Part shown: piece by piece, positions 1-64,000 of the stretch | How positions within the stretch are numbered: the stretch's first letter is position 1 | Layout: each line of letters opens with the position of its first letter | From: Branchiostoma floridae | Lineage: Eukaryota; Chordata; Leptocardii; Amphioxiformes; Branchiostomatidae | Assembly (NCBI RefSeq): GCF_000003815.2 | Contig: NC_049987.1 | Location: 8,171,858-8,235,857, forward strand | DNA: 64,000 nucleotides | Direction of reading: 5' to 3' | Program-made: the position numbers and the translations under genes | Notes under the pieces: generated by a model | The model's database searches: none | What the model was told of the DNA's origin: nothing | The model's input: only the letters and a program-made list of their open reading frames with translations

Positions 1-600
1 ATGCCACGCAGAATCTGCTTGAAGATTACTGTTTCCCTGAGAAGCCAAGAGAAATGGCAAAAAAATCCCCAAAGTCAACAATTTAAGCAATGTATACACA
101 CCGGTATCTGCATACCAAATTTGAGGTCATTTGGTTTTAATGCAAGGGCACAGGAGCCAAAAATATATGTTTGTGGTAAAAAAATAGGGTTGTGAGGGTC
201 ATAAGGTTGTAGTACTGCGGCAAAGGGGCCCAAAATATGCACTTTTGGTCTAAAATGTAAAAAAAAACAACCAAATGAAATAATTTCTAAGGCTTCTATA
301 AAAAGTGAGAAAAAAAGAACGTCTGGGGTTATGTGCCATGTCTTCTCCCATGCCAAGTTTCAGCTCAATTGGCCTCAAAAGTTGAATCCATTTGAAGATT
401 TGACAGGAGCAGGAGGAAAAGAAGAAGAGACGCGACAAAAACAACATATTGCCACCAATACTGTAGTATGGATTGAAATATAACAATATATTTCACCATA
501 CCTGTGGTATGCCTGAAATATAACAAACAAAGAAATGGCAGACGATTGAAAATAAATTAGCAGTTGAAATAAAACTGTCTGCAGCTCGTTTTCCATCATC
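1..600. other. AT-rich intergenic stretch, no gene seen
   Basis: No exon with coding character and splice sites was found. The text is AT-rich with purine-rich runs, for example around positions 400-430, and resembles an interspersed repeat tail. Small open frames here overlap each other on both strands and match nothing recognised. Confidence 0.5.
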
Positions 601-602
601 AC

Positions 603-774
603 AGAACTAACTTCGTATTTCATGGTGTTGTATAATCTATGCTAGTAAAGGTGTTGGTTAATTACTGTTGGTCCAATAATTAACCAGGAGAACTAACTTA
701 GTATTGATGGTGTTGTATAATCTATGCTAGTAAAGGTGTTGGTTAATTACTGTTGGTCCAATAGTTAACCAGGA
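603..774 (+). repeat. Two-copy tandem repeat, 86-bp period
   Basis: Copy 1 begins at 603 and copy 2 at 689; they are nearly identical over the whole unit. A third, partial match to the unit start (agaactaac-tagtatt) recurs at about 1010, directly after an AATAAA-like signal (about 990) and a short A-run. Confidence 0.85.
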
Positions 775-1029
775 GAACTTTAAGTCTTTCAATGGTAATA
801 GCAGACTTAGACACAAATGTCCATGGTATGTACGTAGTGTGTTTTTGATAGTAAGTGAAACTTTAGTATGTGTATGTAGGTTTTATATACTACACGCCAT
901 GAGAAAACACTGTCATATTTTTGTAGTCGAAATGTAGTCATGAAGCTGTACATGTTAATCTCACAATGTATGTAAATGTTGTTACTTTTCAATAAAGCTT
1001 TAAAAAAAAAGAACTAACGTAGTATTCAT

Positions 1030-1620
1030 CCTGGTAGTTAAAAAAATTGTGTTGTAATATTCGTGATCCCACCAAGTCTTAATACCTATTTTTCTCACAC
1101 TCTCGTATCGGCTTTAATGAATTTCATACAGACGTTATTATCCATAAAACGATATTGGGGTGACGTCAAGCGAACAGAAACATCCCATAAAGATATATTA
1201 ACGGGCGGTGACATACTTATACGCTGTATAGCTTTAGAATTTAGATTGATCCCAGTATAATTGTTCAGAATTTTGACCGTATCCAAAATCATATCCAGTT
1301 GCTTGAGTAATTGCTATCTGGCGTATCTTATTACCTGGTTGTCTCACCTTCATCGACGTTATCTTTTTTTATGGTGTCGACATTCTGGTAGTTCAAAAAT
1401 CGTGTTGTGATATCCGTGATCCCGCCAAACAAAAACCTTTTTTTCACACTCGTATCTCTAGACTTACCAACATCATTGCCCAAAAAGGATATTGTTGTGA
1501 CTTTAGGAGAACAGAAAATTCCATGAAGATATACTAGCGGCCGGTGACCTACTTCTATGCTGTAGACTTCTATGGCCTTAGAATTTAGATTGATCCCAAT
1601 ATAATTGTTCACAATATTTT
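1030..1620 (+). repeat. Diverged direct repeat pair
   Basis: The stretch at about 1030-1275 is repeated in diverged form at about 1385-1620. Shared blocks include the gtgatccc(a/c)ccaa region, the cgg-ggtgac block and gaatttagattgatccca near the end of each copy. The offset is about 310-350 bp with indels. It is probably an old duplication of non-coding or transposon sequence; no coding content was recognised. Confidence 0.7.
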
Positions 1621-1939
1621 TTTCTTGTCAGTCATTTTCGTTTCAAACACATCCCTGTATCCATTGTAAGCAATGCCCTTTTATATGCAACCTCGACACT
1701 TGTGGTCTCCCTGGTCACCTATGCGCAACCAGGAACAAACAACAATGTATCGACAGTACTCCTGTATAGGATTGCACCGCTACAATGGAATATTTGATTA
1801 ATTATTAAACCCAATTCCACCCAACTTAGGTAAGTTTTGTTGTTGATCCTGTTTGCATAAAAGAGCAACAAAACTATTCACAAAATATCGCACACAAAAG
1901 AATTCTTCTTCTGCATGTCATCTATTCTGGCTTTTGTGC

Positions 1940-2071
1940 GCAAAAAATGGATAGAATATACAGCGCCATTTCATCGATGTGCTACCAAGGGAGAAGTCGA
2001 ACTGGTGATCAAGATCACTTGACGCTGTAAAGGACATAACAAATACAGAGGAACTTGCGATATCTATTTAG
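1940..2071 (+). other. Possible 5' UTR exon of the Cys-loop receptor gene
   Basis: The signal-peptide exon opens with an acceptor (2421-2422) only five bases before the ATG, so at least one upstream non-coding exon is expected. A donor-like site (gtggtaagtc) lies at about 2070-2079. The start of the exon is not visible, so the left boundary is a guess. Confidence 0.3.
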
Positions 2072-2426
2072 TGGTAAGTCTACTTGAATTGTTCGTTAAG
2101 CGTTCAATCTCACCTGTAGTTTTAGTGACGATTTCCTTAACTTTTCCACGTTACAGAGTGCCTGATCATTTAGTCCTACTAGTGACATGGCATCCAAAGA
2201 TGAAAGCCATTGGCGGAACTATTCGAGCAAATATAGATCGATTCGAAACGTCGCATACATTTCTCAATCTCTGGTATATCTCTAAGATTGACCAGTTCTT
2301 ATATAGTTCTTTCAATGAGCGTATTACGATTCAGTAGCAAATGGATGATAATTATCTGTACGATCTAGTACGACCCCCTGTGCGTATCGTCACACTTATA
2401 CATGCTTTTATTTTATTTTCAGAAAA

Positions 2427-5400
2427 ATGGGAACACAACAACTTGTCTACCTCACTATCATCGCAACGTCGTTCTTCCCATGGCTTGTCATTTCAACGTA
2501 AGTTTGTCCTGCTGCCCTTGATGGCAATTAATGGTTACTGAACCAGACAGTCTCACAATATAGTATTTATAGAGGAATGTTTTATTTCAGGGAAAAGATT
2601 AACCCTCGACGAAAAGAGGTTTTAACAAATATGTTATTTCTTCGGAATATTGCTTTGTCTTGTTTAGTCACTCACAAATGACAATATGATACGGTTAAAA
2701 CTGGAACTGAGGCAAACAGTTGTAAATAGCCAATGCTATTCAACAAGTGGATCTACAACTTAAAAAAAAAAAAATCACATAGAGATGCAACCGCACCTTT
2801 ACTACGACAATTTCGTTTCGTTTTGTTGTACGCTTTGGAAATAATTTTGTGAAAGTTTCATTTGTGATACAGGGTATCGATATTATACGTTATGGCATCA
2901 CGTACCAAGGGAATGATAAATAGTTATGGGTATAACAGACTTGTATCCTTCGTCTATCAAATTTACATAGTAGACAATTTTTTACCAAACACCTTTGATC
3001 CTTAACATTAAGGTCTGATATAATTGACGTTTATTTCTGAGGGAATCATTCCGTTTTCCCAGTACCACCACACCAGCATCCCTTCCTGCTAGTACCACAG
3101 CCGTCGGCGTGGCACTCGGGAACCTTACCGAGTGGGAGCGATGGCAAGCCTTCAGGAGTGGGCAGGGGCTTCCCGGCAACTACAGCAAAGCAGTCCGCCC
3201 AAACTCTGAAGGTAAAACAGTAACTAGACTGTACGCTTTTGCCGGTAGAATTTAAAAGCTCATGTCTATGGCAATTTTTGGATTCAAGATGTGATGTGCC
3301 AATGTATGCAAAATTGCTGCAATGACAATAATGCGATTTTCTTTGCGAGAACAACATCAATTCTGAAAAAAAGAATTTCTCATTCTATTATAGTTCACAG
3401 GTCACAATTTTTAATAATGAATGAATCGTCTGCAATGCATGCATGTTCTCCACAGTAAATTGAGAACAGAATCCATGTAGAATAGAATGTTTAGAACTCC
3501 TAAAACCTCAAGAGATGCTTTTCAGTTTCGTTAATAGACCTTTTCATGTTTCCAGATCGCTGGACTGATATTTTGTGCGGAATCCGTATGAGTGATGTGG
3601 GATCTTTGTCCCACACTACCATGGTGAGTAGGCGTGGGTTTAGGTTTTCACAGCCTGTGGCACGCGATGGAATTAGGGTGTGGTCTAGCGTAACTTCGCT
3701 TGTGTCAATAGACAATGTAGAAAGCGTTTGACCGACTTTGTGACGGCGGTTTCTCCAAGTCACTTAACCTTAGACATTGTGAGAGTTGATAAATGAACGA
3801 GACACCTTCATTGCTTGTTTATTCTTCACAAGCTAAGTACACGTCGTGGTACCGGTCATCAAACAGAAGTACAATTACAGTGATACAAGAATATGGTATC
3901 TTACTACATCTACAAAGTATAATGTCTACTATGCATTATATGATATACCGTCATTGATTGTAATATGTACAGGTTTTTAAACAAGCGAGAAGACGTTAAA
4001 ACGTCTTCTCGCTTGTTATGACCACTGTAATGGACGGACAGATAAAAGGTATGATGCATAGTTTGTTTGATTGCATAAGAGATTTTCTGTGGTATTTGAA
4101 TATAGAAAACTAGGGAGAAGCTTTTTCTGTATAAACTACAGTCCACAAAATAATAATCAGAGCATATGCTCGGCATCTATAATGACTCCAAAGTAACTGA
4201 AAATTGATACTGAAACCTCCTCTGTTGTTCTGTTGCCTAGAAATTTGAAGCTAGCTTCGACCTTACTTTGGAGTGGCGCGACCCCCGCCTAGCGGGAATG
4301 GTGAGAAGCACAACCCCCATCCCGACCACCATGCTGTGGACCCCGGCCATCAGCTTCGGCAAGAAAGTGCAGGTCATCACTGATGGAGGCGCGAGGAACG
4401 AGGAGGAAGGTGTCATCACTGCGTGGGTGATGCCCGACGGTACCATCGCGAACAAGAAAAGGTACGCTTACATACCCAAGTTACTTCCTGTTTGAGGCGT
4501 CTAATGACTCTGCTATATCGGACACGCAGTGGAGAGATCTGGGATCGAATCCTGGTTAGATTGTGCCCCTGGGAAAGACAAAAACACGAATTTCCTAACA
4601 TCAGTTGGGGAGGTAAAAGGCAGTAGAAGGACAGGGTTGGGTTCCACCTCAAATTTTGTGCCCGATAGCTTGACCCATGGTCCCAACGTCCACAAAAAGG
4701 CCTGGTACTTAACATGTACCTTTATCCTAGGACCTTATATAATGTCCTTGCTTTACTTCCCGCTGTTACCTTTACTAGTATCTTACGTCAAATTCTACCA
4801 CTACAGCATAATGAGGTTGTTATCCCAGTTTTATCAACAAAACGCACACGTTATAAACTCTTCTGCCCCAGGTACGACGTGAAGATTAAGTGTGCCATGG
4901 ACCTGAAGGCCTATCCTGTGGACAACCAGCAGTGCAGCTTCCAGTTTCACGGACGTACGTGAGCGAATGATACCAAATCTCTTCAATTCAGATGTTATCA
5001 TTTTCAAATACTCAAATCAGAAATACTTACATCAACAATTATCATCATAATAGTGAAGGAAACGAGAGACATTTCATATCTAAAGGTGCACTCTCACTGG
5101 TCTTGTGTCACTGCGGGGTTCGAAAGAAACTCAACGAGTTTTAGGGATAAAGAACGAATTTGCTTACTTTTTGTTCATTTTGTCGTCTTCTAAGTCATAT
5201 TTTTACGTATGACGCAATATCTAAATTATAAAAAATCGGAGAAAATAACAAAACATTGACGCATTGAACGAACCCCGTGGTGACGCAAGCTTGACGCAAG
5301 TGCAGTGAGATCTAGAGTGCACCTTTAGGATCAAGAAATTTGAATGTGTATCACAAACGGAATGAAAACCTCCGCATGGACATCAAACTAACAAAAGATC

Positions 5401-8400
5401 TGTGCTACAAATGTTCAAGCACTCAACTATCGTTTAGTATTTTCACAAGTATAAAGATACGTTGCAACTGACACGTGTTTTCAAGTGCGTATGAGGACCG
5501 TATGGAAGAAGTCTTAGCCTCTACCAGGCTCGACAGGACGTTGGAAAAATAGTAGAAATTGGACAAATATGGACAAACTAACTCCTCTGGCATGTTATGT
5601 ATCTATGTCTGTCCAATGTCCACTGTTTTCCTACTAACCCGTGGAGCCTGGTAGAGGCCAAGAGCTCCATACGGACCTCAAACGGACTTGAATATGTACA
5701 CGCACGTGTGAACCCAGTTTTAGTTTAGAACCCAGCTAGTATGGATTGTTGTTTCTCATAGTAAACGGAGCCCTGTTGCGCCTGAAGCCGACGTTTGAGT
5801 GGCGCAATGACGTGTCTCTCACTACGGACATCACGTCCGTCCACTCCGCCTTCAGCGTCATCAGCGTGCAGATCCGCGCCTACGCCAACTCCTTCCTGGA
5901 CCAGTCACAAGGTCAGATTAAGACTTTCATTTAGACTAGGGCTTAGAATGTTGGGAAGGGTACTTTTATTTGGACAAGACGAGGTCCTGGGTGTTACTCT
6001 GTATCTCACAACGCTTCATGCACCATGGCACATATACCCTGTGAGTCCGTTTCGTCATGAAAGTATGAGTTTACAGTTTTTCTGACTAATAAGTAGATAT
6101 GGTCAAAAAAAGGAAACTTTTAAAGAATAGATGCTCAGCATCTCTGATATCCACGCAAGAAGGCAGTGAGGGTAATTTGTGCTTTAAAAACAATTTTTTG
6201 TGCGATAATGGCTTATCAGTGAAAATGCATGCGAGGTGTGATGGGGGGGGGGGTGCTTAAAGTTTTTGCTTTGCTATTCTGATGTGAGCTATTGCTCATG
6301 TATCAGCGATGGTGCCAGCGTATGATTGACTCGTTGTTCATCACAATCACAGTATTTTGTTTCTACTTTTCTTCCTCTTATTGTTTTACAGGAAAGGGTT
6401 GCAGCTACCAAACATCAGACTGTGAGTACGCCCAGGACGTGTGTGATTTTGAGGACAAGGGGAACAGCCAGTGTGAGCGGTACGAGGGGTCCTGTAAGAA
6501 CACGGTCCAACAGTGCGCACTCGTCTCCTCCAAGTGTAAGGCATCTTCTGTAGATTTGTTATATGTGAGAAAATGATAGTAAAACGTACTGAAAGTGAAG
6601 AACCTACCATGTGAATGACCGTGATACTAGTATCAGGTTGTAGTATCATGGGCTCGTAGATTGAGATCAAATTTGAAAACATGCATTAACGTATTAGGAG
6701 TGTTTTACACAAAAATAATGATTTTAAGTCACGTTGTATAGGATAGAAGTCTCTGGAACAGTAAGCTTTACTGTATAACCATTATGTGTAATATATTTAT
6801 GATCCAGACAGAGTTACAGTAAAAATTTAGACGTTTCAGAAGACGCCCGACATCCTTTCTTTTTATATCATTGAAAAAGACGGCTTCTGTAGGGTCTGTA
6901 ATTTCACAGTGAACATGTCCAGTCTAAAGATTGGATCATAAGAATATCATTCTTTCCTGGATGCCTGACTTTTATACACGTATTAGTGAAAGCCGTTGCA
7001 TCATCACTATTGCATTACTGTGTAAGATAGAGGCCCGTGTTTTGTAACATAATTTATATATGTGGTGTTATATGATGATAGATTTACCAGGACTCGAAGT
7101 AATAAATCTGTATCTGTGTTAGATTTTATCCGTCCCTTACCTACTTCATGACCTCAATGAAAAGTGGCCTGCAGGCTTCTCATGATTAGATAAAGTTTCA
7201 AACAAATGCTATACCTCCGTCCAGCGAGTCCCAACACCTACACCACCATAGAGATGACCCTGAAGATGTCCCGGCTGCGGAACTACCACCTGATGGAGAT
7301 CTACATCCCCAGCATCACCATCGTCTGCCTGTCCTGGGTCGCCTTCTGGATCAACCGCGCAGCCGTGCCTGCCCGTGTAGCGCTGGGCATCACCACCGTG
7401 CTCACCATGGTCACACAGAGCACACGTGTGGTCGGCATGCCACAGGTAGGCTCTACCACACTACATGTACATAGAAGCCACAGGTAGGCTCTACCACACT
7501 ACATGTACATCTATAGATGCTGTGGGCATCACCACCGTGCTCACCATGGTCACACAGAGCACACGTGTGGTCGGCATGCCACAGGTAGGCTCTACCACAC
7601 TACATGTACATAGAAGCCACAGGTAGGCTCTACCACACTACATGTACATCTATAGATGCTGTGGGCATCACCACCGTGCTCACCATGGTTACACAGAGCA
7701 CACGTGTGGTCGGCATGCCGCAGGTAGATTTCCCTTTAAACGCTGCTGATTGTACTGTTGTTGTAGATTCAATGAGGTTAGAAAGGTTAACCAAGGGGAA
7801 GGATAAGCCTTAGACATTTTCACATATATCATTTAAGTGTAGCTGGACATTGGGTCCTTTTGAAAAGTCATACAACATACACCAAGTCCCGAAAATGAAA
7901 TGACTTTTAACGGAAGAACACCCTGTTATACTTAACTCAGTGTCATAGCTAGTTATACCTACTTCCTACTTCAATACTTTAACTACCATCTCCTTTCTTT
8001 TTTTCCTGTGTGTGTGTGTTAGGTGTCGTATGTTCGCGCCATTGACGTGTGGGCCCTGTCGTGCCAGACCTTCGTGTTCCTGGCCCTGGTGGAGTACGCT
8101 CTCGTCAACTACCTGGGCGGAAAGGAGAAACCAAAGGTAACACACTCGTACTGAACGCTAGAGTCTGCCCTGAATAGGACAGGCTCTAGCGTGCAAAGGG
8201 TGGAGGGTGTTCTTAGGCTGAAAGAGGCGGTAAGCAGGTCTGAATGGTGTGTTGAAACCCATTGGATTGAAGATTTAATGGGAGAATGAACCTCTAATTG
8301 CACAACGGTGCTTAATCAAGGACCCTGAATTTAGCCTGGCAACAGTCTCTAAGTTAAACGTATTTTTTGTGACGTACAGCAGAAAGAATTCATTTTGTAA

Positions 8401-9603
8401 ATATGTAACGTTATATAGATATAAATTGTAAATATTAACTAAAGGAAGTAGGTAGAAGAAATTGATTAAACGATTAGAATCCCCGTTTTACAATAATAAG
8501 TTAATAACGGTACACTGTTTTTCTATTTCATATGATCAGGACAAGCCGTCTGCACCCCCTGCTCCTAAGAGGTCTCAGTCTAAGACCTCCGAGAAGATGA
8601 ACAACTTGGACAAGAACATCTACCCCAACCTCAGCACCAAGGACGTCAACATCGATACTGAGGTAACAATCGCGATAGTGTCCAGTTACTAAATATAACA
8701 TATCCCGGTCGTTCTGAATCAGACTTACATTTAACTTTCAACACAAAAAAAAATTGAACGCACCCAAATTTTCCACCTTCCAACTCCAGTCTTTATGAGG
8801 GAATGAGCAACCGCTTCTGATCGAGTCGTCGAGTTTTGTAGATAGAACACGTGACTACAAACATCGGTCAACCTAGACGGGGTGCACCATAGATTTTATG
8901 ATCCTCTGCTGATAGTCTGCTCACCGAGTCACGTGTTCTATATGCACGTCACAGATGCGGTTGTTGCTATTTCTTGACAAAGGCTAGCTGGTCAGGCGAA
9001 AATTTGGATGAATCATTTTCTTTGGCGTTGGACGGTACATCAACTCTGATTCATAATGACTTTTACGAACACAGATCAACTTTCAAGTTACCGCGGCCGC
9101 CGTCTAGTAGTGGTTACATATAGTATACTTCCGAAACGGGACGAACCGGGACGAGGGGGGATACAAGCGTAACCACGTTTGGGATTGTTTTCTCACCACA
9201 AAAGCGCCACCTACATCGCCTACATATAGCGGCGAGAAGCAGATCTCCAGCTAGGAGCTCTGAGGAAGTATCTGAGAGACATCGAAGGGTAAGCTAAAGT
9301 GAATATTAACTGGTTGTGTAAAAGAATTCTCCAATACATGCATCCTATATGATATACTATCAGCTCTCGCCCCTACAGGACCGCCCATCCTCTCGCGAGA
9401 ACAACTGGATGAAGATGAACAAGACCAGCTCGTTCTCCCTCAAGGTCAAGGGTGGACTGGCCCTCGTGACCTCCGGCATCAAGAAGGACGACAACAAGAG
9501 CGACATCGGCGCGAAGATTGACAAAGCCGCCAGGATCCTGTTCCCCGCCGCTTTCATCATCTTTAACCTGGTGTACTGGCTGTGGTACGTGGCAAACGTG
9601 TAA
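2427..9603 (+). CDS. Cys-loop ligand-gated anion channel (glycine/GABA-A receptor-like)
   Basis: This is a pentameric ligand-gated chloride channel subunit of the plasma membrane. Eleven coding exons join in frame: 2427-2497, 3063-3211, 3556-3623, 4241-4461, 4872-4954, 5762-5911, 6392-6535, 7225-7445, 8023-8136, 8540-8662 and 9379-9603, giving 522 residues. The start is in a signal-peptide exon (residues 1-24) preceded by an acceptor at 2421-2422. Visible features are the RPN motif of the N-terminal helix region, WRDPRL, and the signature Cys-loop C177-x13-C191. TM1 follows at about 318-338. TM2 is preceded by P344-A345-R346, the PAR motif typical of anion-selective members. TM3 is in exon 9, a short basic cytoplasmic loop in exons 10-11, and TM4 at the C-terminus (WYVANV, stop). 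Odd features: an extra six-cysteine segment at residues 248-295 and a tandem duplication of the TM2 exon end. The ligand cannot be named from sequence; glycine, GABA, histamine or proton gating are all possible. Confidence 0.93.
3980..4017. repeat. Perfect palindrome, 18-bp arms
   Basis: The arms 3980-3997 and 4000-4017 are exact reverse complements separated by AA, inside intron 3 of the Cys-loop receptor. The site could form a strong hairpin or cruciform. No known site was recognised. Confidence 0.9.
5480..5695. mobile_element. MITE-like inverted-repeat element in receptor intron 5
   Basis: The left end (about 5482-5533) is repeated in inverted orientation at about 5640-5695. Blocks include tcaagt-cgt-tgagg, ccgtatgg and cctctaccaggctc. 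The terminal inverted repeats are roughly 50 bp with scattered mismatches around a non-repeated centre, and there is no coding capacity. A fragment of the same arm (gagcctggtagaggct) occurs at about 59197-59212. Confidence 0.75.
6392..6535 (+). CDS. Cysteine-rich loop-C exon of the Cys-loop receptor
   Basis: This 144-nt phase-1/phase-1 exon codes for residues 248-295, between the last extracellular beta strands and TM1. It carries six cysteines spaced C-x6-C-x6-C-x9-C-x6-C-x6-C (C251, C258, C265, C275, C282, C289). Ordinary glycine receptors have only two extra cysteines near this position. Because the exon starts and ends in the same phase, it could be skipped or included without changing frame. 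Confidence 0.85.
7385..7723 (+). repeat. 139-bp tandem triplication of the TM2 exon end and donor
   Basis: The last 61 bases of exon 8, coding for [20 protein letters not shown], plus 78 bases of following intron repeat with a period of exactly 139 bp, starting at 7385, 7524 and 7663. Each copy ends in a usable donor (cag/gta at 7445, 7584, 7723). Copies 2 and 3 are preceded by an acceptor-like tatag, giving potential 68-nt pseudo-exons. Copy 3 ends in a slightly different intron sequence (gtagat). Only the first donor (7445) was needed for an in-frame join to exon 9. A shorter ~38-bp repeat lies inside the intronic part of each unit. Confidence 0.95.
8738..9060. mobile_element. Dispersed inverted-repeat element, copy 1
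   Basis: It lies in intron 10 of the Cys-loop receptor. The ends carry related inverted sequence: acccaaattttcc near 8763 and ggcgaaaatttggatg near 8995. The interior contains two cacgtg motifs. The same family recurs at 38868-39060 and, inverted, at about 52870-53060. No coding capacity; interpreted as a non-autonomous DNA element. Confidence 0.75.
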
Positions 9604-10926
9604 ACAAATTGATCTAGGCGGCTGCTTAAAACGCCACGCACAGTTAGCCATGGTAACTGTACATCTATGGCTGACTTAATAGAGTTTATTTGCAAGTTCA
9701 TGCCCGAAGGCTAATTGCAAGTACATTGTACATGTATAAACATAGGAGATAAACAAGTGACAATGAACAGTGATAAACATTATTCTACTCAAATACTAGT
9801 GTTGGCTATTTCTAAACAGGCTGGGTTTGACTTTTTTTGGAAGCAGAGGAAGACGAAAAGCCCCACTTTTTCTATAATTTGTGGGTTCTGTGATTTCAAG
9901 AGAAAGGTGGCTTTCTGTTCTTCTGTGAATGTGGCGAAGTTGTCTTTGTGGCTTCTCTGAAGAATAACAGTACAAGCACAAATTACATATTTCAAAACAA
10001 AAACACCAACAGGTGCGTTCTATAGATCGACACATGTCAACATCTATGACATTTTACCATCAGCCTCATTGCTGTTGTAACCTTGCGGATCCTAAGTTTG
10101 TGATTGACGTCGCGGAAGGTGACGGCGCATGTGCAGAATACATGTCTGGTGTGGGGTGAACGCCCCGAGTACTTACCACGCCACATGGGGCAGTATAAAC
10201 AAGAAAGAAATGTGGGGCAGTAAGGATACAGCTGTTTTATTAGTGCTGAACAATGTAGCCAAAAGTAGTCAAAATATGGAGAGACAGGATGTCTGGTGTT
10301 AAGATAGGAAACACATTTGAGTGTAAGATAGCACGAACGTGAGAATTAGATTTTGTGAAGAAGACAGCTCAAATCTTTTAGTCATTTTTCGTGTATCGTT
10401 TGTATGACGAACTGTATAAGACATTAATTTTCGACATGTATATATGTGGCAACAATGTCAGTGGTAAATCATGTTAGACTACAAAGGTTAGCCTTTTGCT
10501 TTGGCTCATGCAGGCACATCTATTGTACTGTATAGTAATCCATTTGTATTCAAGTCTGTGGAAGTCACGCGTTTCAGAGTTTCATGTAAGTGCATTCGCT
10601 AGGTCTGTGAAATGCTTGTCATATCTTCCTACCTTCTCACAATACCTACACTATGAAGGACTGTGTATGGTAGCTACGTGTGAACGCAACTTCTATCTAC
10701 ACCTTGTATATAGTCAACTGTTTGAAGTATTTGCTGAAGTAGAATGGATCGCCTGCGTACCAGTGTTTCAACAGGGCTTCTCCTTCTTCTTCTCACAGTA
10801 TTGATGTCATTTTGTATGTTGTGACTCCTCATTTGTGTGATACGTTTGTTAATTTTTTACTTCTGCTGAACGTCATTCCATGCACTTTCAGAAAGTATAT
10901 TATAAGCAAATTTGTAGCACAATAAA
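9604..10926 (+). other. Probable 3' UTR of the Cys-loop receptor, with polyA signal at 10921
   Basis: No coding exon was found after the stop codon. The first clear AATAAA on this strand is at 10921-10926. Part of the stretch (9700-10030) looks repeat-derived: it begins with the same 'catgcccg-aggctaattgcaag' sequence found at 13481 and 17496, so the true transcript end may be nearer the stop. Confidence 0.4.
9695..9722 (+). repeat. Short dispersed repeat, copy 1 of 3
   Basis: The sequence catgcccgaaggctaattgc is shared, with one to three changes, with about 13481-13505 and 17496-17514, each preceded by a T-rich stretch. This resembles the 3' end of an interspersed retroelement family. Confidence 0.7.
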
Positions 10927-13860
10927 TTTGGCCATATGGTCACGTATCCATCGTCTCTGTGCGTTAATTCTTGTGTAGAATCTAATTTTGTATTAGCTGT
11001 CGCTGACTGAAAAGTCATAGTTAAACTTGTAGGGGCAAGCCACTTTCAAGTTCAAGTTTACGATAATGAACTTGTCACCATGGCTGCACAGTCACTGATT
11101 CGATGTACTTGACTTTGATTTAGGAACACTAAGGGGTTCACCTAAGCATACTGCTTCACGAGTTCAGCCTACCAAACAAAACTTGAAAGTGATGACAAGT
11201 AAAAGTACATTCGAGAAGTACCGACCGTGCGGTTGGTAGATGTAACAAAACGTTCAACTCAACTCTATGAGTATGATGACTCATGTGTAATTATAAAACA
11301 TGAGTGGCTCTACAAATACTCGCTACATAGCTCTCGACGTGAGAATATCTCAGCGACTGTTTACTAACAGTAACGACGAACATACTACTAGATTCATACT
11401 TGGTAAAAATAACACACAGTATTGCGATGTTTATGAGTGTTCAATGTATTTTGATATCTACGGCTTCTACTCGTTACTTACAATGAGTGAGCTAGAGGCT
11501 AATAACCTTATTCGAGAGTTCGAAAGGAGTAACGCTTTTCTAAATTTTCCCTTCGGTTGGAAACACTAGTGTTAGTCTAGTTTTGTGTTTTATCTCGCCG
11601 TAACCAACATCCGTCGCCACCCAGACACGCCTGAGTTCCGCGGAGGCGCACACAATGGCGGAGAGTCCGCTGAAGAGCCTCTCCTGCCGATGACTGGACA
11701 GTACCGCTCTACTCAGACCCTCTGGTCGTCATGACAACGATGTTGACGAAAGTGTTTTCGTGTTGAGGTAGTTGTGGCTCGGCCACGCGACCACGCAGCG
11801 AGGACTGGGCGCTGGTCATGCATGACATTTTTGTCCCAGGTCATCGACAAACAACCGCACAAAGCAGTGTTCGCGCTCCACGTTCTGTTCTCTCCGTGTG
11901 ACTCCACGGTTTGAAGATGGGAATATTTGCGTCTTTTGTTACTGTACCAGCAGCGGAGACAACGCATTGAGGAGATGTGAACCTAGGGAGACTTTTGAGA
12001 GGACGTTTCCGGACTTTCCGTGTCTGCGGCGTAGATTTGAAGATAGACTTTTTTCATCACAGCGTTTTCGTGGACAGGGCACCGCTGAACGTGGATTACA
12101 ACTGCTGTTGTCATCAACCAAGTTTGGAATACCGAGGAAAAAGTAGGAGGAAGTTTGTGAAGGTAAGGATAGGGAATCCATTAGTATCACATCTTCCAAC
12201 AGAATGAAGTTGATATCAAATAGACGACAGTGTTTTTCTGTGTGACTTTCGTACTAGACGATATTCTGTAGTCCCTCTTCTTTGCTGAACCAATAACGAA
12301 TACGACGAGAATAAATCGTACCTGCCATACTGCTTCATAAGCAAAACCTAACGACCAAATGAAGTTATCTTGAATTACACACGTTCATTTTAGTCAAAAC
12401 GCAAGGGGGGGATAATTTGCTGCCATTCTTGCTAATCAGAATAAATCCAAAAGAACAAAGCGAACATTTTCTTTACTCATTTTTCTAGATAGAGACATTT
12501 AACCCGATGAAGAACGTTTGAAATATCTGAAATTGTGTTAAACTTTGAATTTCTTCACATCTAAGCTATAGTGTTACACAGGCCTGTCATATGTAGTATA
12601 CCTACAAAGTTTTTTTTCGTAATTGGAGTCTCTCTCACGGTGAGGCAGCCATATTGGATTACCCCATCAAACCCTCCTACAGGAACTGTGAGCTTGTTGT
12701 GCGCTCCTGTCCGGCTTTTGACCGCAGGAGAAGGCTTGGCTTGCTGTCACGTTATCTGAAGGACCTCTAACGAAGTACACCCTTCAAAAGAAACAAGTCT
12801 ATTCCACACGGTTCGATTGCCCCCTTTTATGGTAGCGATAAGTGGAAAACACAGTCAGCGTCGCTGAGTATATCCTGGACTCCGGGAGAGTGTTATATCA
12901 TACTTGATGTCAACTTACGGATGCATGTAGGCTAATTTTCTTCTTGTCGGTCGATATACGGCTACGAATCAACAATCAGAGTATGGGTTTTGGGACGTCG
13001 CTTCAGCAGACTTTGTGGAACAAAGTTAAGATGGAGACAATGCAACAAATAAGCAATGATAAATGGTGTAGAAAGTGGTAGGGACTTCGGCTATGGCATT
13101 GATCGCAAATTGATCGAGTCCGCTGTCAAACAGACTCAATTGTGCTCGAATGTTTCCTTAGACAACACCCATTCAGGACTCTGTGTCGGTGGGACAGGTC
13201 TGTTATCCAGTTAAACTCTCTGATATGTTTGAACGGGTCTTGAAGTGCTCATGCTATGCAATGGAACAAGACGTGTCATGGCGCTCGCCTCGCATGACGC
13301 TATTTGGTGGCAAGCGGCATGGAGGGTCTGTGTTGGTTCAAACTTTCGCCGGACAGGCTGTTTGTCCTTGGGTTTTGTTGTGCAGTGCACCGAAACCTCC
13401 CATGTACCAGAAACTAGCGTGGTCTGACTACTATAAAGTTTTAAGGGTACATCTTGTGTTGTATGATAACTTTATTTCCAAATTCATGCCCGTAGGCTAA
13501 TTGCAAGGGTATGAACAACAAGAAGGTAACCAGTGTCTATTCTATACATCTATGTCCCTACAGACATTGCTGGGGGTTGACCTCTTTGTTGGAGGCAGTG
13601 GCTGATGAAAGTTCCCACGTTTTAATGATAAATAGGTGTTGTGATTTTAGTAGGAATATCTTATTTAGGTGTTTAAAATGATGAAAGCTCGGGAATATTG
13701 TTTTGGTTGGAAAATTTGTTTCTTTCATCCTCTCAATGAAGGTAGTTACAAATAAACTGCAGTCTATCTTCCACTGTGTCCATTGCACAATACTTGTACA
13801 TTAGGATATCGTACCGTATATTCTTGAAGGGTAAAATCATTACAAACATTCCCAGTGACT
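10927..13860. other. Intergenic region, no supported gene
   Basis: It contains scattered short open frames without recognisable domains. A GC-richer patch (about 11600-12160) includes the start-like cacaatggcgg at 11653 (frame closes after 12 codons) and a good donor (gaaggtaagg) at about 12160, so it could be a promoter or 5' UTR exon of the downstream adhesion GPCR. A second copy of the gctaattgcaag repeat is at 13481-13505, followed by possible retroelement sequence to about 13800. Confidence 0.45.
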
Positions 13861-13864
13861 TTGT

Positions 13865-14320
13865 GCTTGTGATGAACCCTAGCATCATGGCGCGGCTATC
13901 CACAGTGTACCTGTTAGGTTAAAAATTATGCATATTGTCGTGGACATCTGCACAACACACAGTGCATGATTTAGTTGCTCAATCAAACACATGTTCATTC
14001 GTTCTTTACAGATTAAAGTCCAAGGACCAAGGTTCACATTCGCAAAGAGAGAACTGTTGAGTTTGAGTTTCGAATTCTGATGATCACCAGCACCATGCCA
14101 CGCGCGTTACGACTATGCGCAGTGTACCTGTTAGGTTAAAATGTATGCATATTGTCGTCAATTAATCTGCATAACACGTGTTTATTCGTTGTTTACAGAT
14201 TTAAGTCTACTGTCCAATGACCAAGGTCCACATTCGCGAAGAGAGAACTGTTGACTTTAAGTTTCTGATGATCTCCAGCACCATGCCCCGCGCGTTACGG
14301 CTATCCACAGTGTACCTGTT
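13865..14320 (+). repeat. Triplicated start-exon region of the adhesion GPCR
   Basis: Three tandem copies of the segment around the initiator ATG are seen; matching agtgtacctgtta blocks lie at 13903, 14121 and 14309 (offsets 218 and 188 bp). The first two copies keep an ATG and the signal-peptide beginning but run into ggttaa (stop) right after ctgtta. Only the third reads on into the LRR N-cap. The repeated unit includes the tttacag acceptor and about 100 bases of 5' UTR. Confidence 0.9.
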
Positions 14321-17300
14321 ACTGGGCATGCTGGCAGTGATGGTGAGGCGTGGTGAAGCAGTGGACGCGTGTGACGTCTGCGACTGCAGCGACCCGACCA
14401 ACATCGACTGTCAGGACAGAGACTTGGAGGAAGTTCCGACAAACTTTCCACAGGAAGCACAAGCAATGTATGTAGACTAAGCCATAGATGTGTATTCTCC
14501 TCACTCAAGTTAGTCGTTTGTTTTCAGTAATCTATAACAGACTAATGGAATACGATGTGCAGATCTATTCACACGTTTCTTTCCATATGATGATGATGAT
14601 GATGATAACTTTTATTGCTCAAAAATTGTACAAGGTACAAAGTATGGCATCTACCTAGTATGATACCTAACTTCGGTTCCGTAAGGTTAATCTACTTACA
14701 ACAAAGGTGTGTAGTATGGGATGAAACTGGGCTTTTACAATCACTGGAGGGATTTCTAACGTCCAGACAGTCTTTAATGATATGGCCAAATCAAGAGTCA
14801 TATTTAGCCTTGCGCAAGACAGGGCCGGATGGTGGTGAGAAGATGGGTTATCGGAAAACAAATCTGCCAGCGAATCATTCTAAACATCCTCCACGAGTTT
14901 CTAAGAAGACTTAAATGTGACCTAGTAGTGACACAGGAAACGTGGACGAAAATCTATTTTGCCTCCCACCAATAATCCGCCCTGTATACAAATTCGGACG
15001 ACTTTATCCCTCATCCTTTTCGTGTAAAAGGTTTGGTGAGCTCTGTCTTTTTAAGGAAAAGGCTCTGCGTGAGACGCATCAAAAGACACTGCTGTCCGAG
15101 AGATGATCCTTGCACGTCACGATATGGCCTTTTAAAAGATGCCATCACCGCAGAGTTGTTGTTCTTGTGGCACGTAGAAACGGCTCAACACCCAGCAAAA
15201 CCCTGAGGATACTTTTACCTTAAAAGCCCCTGACTCGTTTGTTTTGGTCACTGGTGGAGAAGAAACGGCTTTTGTGTTTGAGGTGTCAGTATGATGCTAG
15301 TCCCACTGGCATAATCTACCAGACCTCCTCGACCCTTGTTTGCACATAGGATTAACGCGGCGTTTAGCAGCCTGAGTTTTACGGTTCTAAATGCCTAGAG
15401 TTCGCTCAGCTAGATCACTTGAAACAACTTTTACCTCGGTCAGACAAAACAAGACATACCAAGACATGCTCAGTTAAAAAGCAGGATGTCCAGAATACAT
15501 TAAATTTTGTCTATTACATCATCTTATTGATGTTCATTGCTAAAGCTGCTATTACATCTTGCTGATTTTCTTTCTATTTCAGAATACTGAGCAACAATAG
15601 AATATCAAGGGTGCCGCTGACTGCCTTTAGAGACTTGTCGGATCTGCTCTTTATGTAAGTATTTCAGGACACCGTGATTGTGTTGCCTTTACAGTATGGT
15701 CATAAGATGGACCGTACACAGTTACTCCATAATGTTCTAACCACAAAAATGTATATTTCCTGTGGATGAGGTTTGCTGAACACGAATCAATATAATTATG
15801 ATATCTGATGTCTTGAAATAAAGTAATATTATTCAAGTTTTTTTTGTAAAACTTGAAAATACTTCGATGTGATATAACATTAGTAATCTTAAAATATCTT
15901 GAAATTATACGTCGAGAATGCTTAAAAAGAATAACTTTCATTTTCTGTCGACCTACCGCACACTTTCAAATGTTATCCATACTTGATCATGACATCACAT
16001 TTATAACTCGTCTGTCACATACTGATGTTTTAAACTCTGTCTAACCCTCGTGTGCCGTATTTTCGAGCTTTTTTTGACAGGTAACGATGGACCGACCCTC
16101 GCTGTGATTCCCTCTGTCCATTGCTCTGGTGATGTCTGTCTTTCTGTTCCTCAGATACTTACACTCAAACGCTCTCACAACCCTTGAGGAAGGAACTTTT
16201 GACGACATTCCCAATTTAATTGAAGTGTGAGTGGTGGTAGAGATTCGTCTTCCTGTCATATCATTTTCCAGAGGAAAATTCAGCTTTCGTAGAAAAATAA
16301 TATACGCTAGACAAAATATCTATATCTAGTTGCACTAAAGATAGTGGTAGTATTAGCAGCTATCGTACATCTATACCATGAGTGCCTGTAGCAAAGAATT
16401 TAGGTTGAAGTCCTAAAGGCTGAACAGTTCAGGTATGACAGGTCGTTCGGTGTAATATAACCAGCTTCCCCCGCATGCCTGTGAAGCTGGTGTGTTACGC
16501 CAAAGGGCGGTTATACTGCCTGACCTATTTAGGTTAAGATTTTGATAGCTACATGTAGATCAGCTAGATCTTCACCTGTCACTCTTATTCTAACTAATCT
16601 AAGCTTTATAGCTTATCTTCAAATTAGCTCAAACACTGTTAGAGAGAGTACTTTAATAGAAAGATAGAGTCATAGTCACTAGTCATAGGATACCAAAGCC
16701 ATAGCATACTATTGTCAGTGATATTCCATTAAAGTGAAATGACATATCGCAGTGCAGTTTTGAAAATCTCTCTCTCACTATGCATAGGATAATCGGTGAA
16801 ATTTGATTCCATGATCCCCACAGATACATGCGGGACAACCCGTTTTACTGTGACTGTAATCTACGGTGGTTAGCGGTCTGGTTTCAGACCACGGCGGGGA
16901 GGGACATTCTGAAGGACGACCCGCAATGTCTGTCACCGGGCAACTTAAACGGACAGAGTCTGACCAGCGTCAGCGTGCAGGACATGATCTGTCCGACTAC
17001 CGCCGCACCTCCTGTCACTGGTGAGGATAGACGCATAGCATTAATTGCTTTCATTACTGATGGCGCAGAATACTAGTATGTTTCTAGAAGTTAAGGTATG
17101 AAGAGAAAAAGAAATGCAGGCATTAAGTACTGTAAATGCAGGCATTAGACATCTGTTCAGTGTAAACAAATACTAAATATATCAATGAATAATAGCCATA
17201 GAGAGATTCCTACTAATGAACCCTGGTATGTGTTGGTAGTCCGCATGCACGCGTTATGTGCGTTATCATTATGCAAAATGATGCTGAATGTTGGAACAAC

Positions 17301-20300
17301 ATGAAACGGAGTTATAACCATTGTATGCGTTAACGTCGCTTTACCGATACTAACGTTATACCATGATATGATCTCACTTGATTTCTAGTCAAAACATTAC
17401 CATATACATGTACATAGACAACAAAGCGTTCATGAACGTCCATTCTAGGAATAGACTATTGATACGTATATGTATATAAGTGTAACGAAATTTCTTGCCC
17501 GTGGGCTAATTACAAGTGACAAAAAAGACTGGCAAACAATGGTAAACATCATAGTAAGCGACTAATATAGTCTAAAAGCTAACCCTAAAATGTATACAAA
17601 TATAAATAAGAAATACAAATGCCGTCGTTGTTTTTTTTCCAGAGGCGCCCACAGAAGCGCCTGCCACGCCTGCCCTGAACACGTGGTGCCCGGAGGAGGA
17701 GAGTGTGCTGTTCACCTGGCCGAGAACCTTCATCGACACTACGGCACGGGTGGCGTGTCCGGAGGGCGGCGGGACGGCCATCAGGCAATGGTGGGTTCGG
17801 CTAACTAACTAGCTAACCAGCTAAGTAACTGACTAACTGACTCACTGACCGGCTAGCTAGCTAAGTAATCAAATAGATAAATAGCTAGTGGGATAAGTAC
17901 TCATCCGTAAATATTTAAATAACTAATCACATGACAAAGTGGCTGACTCACCACTAACTGACTGACTAACTGATTGACTGACGAGCTAGCTAACTTAGTA
18001 ATCAGCTAAATAGCTAACTAGTCAGCTAACTAAGTATGCAACTAACTAATTATTGAATAACTAATCACATGACAAACTGGCTGACTCACCACTTACTGAC
18101 TGACTAACTCAGCGCTAGTCATTAGGGAAGTACGCATTATACGTTTTGTACAAATTTCTTATAGCATCACGGGGTTAATTTGGGAAGGATTATTGAGGCA
18201 AGCTTCTAATAATGAAAAAGTAGTCAGAGTGTTGTAGCAGCATTCACCATAACTGCTGAAAATTATTGTTTCAATGCATGTTTCTACAGTGCCTGGGGGT
18301 CTCCAGACGAAGGGGCCTCCTGGAGCGTGCCGAACGTCACGGCGTGTTTCTCCGACAGGGTGACACAGCGTCTGAGTGAGCTGGCGTACCTGCCGCCTGA
18401 CAGAGGTACAGCGGGTTACTTTTAAAATAGAGAGAAGGAACCTGTTTGCAAGTGATCATTCCACCTTATAGTTAAGCTAGTCTGTCATATCAACGAATCT
18501 GCCAATTTGTAATTTATATAAGACAGAGAATGAATGTCACTTTATTGTGGAGTGCACCAACTAAAGTAATGTCCTTTTTCATTGTATACAAGATATGTCC
18601 CCTAATTCTCCTATTTGAACGGCAAAGAGAAATCCATATTCCTCATGCAATTATATAAATCATATATTATGGCTACTAGTATTATGTATTAGTCTCTGTA
18701 GATATAGTAAGGTTTTCTTATATCAACAGTTATGTCTTATTGCTGTGACCTTTAGTTAGTCTGTTAGAGCAGGACAGTATAATCAAGGTATTTCATTTAT
18801 TGTCGATAATAGACTTCATAAGCAGTATACAAAAGTGAGTGAAGAATATCTGTTGGCCACTTTGTAAAGAGTGCAACTTCACTTTCATGTCCATCTACAT
18901 TTGTTATAGCTTTCTAATCCACAAAAATGTACTTTATCACCTCTGTATGACAGTGCTGGACAATATAGACGAGTTACAGACCTGGACATCTTGGGCTGAG
19001 CAGTTCACACTGATCGACACCGCCCTGGCTGCTAAGACCTTGGCGACCCTCTCCGCCACCCCGACCCTGGACACGCAGCAGTGCTCCACAACACTGCGGT
19101 GTATCAGTAACCTCATGCAGGCTGACGAACAACAGCTGATGGAGGCTCAGCGGATGTACAACTCTGTATCAAAGTATGTATGGAACTGTATCGAAGTATA
19201 GTATAGCTCCGTATCATAGGATAACTGCGTATGTTTGAACAACTGCGTATCAATGTATGAATAACTCCGTATCAATGTATGGATAACTCCATATCAATGT
19301 ATGTATATCTCCGTATCAAGGTATGGATGAGTTAGTATCAAAAGAAGAGAATTCCAGATCAATGTATGAAATGTTCCGTTTCAATGTATTTAAAAGTCCG
19401 CACCGATTCTTGAATGGCTCTTTTTGAATGTATGTATAATTCCGTATCAATGTTTGGATAACTTCATATCAATATATGCGTAATTCATACCAAATTACTT
19501 ATAGCTTCGTATCAATGTGTGTATGATTATATATATTGTACGTTTCTTCAAGATGGCAAGTTTTGTTTGAGATGGATGAAAACAGAATTTTGTATCATTG
19601 TTGATAAATGATTGATTTCTGTATCATTTCATAGGCTCATGAGCGTAATAGAGCCAGTGACATTCAACACAGTGTTTGACGGCGACACTTTCGTGACAAC
19701 TGCCGGGGACATCGCTATAGGTCTGGGAGCGTTTCAAACAGTACAGTTTCCCGGTGCCGCATTCGTCCAACAGTCAACGGACGGCAGGCGGTCTTACCAG
19801 TCGGATCAGGTAGGCAGAAAGTCGTTATTGTAAAACATTAATTCTTGTATTTCTTGATCATTGGTTTGATGGAAAATTTTATGAAAGAAGTCTATTTTTT
19901 GGTCATCAGTACTAGTATTAGAGCAATCCGAGCCACATTCAATTTATGCTATTTCTCATGAAGGACAGCCGATATTTCATATTCAACTTTGTTCTTTCTG
20001 CAGGAGTTTGAAATATTCTTGAACGCTAATGTGTCCGATGGAGATTTACTAGGGTTCAGTTCGATAAAACTCCCCACGACGCTACTGGACAGGGTGATAC
20101 TATCAGAACATCCAACCGTGCAGTTCACTTTCTACAGGAGTGGCAAAATGTTCGACGTAAGTTTACGTACTTTCATGCGTCAAATTTCTACTATTTGGTG
20201 ACGCCTCAGGGGCGGAGCCGTTAGTGTAGTCTACTGCGATTGAGTTGAATGATTCTAAAAATCAGCGAATGCATTCCCTTGGGAATTGTTTTAGGTAATA

Positions 20301-23300
20301 CCTTACAGGAATGACCTTTGTACACAGCATGAACGGTCTCTACTACTTCTAGCATACAGACGCGTTATTTTCTACCATCTAATACATTGGTTCAAAACGT
20401 TTAAGTATATGCCTCGTCTTCAACGGCGCCGTCCATTTCCATATTCTGTGCGTCTTAAAGATGATGACGTCGGGATTTCGTGCATACCAAACTACTGGTT
20501 TAATGAAGATGTATCGTTTTTCAACATGGATTGTTTTGATATCGTACAGCTCGTGAGCCAAGCTGACGGGAACTCCTCCTTCAGTATGATGAAACTCCAG
20601 GTGCCCATCATCTCTGCCACGGTGGGAGGGATGCACGTGTCGAACCTGTACGATCCTGTACAGGTCAACTTCCGCAGGCTTATAACAACGGTTAGTACTG
20701 TAGTTATATCATGTTGGACTTTAAAATTCTTGCTGCATGTATCTTATGTAACATTCTGTATTTTGACTAAACCAATTTCAATGAATAGCAATCTCATTGG
20801 GGTAGATTATAGTTTATGTGCATAGACAAATTTCAAACTTCCCCTCCTCGATTCATTACGACAACATTCGATCATTGGCGTATTTGTCTTGTACAAGTAC
20901 ACCAGTTCATCATACATTATTTTCCACTTTCTCTTATAGGGCACTCCAGTATGTGTGTTTTGGGACACATCAATAAACGGTAAGTACAAAGTCTACTAGT
21001 CTTATTTCTATCAAATCATGATACCAAAGTGTCTAGAAGTAAACATAATGTAAGAAAGACCATAAGCCTTTAGACCCACCAGATGCAGCTGGAATGGAAT
21101 GGTAGGATGTAGATGACGTTAAAACCTAGCTTAGGACAACTTCGTTCACTTCCCCCTGATACTGGACATGGGTGGTATATCTATTTCAAAAGATGATGTT
21201 TACAAGGTACATCTGTAAATTACAGCGTACCTAATTTGCTCTACTAATATCATATATAATTCTTGCCATCCTCAGACTGGTCAAGAGAGGGGTGTCAACT
21301 GGCTAGCGACCAGAATGACATCATTACCTGCGAGTGCAACCATCTTACAAACTTTGCCGTTCTCATGGTAGGTTTCACATTTTCGTATATCTCGCTAACT
21401 GCCAAGATAATCATCACAGTAGTATAAGACATGGGTCTAGTTCATATTTTAGGCCGTCAGCCATGGCGTAATCAGTATTTTTATCTCCAAACAGATAGAC
21501 CCTGCCATCTACCTCCACCGAGGCCCCGTTGTAATCTACTGTAGTCAGCATGACTCACATGGACCACACTTTCCTTGACCTTCCACAACACCAGCGCCAT
21601 GGAGTGCTTTTCCCTAGCCTTTGATCACGTATAATCTCTGCTTTGTTGACATGTCACCGACCACTCCAGTCATTTCAAAGGCGCCAATCGTTACAAGTGT
21701 TAGACAGCAAGATGCTTTCGGGTTCAGGTCGCGATAGGACACATTTTTCTTCCCGTGTAGGAAGGTACACATATCAGCCATTAGCTGTAAATTGAGCCAC
21801 CTTTTAGGTCGGTGTCGTCACGAAACGGTTGAGATAACGCATTGGGTAGAATTTGCATGACGATCCACAAACTTTCAACCTTCGAGAACGCTTTGTACAG
21901 TTTTTACCGTAAGTATTTCATGTTTACCGAGCGTCAATGAGCGGAAGAAGCTGCTCTTTTGTCTCCTCATGCCTGAGCTATGTGGTAGAAACGACGAGTT
22001 GGTGTGGAAGGAGGCCATCATAGAGGGTTCACGATGAGTTACGACTCGCACTTTCCTTGTAAAAAAGACCCCAAATAATGGAAGGAGCCAGTCGTAAGAA
22101 TCCCCGGTCACATTTCTCCCCGACTGAAACCTCTGCTGGGAGAATGTAAGCACTGCTCTGTCACAGATATAAGAATTTCATAAAAAGCATAAAAAGGGAC
22201 CAATTGGAGTAAGGTTGTCAACATGTCATCAGATTTAATCCAGTTTAGCTTCAAGGACACGCTACGTCGGACTAATTGACAAACATTCCGATATAACAAC
22301 AGTGTTCCACTCCACATGTTACTGTTTTTTAAACGCGTACACAGTATCACTGCGAAGGACGAGAACCATTTAAACGTCAAATTGTGTGTTATGTTTTTTA
22401 AAGCAGTATTAAAAGATAAATGATATACCTACATACAAAACATGCATCAACAAATAAATGTACAGCACATACATTCGCTTGTTTAGCGGAATATTGCAAA
22501 TGGTTCACATATATTGATTCAACAGACCAAATTATGAACAGTAAAAGCGAGCGCTTGCCAAACATGCATGCTTGCTGTCCCTCTGGCTTCCTTTCTCACT
22601 ATAGTCTCTAAGAATCTTATCTGAAAGCCGAGGTTGTAACGACCTACTAGTACTTTTTAAACGCTACTGTCATCGTGACATCTACATCATCGTTAGTTCA
22701 ATCATCACTGTTGTCCTCCTCCTCACCCTCTCCATCGACAACGTCTTCATCACTTGTGCCGTCGTCACTGCTGTCAGCTTCACTGTCCTCGTGGTCTTTA
22801 ATGTTCAGTTCTGCTACTTCTTCCAAGTCATCATCCACACTGAGGATGTCGGAAGTGCCGTTTGGAACTATCTTATCCGCTTTGTCTATCTCGTCCACTT
22901 TTATGACTTTTCCGTCCCTTATCTTTCTGATCGCAAGGCTGATGCCAGCGGCCGATGGACGCACAGCAGGGTCGTATTGGAGCATGTTTAGGATGAGAGC
23001 TTTCGTGGAACTGACTGGTGGTAAAGTAGTCACCAGACCCTCCTCCAGGTCTTGCAGTGTTGTGGATTTTAAGGCATCAGCAAGCCTTCCTCTGGACCCG
23101 ACGCACGCGACGAGAAACTTTCCTTCGGAGTTGTAGGAGGATCGATCGGTGACCGCAGCAAAGATCACGCCCAACGAGAATATGTCGCTACCTTTTGTGG
23201 ACTGTCCGTCGTCTACTTCCGGCGCCATGAAGTGACCGGAGCCAGGTTGGTCCGTGGTGCTCATGCCCGAGCTCCATTTGAGATCGCCGAGGACTTTAGC

Positions 23301-26300
23301 AATACCGTAGTCACTGATCCTTGGTACGGGGCTCCGCCGCGTGCCGGAGAGAAGTATGTTCATCGGTTTCAGGTTCTTGTGTTGAAGATCAGCGACGTCA
23401 TGGAGATGGGCGAGCCCGTCGGCAATGCCGATCATGAGACTGGTGCTTAGGCTTCTGTCGTAAGAAGCGTGTAACACCAGGTCGTTCAGATTTCCTACCG
23501 GACAGTACTCCATGACTGCCCACAGCTTCTCTTGCGAGGAGAAGGAGTGGAAGAAGCGGACCAGGTTGTCATGTTCTAAGGGTAGCATGCCCAGAAGTTT
23601 CCGCAGCTCACCAGCGGCTTTAGACGCCCGTTTCTGCAGGCGCTTCTTTTCCTGGTCGCTGACATAAACCTTCAGCTTCAGCTTGGCAGAGGTTTCAGCA
23701 TCGCTTTGCATCAGGTCGATCGACTTTAGAACATATGTCTGTCCGCCTTTAATCGCCTTATAGACGACACCACAGGCTCCTGTCCCTAGCGTGTCCTCAA
23801 AACTGTACCCCTTCACGCAGCTTTGTGCCGAGTCTGCCATGTCAACCGGCCGAGCAAACTCCACCCAGACAAAGTAACACGAACACACAGGTTTGGCCAA
23901 GACTACAGTGGCCCTCGGGAAAGCCTGTGCTTTGTGAAGTGCTTTGTGTTGTGTTCTTTTATCATCAGCAACATAGCAACCATGCCATTGTTTGCACACC
24001 ACGCGTAATAAAAGGACAAGTCAACTATAAATCAGTTTGAAAAGTGACTTGTAGCAAAAATATTTTTCTTCACCCACACCTATTTCGCGCCATTACTGAG
24101 CAGAACACGCAGAATAGAAATGCCCATAGTCTTTGTTTTCACATGACAAAGCTTAAGGCAAACCGCTGCATCACGACATTTTCTTCTTTGATACCCAAGA
24201 ACTACAGCACCTTTGGAAAAATCCGAGAGAAAGGCAGAGCAATTATTTACCTCTACAAAATGGGTAGTTTTACGATTGATAGCATCTTCAAACCTCACAT
24301 AAATAGGTGGCATGTTAATGTGTTTTTGTACGATTTGCCCGATTGCCGCCTTGAAAATGAGAGTGACCGTATTCATTTGTGGGTTACCTCGCAAGTCTCA
24401 CAATGTTTTACAGCTCTATAACAATCTTTCAAAAATTATTTTACAGGATATATATGGCAACATAGACAACATCTCAGACGCAGATCTGACAGCCTTAATG
24501 ATCATCTCTTACGTGGGATGTGCCATCTCCATGTTAGGGATAGCTGCGACTCTTCTCACCTACTCTCTCTTCAGGTAACCGTACGACCAGTGTCACATTG
24601 AAGCTACTCATAATGTATAGAATATGCTGTCATTGTACTTTCCCACCCTAACAGCAAATATTGTGATTGTACTAAGTGTTTAACGAGCACAATGTAATTT
24701 TGACAACATTGTATGGAAGCTGCAAATTAGTTACAAAATGATTATGGAATTGCAAGATTACATAATTATCCTACATCACAAAGTTCACAATTATATTCAT
24801 GTTTGTAGGAAGCTCCGGAGAGACAACCCCACCAAGATCCTGATGAACCTGTGCCTCGCGCTCCTCCTGGCCATTCTGTTCTTTGTCTGCTCCGGGCCTG
24901 CGCACAACAGCGGCAGCCGAGGCGCCTGCGTGACCGTGGCCGTGTTTCTGCACTACTTCCTGCTGACGTCCATGGCCTGGATGGGGCTGGAGGCGCTCAA
25001 CCTGTACCTGGCCATCATGAAGGTCTTCAACACCTACTACAGGCACTTCATGCTCAAGTTCTGTATCGCCGGATGGGGTGAGTAGAGTACGGACTCTTGT
25101 TTACAGGGCAGACGTAACCAAAGTATCGTTGAAAATTAAAATCTTCGTGTTGTTGCATCATTCAAATAATAATATTGATACCCTATTAAGGGCGTGTTGA
25201 TTTGATTACAAGGAGGACATCCGCCCAACATAGCCCTTTCCAAACTTTTCAACATGCCGTAAATCGTACAAAGCAGTTGTAAAATGTGGCCTGGTGGATC
25301 CCTTGTGCCTTGAATGCTTTATGTCCTAAAGGATTCTTTTCCTTCCCTACAGGTAGCCCAGCTGTTATTGTCGCCATCACTTTAGCTGTTAACGTAGAGA
25401 ACTACACCCAATATGGAGGGATGTGAGTATTACAAATTATAATCAAAATGTTTTACAAGTCTAAAGGTTGTACAGTGACAAGAATACAACAGACGAATTT
25501 TTTTATTGCCAATCGGGTAGCTATCTACTGAGTAGCTAATGTGGCTAGCCATAGGAAGACGTATTTAGACACACTATATGTTATTCATTGTCACGCAAAT
25601 ATGTCCTACCATGCCTATAGCTAGTGGTATTGGCTATTCACTGGGTACCAATTGGGTTGCTATCTACTGTTGAAATTAGACTATCATTGAAGCTGATTGT
25701 CATGTACAGATATAAAATACTTATACATTATAATGTTGAATGTCCCACAGTTGCTGGCTGCAGCCTAACGCGTTCTATGGAGCGTTCCTGACGCCCGTGT
25801 GCCTGGTGCTCATCCTGAACTGTGTCATGTTCGGTCTGGTCATCAGGCAGCTCGTGGGAGGGGCTGCCAACGAGTTCAAGAAGGCTGACAAAGTGGAGAC
25901 AACCACGAAGCTGAGGTAGGATGGTTGTGACTTGCCACGTGCTATGGAATGAACGAGAAGGGCTGGAAGTGTAGACTTATCAATCTCCAAGCGGATTTAT
26001 GGGTGGTACAATTAAGACAGTATTAAGACATTTGACATCCAACTGAAATTTTGGTACTGCCTTATGCCACCGGTAAATTTGCTTGGAGATTATGGATTCG
26101 TGACGTGGAATTGACATGGTAGGATAGGTTTGATATTTTTCACTGACAAAGTGTGCTAGAACCTAGTGGGAAATGTAACATATTTAACAATGAATCCCCT
26201 ACATTGGTACGGGGATCACTAAAAGACTGTTAAAATCTGGCATCAGAATGACACAGATCCAGATCGACGAATGACAATGTTTTCCTCCCAAAAGGGGCGC

Positions 26301-27503
26301 GATTGGACTGGTGATCCTCCTCGGACTCACCTGGGTGTTGGCCATCTTTGCAATAGCTGAAGCCAGCCTCACATTCAGCTACCTGTTTGCCATCGTCAAT
26401 TCTCTTCAAGGTGAGAAAATCCTTTCTAGTACATTAAGAAGAGTTGCTTTTGTCTAAACCAACTTTATAGTATCTCTGGTATCCCAAACTCGTTGACAGC
26501 TTGCACTACTTGAGAATAACTTGACACATTAAGCAGAGATCTCTCTCTCTCTCTCTGTCTTCACCAGGGATGTTCATCTTCGTGTTCCACTGTGTTCTGA
26601 AGAAGGATGTCCAGAACCACTGGAAGACAATCCTGCCATGTGGGCCTAAAGGCAGACCTGGGACTCCAAGCGGTATGAACAACCAGTATTTCTTCATTGC
26701 TAGAATGTTTGGTCACACCCAATTGTTACTTATATTTGATGTAAACGAGCAAGAGGACATGCAAATATTGCATTTTGTCAATTCCAAAATGTTACAGAAC
26801 AAGTTTGGTTCATCAAGATGTTAACGAAAGCTTTCTTATAAATCTATTACAGCATGGACAGGGTCGAAGTCCATGTCCACTCCCAGCCAGCTGCACAGAA
26901 GCTCCCGTGTGTCTGACATCAACATTAAAGCCTTCCACGCCATGACAATAGAGGACGCTGATCAGATTGGTATGGCAATGTGTAGTACGTCTTACATACT
27001 ACTTCAATTGAAACAACACAGTTACCGGTACAAATAAAAACTAACTAAGCATTATTCTAGTTAAATAAACATCCAAGTAGATCTACCTCTTTCAAATAGC
27101 TGAAGGAGCTATGGTTGTGAGATCACTAAATCAGATCTAGATTGTATCCTTCAGTGTTCACTTGGACGGATGATGTCTATGACTACTAGTAGCAGGTAAA
27201 AAAAGCTATGAGAGCCGATAATAAATTTTTGTGTCTCATTCTACAGATGACTTCAACTCCATAGGACAGGGTGGCTCAGACAATGCAGATGACGTATCAG
27301 AATCCGGGTCCAGACCAACCACAGCGTCTGGAATCCGGCTGGACACGTCTTTCCGCAACATAGACTTCCAGGCATACAGTCATCCACCAATCACAGACTA
27401 CTGCAACCCTCCCTCCCCCATCCCTGAGGCCTCGCGAGAATGCTCAGATGAGAGCACATCAGTATATGATATAGAAACAATAAACGACATCTCCGAAGCT
27501 TAG
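14283..27503 (+). CDS. Adhesion G protein-coupled receptor with LRR, hormone-receptor-like and GAIN/GPS domains
   Basis: Twenty coding exons join in frame (945 residues): 14283-14467, 15583-15654, 16155-16226, 16824-17020, 17643-17790, 18290-18405, 18954-19173, 19635-19809, 20004-20156, 20550-20690, 20940-20979, 21276-21367, 24447-24574, 24809-25077, 25353-25422, 25751-25915, 26295-26410, 26568-26672, 26853-26969 and 27247-27503. Order: signal peptide (1-24), LRR N-cap with four Cys, two LRRs each on a 72-nt phase-2 exon, LRR C-cap (NPFYCDCNLRWL), an HRM-like Cys/Trp module (about 190-263), GAIN (about 264-506), and a GPS ending CECNHLTNF with predicted cleavage between L530 and T531. Seven TMs follow (TM1 about 551-577). 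KLRRDNPTKILMNLCLALL after TM1 resembles vertebrate group VIII (ADGRG) receptors. The tail is Ser-rich and cytoplasmic. An upstream in-frame ATG at 14217 is less likely because the later one gives a clean signal peptide. The ligand is unknown. Confidence 0.92.
16433..16525. repeat. Short inverted-repeat element (MITE-like) in GPCR intron 3
   Basis: Arms around aaccagcttc and gaagctggt (16459-16501) extend outward imperfectly to caggtcg and gcctgacct. The compact hairpin-forming unit has no coding content and resembles a non-autonomous element. Confidence 0.6.
17489..17514 (+). repeat. Short dispersed repeat, copy 3 of 3
   Basis: Matches the gcccg-gggctaatt-caag sequence seen at 9695 and 13481. 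It lies in intron 4 of the adhesion GPCR. Confidence 0.6.
17795..18115. repeat. Degenerate CTAA/CTGA microsatellite with higher-order duplication
   Basis: Long runs of ctaa, ctga and ctag tetramers start a few bases after the exon-5 donor (17790). A larger unit containing aactaatcacatgacaaa and ggctgactcaccac is present twice (about 17921 and 18058), a 137-bp step. Confidence 0.9.
19155..19530 (+). repeat. ~21-bp minisatellite seeded at the exon 7 donor
   Basis: About a dozen diverged units of the type aactccgtatcaatgtatgg fill the start of intron 7. The first unit is the end of exon 7 itself (aactctgtatcaaa plus donor gtatgt at 19174). Most units therefore carry a donor-like gtatg(t/g/a). 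Confidence 0.85.
21368..24446 (+). other. 3.1-kb GPCR intron hosting a nested minus-strand gene
   Basis: The intron lies between the GPS exon (ends 21367) and the exon that starts just before TM1 (24447). It separates the extracellular cleaved half from the membrane half of the receptor. The nested kinase-like gene occupies 22698-23840 on the opposite strand. The remainder is non-coding apart from decayed-looking sequence at about 21470-21540 (minus). Confidence 0.85.
22698..23840 (-). CDS. Intronless protein-kinase-like gene, predicted pseudokinase
   Basis: One uninterrupted frame of 380 residues begins at the only in-frame ATG (23840, G at -3 and +4). It has a full kinase fold: glycine loop GTGACGVV (19-26), the VAIK-type lysine K39 (YVLK), helix-C glutamate near E78, catalytic-loop region HKNLKPMN (154-161), D177-Y178-G179 in place of DFG, and A206-P207-E208. 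The catalytic aspartate of HRD is replaced by asparagine (HKN, N156), so phosphotransfer should be impaired while ATP/metal residues K39, K158, N161 and D177 remain. The last ~45 residues are almost wholly acidic (Asp/Glu/Ser). The frame is intact with no stops, so it is probably functional rather than a dead copy. Lack of introns, unlike every neighbouring gene, suggests origin by retroposition into the GPCR intron. It is likely cytosolic or nuclear (no signal peptide). The closest kinase family is not certain. Confidence 0.85.
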   Translation of the reverse strand: MADSAQSCVKGYSFEDTLGTGACGVVYKAIKGGQTYVLKSIDLMQSDAETSAKLKLKVYVSDQEKKRLQKRASKAAGELRKLLGMLPLEHDNLVRFFHSFSSQEKLWAVMEYCPVGNLNDLVLHASYDRSLSTSLMIGIADGLAHLHDVADLQHKNLKPMNILLSGTRRSPVPRISDYGIAKVLGDLKWSSGMSTTDQPGSGHFMAPEVDDGQSTKGSDIFSLGVIFAAVTDRSSYNSEGKFLVACVGSRGRLADALKSTTLQDLEEGLVTTLPPVSSTKALILNMLQYDPAVRPSAAGISLAIRKIRDGKVIKVDEIDKADKIVPNGTSDILSVDDDLEEVAELNIKDHEDSEADSSDDGTSDEDVVDGEGEEEDNSDD

Positions 27504-27630
27504 GGCTTCTGTGCAGGCCGCTGTCTATACAAAATATAAATTATCATGACACATTTTGTATAATTTTCATAATAATGTATGAGACACAGTCACATTCTGC
27601 TGATTTCCAAGCTACTACAGCAGCTGTTAA

Positions 27631-27636
27631 AATAAA
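27631..27636 (+). terminator. Polyadenylation signal of the adhesion GPCR
   Basis: AATAAA 128 bases after the stop codon, followed by a T-rich stretch (27646-27655), fits a cleavage/polyadenylation signal. Confidence 0.7.
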
Positions 27637-27639
27637 GCC

Positions 27640-29281
27640 TTCCACTTTTTTTTATACGCCAATATGTGGATTTTTCTCCAATTCTAAATCAAAATTTCTG
27701 GAATGAAGTCCTTCCCTCTTGTCCTTTTGGCTCATTTTATACACTGTGAAACAGTACAGAGCTCTGATTTTAGGATTTAACAACATTTTTCTGTATCTTT
27801 AAATACTTTGTTTGTTGTTTGTGTTCTGTACTGCATAGTAGTTGAGCCAAAGGCTATAATACAGTTATGTCAGCATTGATGCTGGTACAGTCTGACCCAG
27901 GTTGGAGTTCCAACCTAAGATAGATAGCGAGGACAGGACTGCAAATGTCTGGAACATTTTACTTAGCAGTCAGCAATAGGGACAAGCTTGCAATTTACTG
28001 TTTTGTGACTGTGAGGAAGTAATGTAACTTAACTATCAGGTCTGGGCTATATATATATATGTTGGCTGCTAAACTTAAGCATACAGACAACTATTGAGGA
28101 TGCAATGTTTTCTTAATAAGATACATGTAACACCAAAAGAAAACAAAACAGCCAACTAAAAAGTACATTATTCCTGAATAGCCCATTCCTATTTTTTTAC
28201 CCCAAACATTACAGTATGAATGGCTGTGCCAATGATACTGTTTGTTTGAGAGAAGGCAGGCATGTGTAGCCATACGACTAAAGTACAGTACACAACATTG
28301 GCCAGATAACGGTTTACTTGAGCTTTACCACTTAAACCACTCAGCACCTCTATAGTGCTAGTATTTGATATACCATTTTTGTATAACATTGCCAAACTGA
28401 CTAACTGTGCAAACTTGAAGGAAGATTTTGCTTGCACATTGAAAATCTTAATATTTCAGTAATGGAGAACTATGTTGCAATTCAGAGCATGTATAAAGTG
28501 TTGAAAGATTAAGTGAAAGTTTGCTTGGTATGAGTTTACTATTGTACAAGTTGAAGATGAATGCGACTTAATCTTGAGTAGAAAGTGTTGGTTTAGAAAA
28601 AAATACTCCATGTTCAAGATCAAAGAACATATTTCACTTTTATTATATATACGTTTATATTCCATTTGCTTTCATAATGCCATTTGTACTCATCATGTTC
28701 CAATATGATAATTTTTATGAGCACTGTGAGACAGAGTTTGCATTTTCCATATCAGATCTGATGCTTATGTAAATAACAAGGTTTGTAAAATAGTAATATG
28801 CATTTGCACAAAGGATACAACCAGATTGAAGTCTTCTACAACAGGTATGTCAAGCTTTCTAACATTGATGAAATAATGGATACATCAACATTCTCACATA
28901 CCAAAGTGAGAAAACATGTATATCTGTTTATATAATCATACATAATTTCAAGACAAGTAATAGATTAAAGTAAAAATCACAGACATATACATATATACAG
29001 ACTTAAGTACATCTAATACAATTGTTTAAAATTTTACCTAAATACTTGATGTATAACGCTGTATCTTTATAGGCAATTGTTAATTAGATTTGTACAGTAC
29101 TTTGGTATGACAGGGTTTGAAAGTCAGAACATTTTTGGGGGCCAGTCCAACACGTGTTTGTAATGGCATGCTTGCAGTGAAGCAAACAAATAAAGACAGA
29201 AGAAGAAACAAGGGTTCTGGTGATGTTTAGCCACTGATACCATGTTTGTAATATTCAACAGAATATCAAATGAAAAACAGA
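27640..29281. other. AT-rich intergenic spacer between convergent genes
   Basis: No coding exon was seen. The plus-strand adhesion GPCR and minus-strand SETD4 converge here, so both 3' UTRs probably lie in it. A TTTATT (AATAAA on the minus strand) at about 28637 is a candidate SETD4 signal. A repeat-like 3' end with plus-strand AATAAA is near 29188. Confidence 0.5.
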
Positions 29282-32200
29282 TCATTTTTCGAGGGCACCC
29301 GCTGTGTGTGAGTTAAGTTCCTTTAAGCTATGCTCCAATATATAGAGATCCTCCCTAAGCAACATTAGGATAAATAAACTTATCAAGGAGTTTCCTGGGT
29401 CCAATATTTTCTCTGCAACCTGTAAGCAGCAAGGGAGAAAATGGTTAATGAGATAAAATGACAACCCAGTATACAACCATTTCTTTTTTTAGCTCAGCAT
29501 GATCGAGGTATTTTCAACAAGGCCTTTTCAGTCCTGAAATAATCAACTATTGACACATGTACTTGATAGTTGTTGTACTTACCTGAGTTCTGGAGCTGTG
29601 TTGCTCCAACCTTTTACTGATGAGTCTCTGAGCAACAAGCCTGGCTGTAGACCAGAGGGTTGGGTCACGAGGTGTCTGTCTTAGAACAGTCCTCCAGTTA
29701 CAACTGGAGAGCGACAACAGCACTACAATTACATTATGCCATTATAAGATTATCTTAGTTGTTGTATTGTGTGTGTACAGTTCAGAATGTACATATTTGT
29801 ACCAAGTTTTCTGTATGCACCAGATTTGTCTTTTCCACATTATTTGCTTATCTATCCTAAAAAGTTGCATTGATCCAGGTGTACATCAGGAGGGAGACTC
29901 ACTCAGAGATTAGTGGGTTATGCCATTTCATGACATTGCCTCTAGGCTTGCAAACTCTTTTTTTTGACTACCCTTTAAAACTTACATGCTATCATGGTCC
30001 ATACAAAGAACCTGCAGTGCAGTTTGCAGTCTCCAAGATAGCCCTTCTCCACTGCAGCTGAGATTTCTGTTGATATAGAAAGAAAGATTTTGAACTGAAT
30101 GATTTTGAACTGAAAATAACAAATAGATTTGGAACTGAAAATAACAAAAAGCACACATATGACAGCAGAAAGATTAAAAAATTCTCCATGTAAAGACAAT
30201 GGGCACTCAGAGTTGTTCACTTACACGGTGAGGTTTTCCTGTGACAACAGCTCCATCTTCTTCTGTAGCAGATTTTTACTACTCAGGCCATTTTGCTTAA
30301 CAGCTAGGCAAGCCACAACATCATCTGAACAGGAAGAACATGCTAGTCTCAGCAAAAGTAGAAACTTTCACAAAATGTTTATGTAAAATTCAGTCTGTTT
30401 TTTGGAATTGCAAATCAATCATATTTGGGAGCCTCTGCTAAACTGGGCGGATGTTTCCACTTTTGTGGGCGTGACCAGTGTAAGCAGCTGTCAACAATCA
30501 GAGAATCTACAGAAAACATTTTGGCAGTACTCTGATTGGCTGACAGGCCACACCCACAATAGTGGTAGCCTCAGCCTTGTTCTGCAGAGCCTTCCCAATA
30601 TATATTGTAGCTGCTGCCAAATTTTTGCACAGGAGAATAATGACAGGTAATAGTATACACTTTTGTATGTAACTGAACTTGAGGGGGAAACAGCATGAGG
30701 TGTGTGACTCACCTGCAGTAAATGTAACAACACTGTGAGGATTACGAGGCATGACAAAGCCGTACTCCATCAGTAGTCTGCCGTTGTCGTAGGGATCATA
30801 GTTGATGAACACCTGCCTGTACTTTCTACATGCCCCCTCTGTCTTCACCTCATAACACTTGCTGCTCACATTGAAGTCAGTGTCTGTCTGTAAATGTTTG
30901 AGACAAACTTTAGGAAGAAGAAAGTGCAAATTTCCCTTTAAGAAGAGCACACAAAAATGATAATCATAATGAAAATATCCTGTAACTGTATGAAGAGCAA
31001 AGAGATTTGTTCACCAGCAATATATAAAGGTTAAATAAAAGAATATTTCACACTGAAATACATACAGTATGTGCAACGCAAACTCCACTGTCCAGGGGCT
31101 GTAACTGGCCCCTCCCCACAGAGGGCAGGCAATGTTGGACAGGTCACTTCAAGCACAATTTAATCAGGATATGAAAAATGGTTATTGGAATCTTACCTGT
31201 ACCAAGGGAGAATGGTTCAACATGTCTAAGAATGGAGCCAGGGCGTACACATCAGGGTCACTGGGGTCCAAGAACTCCCATCCTGGGCCCCTCTTGTACA
31301 CAGACCTGGTGTACACTGTGGCCCACGCCCATCGATAGGACTTCAAGGTAAAAACAGTCTTCCAGTCTGGAAACAGGGGCTCCAGGTTGTGCAGGGATGT
31401 TTGCAAGGATTTGTAGGAGTTCTGCAGTACTTTTCTGTGCCGCAAGGTGGCCTCCCGCACAAGAGCAGGAAGGGCGTCGACTTCTGCAGTTGAGAAGTAG
31501 GAAGGAGTCGTGTATGATGTTGGTAAAGTCTGGATGTATGGATACCAGAAGGAGTCCTTCCCACGGGATTTCTCAGCAATCAGATACAGGCTGAGGACCT
31601 GCTTAGGGGTGAGACGTGGTTTCCAGCTGATGAAAAGGGAAAAAAACAAGACACAAAATTATTCTCTTTGAATATGATCACAAACCACAACAGCACACAG
31701 AAGGCCCAAATGGAGGGGACTGTCATTAGTCAACTGCACCAACCCATGTGCCAAATATCATTGTAGTATTTTATACTCCATCATTCCAGAGGATCATAAT
31801 TCCACTGCAGACACATAAGTACATATGCATGCAGAGTGAAAACTATACCTACATTTTTCATGGAGGTAGATGTAGATGTAAGTTCTATAAAGTCCTTAAA
31901 GCACTGTAGTTGTGTAGATGCCATACTTTGTACCTCGTACAATTGTTGTGCAATGAATTTATATACATGTATATGTAATAACTTTCCATACGTCAATCTT
32001 CTGTAAAACATATTACATGACACTCTCTCTATCACTTCTCAGTCAAAATCTACCATGCTGAAATGTCATAAACTTTGATAAAGGCTACATTACTTTTATG
32101 AAAGTTGATGCCAGATGAGTTGATATAGTCTGTTAGACTTACATGTATAAGAAATGACCAGTGAAGATTCTTACGTTTTGATATATTGTCCAAGATGGCT

Positions 32201-33504
32201 GTTAACAACTGTTGTTGTTGTGATGAGCAAGTTTTCTGGTAAGCTCACAATACAGTCTCCTTCCTGAAAGTAAAAGCAACTTTGTGGTAACTTTTGAAGT
32301 AACATGATTTTAACAAACATTATTCAAGCCAGAGCTAGAATTAGAACAACAGTCAGATGGGACTTTTGACATGAGAATTACCTTTAGATTTCTGGTTGAC
32401 ATGACCCCTCTCCCTGTATCTGAAATGTACACATGACAAAGTGGAAACAATGCAAACAATTTAAGAAAACAACAGCAAGTTAAAAGATAGCCGGTGGCTA
32501 TCAAACTTACAGACATGTCATTTATGATTGAAAACTTAAATGCAGGACATATTGATTATATGGTATCATTTTTTATGCATTACCCTTAGGAGGAACATTA
32601 CTCTTCACTGTTATTTAGCTGCTGCATTCTTTGCATGGCTTAGTTTTATCCATCTTCAGCAGGTAAACAATATATACAATGTCTAAGGTGTTACCAGGGA
32701 AGTCCGTCAGAACAAGGTGGCTATCCCTAAAGCCATTCCTCCTCAGCCATCTCATCAGCTGGATGCTGTCATCTCGGGACATCAGTGAGGCTGTCACAGG
32801 GAAAACAGCATCAGAGTTGTGGATTATCATCACCTGGTTACTATGTTCGTTATTTAGTATGTCATTAGTTTAAATATGAAATGTTATGTGCTCAATTTCA
32901 TTCTGTTCAGAACCTAGTATTAAAGTTGGTAAGACACCATGTATCTCGTGTATCATGCTGTTTCTTCTCAACAAACTCACACCTACCTACAGGTATGACT
33001 GCATTTTAGCATAGCTTAACCTCACTGTGTCCCAATTTCAAATGAACATTTTGTCCTTAAAGCTCTCTGGAAAACTTGTATAACTTACCCTTCCTTCTTA
33101 ATTCAGTTTTGGGCAGTTAAGTTTCAACCAAGCTCCCTTTTTTAACATAATTGGTGTCAGATGTAGGACAGGCTACCCTGGGAAACCAGCTCGAGAAGCT
33201 TCGCAAATAAGAGTTACCGATCCCCTGCCTAACGCGCGCCCTCCCGCCTCTATGCACCCGCCCCACTACCAGCGGCGGGTGTCCCGTGTGGGCGTGTTGT
33301 AGGGATCGGTAAACTTTGCGTGCCTCGTTAGGAGTCTGCGTTTTCCCAGGGTAAGGACAGGCCTGCAGGAGTTAAAAATTAAACTCCTTGGATGTACTAA
33401 AAATATATGATAATAGATTCCGGTACCATACCATGTCGAACACCCTCTTCTTTCTGCTTGGACTTCCTTCGTCTGTCGCGCCATGACCTTCCTCTCTTTG
33501 TCAT
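29282..33504 (-). CDS. SETD4: SET domain-containing protein 4 (lysine methyltransferase)
   Basis: SETD4 family members are split-SET methyltransferases of nucleus/cytosol. Nine coding exons on the minus strand, in transcript order: 33504-33432, 32790-32695, 32419-32382, 32263-32175, 31626-31197, 30887-30713, 30324-30225, 29703-29583 and 29419-29282. All phases match, giving 419 residues (human protein about 440). Recognised: basic N-terminus, LMRWLRRNGF, GRGVMSTRNLKEGDCIVSLP (start of SET), a long iSET insert, WAWATVYTRSVY, LAPFLDMLNHSP (cofactor-binding NHS motif, about 229-239), and FINYDPYDNGRLLMEYGF with the probable catalytic tyrosine Y272. In the human protein the matching stretch is YGPHDN; here the glycine after Tyr is Asp. 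The C-terminal exons form the alpha-helical Rubisco-LSMT-like substrate domain. It shares a 562-bp upstream region with divergently transcribed COX6A. Confidence 0.93.
30457..30568. repeat. Hairpin-forming inverted repeat in a SETD4 intron
   Basis: Outer arms ccacttttgtgggcgtg and cacacccacaatagtgg, and inner arms ctgtcaacaatcagag and ctctgattggctgacag, are imperfect reverse complements. Probably a small MITE. Confidence 0.7.
33166..33363. mobile_element. MITE-like inverted repeat in SETD4 intron 1
   Basis: Left arm blocks ggacaggctaccctggga and agttaccgatcccc are mirrored on the right by agggatcggtaaac and tcccagggtaaggacagg. The centre is GC-rich (cgcgcgccctcccgcc). About 200 bp with no frame. 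Confidence 0.75.
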
Positions 33505-34066
33505 CTCATCATTTGATAAACGGGCCTTGTTGAACTGCAAGTTGTGTGTAGGATACAGAATAGGATAAGGCACGTACAGGCCAGGCAAATATAAAGAAAT
33601 AGGCAAAATTACTTTTGACTGGAAAGTAAACCATTGAGATATCCGTAAGCAACCGTGCATTAGGCAATTAGAGCATACAATAACGCTATAGCCAACACTA
33701 GACCACGAATATAGACATAATGCTGGCCTTGTATCTATAGCCTTGTATCCAACGTCACCAGCTAGCCTTGAAATGTCCCAGGAAAAGGGGAGGGGCGTTA
33801 AGAGTAACACCGTACTCACGCCTTTAATGGATTGACAGACTCAACACAAGCGAGACAATGCATAAACTGTGATAGACAGTCACAGTAGCACCTACCTGAA
33901 TAATGAAGGATCATACAAAGACCAAGGACTCCCAGGAAAAGCAGTATTTGTTGTTGTTGTTGTTGTTGATGATTTGTGAGATTTCCGAATTTCTTTCACC
34001 TGGGCGCAGCCATCTTGGATGGCCACGTGACTTCCCATCATTCCATGCGTACAAAAAAAGGACAAA
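33505..34066. promoter_or_regulatory. Bidirectional promoter region SETD4 / COX6A
   Basis: The 562 bp between two divergent initiator ATGs hold a YY1-like site (GCCATCTTGG at 34009-34018) and an E-box (CCACGTGA at 34023-34030) shortly before COX6A, plus a TTG repeat (33947-33968). YY1 and USF-type sites are common at nuclear-encoded respiratory genes. No TATA box was seen. Confidence 0.6.
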
Positions 34067-35662
34067 ATGGCTACGCTGCTGAAGGTTCTCCGGGCTTCTG
34101 CCCGCTCTCGCCTGCAGTTTACCCCCGCCAGGCCCGCTTCAGGGGCTGCACCTGCTGGTGGAGAACACTCAGGTACTTGTGCGTCTTTTACAGGGTGGTT
34201 GGAGCTGTATACTGCGCTGTAGGTGTTTTTACAGGGACGAAAACTTTGACCTTGTTACGTTACGTTTCGCGTGCCGCCATCTTGTGTGGCATAAAGAAAG
34301 AAGTGGCCTACGTGACTAGTACTGACTACCGCTTCTTTTATAGCAAAGTTACGACTTCGCAAAACGCAAGGGAAGGGCAGCGCAGAAATGTACCATGTAA
34401 TAAAATTAGGGTATTTCAATGTGCCCCTATCTCCTGAAATTATCTTCACTTTCTGCCTAGTTGAGCTGAAACTTGAACCTATACAACTTGTTATAGGTTC
34501 AAGTATCATAGATACAATTTGTATCTTAGAAATAGCTCTTGTTTTTGAGCTTAGTCTTACTTCATGCCAAGAAACGTTCGAAAGAACTTTACCACATGAC
34601 ACAGTCACAATGATCTTATGAAAATACAGAATATTGTGATACATCATTTGTAGTAATCTGGTATCATACCAGATTACTACAATGATGTATCACAATATAC
34701 TATCATACTATGTTGACCACCCTTTGCTTTGATTTCCTCCATCAATGACGCCATTACTGTCCTCTCTGTCACTTTGTCATCTCTTTATTTTGACACTTGG
34801 GCATTGTTGAACTACACTTTATGGAGAGTACACAAGACACAAAAGCACTTGCATTGCAATTGGAATGTTATCAAGTACACCAAAGTCAACATTGTGTATG
34901 ACATGTACTTTAGGTGGCATGGACCTGTGGAAGAAGATGTCTGTGTTCATTGCCCTGCCTGCTCTGACCATCTGTATGCTGAACGCCTACCTGAAGGAAA
35001 AGGAACATCACGAACATCCCCGGCCAGAGTTCCAGGCATACGCCCACCTGCGAATCAGAAGCAAGGTAACAAAACATGGCATTGGCAGGCCACCGTTAAG
35101 TTACCACAAACTGATTCCTTTCATCTCTTCATTTTAGATAGCGCTGTGGCAATCTATAACTTATAAGTCTGACAAAACTTTTTTTCACAGAATATCAGCA
35201 GATGTATTTATAGTTGATAAGCTAGTTTTCTGCATTTCACCTTGTGCTGACTTTGTAAGTTGTAGTTGAATAATATAGTTGTCACTGCTAGTACAAGTTT
35301 GGTGCCTGACAATATTTCATTCTTTTTAAAGGTGGTAAGTATGCTAAAAGATGGGAGCATTTCTGGTGGAGACAAAAATGTGTTTGGAACTTCCTTAGCC
35401 CTTGATGGGTTAGACTGACAAAACCTCTTTTAGAAACAAAATAATATCTTCTTATTGATAACAAATAACACACTTATAGGTTCTTTATCTATAATTCGGA
35501 TGTACATAATGACAATTAACGTACAGTTTATGTATAGTATATTGTGTTGTGTTGTTTTGTTTTGTTCCCCAGCCGTTTCCGTGGGGCGACGGTGTGAAAT
35601 CACTGTTCCACAACCCTCACAACAATGCTCTGCCGGACGTTGGCTATGAGGACAAGCACTGA
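34067..35662 (+). CDS. COX6A: Cytochrome c oxidase subunit 6A, mitochondrial (isoform with first terminal exon)
   Basis: A small single-pass subunit of respiratory complex IV in the inner mitochondrial membrane. Coding exons 34067-34172, 34914-35065 and 35573-35662 join in frame to 115 residues. The first exon is an Arg/Ser/Ala-rich presequence ([18 protein letters not shown]), as expected for mitochondrial import. Exon 2 has the [22 protein letters not shown] membrane helix, then [13 protein letters not shown] and YAHLRIRSK. The terminal exon gives [18 protein letters not shown] and ends GYEDKH, the hallmark C-terminus of COX6A. A second terminal exon of the same length follows at 36620-36709. 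It is transcribed away from SETD4 from a shared promoter region. Confidence 0.95.
34471..34504. repeat. Perfect inverted repeat, 13-bp arms
   Basis: acttgaacctata (34471-34483) and tataggttcaagt (34492-34504) are exact reverse complements with an 8-base loop, in COX6A intron 1. Confidence 0.9.
34631..34698. repeat. 68-bp near-perfect palindrome in COX6A intron 1
   Basis: The left arm from atattgtgatacatcat to the centre ggtatcatacc is mirrored on the right, with a single extra T in the left arm and no real loop. It would form a long hairpin; possibly the whole of a tiny MITE. Confidence 0.9.
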
Positions 35663-36619
35663 GTATCTGCTGTCAGTTAACCCTTTGTATGGGAAGCTGC
35701 ACATGTGGTTCTCTTTGCGGAATTCCTTATGCTTCTGGCACTAGACTTGCATAGTGCCACAAGGCTCTAGCCATTGTGATTGTTTTCTTCCCATACCTGC
35801 AGTGGTTTTTGTTGGTGTTGGGAGAGCCTGTTCATTCAATGGCTAGAGCCTTCAATGGCACTGCTTCGGAATCTTGATGCTTTACATAACAAGCTTATGC
35901 GTCATAATTTTTGATACTGGTATTATTGGCGGTATACATATCAATTTGCAGTGGGCAGCTTCACAGCTGTTTGTATTTAGCATGGTGGCTGTTGAGTGTA
36001 TTTGACGTGGCTACAAGTTTTACGGCATCTGCCTATTGTAGACGCATGGATTTGTCTTCAATCTACCTGTCAGCAATGATGTGCACTTCAGCCTTTTCTT
36101 TCAGTGAAGTTTCACAATTGTACATTGCTTGTTGAATAGAGTGTGATGATGATTGGTAATAGCTAATAGGAACAATTTACAATGGATATTGTACGTTTGA
36201 TCAAATGGTGTATCCAGTTTAAGGCAAAGGTTTAAAATGTATAGGGCCAGTGCGTTTATAAGTGTAATTTTTTAAGAATAGAGATGCTCCATGGTCTAGC
36301 TTAATTTTTGGATGGGTACTAAATGTGAACTATTGAGAAGATACTGTATGCTACCATATACTTAAGAATTTACTGCTGATGATCCACATTCTGCAGCTCA
36401 GTGTGACTTTTGAAACAGCTCAAAATTTACTCAAGTACAGAAAAGAAGAAACATGCTAGTGTTGATTTTTCTGGCCAATTTTGCCCACAGTAGTTCAGAC
36501 AGATACCTGCAGAAATCTGGGAAGGGCCCCTGAAATTTTGGATGTATGAGTGTGTATGTTTAATCCAGTGCACTTAAATTTCAGTTTTGTGTTTTACAAG
36601 TTTGTTCTTGATTTTGCAG
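35663..36619 (+). other. COX6A 3' UTR of isoform 1 / intron of isoform 2
   Basis: No further coding exon. A run near 35720-35870 contains partly repeated ggctctagcca/ggctagagcc blocks (inverted, about 35762 and 35841). No canonical AATAAA was noticed for the upstream terminal exon. Confidence 0.5.
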
Positions 36620-36709
36620 GGGTTCCCGTGGGGTGATGGTCAGAAGTCTGCCTTCCACAACCCACATATCAACGCTCTCCCTGATGGCTATGAAGATGCA
36701 GAGGAATAG
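36620..36709 (+). CDS. COX6A: Alternative terminal exon of COX6A
   Basis: An acceptor (ttttgcag) at 36612-36619 opens a phase-0 exon of 90 nt, the same length and phase as the exon at 35573-35662. It encodes [20 protein letters not shown] and ends GYEDAEE, stop. It could replace the first terminal exon after SK of exon 2, giving a 115-residue isoform with an acidic instead of a His/Lys end. It has its own AATAAA at 36914-36919. It is intact, so it is probably used rather than decayed, but splicing into it must be shown. Confidence 0.85.
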
Positions 36710-36913
36710 AGAAGGCAGAATCAGATATCAACTAAGCAGAATATACAACTCCATGTCTCAAATCTCAAAATCATCCAGAAGCCATTTATGTATGAGTAGG
36801 AAAACTACTGTGTGCTCAGAGAGCCTCAGAATGATGTAGACTGCACTTGTCAGTTTTCTGTATGCTGCCTTTCAGTGAGATGTTTTCTTTGAGACCCATG
36901 TGTGCTGATGTAA

Positions 36914-36919
36914 AATAAA
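36914..36919 (+). terminator. Polyadenylation signal for the downstream COX6A terminal exon
   Basis: AATAAA about 205 bases after the stop of the second terminal exon. Confidence 0.75.
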
Positions 36920-37257
36920 GTTTCAACCCCCCAAGGTGGATTTCAAGTTCTTTCATTGAGCTCACATAGTAGGAAAGGAGGTTTAACCATTATGCATATG
37001 CCCTAACTTAAGTTATGGCATATTCACCTCATTTATCATAAAAGGAGGTGAATGATAATTAATGCAAAAACAGTTTGGCAGACTGATTTTAAATTAATGA
37101 ACGTCGTTTATTTGAAAGGAAAACTAGTACAAGTGGATCTGAGGCACCATCGTTACACTCCAAATCATATTCTGGGAGTACTACTATCACCACTACATGT
37201 ACATTTGTAGGTGCCTTCTTTTGGAACAAATAACATCAGTAAGGTTTTTGAATGCTT

Positions 37258-40054
37258 TCAGTAGATGTATATGTTGTCTGCGATCCACTCTGGTAGATGT
37301 GTCATGACAAAAGTTTTAACATGCCAGTAGAACTGCATGGGTTTATACCGCACTTTGGGGCTGACAGCAACCACAGCTGCCACCATGGCGTCCACCACAG
37401 GTGAGGTGTCCCGGCTGCCCTCGGTGGCGTACTGGTGCATCAGGAGTTTGTAGTCATCCAGGGCTTTCTTACCATAGGCTTCCTTCACTTCATCTGTCAT
37501 GCCGTCCCAAAGTTCCTGTACAAAAATGTGTTAGTCTTAAATGATATTTACTGTGCCATTAATACTTTTTGTGCAAGATGGGGGAAAGCGCAATCACGAA
37601 AATCATTATAAATGCGACTGAACGCTAACGTTACTACTAATTGGCAGTTCCCCATTTCCTGTGCATTATCAGATTAAGCTCGAAACGTTTTGTGTAAATA
37701 GTTCTTAAGAAATTATGTCAGTCAATGAGTAATACATGCATGTGTTGAAATACGTGTAACAAAATCTTTTCACACCAATTAGTTAATAGAATTTTCATCG
37801 AACTGACCTCTTTTTAAAGGTAAGCACACGTACCTTCAAATTTACGATGGCTATCAGTCCATCTTGTTCACGGAGTGACCTAGTTCTCGCGAGACTTGCT
37901 AAAACCAGGTCTTTATTCAGTTCAGAACTAGGTCGGACTTGAGTGGATGTTCCGCCCGTCCAATTTGAAGGTGCGTGTGTTTCCCTTTAAAAACTAGTCA
38001 CTATTAGATGAAAGTTCTATTAACAGTGCACATACATGTCACTAATGAATCTATTCAACGATTTTCACACCAACTTGAACCTTTAGGAAGATAAAGTAAC
38101 CTTAGCAGTCCTCTCTATGCCCTGCTTGTTGAAGATGTTGGTGGCGCTGATGAAGTTTCCTGGCTCGATGATGCTGACGTCCACGCCCCACCGTTTCATC
38201 TCGTACCTCAGGACGTCCGAGAAGCTCTCCACCCCGTACTTAGTGATGCCGTACGCCGAGCGGGACGGGGCACAGCTGCGACCCAGCCCACTGGCAATGT
38301 TAATCACTCGTCCTGTTAAGACACAACACACAGAGACAATTTACTAGTAATCATTTGTGCTTTCTTGTATCCGTGTGACTGTCTTAAGTTTGTGTGCATG
38401 TCTGTATTATGATTAAATGAGGATTCCGGCTAGGCCACCTTATCTTATAGTGTTGTTGCGGCCCAGCCCAATGGCAACATTGATCCTGAACATTCTACAA
38501 AACATTGATCCATAGATTTGCCTACGTGTCATCACCCTGAGTTGCAACATGGATTTTGCTTAGGACTATGTACCAAATCATACTAGAAAGTGCATGTAGT
38601 ACCTTTCGCTTTCCGTACAAGTGGCAGGAAGACTTTGGTGACCCTGACCGTGCCCCACAGGTTGACCTCCGCCACCCGTTTGTAGGTCTCTATGGGACAC
38701 CACTCCACCAGACCATAGGTGGACGTGCCCGCATTGTTCACAATGGCCCACAAGCCTACATATGAAACACCAAAAGCAGCACAACGGTTCAATTCACATA
38801 GGTTCAATTCAATAGTTAGCATCTGTCCTTCTAAAAAAAAAAGACGTGATGTACAGAGCTTTACAAGCATCCCTGAACAGAGACGAAGGGCGCCATAGAC
38901 TTCCTTTAACTTATGATCCACTGCTCACCGAGTCACGTGTCCTATCCGCATAATATGACGTCACAACAGCGATGGATTTGTTCATTCCTTGACAAAGACT
39001 AGAGCTGTTTTGCCGAAAATTTGTCCATTATCTTTTGTGTTGGAAATTACAGTTCAACTTGTTCCAGAAGACATGATGTAGTTTTTATTTTATTTTGTAG
39101 GTACATTTGTCTTTCGTTCGCAACAATATGTAAGAACTGACCTGCGTCCTTGTCTGGTAAGTTCTCTTCCATGTACTGCCGAGCCTTCCACAGACTGTCG
39201 TCACTGGTGACGTCCATCTGTAGTACATGGAGACGGGGAGACCCTACAGCAGCCAGCTCACGGGCACCTTCTCCACCCTTGTCCTACGGGCAGAGGAAAT
39301 CAAAGTTGGCTTGTAATGCTTCACAGTGTACACTATTAGTACATTTTCACCAATCTTGAATTGTTACAAGTGTCACCGAGGTATATTTACTCTATGGCAC
39401 AGCAGCCCTTTGATTCTCGATACATATTGCTGCCATTTGCAGCGTAGACATATACATCTTTACTCTCTGTAATCATGTAGCAAATGATTTACGGGCACCT
39501 TACGCATATTATCGCTGTCACATTTGTCTAACTTTGCTTTCTAAACAAACTGTAAGGCGACACAATCATATTAAGTAAACATTAATAAGTCCCAAATAAT
39601 GACTGCTATGACTACAGGTAGACAACACAGTTCCGTACCGCATGCAGCTTGACACCAGTAGACTTTGAACACTAAGTGTTTTTATTTCAAATCGAAGTAG
39701 CTGCACTGAGATCTAGATCAAAGAGAGAACACGAAGTGCTTATCATCTACAATCTGGCCTGCAGGCACACTAACATACCTTGAGAACACACCCTGCGAAC
39801 ACCGTGAAGCCCCTGTCGTGCAGGACCCGGGACACCTCCTTCCCGAACCCGGTGTCGCACCCCGTCACCAGCACCGCCTTGCCCTTCCCGTCCACCTCCG
39901 TGACGGGCAGGAACCTGCAGACCGTCCAGGCCAGCACGGACGCCAGGAGCACGGAGAACGCCTTGGCCCACAGCCCCGCACCCGTGGTGGGCTGGAGACA
40001 CGCCATCAGCATCGCGGCGTACACCACCACACGTATGAGGAGTTGGGAGGCCAT
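37258..40054 (-). CDS. BDH1: D-beta-hydroxybutyrate dehydrogenase-like short-chain dehydrogenase
   Basis: BDH1-type enzymes interconvert 3-hydroxybutyrate and acetoacetate with NAD at the inner mitochondrial membrane in ketone-body metabolism. Five minus-strand exons, in transcript order: 40054-39779, 39283-39142, 38755-38603, 38312-38101 and 37515-37258, make 346 residues (human BDH1 343). The N-terminus is hydrophobic/basic, suitable for mitochondrial targeting or anchoring. Rossmann motif T64-G-C-D-T-G-F-G71, NNAG at 146-149, [14 protein letters not shown], catalytic S198, Y211 and K215 (YGITK), EPGNF, and the family-specific C-terminus with [17 protein letters not shown] and THLPEWI are all present. 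The donor of exon 4 (gttact) is weak but the phase join is exact. Related retinol or steroid dehydrogenases are less likely given these C-terminal motifs. Confidence 0.9.
38868..39060. mobile_element. Dispersed inverted-repeat element, copy 2
   Basis: It lies in BDH1 intron 2. Shares gctcaccgagtcacgtgt, ttccttgacaaag-cta and gccgaaaatttg with copy 1 (8738-9060), and agggcgccatagactt plus aacttatgatccactgctca with copy 3 (52870-53060, opposite orientation). Confidence 0.8.
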
Positions 40055-41207
40055 TATGGGCAGTGAGTCCGAGACAAAACGTTATGAGAGATTGTGAAAA
40101 GTCAGAGAGCGGCGAAAAGTCAGAGAGCGGTCCACACCTGCCTAGAAAACTGCACCACAAATATCTACTAAGGGTACAAACTTTGATGACAGGGTCAAAG
40201 GTGAATGGGTTGATAAAAAGTTACAGTCGCAAGCAACCTCGACCCACAAAAAAATACTAGAGCAGAAAGCAATAGTGGTACTTCCATTTTCCTTTGGTTA
40301 ATATTCAATATTTCTTCATTTTGTTTAGAATAATTATGAACCTCCTGAATTCACCCAATCATCCCCGCTAACAATAGTGGCCTCGGCCGTTCAGCATGTG
40401 GCAGTTTGTATAAAGGTCACCTGTGTGTTCTGCCTTAATGATTAACTCGGGTATGTTGATAATGGGTCCGGCTGCACGTGTGACTGATTTACCAATGCTC
40501 TAAAAGTCTAATCTCTAAGGATCACCTAAAATAAAGATGAAAAATAAAAATGTTTTTAGACAGTTGCACTCTTGCGCGATACAACTTTGCGTACGTATTT
40601 GGTTCCTTGAAAGAAAATAAAGAAACAGAAAGTTGGAACATAGTTGCTATGGCAGAGTTTTTGTCTACAAATCGGACATTTGTTTAACTAAGGGGGTAGA
40701 GATCGAAGACCTTTGTAGTGAAAGTCATTGTTTCCCATATTGACTATCCATGTATTCTCAAACCTTATGTTAAACTTTGTGCTCTCAATGTTTATTCAAT
40801 GTGTACCAGTCAACACACCTTCTCTGATTACGTAATACAATTGCGTCCTTTGTTCAGTAAAATCAAACGTCCATTTGAACAACTCAAGGAATCGCACAAT
40901 AAATAGCTTTATTGGAAAAAGCATCATTTTGGCACAATTGCACAAAAAGGCACAAGTAAAAGCACATATTAAAATGCAATATCATGAGCAGTGTGGTATA
41001 TTTTGACGTTCATTAATTGCAAAATTGTCTTACATCTTATATAATAAGTAGTAGCAGAATATAATAATTGGCTAACTTTGCAGCAACTCCAATGAATAGA
41101 AAAGACTTTACACACGTGAAAATATAATTAACTCTGTTAACAACAATCTATAATGTCATGTATTCTCTCTTATATATAATATATTTGCATATTGACCACA
41201 TCATTAT
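40055..41207. other. Intergenic spacer, no gene seen
   Basis: Upstream region of BDH1 and downstream of the next minus-strand gene. AT-rich beyond 40260. A degenerate direct repeat (aaaagtcagagagcgg twice at 40096-40127) lies close to the BDH1 start. TTTATT motifs (minus-strand AATAAA) occur near 40909. Confidence 0.5.
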
Positions 41208-43486
41208 TCATGCCCGGGTGACAACAGTCCGTTCTGTGCTACTCCCTCGCCCGGTCTGTCCCCGCAGGCTGACTGACGTTGTCCGCGCCCTTCTGCCCGT
41301 GAAGGTGTGTGGCTGTTCCCTCTCCCGTGACCACTGCTGCGTCAGCTGGTCCTCTACACGCTCCATGAAGGCGCTGTGCACACGGCGGTTCGGTTTCCGG
41401 AAGCGCTGAGGGAGAAAAAATAATATTCGTTTGTTTGTTTGTTTGTTTGTTTGTTTGTTAAGCATAACTCGCCTTTCGGCGTACCATAGTACACCAGTTT
41501 TGTACATTACGAACAAACAGCTGTAAGGTTTTTATTGATTTGAAATTAATTACATAAAGATTAGAATGTGGAATCTGTTACTCTCCAAGCAGAGGTTAGG
41601 CTCCGGCTGTTTTGTAAACGTTTCTAGGCGTTTTTATGGGGCCTTCTAGTTTGTACTGTTTTCTTAATGTCTCGCAGCGTAAGGCCCAGACCCAAGACAT
41701 CAAGAAAACAGTACAAAATAGAAAGCCCGATAAAAACGCGTAAAAAACGTCAAAACGCCTCCAGAGCCTAACCTCTGCTTGGAGAGTAGGTCATAGGTAG
41801 AACCATCCGATGTGAACGAATGCCGTTGAAGAAAGGCAATATCAAAATTTAAGGTACAGAAAATTGCACACTTCATTGACTATTCTCCACCCAGTTAACT
41901 TATACTGACAACTAGTAATTCTTATCGGTAACGTGAAAGTTACGTACCGTGTATGCATGGTACCGGTTCGGCCACTCCTCCTTGGGATGGATGAGTTTCG
42001 CGTCCCACTTCGGCTCGGCAATCTTCGGCCGGTACATCTGTCGGCCCGCGTCTACGTCACGACCCACGTCAGAGTGGGCCAGACCTAAAACTAGGTGTTG
42101 ATAGATAGAAATATTAGATCCTACTCGTCTAATTGATTGAAGTTATTATAAGGCTTGTGTCTTTGTTTGGTTGCATATTAATTGCAGCAGTTCTCCCAAG
42201 TTTTGCCTCAGGAACATTCTGGTTTGTTAAGTCACTTAAGACATGTAACGTTATACAACTATTATAAGAGGCAAAGTACTGGGTTATATCTTAAAAATGA
42301 ATTTCGAGATGTTTTTACTTACTCTGGTTGAGCCGTTTCGACTTGAAGTTGAGGTTACCCGGGTCCTTTTCATACTTAGTTTCAAACTCCGGAAGACCGA
42401 GTTTCTTTAGGGGTGGATACTGTAAGAAAAACAGTATTAGTAAACAAACCGAATTCAATTGCCCTAAGACTTCTGTATTTGTATCATGCATAGGTTTTTG
42501 TGCCCTCAACAGCTATGTCAATCAAGTTTCATGATCCGCTACTGAACGTCGATGTGGTTCGTTCAATTCTTTGAGCATTTTGACAGCATCTGTCACCAAC
42601 CTTAACTTGCATACATTCAAAACATCCAGTCTCCAACAGAGTCAACAACTAGGTATAGTCCTCTAGATGAAAGCAATTCCGTTGTTACACATAACATAAA
42701 TAGTAATTTTACGCCTTGTTGGTATTGTTTCTAAATGGATATTTGCCACTGTTATATTTTTCCTTTCACTGGTACTGCTATACCATTAACTTTGTGGAAT
42801 CGCCCAGTCGAATCGCATTACCACGCAACTCTTTTGTCAGCTTGATATGGCAACAGGTTTGTGTGTGTGTTGACCAAACAGGAGGCAATGATCTGTAACA
42901 GTTCGTTGTCTGGATAAGTCTAATAGTTGTCTCTAGTGGCGTCTATGTTGGAAATATATTTTTCTTTAGATTCAATGTAATTGGAAGTTATTTAACTCAC
43001 CTGTCTAAAGTCATGAGGAGTTGGATTCTCAAATTGATCTTGTTTGAACACCAGTCTTCTCACGGAATCTTTTTTCGCCTCTAAGGGATCATGGATCTTA
43101 AATCTCGTCTGAAACAGGGGACTCTGGGGTTTCTTAGGTTTTAAAATGTTTGGTAGGACCAGTTCTTGACTCTGTTTCTGCATCTGTTCTTTCTGACGTT
43201 TCCAGTCGCCGGGAAAGGTACCGTACTTCCACGGCTGCATCGCTTCCCGACTGTTTCGTGTGGGGGGCTTCGGATCGTAGGCATCGACGCAGAAACTTGG
43301 CGGTTTCCTCCTCCATATGTCCTCCTGTTTGGGCGGTTTTAGCAACAAGAACGTGTCACTTCTTGTGAGCACAAGTGCGTTTTTGGCGTCGAACTCCGTC
43401 TTGGAGTGAAAGCCAAACGGTTTTCCGAATGGGTTCTGATAGAAGGAGTCCAGGCTTGAACTTTGTAATCTCTGTGCCGTCTCCAT
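41208..43486 (-). CDS. Uncharacterised basic, proline-rich protein
   Basis: Not recognised. Four minus-strand exons join in frame: 43486-43001, 42419-42323, 42084-41948 and 41405-41208, giving 305 residues. There is no signal peptide or membrane segment. The protein is rich in Lys, Arg, Pro, Gln and Trp and looks extended. Features: KPPKQEDIWRRKPPSF (about 50-65), AMQPWKYGTFPGDWKRQKEQ, PNILKPKKPQSPLF, YPPLKKLGLPEFETKY, YRPKIAEPKWDAKLIHPKEE and WPNRYHAYTRFRKPNRR, then a Ser/Thr/Arg-rich tail. Short Trp/Tyr-Pro-Lys motifs of this kind are seen in some ciliary microtubule-associated proteins. That is only a suggestion, supported weakly by an X-box-like site at 44835-44848 upstream. The start is the first ATG of a long exon. 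Confidence 0.75.
41431..41460. repeat. (GTTT)n microsatellite
   Basis: About seven uninterrupted GTTT units, 25 bases after the acceptor side of the last exon of the uncharacterised gene. Confidence 0.9.
41581..41786. mobile_element. 206-bp MITE with TA target duplication
   Basis: The ends ctctccaagcagaggttagg and cctaacctctgcttggagag are perfect inverted repeats and each is flanked by TA (41579-41580, 41787-41788), as expected for Tc1/mariner-type insertion. The interior is also inverted (tgtactgttttctt and aagaaaacagtaca), so almost the whole element folds into one hairpin. No frame. Confidence 0.92.
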
Positions 43487-45675
43487 AGTTCCCGCAGATT
43501 TATTGTCTCTCCCCGCTGTCGTGTAGAGACCTTGCTGATTGCACTAAAGTGTCGATAAAGCACCCCTATCAAAACAAAAGATTTAGATTAAGTACAGTAA
43601 TACTTAGACGTTAATCATCGATACCTCTATCACCAGGAAACGAAGTTAATACGTCTGTTAGTTGTATACTTGTGTCATGGACGCCGTTTCACCACTAGTG
43701 CATGATGTACATATTTCACTGGACGGCAGAGAAATCGTTGTATAATGGCCCCTCCCCACTTCACTTTCTTTGTGTTGTTGATCTCCTGGACTACCATATA
43801 TCGACCGCTGTCATCGAAGAACCAACATATTCATGCTAAATCCAACGATCGCGCCAAGTATATAATACAAGAGAGTGTAAACCTTCATAGTGAATCATAA
43901 TCCTAGCTACACACCTGTCGGGACATACCTTGGCAACAAGTAATAACAACGGCTTTATAGAGGTAAACAATGGCGGATTAGATCTGACTATGCTGTTCTT
44001 TCAGCTGGCCAACCTGTGTGGCTCATTGGACTAAACAGTGGTAACACACGTCAATATTATGACTGAAAGTTGCTGAAACTTTTAGCTCTTGATCTCATTG
44101 ATGACAACGTTACTTATGTGACAAGGGCAAACGATATCTAACGACGGTGTGGCGCAAATAAAAACACGTCTTGTTTTAGGTACCTTAAATTGGTACAAAT
44201 ACTTGATTCTCTACCAAAATGTGAATGAACGACACACAAAGCTTAAGGCGAGACAGTAGACGTAAGATTGTAGACTCTATACACCATAAATTACAATGAA
44301 GCCGTGCTCTAGATATCGTGTAAGCATTATTAGCGACATATAGTATATCTGTTTTTTCATGCTTCGGTGTTAATGAAAAGAGAGCCCTTATAGGGGGCTG
44401 AGGACGGCGCAAGGGCCATTCAAACTCAAGATCATTCTCAGTAATACAAATTATGTTTATCATAGTATATATCGATATCTGTTGAATGCAATAGGTTAAG
44501 CTATTATTACCTGTGTAGAGTGCACGGGTTACTGATCAGACGACTGACGTGTGACTGCACAGTAACCCGATGTTTCAAGGTACACACACGGAAATTCGAT
44601 AAGAAGGTAGCATCACTGTTAAAAGTAACCAGATTTTGGACCTTCTCAAAAAATCCATGCTTCATAAACGATGTGGAATGATTCAACAATCTCTACTTAC
44701 CTCTAAATCAGGGAATTTTTAGCCCTTCTTGACAGGAAATGCCCTGAATCACGACGGACCTGTGTGACACTGCAAGGTGTGGGTATTTGTACAGTAGTGT
44801 TGGAGTCAAACAAAAGGCGCCGCGCGTGGCCGCCGTCACCATGGGGACGCGCGCGGCTCAGGTAACCCGACCGGTAAGGTATCCCCGGGCACCTGCGCGC
44901 TGCAGGTGATTAATGTGGGCACCTGTCAGTGTACAGGTTGTAATGCATACATTATTAATTATCACAATAATTGTTCGTGGCCGCATAACAACGAGCGAAC
45001 AATTGTCATATCCACAATAAAACCCTAATATTTTAACCACATGGGCCATGCGGGGACATGTTTGCGTCTTGCAATCATCATGAGAAAGTGCTGTAGTATT
45101 CTTTAATGCGAATTTCTGAGAAGTAAAGTTATGTCTTGCATTTCTTTGATTATAGTCAAAACACACCCAGTGAGTAATACTCATAGGCATTTGATAATTA
45201 TGAGTTGCTGTCCCGAAGTTTTCATTGCAATGTGTGTGTCTCCTTATAAGTGTGAAACATAAAAAGTTTCTGATGTTTACTTCACCATATGGATAGGCGG
45301 TTGTATTAATATTTTACTTTGAAAATTTCGACAGAATCACGGAAGATCATCTGTTGTTTATATTGTTTATCATTTTAGTCAACATCACCCGTTGAATTCC
45401 CCCATTAATATCTTTATGATGGTTTGACCCATCGCTGCTGGCGGGAACCGGTCAAAGAATCCCGTCAATGATATCTCCCAGCATGCACCGCGCCGGGCCG
45501 GGAGGAAGTTGCGCCATTTGTCGACATCAGAACCGTATGGAGACAGGAGCTAGCCAGTGACTTTTCATCATTTTCTGCTTTCTGTAACCTTACAGGCGTC
45601 TTTTGTCGCGTTCGTATTCCCTAGGAGATACCCTAGACACTATTTGTTGGAGAAATTAGCATCTAAGGGATAAAC
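43487..45675. other. Divergent intergenic region with promoter elements
   Basis: Between the uncharacterised minus-strand gene and EIF1A. Mostly AT-rich. Two GC-rich islands: 44815-44910 (with GTCACCATGGGGAC at 44835-44848, fitting the X-box pattern RYYNYY-AT-RRNRAC) and 45430-45540 (gcgccgggccgggaggaagttgcgcc, an ETS-like core) just upstream of EIF1A. No TATA box was noted. Confidence 0.5.
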
Positions 45676-48600
45676 ATGCCGAAGAATAAGGGTAAGTGAG
45701 ACGGTGTTTTTCACGTGTGTTTTGTGCCATGCGTCATGCTTTCACAGAATTTAATTTTATAAAATTCATTTCTAATACTGGCAGCGAAACGTTGTCCCAC
45801 TATGTAGACGCCTTCTTTTGTCTTTGGAAAAACATTGCCCCTTCTATTCTAGTTGTTGACATTCGCGATGGCTTTAAATGGGTGTTGTATGGTTTCCTTT
45901 TGTTAACTTATGTGGGGAGGGGGGCAATACGTTGTCCGCATGTAAATTAATTTTTGTGTCCAATTTACTTGTAGTTGCACCATATGCCTGTGTGTTGTGT
46001 GCATTGATACGTCTTTGGTTTGTTATCAACGAGAGTGTACTCCTTACCATCTGTGTCTATCCTTGATTTGACTGTTTTTATTAAAGCAAAATACTTTTTG
46101 GATGACATGGCCAGATGTCAGAAGGGTGATGATCAGATCACTTCTGTTTTTTGCTAAATATTTTTCTGAACAAGTCTTTATGGCGCATGTCTTTGCCAAC
46201 CAGTCAGAAATATTTGATACATCAAGTAGATACAGAAACAAATTGCTCTAAATTACTTAATTGCACAGTATGCAGATAGGTAATCATGGACATTATGGCG
46301 TATGCTTTGTTAATCAGGAAACAATCGTGCTACCGCGTGGTTGAGAGAAAAAGACTAAGAGATACAGGCAGGTCTTTGAGTTCAACACTGTGAGCCTAGT
46401 TAAAGATCTGCAATTGTTGTGACAGACCATTATGATTTTTTAATTGTTTTTCATCATTTGTTTCCAGGAAAGGGAGGAAAGAACCGAAGAAGGGGAAAGA
46501 ATGAGAACGAGTCTGAGAAGAGAGAGTTGGTGTTCAAGGAGGACGGACAAGGTACTTACTTGTTACCACCTATGCTTTTGACATCATTAAATCCAGCGTT
46601 GTTTCATTTTTGCTCAGGTAACAAGGCCTGTTCAACATTGTGCTTGTTCATATCTAAATAACAACAACAACAGCAACAACAACAAACATGTGGCAGATGA
46701 ATGTATCAAAACTGACAATTTTGTTCCTTTTTGCTCAGTTTCAGGAAATGTTATATAATCTCTCTTTTTCTCTTCTACCTGTAGAGTATGCACAGGTGAC
46801 AAAGATGTTGGGTAATGGCAGACTGGAGGCCATGTGCTTCGATGGCCAGAAACGATTGTGTCATATCAGAGGAAAGCTGAGGAAAAAGGTAGGATTTTCC
46901 TGTGGTTTCTTGTCTACGGATGACATATGTTGACTACGTAGTAGTATCCAATATTTGATTATACGTCCATTCCTCGTTAAAGGGGCAAATTGCTGTCGCA
47001 CATAAGCAGCGGGCCACAGATTTCTTTAAAGACACAATGACTACGTATTTTGCCCTTTTCCGTTACAAGTACATGATAGTAATATGCTAAGCAATGTTTT
47101 CCCACCATTGTTAGTTGCCTTTTGGTCGTCCGGGGTAAGCTTTTGCTTAGAAACACGCTAAAAACACGTGTCGGAAATGCTATAAAGGTGAATATCGTGG
47201 CATTCTGATAATGAAAAGACGTTAGTTCTTTAAATTTTCAGTCATAATTTACATTAACCACTTAGGCCGGCTTGTCACGTGTTGATGAACTTGTCCAGCA
47301 GACGACCTTTTTACGTCAGATGCCGTTTTATTCTTGTCGCCAACTTTTGTATAATTTACGTTACCGAACTTCTGTTGGGTGTAATTTGCTTACGAAAAGA
47401 CATTTTCCGATAATTTTTTCACTGTTTTATCTGCTAAACAGTGGTGTTGCGTAACAAACAAATGACAGAACACATAAAACACGAATGTTGGAAACATGAC
47501 TATAACCGCCAATCTCAGGCCGTTTGTCACTTTTTTGATATAATTTACGTTACCATAATAAGTCCCTTAGAATCATAGAAAGATCGTTACTTTTGTAGTC
47601 ATAGGAAAGAATGCTCCCAGATAAGTAATTGCCTGCAGCGTTAATCTTTTCAGAGCTGTTTGTTAAAATTTTATTTATCAATAAAAGCATAAATATAATT
47701 TACGTTACCATATAATTTACGTTACCATTTTTTTTCTTCAACATGTCATCGGATGTTCAGCAAGAGCACATCAACCAAAGACATATTATCTGCTGTAATG
47801 TTACTGTAGGTGGGCTTGGCTTGCCATAGAGTCACAATACAGTCTGTTTATATGTTCCTGTTTCAGTGAATTTTACGATGCTGGGACTTTTCATTTCTCA
47901 TAGGAACGATGTTCAAATGATAAACCTGACATGCACCAACTTGGAAAGATGCGGGTGTTTATATTGATATCTGATGCTTCAATAATCAACATTACACGGA
48001 ATGTATAGTACCAAGTTGAATAAATGTATATTGGGTTGGACTGAACCAAAATAAACCCCTGTTGTCAAAGGAGACTCGTCCAAGTTTGTCGTCATTTTTG
48101 CGCGCTTTTTGAAGATCACACGACTGGAATGACAGAAATTCATGCTCAACACTGACTTATGAAGTAAGGTACGTTTCAAGCATGTTTGTCTTAAATAGCA
48201 ACAGAGATTATGATCAGCTAATTATGAAGGTCAATGTAGTCAAGATTCGTGTCACAGAAATATTTCTCGTTTTACACAGTGGACCCCTTTACGTACAGAC
48301 GGCGGTAAATCAGCGACACTATTTACGCTAGCGCCACATTATCTACATTGAGGACTTGTCATTGAGTTATAAGCTCCATGATCAAAAGCATATGGGCTGC
48401 AGAATTTAATAGCTAACTTAAGTTAAGACTTCACTGTCATTAGATGTTCCGAAGTTTTCACCTTTGCTTGTTAAGGTTGGAAATCTTGTTAATTAGAAGC
48501 AAACTACTCTTTCAACCAGTCGTGACTGCACAGAATTGATGCACAGAATTGTTTTACATGGACAGACACATGGTTCAAGGCAGAAAGCTATTTGTGAAAC

Positions 48601-51600
48601 CAATCCCACTCTATAAAGTCAAGATCTATATAACGTCAGGCTTGTCATGTAATCGTGGCATTAGTATAAAGGGACAGGCTGCCAGGATAACTGTAGAACA
48701 GACCAGTGCCTTTACACATGCAGCTCTCTTTTGGAAAATTCACTGTTGTTTATAGCCTTGCTCATCAACAAAAGCCTTGTTATACACATATTACACAGTT
48801 CTTTCTGCCGGTATTATTGAACCACACGATATAAGGTGTATGGATGGACATTTTGTTAGGTAGCACATTCATTCTATATTGATGTGACATTGTCTTTGTT
48901 CCACCAACAAAGATTGTCCTGACATTAAAAAATGTTTTATAAGAAGTGCGATAATTGGTGTTTAGTTTGTTGTCTTTCCAATATCGAAAGCTTGTGCTAG
49001 AAAGGCCCAGTCCATCTGGTGCATGTTGCCATCGCATCATGTCCTGCTATTCCCAAAGACTTGATTATTAAAGGACGCGAGGACGAAGCGGTTCTGACCT
49101 AGAGCGTGTGATTGCGTGAATCCTTTGTTACTTAGCATGTATTTAAATAGACCCCGCCAAGATAGAGACCTTGCATATCTTGGGTGTCTTTCCGCAGAGT
49201 CCGGGTGGGTACAGGACGAACAAGATTATACGGGTATTCCGGATAACAAAGATACACTTTTTTGCTACTCTGAGTTAGCAACATGAAGATAAGAGGTCCA
49301 GCATTATAGACGAACATGACCTGATCAGTTCAAATAGAGCCAGTATGTACACTATTCGGCTTTCCTCCAAATGTTAGAGATTCTGTAATTTACGTTACCA
49401 CAGTTCATTGGCATTTACCTGTAGAATAGATATCGCCTGCTTCCAACCATTTTCATAAATATATTCTATCGCTCTTATCCCATCCTACAGGGTGAAAATT
49501 AAGGAGTATTAAACGGTTTGTCTTCATATCAGAAAAATAACATATCATTTATTTACTTTTATACAAATGTAGCAAACTTAATAGCTAGTAATTTTGATGA
49601 TTATTCCGAAACAAATGACATGGCGGTTAAATATTTCTCATTGGCGTGTAATTTGAAGGTTTTGGGTTGGAAAATGCGCTAATTTGGCTGTTGTTAATCC
49701 ACTATTACTTGCTGGAACATTTCTCTGTGTAGTAATATGCTCTTTATTACGAAATTGTAGGAAAGATGGCATGGCCTACTAAAAATCAAGTATCTCCAAA
49801 ATTAAGCGTGTTAGCACCAGACAAAAATAGCAAAAGATAGTCGATATAAGTGGTAACAAGTTCATACCAGCAGGTAAGCGTTTTGGACAACTTTATTTTT
49901 TACAATTTTCTACCTCCAATTTTCCCAGTTAACGAGGAATGGGCGTATAATGAGAGATCTTCATTTACATGCTCTTGCCCACATGGGCTAAATGCAGTGA
50001 TTCAATAATATTACATGGAATAGTAAAGACTAAGTACTATTAGTATTACAGCTAGTGTTAGAAGTGAACAATTCGATAAATAAAACATCTGGAGCTATGC
50101 TATCACTAATTATTGTTTAAATGCCTCTTCCCTCTGCTTAACAAGTGTATACTATACGAACTCACATAGTTTTTGTTGCACAATGTAGTATTTAATTATA
50201 TTGCTGTGGGGGCTCCTGGCATGGGAGCGCAGCAAGTGGCTCTGTCGAGTGGGTTCATGCTGACTGGACACTTTGATGTCCTTAATGACACACTCAGCCA
50301 AAATTTCCTAGGTCTACCACGGCCTCTGTTGCCTCGACAGTGCAATTTGCTGATGTTGTGAGCCAAGATAGTCATTGTAAAAAGTGACTTTGGATTCAGT
50401 ATGTGCTGTGTGATCAGTGATTGTGTTTTGTGCCTGTTAATCCTTGTATTTGTTGTTCTGCAGGTGTGGATTAACACATCAGACATCATTCTGGTGGGGC
50501 TGAGAGAGTACCAGGTTAGTAAAAATCATTTACCATAGTATGTCATCATATGCAATACATCATCAGTCTTAATTGTGCTTCAATGTAATCAATAGTCCTA
50601 GCTTCTCGCCTTGTTAGTGTTTGTCATGTAATAAAGTTTTTCCATGTGAAAGTGTAAAACCACAAATGGACAACTGATGAAAAAGTTAGCTGAAAATTGA
50701 AAAAAAAAATTAATGTGCTGACAAAGCCTGCATTAGATTTTACAGATTTATGTAAAGTAAGATGTGTAACCTGGATTAATTTGTACTTGTAAACTCAATA
50801 CCTGTACAGGATGCAAAGGCAGATGTGATCCTGAAGTACAACGCTGACGAAGCACGAAACCTGAAGTTGTATGGAGAGTTGCCAGAATCTGGTAAGTCTC
50901 TGGAAAGATGTATAACCTAAGTGCTACTGCACTCAGATATACCTTACTTTGGTTCTCCTGGAGCATTTTCTCTTACAGTTCAGGTGATGTTCAGAATAGA
51001 CTCAGTAGTACATCTATCTTTCCTTTCCATTTGCCACATCATCCCAGCAGACATCTAGTTACACCCTCTTGCCACTAGAGGCTGCTACCTGCTTCAACTG
51101 CTGAACAACCAAAGATTTACAGATCGCTCAACAAATTTAATGGACGAAACAGATTTTTGAAAATATTTTTTGTTTTGTTGTCCTGTAGATCATACTTTTA
51201 CATCTTGTATTATATTCCAATTAAGAAATCAAGGGTCACGCAAAAGCAACTTTGGTTGATCATCAATTACCATCTTGTGGAGAGTGGGCTTTAGATAGAT
51301 TTTGCAAGATGGAAAATGGTCACTTGGAGTTTATTAATCAGTTGTATGCTTTTTTCTCTCCCTCAGTACGAATCAATGACACAGTCACCTATGGTGAGGG
51401 TGGCGAGGAGGATGACATCACCTTTGATGACTTTGAGAGAGAAGAGGATGAAATTGAGAATGTGAGTAGGAAGACTCTAAAACTTGCTTCAAAGAAACTT
51501 AAAACAGTTGGGTTTAGATTGGACTGTGTTGTGAAATACTGTTGTGAGTAAAATGTTGCTACTTGTCATGAAGGTGTAACGGGTTGAAACTAACCATCAC

Positions 51601-51846
51601 AAGTCTGTAACTACATTTATGTCACACATAAGGTATGTGTGCTGTTGTCAAAAATTCTGTTTCAGCTCTCCCGCGGGTAAGGATTGCCCTCTGTCCTTTG
51701 AGTGATGATACAGAATACACAGTGTAGTATTCTGTGTACATCAAGATTGACACTTCATGAGTGCTAACAGTGAAAAGAATTACTTACAGCTGATAAGAAA
51801 TAAACAACGTTAACATGTGCCTTTTCCTTACCTTTTGCAGATCTAA
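45676..51846 (+). CDS. EIF1A: Eukaryotic translation initiation factor 1A
   Basis: eIF1A binds the 40S A site and helps scanning and start-codon selection. Seven coding exons join in frame: 45676-45691, 46468-46551, 46785-46888, 50464-50514, 50810-50891, 51367-51461 and 51841-51846, giving 145 residues (human EIF1AX 144). The protein begins [20 protein letters not shown] (basic unstructured tail), followed by [20 protein letters not shown], the OB fold with [20 protein letters not shown], then [18 protein letters not shown], the helical part [17 protein letters not shown], and an acidic tail ending EIENI. The last exon supplies only the final Ile codon and the stop. Exon 1 codes for five residues plus one base. 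Intron 3 (3.6 kb) contains a transposon. Confidence 0.97.
47352..47726 (+). repeat. Four copies of a 14-bp motif inside the transposon
   Basis: TAATTTACGTTACC occurs at 47352, 47541, 47696 and 47713, all in the same orientation; a fifth copy is at 49386. Subterminal repeats of this kind often bind transposase. Confidence 0.9.
49386..49399 (+). repeat. Fifth copy of the 14-bp motif
   Basis: Exact TAATTTACGTTACC near the right end of the same transposon. Confidence 0.9.
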
Positions 51847-52640
51847 GCTTCCAGTCTTGCAACAGATCATAGAATTGGCGTTCCTTGTTTTCACTAATGA
51901 AGAAAAAGAAGAAAGAATATACAAAGAAAATACAAAGATGAACATTGACATTTAATCTAGGATTTTGCTGCTTGGAATGCCTCTAACTTGTGTTGAATTG
52001 TGCAGGCAGTGTAAGAATACTTTGTATCTGCAATTTTCAAGAAGTGAAACAACACCATTTGTATGTACAAGTTCTAAGCAAAAATACTCTTAGTACAAGA
52101 GGTTGGATTAAAAGTAAAGTAGATATACAAAAAAGAGAGTAAAATGCTTGATAAGAGGTTTTTAAACCTAGCAAATCAAATAAGAGTTAAGTTGTCTGGT
52201 ATAATTTCTATGAACCGTCTTGTGTTGTTGACTGTCACACATGGTAGGACTAAGTTTTGAGAAGTGTTTTGAGTAGTGTATTTATGTTACCAAGCAATGT
52301 CCAACATACAGGTTCATGTGTTCCAGAGTATTGTTAGTTCAGCATGGCCCTATTGTGTATGTACTGCATGAGTCACCAAGTTAAAATATCAAGTGTTTTG
52401 ACAAAGTAAAGTCTTGTGTTTCTAAATGAAAGAAAAATACATGGGCACTGTCTGTTTTGATAGTCCAAGCTGGCAATATAATGGGTACCATATAACAGTT
52501 GCATTAACTATTACATGTAGATTATGGAAACTAGATGTAAAGAAATGTACAATACATGGAACAGTGTACATGCACGTACTGCTACACTATGTGGTGCATT
52601 GTGTTGGTATAATGTCTTCTAAATATGAAAATAAAGCTGT
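51847..52640 (+). other. EIF1A 3' UTR with polyA signal at 52630
   Basis: No coding content after the stop. The clear AATAAA at 52630-52635 followed by a T-rich stretch fits a 0.8-kb 3' UTR. Confidence 0.65.
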
Positions 52641-52869
52641 ACCAATCTCATCAGATTAATGTTTTTGAACTCTTTCTTTCAAGAGATATCTGCAGTGTTT
52701 TCTATGTAAAGTCAGTCATATTGATTTTTTTCCGGATTGGAATCAGTTATTTTGTATAATGGTAAAATTTACATTGATCCTACTACAAGTATACCCACAG
52801 TAGCTTTTGTATACATAAATAAGTTCATCTGTTAGTGGAAGTTACTAGTACTCTGAAAAAAGTTGAACT

Positions 52870-53060
52870 GAAATTTGCAACACAAGAAATTGGACTCACC
52901 CAAATTTTCGACTGATCAATTCCAGGTTTTCCCAAGGAATGGACGATCCTTCTGGGACGTTATGTAGACAAGCACACGTGATTCCATGAGCAGTGGATCA
53001 TAAGTTGCAGAAAGTCTATGGCGCCCTCTGTCTCTGGACATGATTGTAGCTACGTAGAGC
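52870..53060. mobile_element. Dispersed inverted-repeat element, copy 3
   Basis: Inverted relative to copy 2: tgagcagtggatcataagtt and aagtctatggcgccct match its reverse complement, and ggactcacccaaattttcg matches the left end of copy 1. Confidence 0.8.
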
Positions 53061-53992
53061 TCTGATGTAGATGGCCTTATTGATTCCTCTAGAAATAGTA
53101 ATTTATTTATTAGCGCTAGTTTTTTCAACCTTTACAACTTTACCACTGACCAACAATGAAAGTTGTGTTGCACTTCAGTTGCCATTCGGTAGGAGTCATC
53201 TTCAAAGTTTAAAGACGATTGCCTTAGATGCGCATACCCTGAATATCAGAGCAATCTAAAAAGGGCGTTAACCGGGCTTGGACGAGCTTCGCTTCATATA
53301 AGGACAGTAAGCCATGTTTACAGGTTTGCGATAGCAGAACCTGTACTGGTTTCATGGGCGTCATTTGGTGCCGTCATTTTGTCCCAGGGCAGTGGTGCAT
53401 GATTGGAAGGGTATGAGCTTGTTGTTGCGGACTTGTCGGAAATACGACAAAAGGACAACAAGCGCACAACAATGAGGAAAAACAACACATACTAGTACTT
53501 CATTGTATTTCTGAGTATGCATGCATGAACACAGTTTTCATCCATTATCATGTAAAAGCAAGGTCCATGTAAAAGCAATGTCTATGTACGGTTTGCTTTG
53601 TCGATAATAATAAGCCTTTAGCACAGCTTGAAACGAAATGTTGTGGGCCTGCCTTTCTTCAGTGGTACAAAGTTCATTGTAACCGTCAATGCAAAGGCTT
53701 TGTGAATGGCCTTCATATCGATTTTAAGGGATTTATTGGGGCCATGGAGCTGAATTGGATGTGTTCTTTCTTCAAAGTTATTGATTTTTCACGGCAATAG
53801 CCATCAGGAATTATCAACTCTGCCAATCTACTCAAGCTAAGCTAAATATGGAATCTGATATTGATATGTATGTTGATAAGTATATGAGCCATATATTTGT
53901 TTCATATCTTAGTATGGAGAGCCAAAAAACAATATGTCTGTTCCATAAAGTCTGGCTTAACTGGGTTCGTGTTTGCAAGACATGATTGGGTG

Positions 53993-54199
53993 AGGAAAAT
54001 TGTGCAATTTGACTCGATGTATGGTCTACGAAAGATTACGTAACAATTGAGCAACGATAATAACGGCAATAATGATGTCAAATGTTACGAAAACAAATTG
54101 CTTATGACCAAAAAAATGGAGTCAGGAAAATTGTGCAATTGGACTCGATTTGTGGTCTACGAAAGATTACGTAACAATTGAGATAACGATAATAACGAC
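53993..54199 (+). repeat. Direct repeat pair, 131-bp offset
   Basis: Copies at 53993-54068 and 54124-54199 share aggaaaattgtgcaatt and acgaaagattacgtaacaat with few changes. Confidence 0.9.
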
Positions 54200-54289
54200 A
54201 ACTAGAGTTCCACGAACACATACCTTTGCCAAATAAACCAGGTTTGTTATGTAGAATGATGTCTGTAGACAAATGCGTTACTCATTTCA

Positions 54290-55125
54290 TTTCATTTCAA
54301 GATTATATGCTTGGAGTTGGTTTATAAAATTTCGGCATTGATTATGCAAATTAGATCCCAAGTTACAATTAATTGATATCAGCATACCAAAAATCATGAT
54401 GATCCTTTGATCCATTCTCTTTTCAAGTCTTTTAATACACCTCTTACTCTCTTCCCTCTTTCTCAGTTACATATGTGACAACTTTGAAAGTACTATAATG
54501 GAATGCTGTGGATTTATGAACTTTTCCTAATCAGTTATGCAAATTAGCTGTTAATTTGCATAATAAGTATCACATTATATAAGTCTTCACTTAGGCTATT
54601 TACATGCCAAAAATCATGACGATCCGTCAACACGTTCATATTTTCTCATTAATTATGCAAATGAGGTCATCATTTGCATGATGAAGATGTATTGACATTT
54701 CTCTCTTTCTCAGCTACATATATGACAAGTTTAAAATCCTATCATGGAATGTAGTGGATTTATAAAATGTCCTCATTAATTATGCAAATTAGCTGTTGAT
54801 TGGCATAATTGGTATCTCATTATGTATGTCTTCACTTACGCTACCTACATACCAAAAACCCTGATGATCCGTCAACATCTTCACATTTTCTCATTAATTA
54901 TGCAAATGAGATCATCATTTGCATAATTGATATCTATTGACATTTCCCTCCTTCCCAGCTACATATGTGACAAGTTTCAAAGTCCTATCATGGAATGCAG
55001 TGGATTCATAAACTTTCCTCATTAATTATGCAAATTAGCTGTTTATTTGCATAATTAGTACCCATTATGTAAGTCAACACTCATTCTATCTACATACCAA
55101 AAATCATGAAGATCCGTCAACACGT
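54290..55125 (+). repeat. Satellite A, ~245-bp tandem repeat
   Basis: About three and a half units. The marker aaattagctgtt occurs at 54541, 54786 and 55032. Each unit contains tcattaattatgcaaat palindromic octamer-like boxes and a catgatgatccgtcaaca block. Confidence 0.9.
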
Positions 55126-55158
55126 TGTAGAGTTATTCTCGTCCAACGTTTGAAAGGA

Positions 55159-55416
55159 AACCGGCGCCTGCAGTTCCAAAAAGCCGCTAGGGGGCCCAAA
55201 CTCACAGCACTTACTCTCTGCCCCGAGGGCTATCTACCACTCAAAAATCATGACCACAGCATGTCCAGAACACGAGATATCAAAAATTGAGTTTCCGCTG
55301 CAGTACCTTAGCAAGCCGCTATGGGGCCCATTATCGAACTTGACCTTCGTTTTCCCGACCCCTACCCACCTACCAAATATCATCAGGATCCATCCAAGGC
55401 TTCTTGAGTTATGCTG

Positions 55417-55476
<60 letters not shown>

Positions 55477-56270
55477 CGCCCAAAACATAAACTTAGCCAT
55501 TCTGGCAAAGGTAAAATCCGTTGTTCCCTTCTGGAGTTATGGAAAAGTCCTTCTACCATCAAATCCTACCTGGTTGGCATGGTCTGCCCAGTCTGGAAAC
55601 TGACATGTGGGGTCAGGGAGTCTGACCCCTGGCCTCGGGAGCTGTCAACTGTCAGGTACAGCTGCATGGTGGAATCTACCAAACCAGGTTGGGGGGTTGT
55701 AATGCTTCAGAAGTTTTTGACAAGAATGCCCCGGCTATCCCTAAACTAGCTGCTAGGGGGCCCAAACTTATGTCACCAACTCCTGAGCACAAGAGCTATC
55801 TAACATCAAAAATTTGTGACCATACCATGTTTAGAATATGAGAAAACACACCCGGAAGTTGCGCTGCAGTACCAAGGGAAGCCGCTAGGGGGCCCATCAT
55901 CGAACTCAACCTCCGTTTTCCAGACCCCTACCCACCCGCCAAATATCATCAGCGTCCGTCGAAGTCTTCTCGAGTTATGCTGTTTACGGACAAAAGTTTG
56001 CAAGTAAACCGGCGCCTGCACTTCCAGGAAAGCCGCTAGGGGGCCCAAACTCGCAGCAGTCACTCTCTGCTTTAAGGGGTCCCTACCGCTCAAAAATCAG
56101 CAGCATGTCCAGAACGCGAGATATCGAGCATGGAGGGTCCGTTGCAGTACCTTAGCAAGCCGCTAGGGGGCCCATTATCGAACTCCCCCTTCTTTCCCCA
56201 GACCCCTACCCACCCACCAAATATCAGCCGCATCCGTCGCAGTCTTCTCGAGTTATGCTGCTCACAAACG
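55159..56270 (+). repeat. Satellite B, ~265-bp tandem repeat with GCCGCTAGGGGGCCC marker
   Basis: Three units (about 55159-55420, 55740-55985, 56004-56270), each holding two gc(c/t)gctagggggccc-type markers roughly 130 bp apart (55183, 55315, 55747, 55881, 56032, 56159) and ending in tcgagttatgctg. A CA repeat and about 260 bp of other sequence split units 1 and 2. Confidence 0.88.
55420..55471. repeat. (CA)n microsatellite
   Basis: About 25 uninterrupted CA units. Confidence 0.97.
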
Positions 56271-56457
56271 GGGGGAGAACACACAACCGGACCGAAAATA
56301 TTACCTTAGCCATTCTGGCAAAGCAGGTAGCTCCAGGTATGTAAGGGGACCATGATATGAGGAATAGCACGACGTGAGGTTTCTCTTTACACGAGGGTCA
56401 ACACGAAACGTGCCATTGCTCGTGTGCCGCTACCTTTGCACGCTCGCCCCAGGTAAA

Positions 56458-57190
56458 GGCCCATTACGTGCGCTTCTTCAGTTTTAGCGGTGTCCGCACG
56501 TAGCCGTGGCCGGGCATTCACGGCTATATTTTCTCGCCCCGGATGAAGACAATCCAGCCCCATTACGTGCGTTTCTTCAATTTTAGCCGTGTCTGCACGG
56601 AGTTCTGGCCGGGGTAAACGGCTAATATGGCATATTTCCGCCCCGCCAGGCTTGGCACTCAATGCGGACCCATTTTATACGCGTGCGTGTCTTAAATTTT
56701 AGCGGTGTCTGTGCATGGAGCCAGACCGGGCAACACGGCTATTTTCCCGCCCCGCCAGATCTAGACTCGGCTCTCAAACCAGGCCCATTACGTGCTCTTT
56801 TAGCAGTGTCTGCACGGAGCCAGGCGGGCAACATGGCTACAGTATATTTCCCCACCCCGCCAGACTCTCAAACTAAGCCCATTACGTGCTCTTCTTCAAG
56901 TTTAGCGGTGTCTGCACGGAGCCGGGGCCGGGCAACACGGCTATATTTTCCCCGACTCGGCACTCAATCCAAACCCATTACGTGCGTTTCTTCAATTTTA
57001 GCGGTGTCTGCACGGAGCCGGGGCCGGGCAACATGGCTATATTTTCCTGTCCCGCCAAACTTGGCTCTCAAACCAGGCCCATTACGTGCGTTACTTCAAT
57101 TCTAGCGGTGCCTGCACGGAGCCGTGGCCGGCCTGGGGCAACGCGGCTTCATTTTCCCTCTCTGAGTGAAGACTCGGCACTCAATCCCGG
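56458..57190 (+). repeat. Satellite C, ~95-115-bp GC-rich minisatellite
   Basis: Seven units starting cccattacgtgcg (about 56459, 56559, 56669, 56786, 56879, 56975, 57078), followed by a tagcggtgtctgcacggagc block and tggctatattttcc. Units 5 and 6 are the most alike. Apparent long frames here arise only from the repeat. Confidence 0.92.
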
Positions 57191-59070
57191 CGGAGGTGAA
57201 AGTTGACTTGAAACGGACTATACCCAAGCCCCTGTTAGAGCCTGTATGGCTACATGGCGTATTTGACCAAGGAGATTAAAATCCTTGATTCAAGTGAACC
57301 AGTATCCAAGCCATGGCGGAGAAGGCACGCTGGTAAATATTATCATTACGACGTGAAGTTATAGACAAAGATCGTCACCATTTTGCATGTGTTCTTGTAG
57401 AATTATCTTGTTTTAAACGGCTTGTAAGGACTACCGGACTCGTGGTGCCCAGTGTGTTTTACTTCTGTAAACAAAGGTGATGTAAATAATGAATTTTATT
57501 ACAAATAGCTCTGATATTAATTTTGTGATTTTTACAACTCCTTAATAACTACAGCCGCGTATATCATATGGTTCACTCCACACATTTCGATCTCAGACAA
57601 AACCGCCGCCTTTTCTGTTGACTGTCAGTGTGCTGTCACAGTTTTACCCGAGTTTACCTGAATTGTTCCGTCAGACTTGTACGTATCGTACATCAGTACT
57701 AGTATTTACTATAGGGTAATCTCGATATTATAAATCCTTTGAATTGAGACGCACATGTGTGCTAAAGTGTAGACATTAAGTGTGAAATTGTACATATCTT
57801 ACAGTACTGATTTACCGTCGTAAAGCTGTTATTATAGTCCAAGAATCAAACTGAATATGCCCAACCGACATTTATGACTTATCGTTTAGTACAGAGATGT
57901 CTTGTTTACAATCGGTAATACTGGAGTATTTCGTGACGCTTCTTCTCGGTGTACGTATGGCTTGCTTGGTGTGCTCACGAGATATCATGATTTTCTTCGT
58001 CAATGTTCAGTGACAAGCTGCCTATTTGCTTACAAAACTACACATTATCTTTCCACAACACGCGATGTCGTTTCTCCCCAGACACCATGACGCCACCGCC
58101 TTGTCAAAATTGAATTGATGATCTCTCTTTGTCACGAGCCCGAGGCATGATCAAAGGCTGCCGCGGGCTGCGCGGGAAAACTTGAAAGTAGCGAACTTGT
58201 TCAACTAGGAATTCGCACGCTTACGGTACACGAAATCAAAATATGTGAGGCTTATTACATCTGATCTCACTCAACAATCGCAGACGAATTCAGCGCTAAA
58301 GACACATGTTACAAGCTAATTCTTACTGGATATAATGTTTTTGGTCCGGCGATTGAAATGGGCTACGAAGTTAGGGAAGTGTGGTTTGATCGGACGGCTA
58401 AATTCCGCTGACTAATTATTCTTCCCCAAAACAGTTATTTCAACCAAGGACGTTATATCAGCTGATGTCCTTGTTTCAACCTTCATGAACAACCCTACCG
58501 TTTTTTGAGATGTTGGCAAATACCTTGGAGATGGATAATGAATTTCTGTTCGTGTTCTTTTTAATACACAGGTATATCCAAGCTCCTTCAGTGGTTTGAA
58601 GTGTCGAAGCAGGAGGTTAATTTCTTATAGCCTCTTTGGTCGAAGGAAGAACACAGCAGTACAAGGCGTTGGTCTGAAGTGTGTGTGTGCGTATGTGTCG
58701 TTCTTTGTTTATCATAACTCTACGTTCGTTTATCCTTACCTTCTAGTTTCGACTAACACGCGTCTAGTATATACAATACCAGTTAATACAACACAGTAAC
58801 AATATTGTATAGACATTTATAGTATGTAACATAAATGTCAGGTGATTGTTATGTTTATCTGTAAATAAATATTGTGAAGACTAAAAAAAGGTCTAGAAAC
58901 GATGACAGACAGAATTTAATTGCTCAATGATACTTTGATAGGAAATTAACAGCAAGGAGGTTATGATTACTGCTACTCAAGCCTGACATATGCTACGAAA
59001 TTTACAAACAAGACGGCAATCAATCAGGACTCGTCGATATGGAAGGTTTTGCCCAAATATTTCGTTCGTC

Positions 59071-59103
59071 CAAGGAGGTTAAAAAAAAGACTTAACCTCC
59101 TTG
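59071..59103. repeat. Perfect inverted repeat, 12-bp arms
   Basis: caaggaggttaa (59071-59082) and ttaacctccttg (59092-59103) separated by a 9-base A-rich loop. Confidence 0.85.
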
Positions 59104-61262
59104 GTTCGTCACTCCCTTCTTGTTGCCAAATACCTCCAAATAAATTCAAATACTGCTAAGATAAGATTTCTTTTACAATTAGACCACCGATCCGAGGAGC
59201 CTGGTAGAGGCTAGTTTTTTTAAGGAAAACTCTGTGGTAAATTTTGGTTTTCCTTTTAATGTGACGAAACAAAGATTGGAATACACATCTGTGTCTAGAA
59301 CGCCACCTCCCGGATTCAGTACAGGCGCCACTGGTGTACAGTCTATTGTTCACACCTCGCTGTGACATGAATGTCCAAAATGTCCAGCAATAATCAGCAT
59401 TGTCATTGTCATTAACGTTTGTAACAACTGACAGTACAGTCTGGCCGTCGGGTCGTGAAATACCCTACTTATCCATCATTTACAGGCTATTACTACTCCT
59501 GATTTGGGGGGACTATGCTGATTTCTCGTAACTGTTACGTACATGAATTTTCATTCGTTTTCGTTTTATATTTTTTGCTTACTTAGAACTAGTAACCCAT
59601 ACAATAGACATCTTCATTTATTCATCATTGGCACCTATCAAGCAGGCCGGTATTAACTGTCGGAGCAAGTCGGAGGAAGAGTTTCCCATGCCGTTTTACT
59701 TGTGTGTTGAGATCTATTTATTTGAACTCCTTGTTCTGACGAAGTTTTGTCTGGTTCTGGTTTGCATGAAGATTGAAACTTACCTTCTACTAACTGTGTT
59801 CAGAAGTACTACTTTTACTAACACAAGTTGCTTCTTGAGTCTTGACTTACCTTTCAAATGGCATTTGAGGAACAAGAGCCAAAACGAAAAGTCATTCCTT
59901 GCAAGGACAACGTCTGCTAAGGCATGGTTTTAGACAGAAATGGTCGATTGTTTCCGTTTTGCACCTTCGACTAAGGAGATTAGAATTATTTTCATTTTTA
60001 GTTCTTTCTCATTAAATTTGGTGGTAGGAACTTCGTCATAATAATGTTTCTCTTCCTCGATCCTAACGATTACCTTGGATTCATTCCAAAACATACGAAG
60101 TAACGATTAAACAACGTCAAGATACTAGTACGATGATATACATGAACATGTATTTTGTATGAAGATAAGCACCCAAAAGAAAATAAAAAAATAATCTACC
60201 ACCCATGAAAGCTGCTTGTCAGTATAAACAATAGAACAGATTTAAATGGAAACAACAGCTTGAAACAAGAACAAAATGGAAAAATTGTCTTGTGTAAATT
60301 TGTGTTGAGTTTGCGTTCAAGTTGACATTTTTCGAAAAGATTTTGTTTCATTTCTTATTTGTTAAAAGTCAGTTGTGTTGGCGCTGGCTCTGCATAACTT
60401 ACATTACTTCTGCTACGTAATATTTTTGATACATGTACGTCTAACTCGTAATAGTTCTGATACATGTACGTCTAACAAAAAAACTGTTTTCGGCTGTTGT
60501 TTATTAACAACACATGTACGTGTACAGGCTACGTCCGACATACTAGTGTCATTACCTCAGTTGAAGCATCAAAGGTAAGTGTATACCAGGGTCATAATTC
60601 GTCGGTAACTACTTCTAGCCGGGCGCCTATTCCAAACGTCGGAAACACGGTACGTTGATAATTTAATGATAGAAATTCATAAGTAAATTGATACAAATTT
60701 GAAAATGAGACATGTATGAAAATCAATGGATCATGCATGTTACTTAGCTCTTTCCAAGTTCTCTGATCGTGTCTCCACCGACAGCAACAAGTTGAAATAG
60801 AATGCATCGTACGGAGTTCATTCGAATCAGCCAAATCGACATGGATTTGCAAGACATGGAGAACGTTGCCGATGCGTATACTCAGGACGGTACAGAATAA
60901 CTCCCATCACTCTATCCTATTAGCTGTGATATTATGCTAATAGCATAAATAATAAACCAATGAAAAAATAAAAGAATTTAGTGCAGACTGTGTCACTCAA
61001 AACGATCGACACGGTAAAATTGTCTCCACCCGTCCAAACTACGCATTCAATGGGTTCTTTTTTCTACAATTCTACCGGCATCTGAACAATCAAGTCGTGT
61101 AGTCGCAATAGTTATAGAATGAAACATCTCTACCGAACATCAATAGAATTCCAGATGTTTTGAGAGGGTGCACACTGCATATGCAAACCAAGGGGTTTTT
61201 ACAAACCGGCTGTTTTCCAAGCGTTAGACAGACGAGGAGGTAATACTAGTATCAAACCAACC

Positions 61263-61945
61263 GTAAATTCTGAAATGAATTCAAAATAATAATTCGTCCC
61301 AGGAAATCCCATGGATTGATGTGGTAGTTCGGAAAAATCCCCGAAGAAGTCGTGAAAGTTCTTTTTATGTTAAGTGACACGACAGCCAGGCGGAACTTAC
61401 TTTTGTGACGATCGCTTGGATAGAGCCTAATAGTATGTAAAGTAGCTAAATTCCCACTGGATTTAGCTATAAATATATATATATAATGCAGACAGACCTT
61501 AGGAAAATAATGATACATTTCATACACCCAACCCCAAATAAGAAATAAGATCGCTTAGTACGGATTCCTCTTCTTTCAGATTTCGGTCGAAGTCCTCCAA
61601 CAAAATGAGATGAAATCTATGAGGTTGAAACAGACTTTATTATCCAAGTATATTTTGATCGAATGGCCAAACTCAGCTTTCTGACGCTGCTCCAGCTAAT
61701 AAAAAATAAGGACCATACCGGAGGTGGCCAGGAACACTATCCCGACTCATTAGCTCTGCGCTCCCCACGAGCGGACGGGAAAACAAAACAACCGTAAATA
61801 AATTCTGAAATGGAGTATTTCGTAATCTAAAATGATGATTAGTTCTAGAAATCCAATGCATTGACGTGGTAGTTCGGAAAAATCCCCGAAGAATTCGTTA
61901 AAGCTCTTATGTGAAGTGACACGACAGTCAGACGGAACTATATAA
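61263..61945 (+). repeat. Direct duplication of a ~140-bp segment
   Basis: The segment at about 61263-61402 recurs at about 61791-61945. Shared blocks include gtggtagttcggaaaaatcc, ccgaaga-ttcgt and aagtgacacgacag-cag-cggaact. Confidence 0.88.
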
Positions 61946-62940
61946 TACGTATTTTTTGTTAATCCCGCTGAATTTGACGAGACTTTCCTCTAGGATATTG
62001 TATAGATAAAATTGAGTGATACTTATTCCTATTTCGGAGTTTTCTTGGCTGGATGTGAAATGAAACGTAGTTTTCGTTGTACTTCACTTGCCTACATTTT
62101 ACCGCCAACGTTGCAGCCAACAGAAGGTTATAATATGTCGTTTCTCCCAAGATATGTAATCCTATTAGTGTTGTCTACATAGGTTATAACTTGTATCATT
62201 ATTCTCCTGTATCTATTGACTCGGTTTGTCAGACTTTTTACAGAAAATGTAACACGATCTTACATTTTTATGTCTCCATTGAGTCCATTCTGTCTCAATC
62301 GAACCACCGAAATGCTCCGTACGTTTGATCGATAATTCAACAATCTGATAAACTGCACAACAAGGCAGATTTCCATTTCCATCCTAATTTTACAGTCTAG
62401 AATTATCTTTAAGAAGCCTTTCTATATTTAGTCTCCAGGACCATTCTTTCGATATAAAACAATTAGAGAATAGACGGCGGTCGCTTTCGCCAGGCATGTC
62501 GCCCAAACGTGGTGCCGTCTCTTCACTTTGTTGCTCCGCTGATCTCCGCTTGACAAGACACCAACAGAAGACTATATGCATACCTATCTTCGATAGTCTT
62601 AGTTTGGAACAACCATTGAAGTTGTTCATTGAAGTTTCCACCTTAGAAATGAAGTAAACACGTAGTGGCGTAGGTAGGGTACAGTCGCGAACTTGGGGAT
62701 CCTCCGTTATTTACTTCAACCTTAAATATCACACTAACCTTTGTGTGGAATGGCAGCAACAAAATCATTTCTTTCAGCAAGAATTATGACGAAATCTGTT
62801 CAACAATATTAACAAATTGCGATACCAATGCGATGCCAAGGACGTTATATCCTTGGCGATACTAATAGATTCATTAAACTATACCTGACACCCCTCAAAA
62901 TCAATAGTATCGCCCAGACCCTAGATGCTTTGTACTTGTC

Positions 62941-63117
62941 GGTTGCCTGGGCAACCCGCGGGTAAGCAATGCGCATGCGTGGCTACATTATTTAGCAGCG
63001 TCCTTAGTCATTCCGACAACACGCTTGTTTACAGTCAGGCAGTGGATTTACAACTTGCATCACAACTTGTTTAGAATCAGCCGTTGGGAAACTGTGTTTA
63101 GTCACACATACTACAAG
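62941..63117 (+). promoter_or_regulatory. Promoter-like region with X-box and NRF1 sites, followed by a possible 5' UTR exon
   Basis: GGTTGCCTGGGCAACC (62941-62956) is a full palindromic RFX X-box, and TGCGCATGCG (62970-62979) is a full NRF1 site. About 140 bases further a donor-like site (acaag/gtatga) at 63117-63118 could end a non-coding first exon of a plus-strand gene whose body is lost in the assembly gap. A minus-strand reading cannot be excluded. Confidence 0.5.
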
Positions 63118-63167
63118 GTATGATTCTATTTCATAATGTTTGTCGTTTATTTTTAGCTACGTACGCA

Positions 63168-63267
63168 NNNNNNNNNNNNNNNNNNNNNNNNNNNNNNNNN
63201 NNNNNNNNNNNNNNNNNNNNNNNNNNNNNNNNNNNNNNNNNNNNNNNNNNNNNNNNNNNNNNNNNNN
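63168..63267. other. Assembly gap (100 N)
   Basis: Exactly 100 N, the usual placeholder for a gap of unknown length. Confidence 0.99.
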
Positions 63268-63268
63268 A

Positions 63269-63284
63269 CCAGGGCTAGCCCTGG
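63269..63284. repeat. 16-bp perfect palindrome next to the gap
   Basis: CCAGGGCTAGCCCTGG is followed by further ccctgg/gctgtat...atacagc inverted pieces to about 63342, suggesting a repeat that broke the assembly. Confidence 0.8.
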
Positions 63285-63483
63285 ATAATAGCCACTGGTT
63301 AGTTAGGTAGCCCTGGCTGTATTTCTCTTTATACAGCCGAATAAGCCAAACCAAAGACGATAAACACCAGACATGGAGGGGGGTGATTAGTTGTTACTTT
63401 AAAAGATCATAAGAATGAACACGAAGATTTTATCTGATTTCCTTTACAAAGTGGTTTTTGAAATAATGTATCGTGTATCTTAC

Positions 63484-63693
63484 CTTGAAGTCCACATACA
63501 GCTTGGCACGCTCGCCCACATACTGATAGAAGCACTCTGCATATCTGGCGGGGATTTCTATGGCAACGTGGAACGAGACCTGTTTGTTTTCTGGCAGATT
63601 GGCGTTCATCTCAGTTAGTTTGTCTTCTACATCTGGATTTGTAGCCACAACAACGATCATCATACAAAGTGCAAAATACCGAAAAAGTATCAT
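63484..63693 (-). CDS. p24/TMED-like cargo receptor, first coding exon only
   Basis: A 70-residue exon starts at ATG 63693 and ends in a clean donor (aag/gtaaga, phase 0). It encodes a hydrophobic signal peptide (MILFRYFALCMMIVVVAT) followed by SFHVAIEIPARYAECFYQYV and AKLYVDFK, which resembles the start of a GOLD domain as in TMED1/5 (ECFYQ motif, first of the paired cysteines). p24 proteins cycle between ER and Golgi in COPII/COPI vesicles. The remaining GOLD, coiled-coil, membrane helix and tail exons should lie at lower coordinates but were not found; they may be in the gap or far away. The assignment rests on one exon. Confidence 0.6.
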
Positions 63694-64000
63694 GTTGGAT
63701 AAAACTGTGCCTCGAATAGGAGTGTATTTTTCCTCGAGGAAGAAATATATTGTCTGACCTAGAGCTAATTACAACGGGTGTAAAGTGGTGCGGTCACTCA
63801 GAGAACAGGTTTTGTGTGTTTACTCGTCCATATCTAGGGTTATACCATTCGGGAGGTTTCAGAGGGGTGGATCATGACAGATGTGTGGCACAAGGATCAA
63901 CGGTTCTGTGTCATGTGAGCTCATCCGTGAAATGCACAATAATAGTAGAGGCGAGAATTCCCTATATCTGAAGGGCGACGGTGAGTAGCGCCCCTATCGA
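63694..64000. other. Upstream flank of the p24-like exon, nothing recognised
   Basis: No exon or repeat was identified to the end of the window. Confidence 0.5.

Follow-up and report, generated by a model that had tools for sequence, protein, structure and literature searches.

The window analysed here, a stretch of 64,000 nt of the Branchiostoma floridae genome (NC_049987.1), contains a single COX6A gene on its + strand. The coding sequence is complete and comprises three exons, the last of which is present in two neighbouring versions that we refer to as 3a and 3b. The features of the gene are as follows:

34067..34172, + strand: exon 1, coding part (start codon and presequence), 106 nt; donor CAG/GTACTT, phase 1, donor score 5.6
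34914..35065, + strand: exon 2 (transmembrane segment to LRIRSK), 152 nt; donor AAG/GTAACA, ending in phase 0
35573..35662, + strand: terminal coding exon 3a, 90 nt including the stop, 29 residues; acceptor TTGTTTTGTTCCCCAG
35663..36619, + strand: stretch of 957 nt from 3a to 3b, serving as 3' UTR when 3a is used and/or as intron when 3b is used
36620..36709, + strand: terminal coding exon 3b, 90 nt including the stop, 29 residues; acceptor GTTCTTGATTTTGCAG
36914..36919, + strand: AATAAA poly(A) signal, the sole AATAAA between exon 2 and 37100

Exon 2 ends at 35065, directly before a GT, and 86 whole codons lie ahead of exon 3, such that the junctions to 3a and to 3b are both in phase 0. When exons 1 and 2 are joined to either version, the frame remains open for 115 residues up to the stop. 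Both translated products match the Pfam COX6A profile (PF02046, cut-off 25), with 66.6 bits for the 3a product and 66.9 bits for the 3b product. They also match 9i6f_G, a 109-residue COX6A1 chain in the Protein Data Bank that we take to be the human precursor, at 110.4 bits (3a product, query residues 12-114) and 112.9 bits (3b product, residues 12-112), and the similarity to this solved chain extends through the C-terminal segment for both endings.

Several features surround the coding exons. Two exact GCCATCTTG sites flank exon 1, one at 34009-34017, some 50 nt upstream of the start codon and with CACGTGAC following after six bases, and the other at 34276-34284 within intron 1. Together with two more at 19549 and 32191, they bring the count in the window to four against 0.5 expected, a number reached in none of 100 shuffles. 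We take GCCATCTTG to be a YY1-type motif, and its arrangement here presumably resembles that in promoters of nuclear respiratory-chain genes. Also within intron 1 are two near-perfect palindromes, with 88% and 93% self-complementarity, which may be what remains of small inverted-repeat elements, as well as a 69% direct repeat of 33424-33539; the features concerned lie at 34467-34508, 34628-34701 and 34701-34816. Downstream and on the - strand, a short-chain dehydrogenase gene (37261-39283) is seemingly convergent with COX6A, and one of the three frames tested in it (38086-38340) matches PF00106 with 44 bits. Elsewhere in the window, a 440-codon open frame on the - strand (22701-24020) scores 113 bits against the protein kinase domain profile, PF00069, and a 96-nt tandem repeat of 3.3 copies at 56798-57131 is overlapped by + strand open frames at 56626-57102 and 56877-57203. 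At 7384-7727, a 139-nt unit is repeated 2.5 times at 99% and overlaps the last part of a reading frame whose product resembles the M1-M2 region of a Cys-loop receptor channel; this reflects either a very recent duplication of part of an exon or an effect of assembly. A run of 100 N at 63168-63267 marks an assembly gap.

The relationship between 3a and 3b is evident at both the nucleotide and the protein level. A 68-nt direct repeat with 74% identity consists of the acceptor CAG and the first 65 nt of each exon. When the first 22 residues were used in a six-frame scan of the 64 kb, each exon scored the other at 105, as compared with 29 (query 3a) and 22 (query 3b) for the best unrelated place. 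The pair are, as the preliminary description of this locus had it, two exons of 90 nt and equal phase (0) whose translations are homologous but different C-termini. Their equal length arises partly from compensation, with 3a carrying one additional codon (V) before GYED and 3b one additional residue in its tail. All differences between the two predicted isoforms are confined to the last 29 residues, and amount to four substitutions (P/G, V/Q, L/A and N/I, 3a/3b), the one-residue insertion and the tail. Hand alignment to vertebrate COX6A1 places the endings about equally close, with 20 matches for 3a and 18 for 3b; at two of the four substituted positions the former still has the P and the L of vertebrates, but it carries the insertion, which is missing from the latter. 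Neighbouring homologous exons of equal phase within one gene constitute a tandem exon duplication. A blastn comparison of the sequences flanking 3a and 3b found no direct similarity of note outside the exons with their acceptors, which argues that the duplication is old.

The boundary of the duplicated unit can be compared with that of the human gene. One review tabulates a disease-associated 5-bp deletion of human COX6A1 and places it in intron 2 (PMC5448071), and its position is given as c.247-10_247-6 in a table of a second article (PMC7700678); these two entries together place the start of human exon 3 at c.247. In 9i6f_G, the tail PFPWGDG starts at residue 83, the P being encoded by codon 83 and hence by c.247 onwards, and both 3a and 3b begin at this same residue and in this same phase. 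By this shared boundary, the unit duplicated in the lancelet was one old, complete ancestral exon, which could be swapped in frame. The disease-table entry itself (PMC5448071) further indicates that splicing into the last exon matters.

We also searched the window for additional copies of the upstream exons. No second copy of exon 2 was found in the 64 kb at E values up to 1, and exon 1 gave, besides its own locus, only four chance-level matches (E 0.17-0.87). Exon 3b begins 1.55 kb past exon 2 on the same strand, and nothing resembling exon 1 or exon 2 lies in between. A second complete COX6A copy carrying 3b, the outcome against which the preliminary description had advised checking, is therefore rejected for the 64-kb window. 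Assigning 3b to a second COX6A gene, with first exons that lie elsewhere or were lost, would have a precedent in the mammalian COX tissue isoforms, which arose as separate genes according to the relevant passage of the review (PMC5448071), but given the single exon 1 and exon 2 in the 64 kb and the position of 3b behind them, we consider this extremely improbable.

Codon-level comparison of the two exons was carried out over 26 aligned codons, leaving out the additional V codon in 3a, the KH and AEE tails and both stop codons. Of the 78 aligned bases 21 differ, yet only 4 of the 26 residues do. The differences fall 3, 4 and 14 times at the first, second and third codon positions, respectively, and the third-position excess is significant (binomial p 0.002). 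The dN value between 3a and 3b is 0.12, while dS is saturated, with no value obtainable from NG86 and a maximum-likelihood estimate of 4.8; differences occur at five of nine four-fold and eight of twelve two-fold sites. We also simulated the neutral drift of one copy; two starting sequences were used, with 4,000 runs for each. The freely drifting copy accumulated a median of 12 residue changes and acquired stops in about 41% of runs, and none of the 8,000 runs combined four or fewer residue changes with the absence of a stop. These data support the view that both exon copies have been kept under constraint at the protein level, as summed over their whole history and not as a measure of selection today.

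The same data bear on two further explanations of the pair. In one, either 3a or 3b is a dead relic and the other alone is used. The simulations reject long free drift for one copy, and frame, stop and acceptor are intact in both exons; a loss could nevertheless be recent, and on balance we regard a relic as improbable. In the other, two alleles of a single exon were placed end to end during assembly, as could happen in a highly polymorphic genome; haplotype mis-joins are a known risk for polymorphic genomes. Alleles would, however, be alike throughout, while here the synonymous sites are saturated and the flanks beyond exon and acceptor are dissimilar in both the blastn and the repeat comparisons. 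On these two grounds we reject an allelic mis-join, which is barely conceivable as the source of the pair.

Both exons are preceded by strong acceptors. Scores were obtained with an approximate donor and acceptor matrix, which gives the exon 2 acceptor (TTTAG) a poor score of 2.0, rank 831 among the 3,782 AGs of the + strand. On this scale, the acceptor of 3a, TTGTTTTGTTCCCCAG, has the highest score of any AG evaluated between 35103 and 36699 and ranks 12/3782 on the + strand of the window, and that of 3b, GTTCTTGATTTTGCAG, is the second best in the same interval and ranks 31/3782. By the same matrix, the best donor-like site within 35640-36609 reaches 4.7, below the 5.6 and 6.6 of the gene's two real donors, and lies about 590 nt past the 3a stop. 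Being both weaker than the real donors and distant from the stop, this site makes 3a look like an exon followed by poly(A) addition, not like one that is spliced onward. The opposite arrangement, in which 3a is an internal, stop-carrying exon spliced on to 3b and 3b is simply 3' UTR in some mRNAs, reportedly has a counterpart in the layout of KRAS 4A/4B, and the strong acceptor that 3b possesses would suit it. However, a junction some 590 nt beyond the stop should expose the mRNA to decay, and a role as UTR would not explain the protein-level constraint on 3b. Together with the weak donor, these points make an internal 3a highly unlikely.

Neither AATAAA nor ATTAAA occurs in the 957 nt between 3a and 3b (35663-36619), and ATTAAA is absent altogether from exon 2 to 37100; a further AATAAA lies at 34399, inside intron 1. 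The absence of both hexamers over 957 nt is unremarkable in itself, since 48.5% of 2,000 Markov sequences of the same length contain one. Alternative terminal exons usually each carry a poly(A) site of their own, and the locus had been described beforehand as having alternative last exons of one gene. The part of this claim that stands is that one COX6A gene, with exons 1 and 2 present once in the window, has two usable terminal coding exons. In its strict form, with a separate poly(A) site for each exon, it is only one of the options. Under such a layout, which is a sub-case of exclusive exon use, 3a would be polyadenylated at a variant signal, for example the AATAGA at 36277, and the competition between early polyadenylation and distal splicing would set the isoform. 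Weaker variants that could serve are available between the exons (AATAGA at 36135 and 36277, ACTAAA at 36318 and AAGAAA at 36446), while the missing AATAAA and ATTAAA, though not significant as such, count against it; we give separate poly(A) sites somewhat less than an even chance. The only AATAAA after exon 2, at 36914, sits behind 3b, and a poly(A) site shared by both forms thus appears slightly more likely than a weak site belonging to 3a.

We also looked for RNA structures and motifs by which a choice between the exons might be made. A long, stable hairpin on the + strand at 35749..35864 lies between 3a and 3b, and the 238 nt of 35663-35900 fold with a z-score of -4.38, none of 200 shuffles folding as well. 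The hairpin is perhaps a relic inverted repeat, and no second copy of it was detected within the window at E values up to 0.01. Docking was assessed among intron 2, 3a, the sequence separating the two exons, and 3b together with its UTR. Six pairs of regions were each compared with 60 shuffles, and no pairing of the kind that would direct exon choice emerged; 31 to 60 of the 60 shuffles paired at least as well as the native regions, in a test that is crude, as the program threads very long duplexes. RBFOX sites (TGCATG) are absent from the four stretches covering 35066 to 36935, and no Rfam family reached its gathering score anywhere in the window.

Taken as a whole, the exon pair is real and probably functional. 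We propose that the last coding exon of COX6A was duplicated in tandem long ago and that both copies were retained as mutually exclusive endings. The exon 2 donor at 35065 would be joined either to the nearer acceptor, at 35573, and so produce the 3a subunit, or to the farther one, at 36620, and produce the 3b subunit. In the slightly favoured layout, both mRNAs would end at a shared poly(A) site (signal at 36914), such that two 3' splice sites compete and 3b lies within the 3' UTR of the 3a mRNA. As no exon junction would follow the 3a stop, the 3a mRNA should carry no classical trigger for decay. Sequence and gene layout make us consider exclusive use of both exons, under either poly(A) arrangement, likely. 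The two predicted subunits share the presequence and the membrane helix and should therefore occupy the same slot in complex IV, where they may tune contacts. The C-terminal end of COX6A presumably faces the intermembrane space.

Exclusive swaps between tandem exons are already known as a kind. In a survey of human tandem duplicated exon substitution events, 77 of 236 events swap C-termini (PMC9741552). Its C-terminal class, for which the C-terminal exons of tropomyosin are the worked case, resembles the COX6A pair in that neighbouring homologous exons yield products alike except for a homologous C-terminal region, one exon being chosen. The COX6A pair, seen here in genomic sequence, differs in gene and lineage and in the possibility of a single shared poly(A) site. 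Other systems share individual features. Exons 4a and 4b of OGDH, as described in PMC7969005, likewise alter a mitochondrial energy-metabolism protein by exon choice, but in another enzyme with another function and not in terminal exons, and coq-2, according to the corresponding account (PMC7434440), is a further such protein with a different enzymatic role. Among the Drosophila examples covered in PMC9013439, pip has tandem homologous terminal exons that are chosen exclusively, but is presented there as a UTR case, while the 3' variable regions of PGRP-LC are also chosen exclusively, with competing RNA structures being reported; our crude docking test saw no such pairing at COX6A. In the openly licensed PMC literature, the matches listed, judged by title and start of abstract, include no report of alternative terminal exons in COX6A and none on lancelet COX6A, and none of the 20 listed of 408 matches to one query combines Branchiostoma with COX6A. 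As far as the matches listed go, COX6A would therefore be new as a gene with an exclusive tandem-exon swap.

A further comparison is that with mammalian COX6A1 and COX6A2, the liver or ubiquitous and the heart or muscle forms, which likewise provide two versions of this complex IV subunit and of which COX6A1 has the same exon 3 boundary. The review assigns each of the mammalian liver and heart COX isoforms, COX6A1 and COX6A2 included, a gene of its own and states that they do not arise when one gene is alternatively spliced (PMC5448071), which bears out for mammals what had been assumed of vertebrates at large, whereas in the lancelet gene the last 29 residues alone change. Subunit VIa is said in the same source to join COX monomers and stabilise the dimer (PMC5448071), and the C-terminal swap may accordingly tune contacts of the dimer or of supercomplexes. 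From the sequence, we would put forward only tentatively that the lancelet possesses a regulated COX6A isoform pair, made from a single gene through splicing and with an origin independent of the vertebrate COX6A1/COX6A2 genes, in which the C-terminal segment alone is rewritten and adjusts dimer or supercomplex contacts of complex IV by tissue or stage; this is possible, but falls short of being probable. If both exons are used, a single-gene exon swap in a non-vertebrate chordate would represent a second route to variants of complex IV. If the proposal is true, one 29-residue segment of COX6A would be singled out as the part worth varying, and the gene would offer a clean test of the role of that segment.
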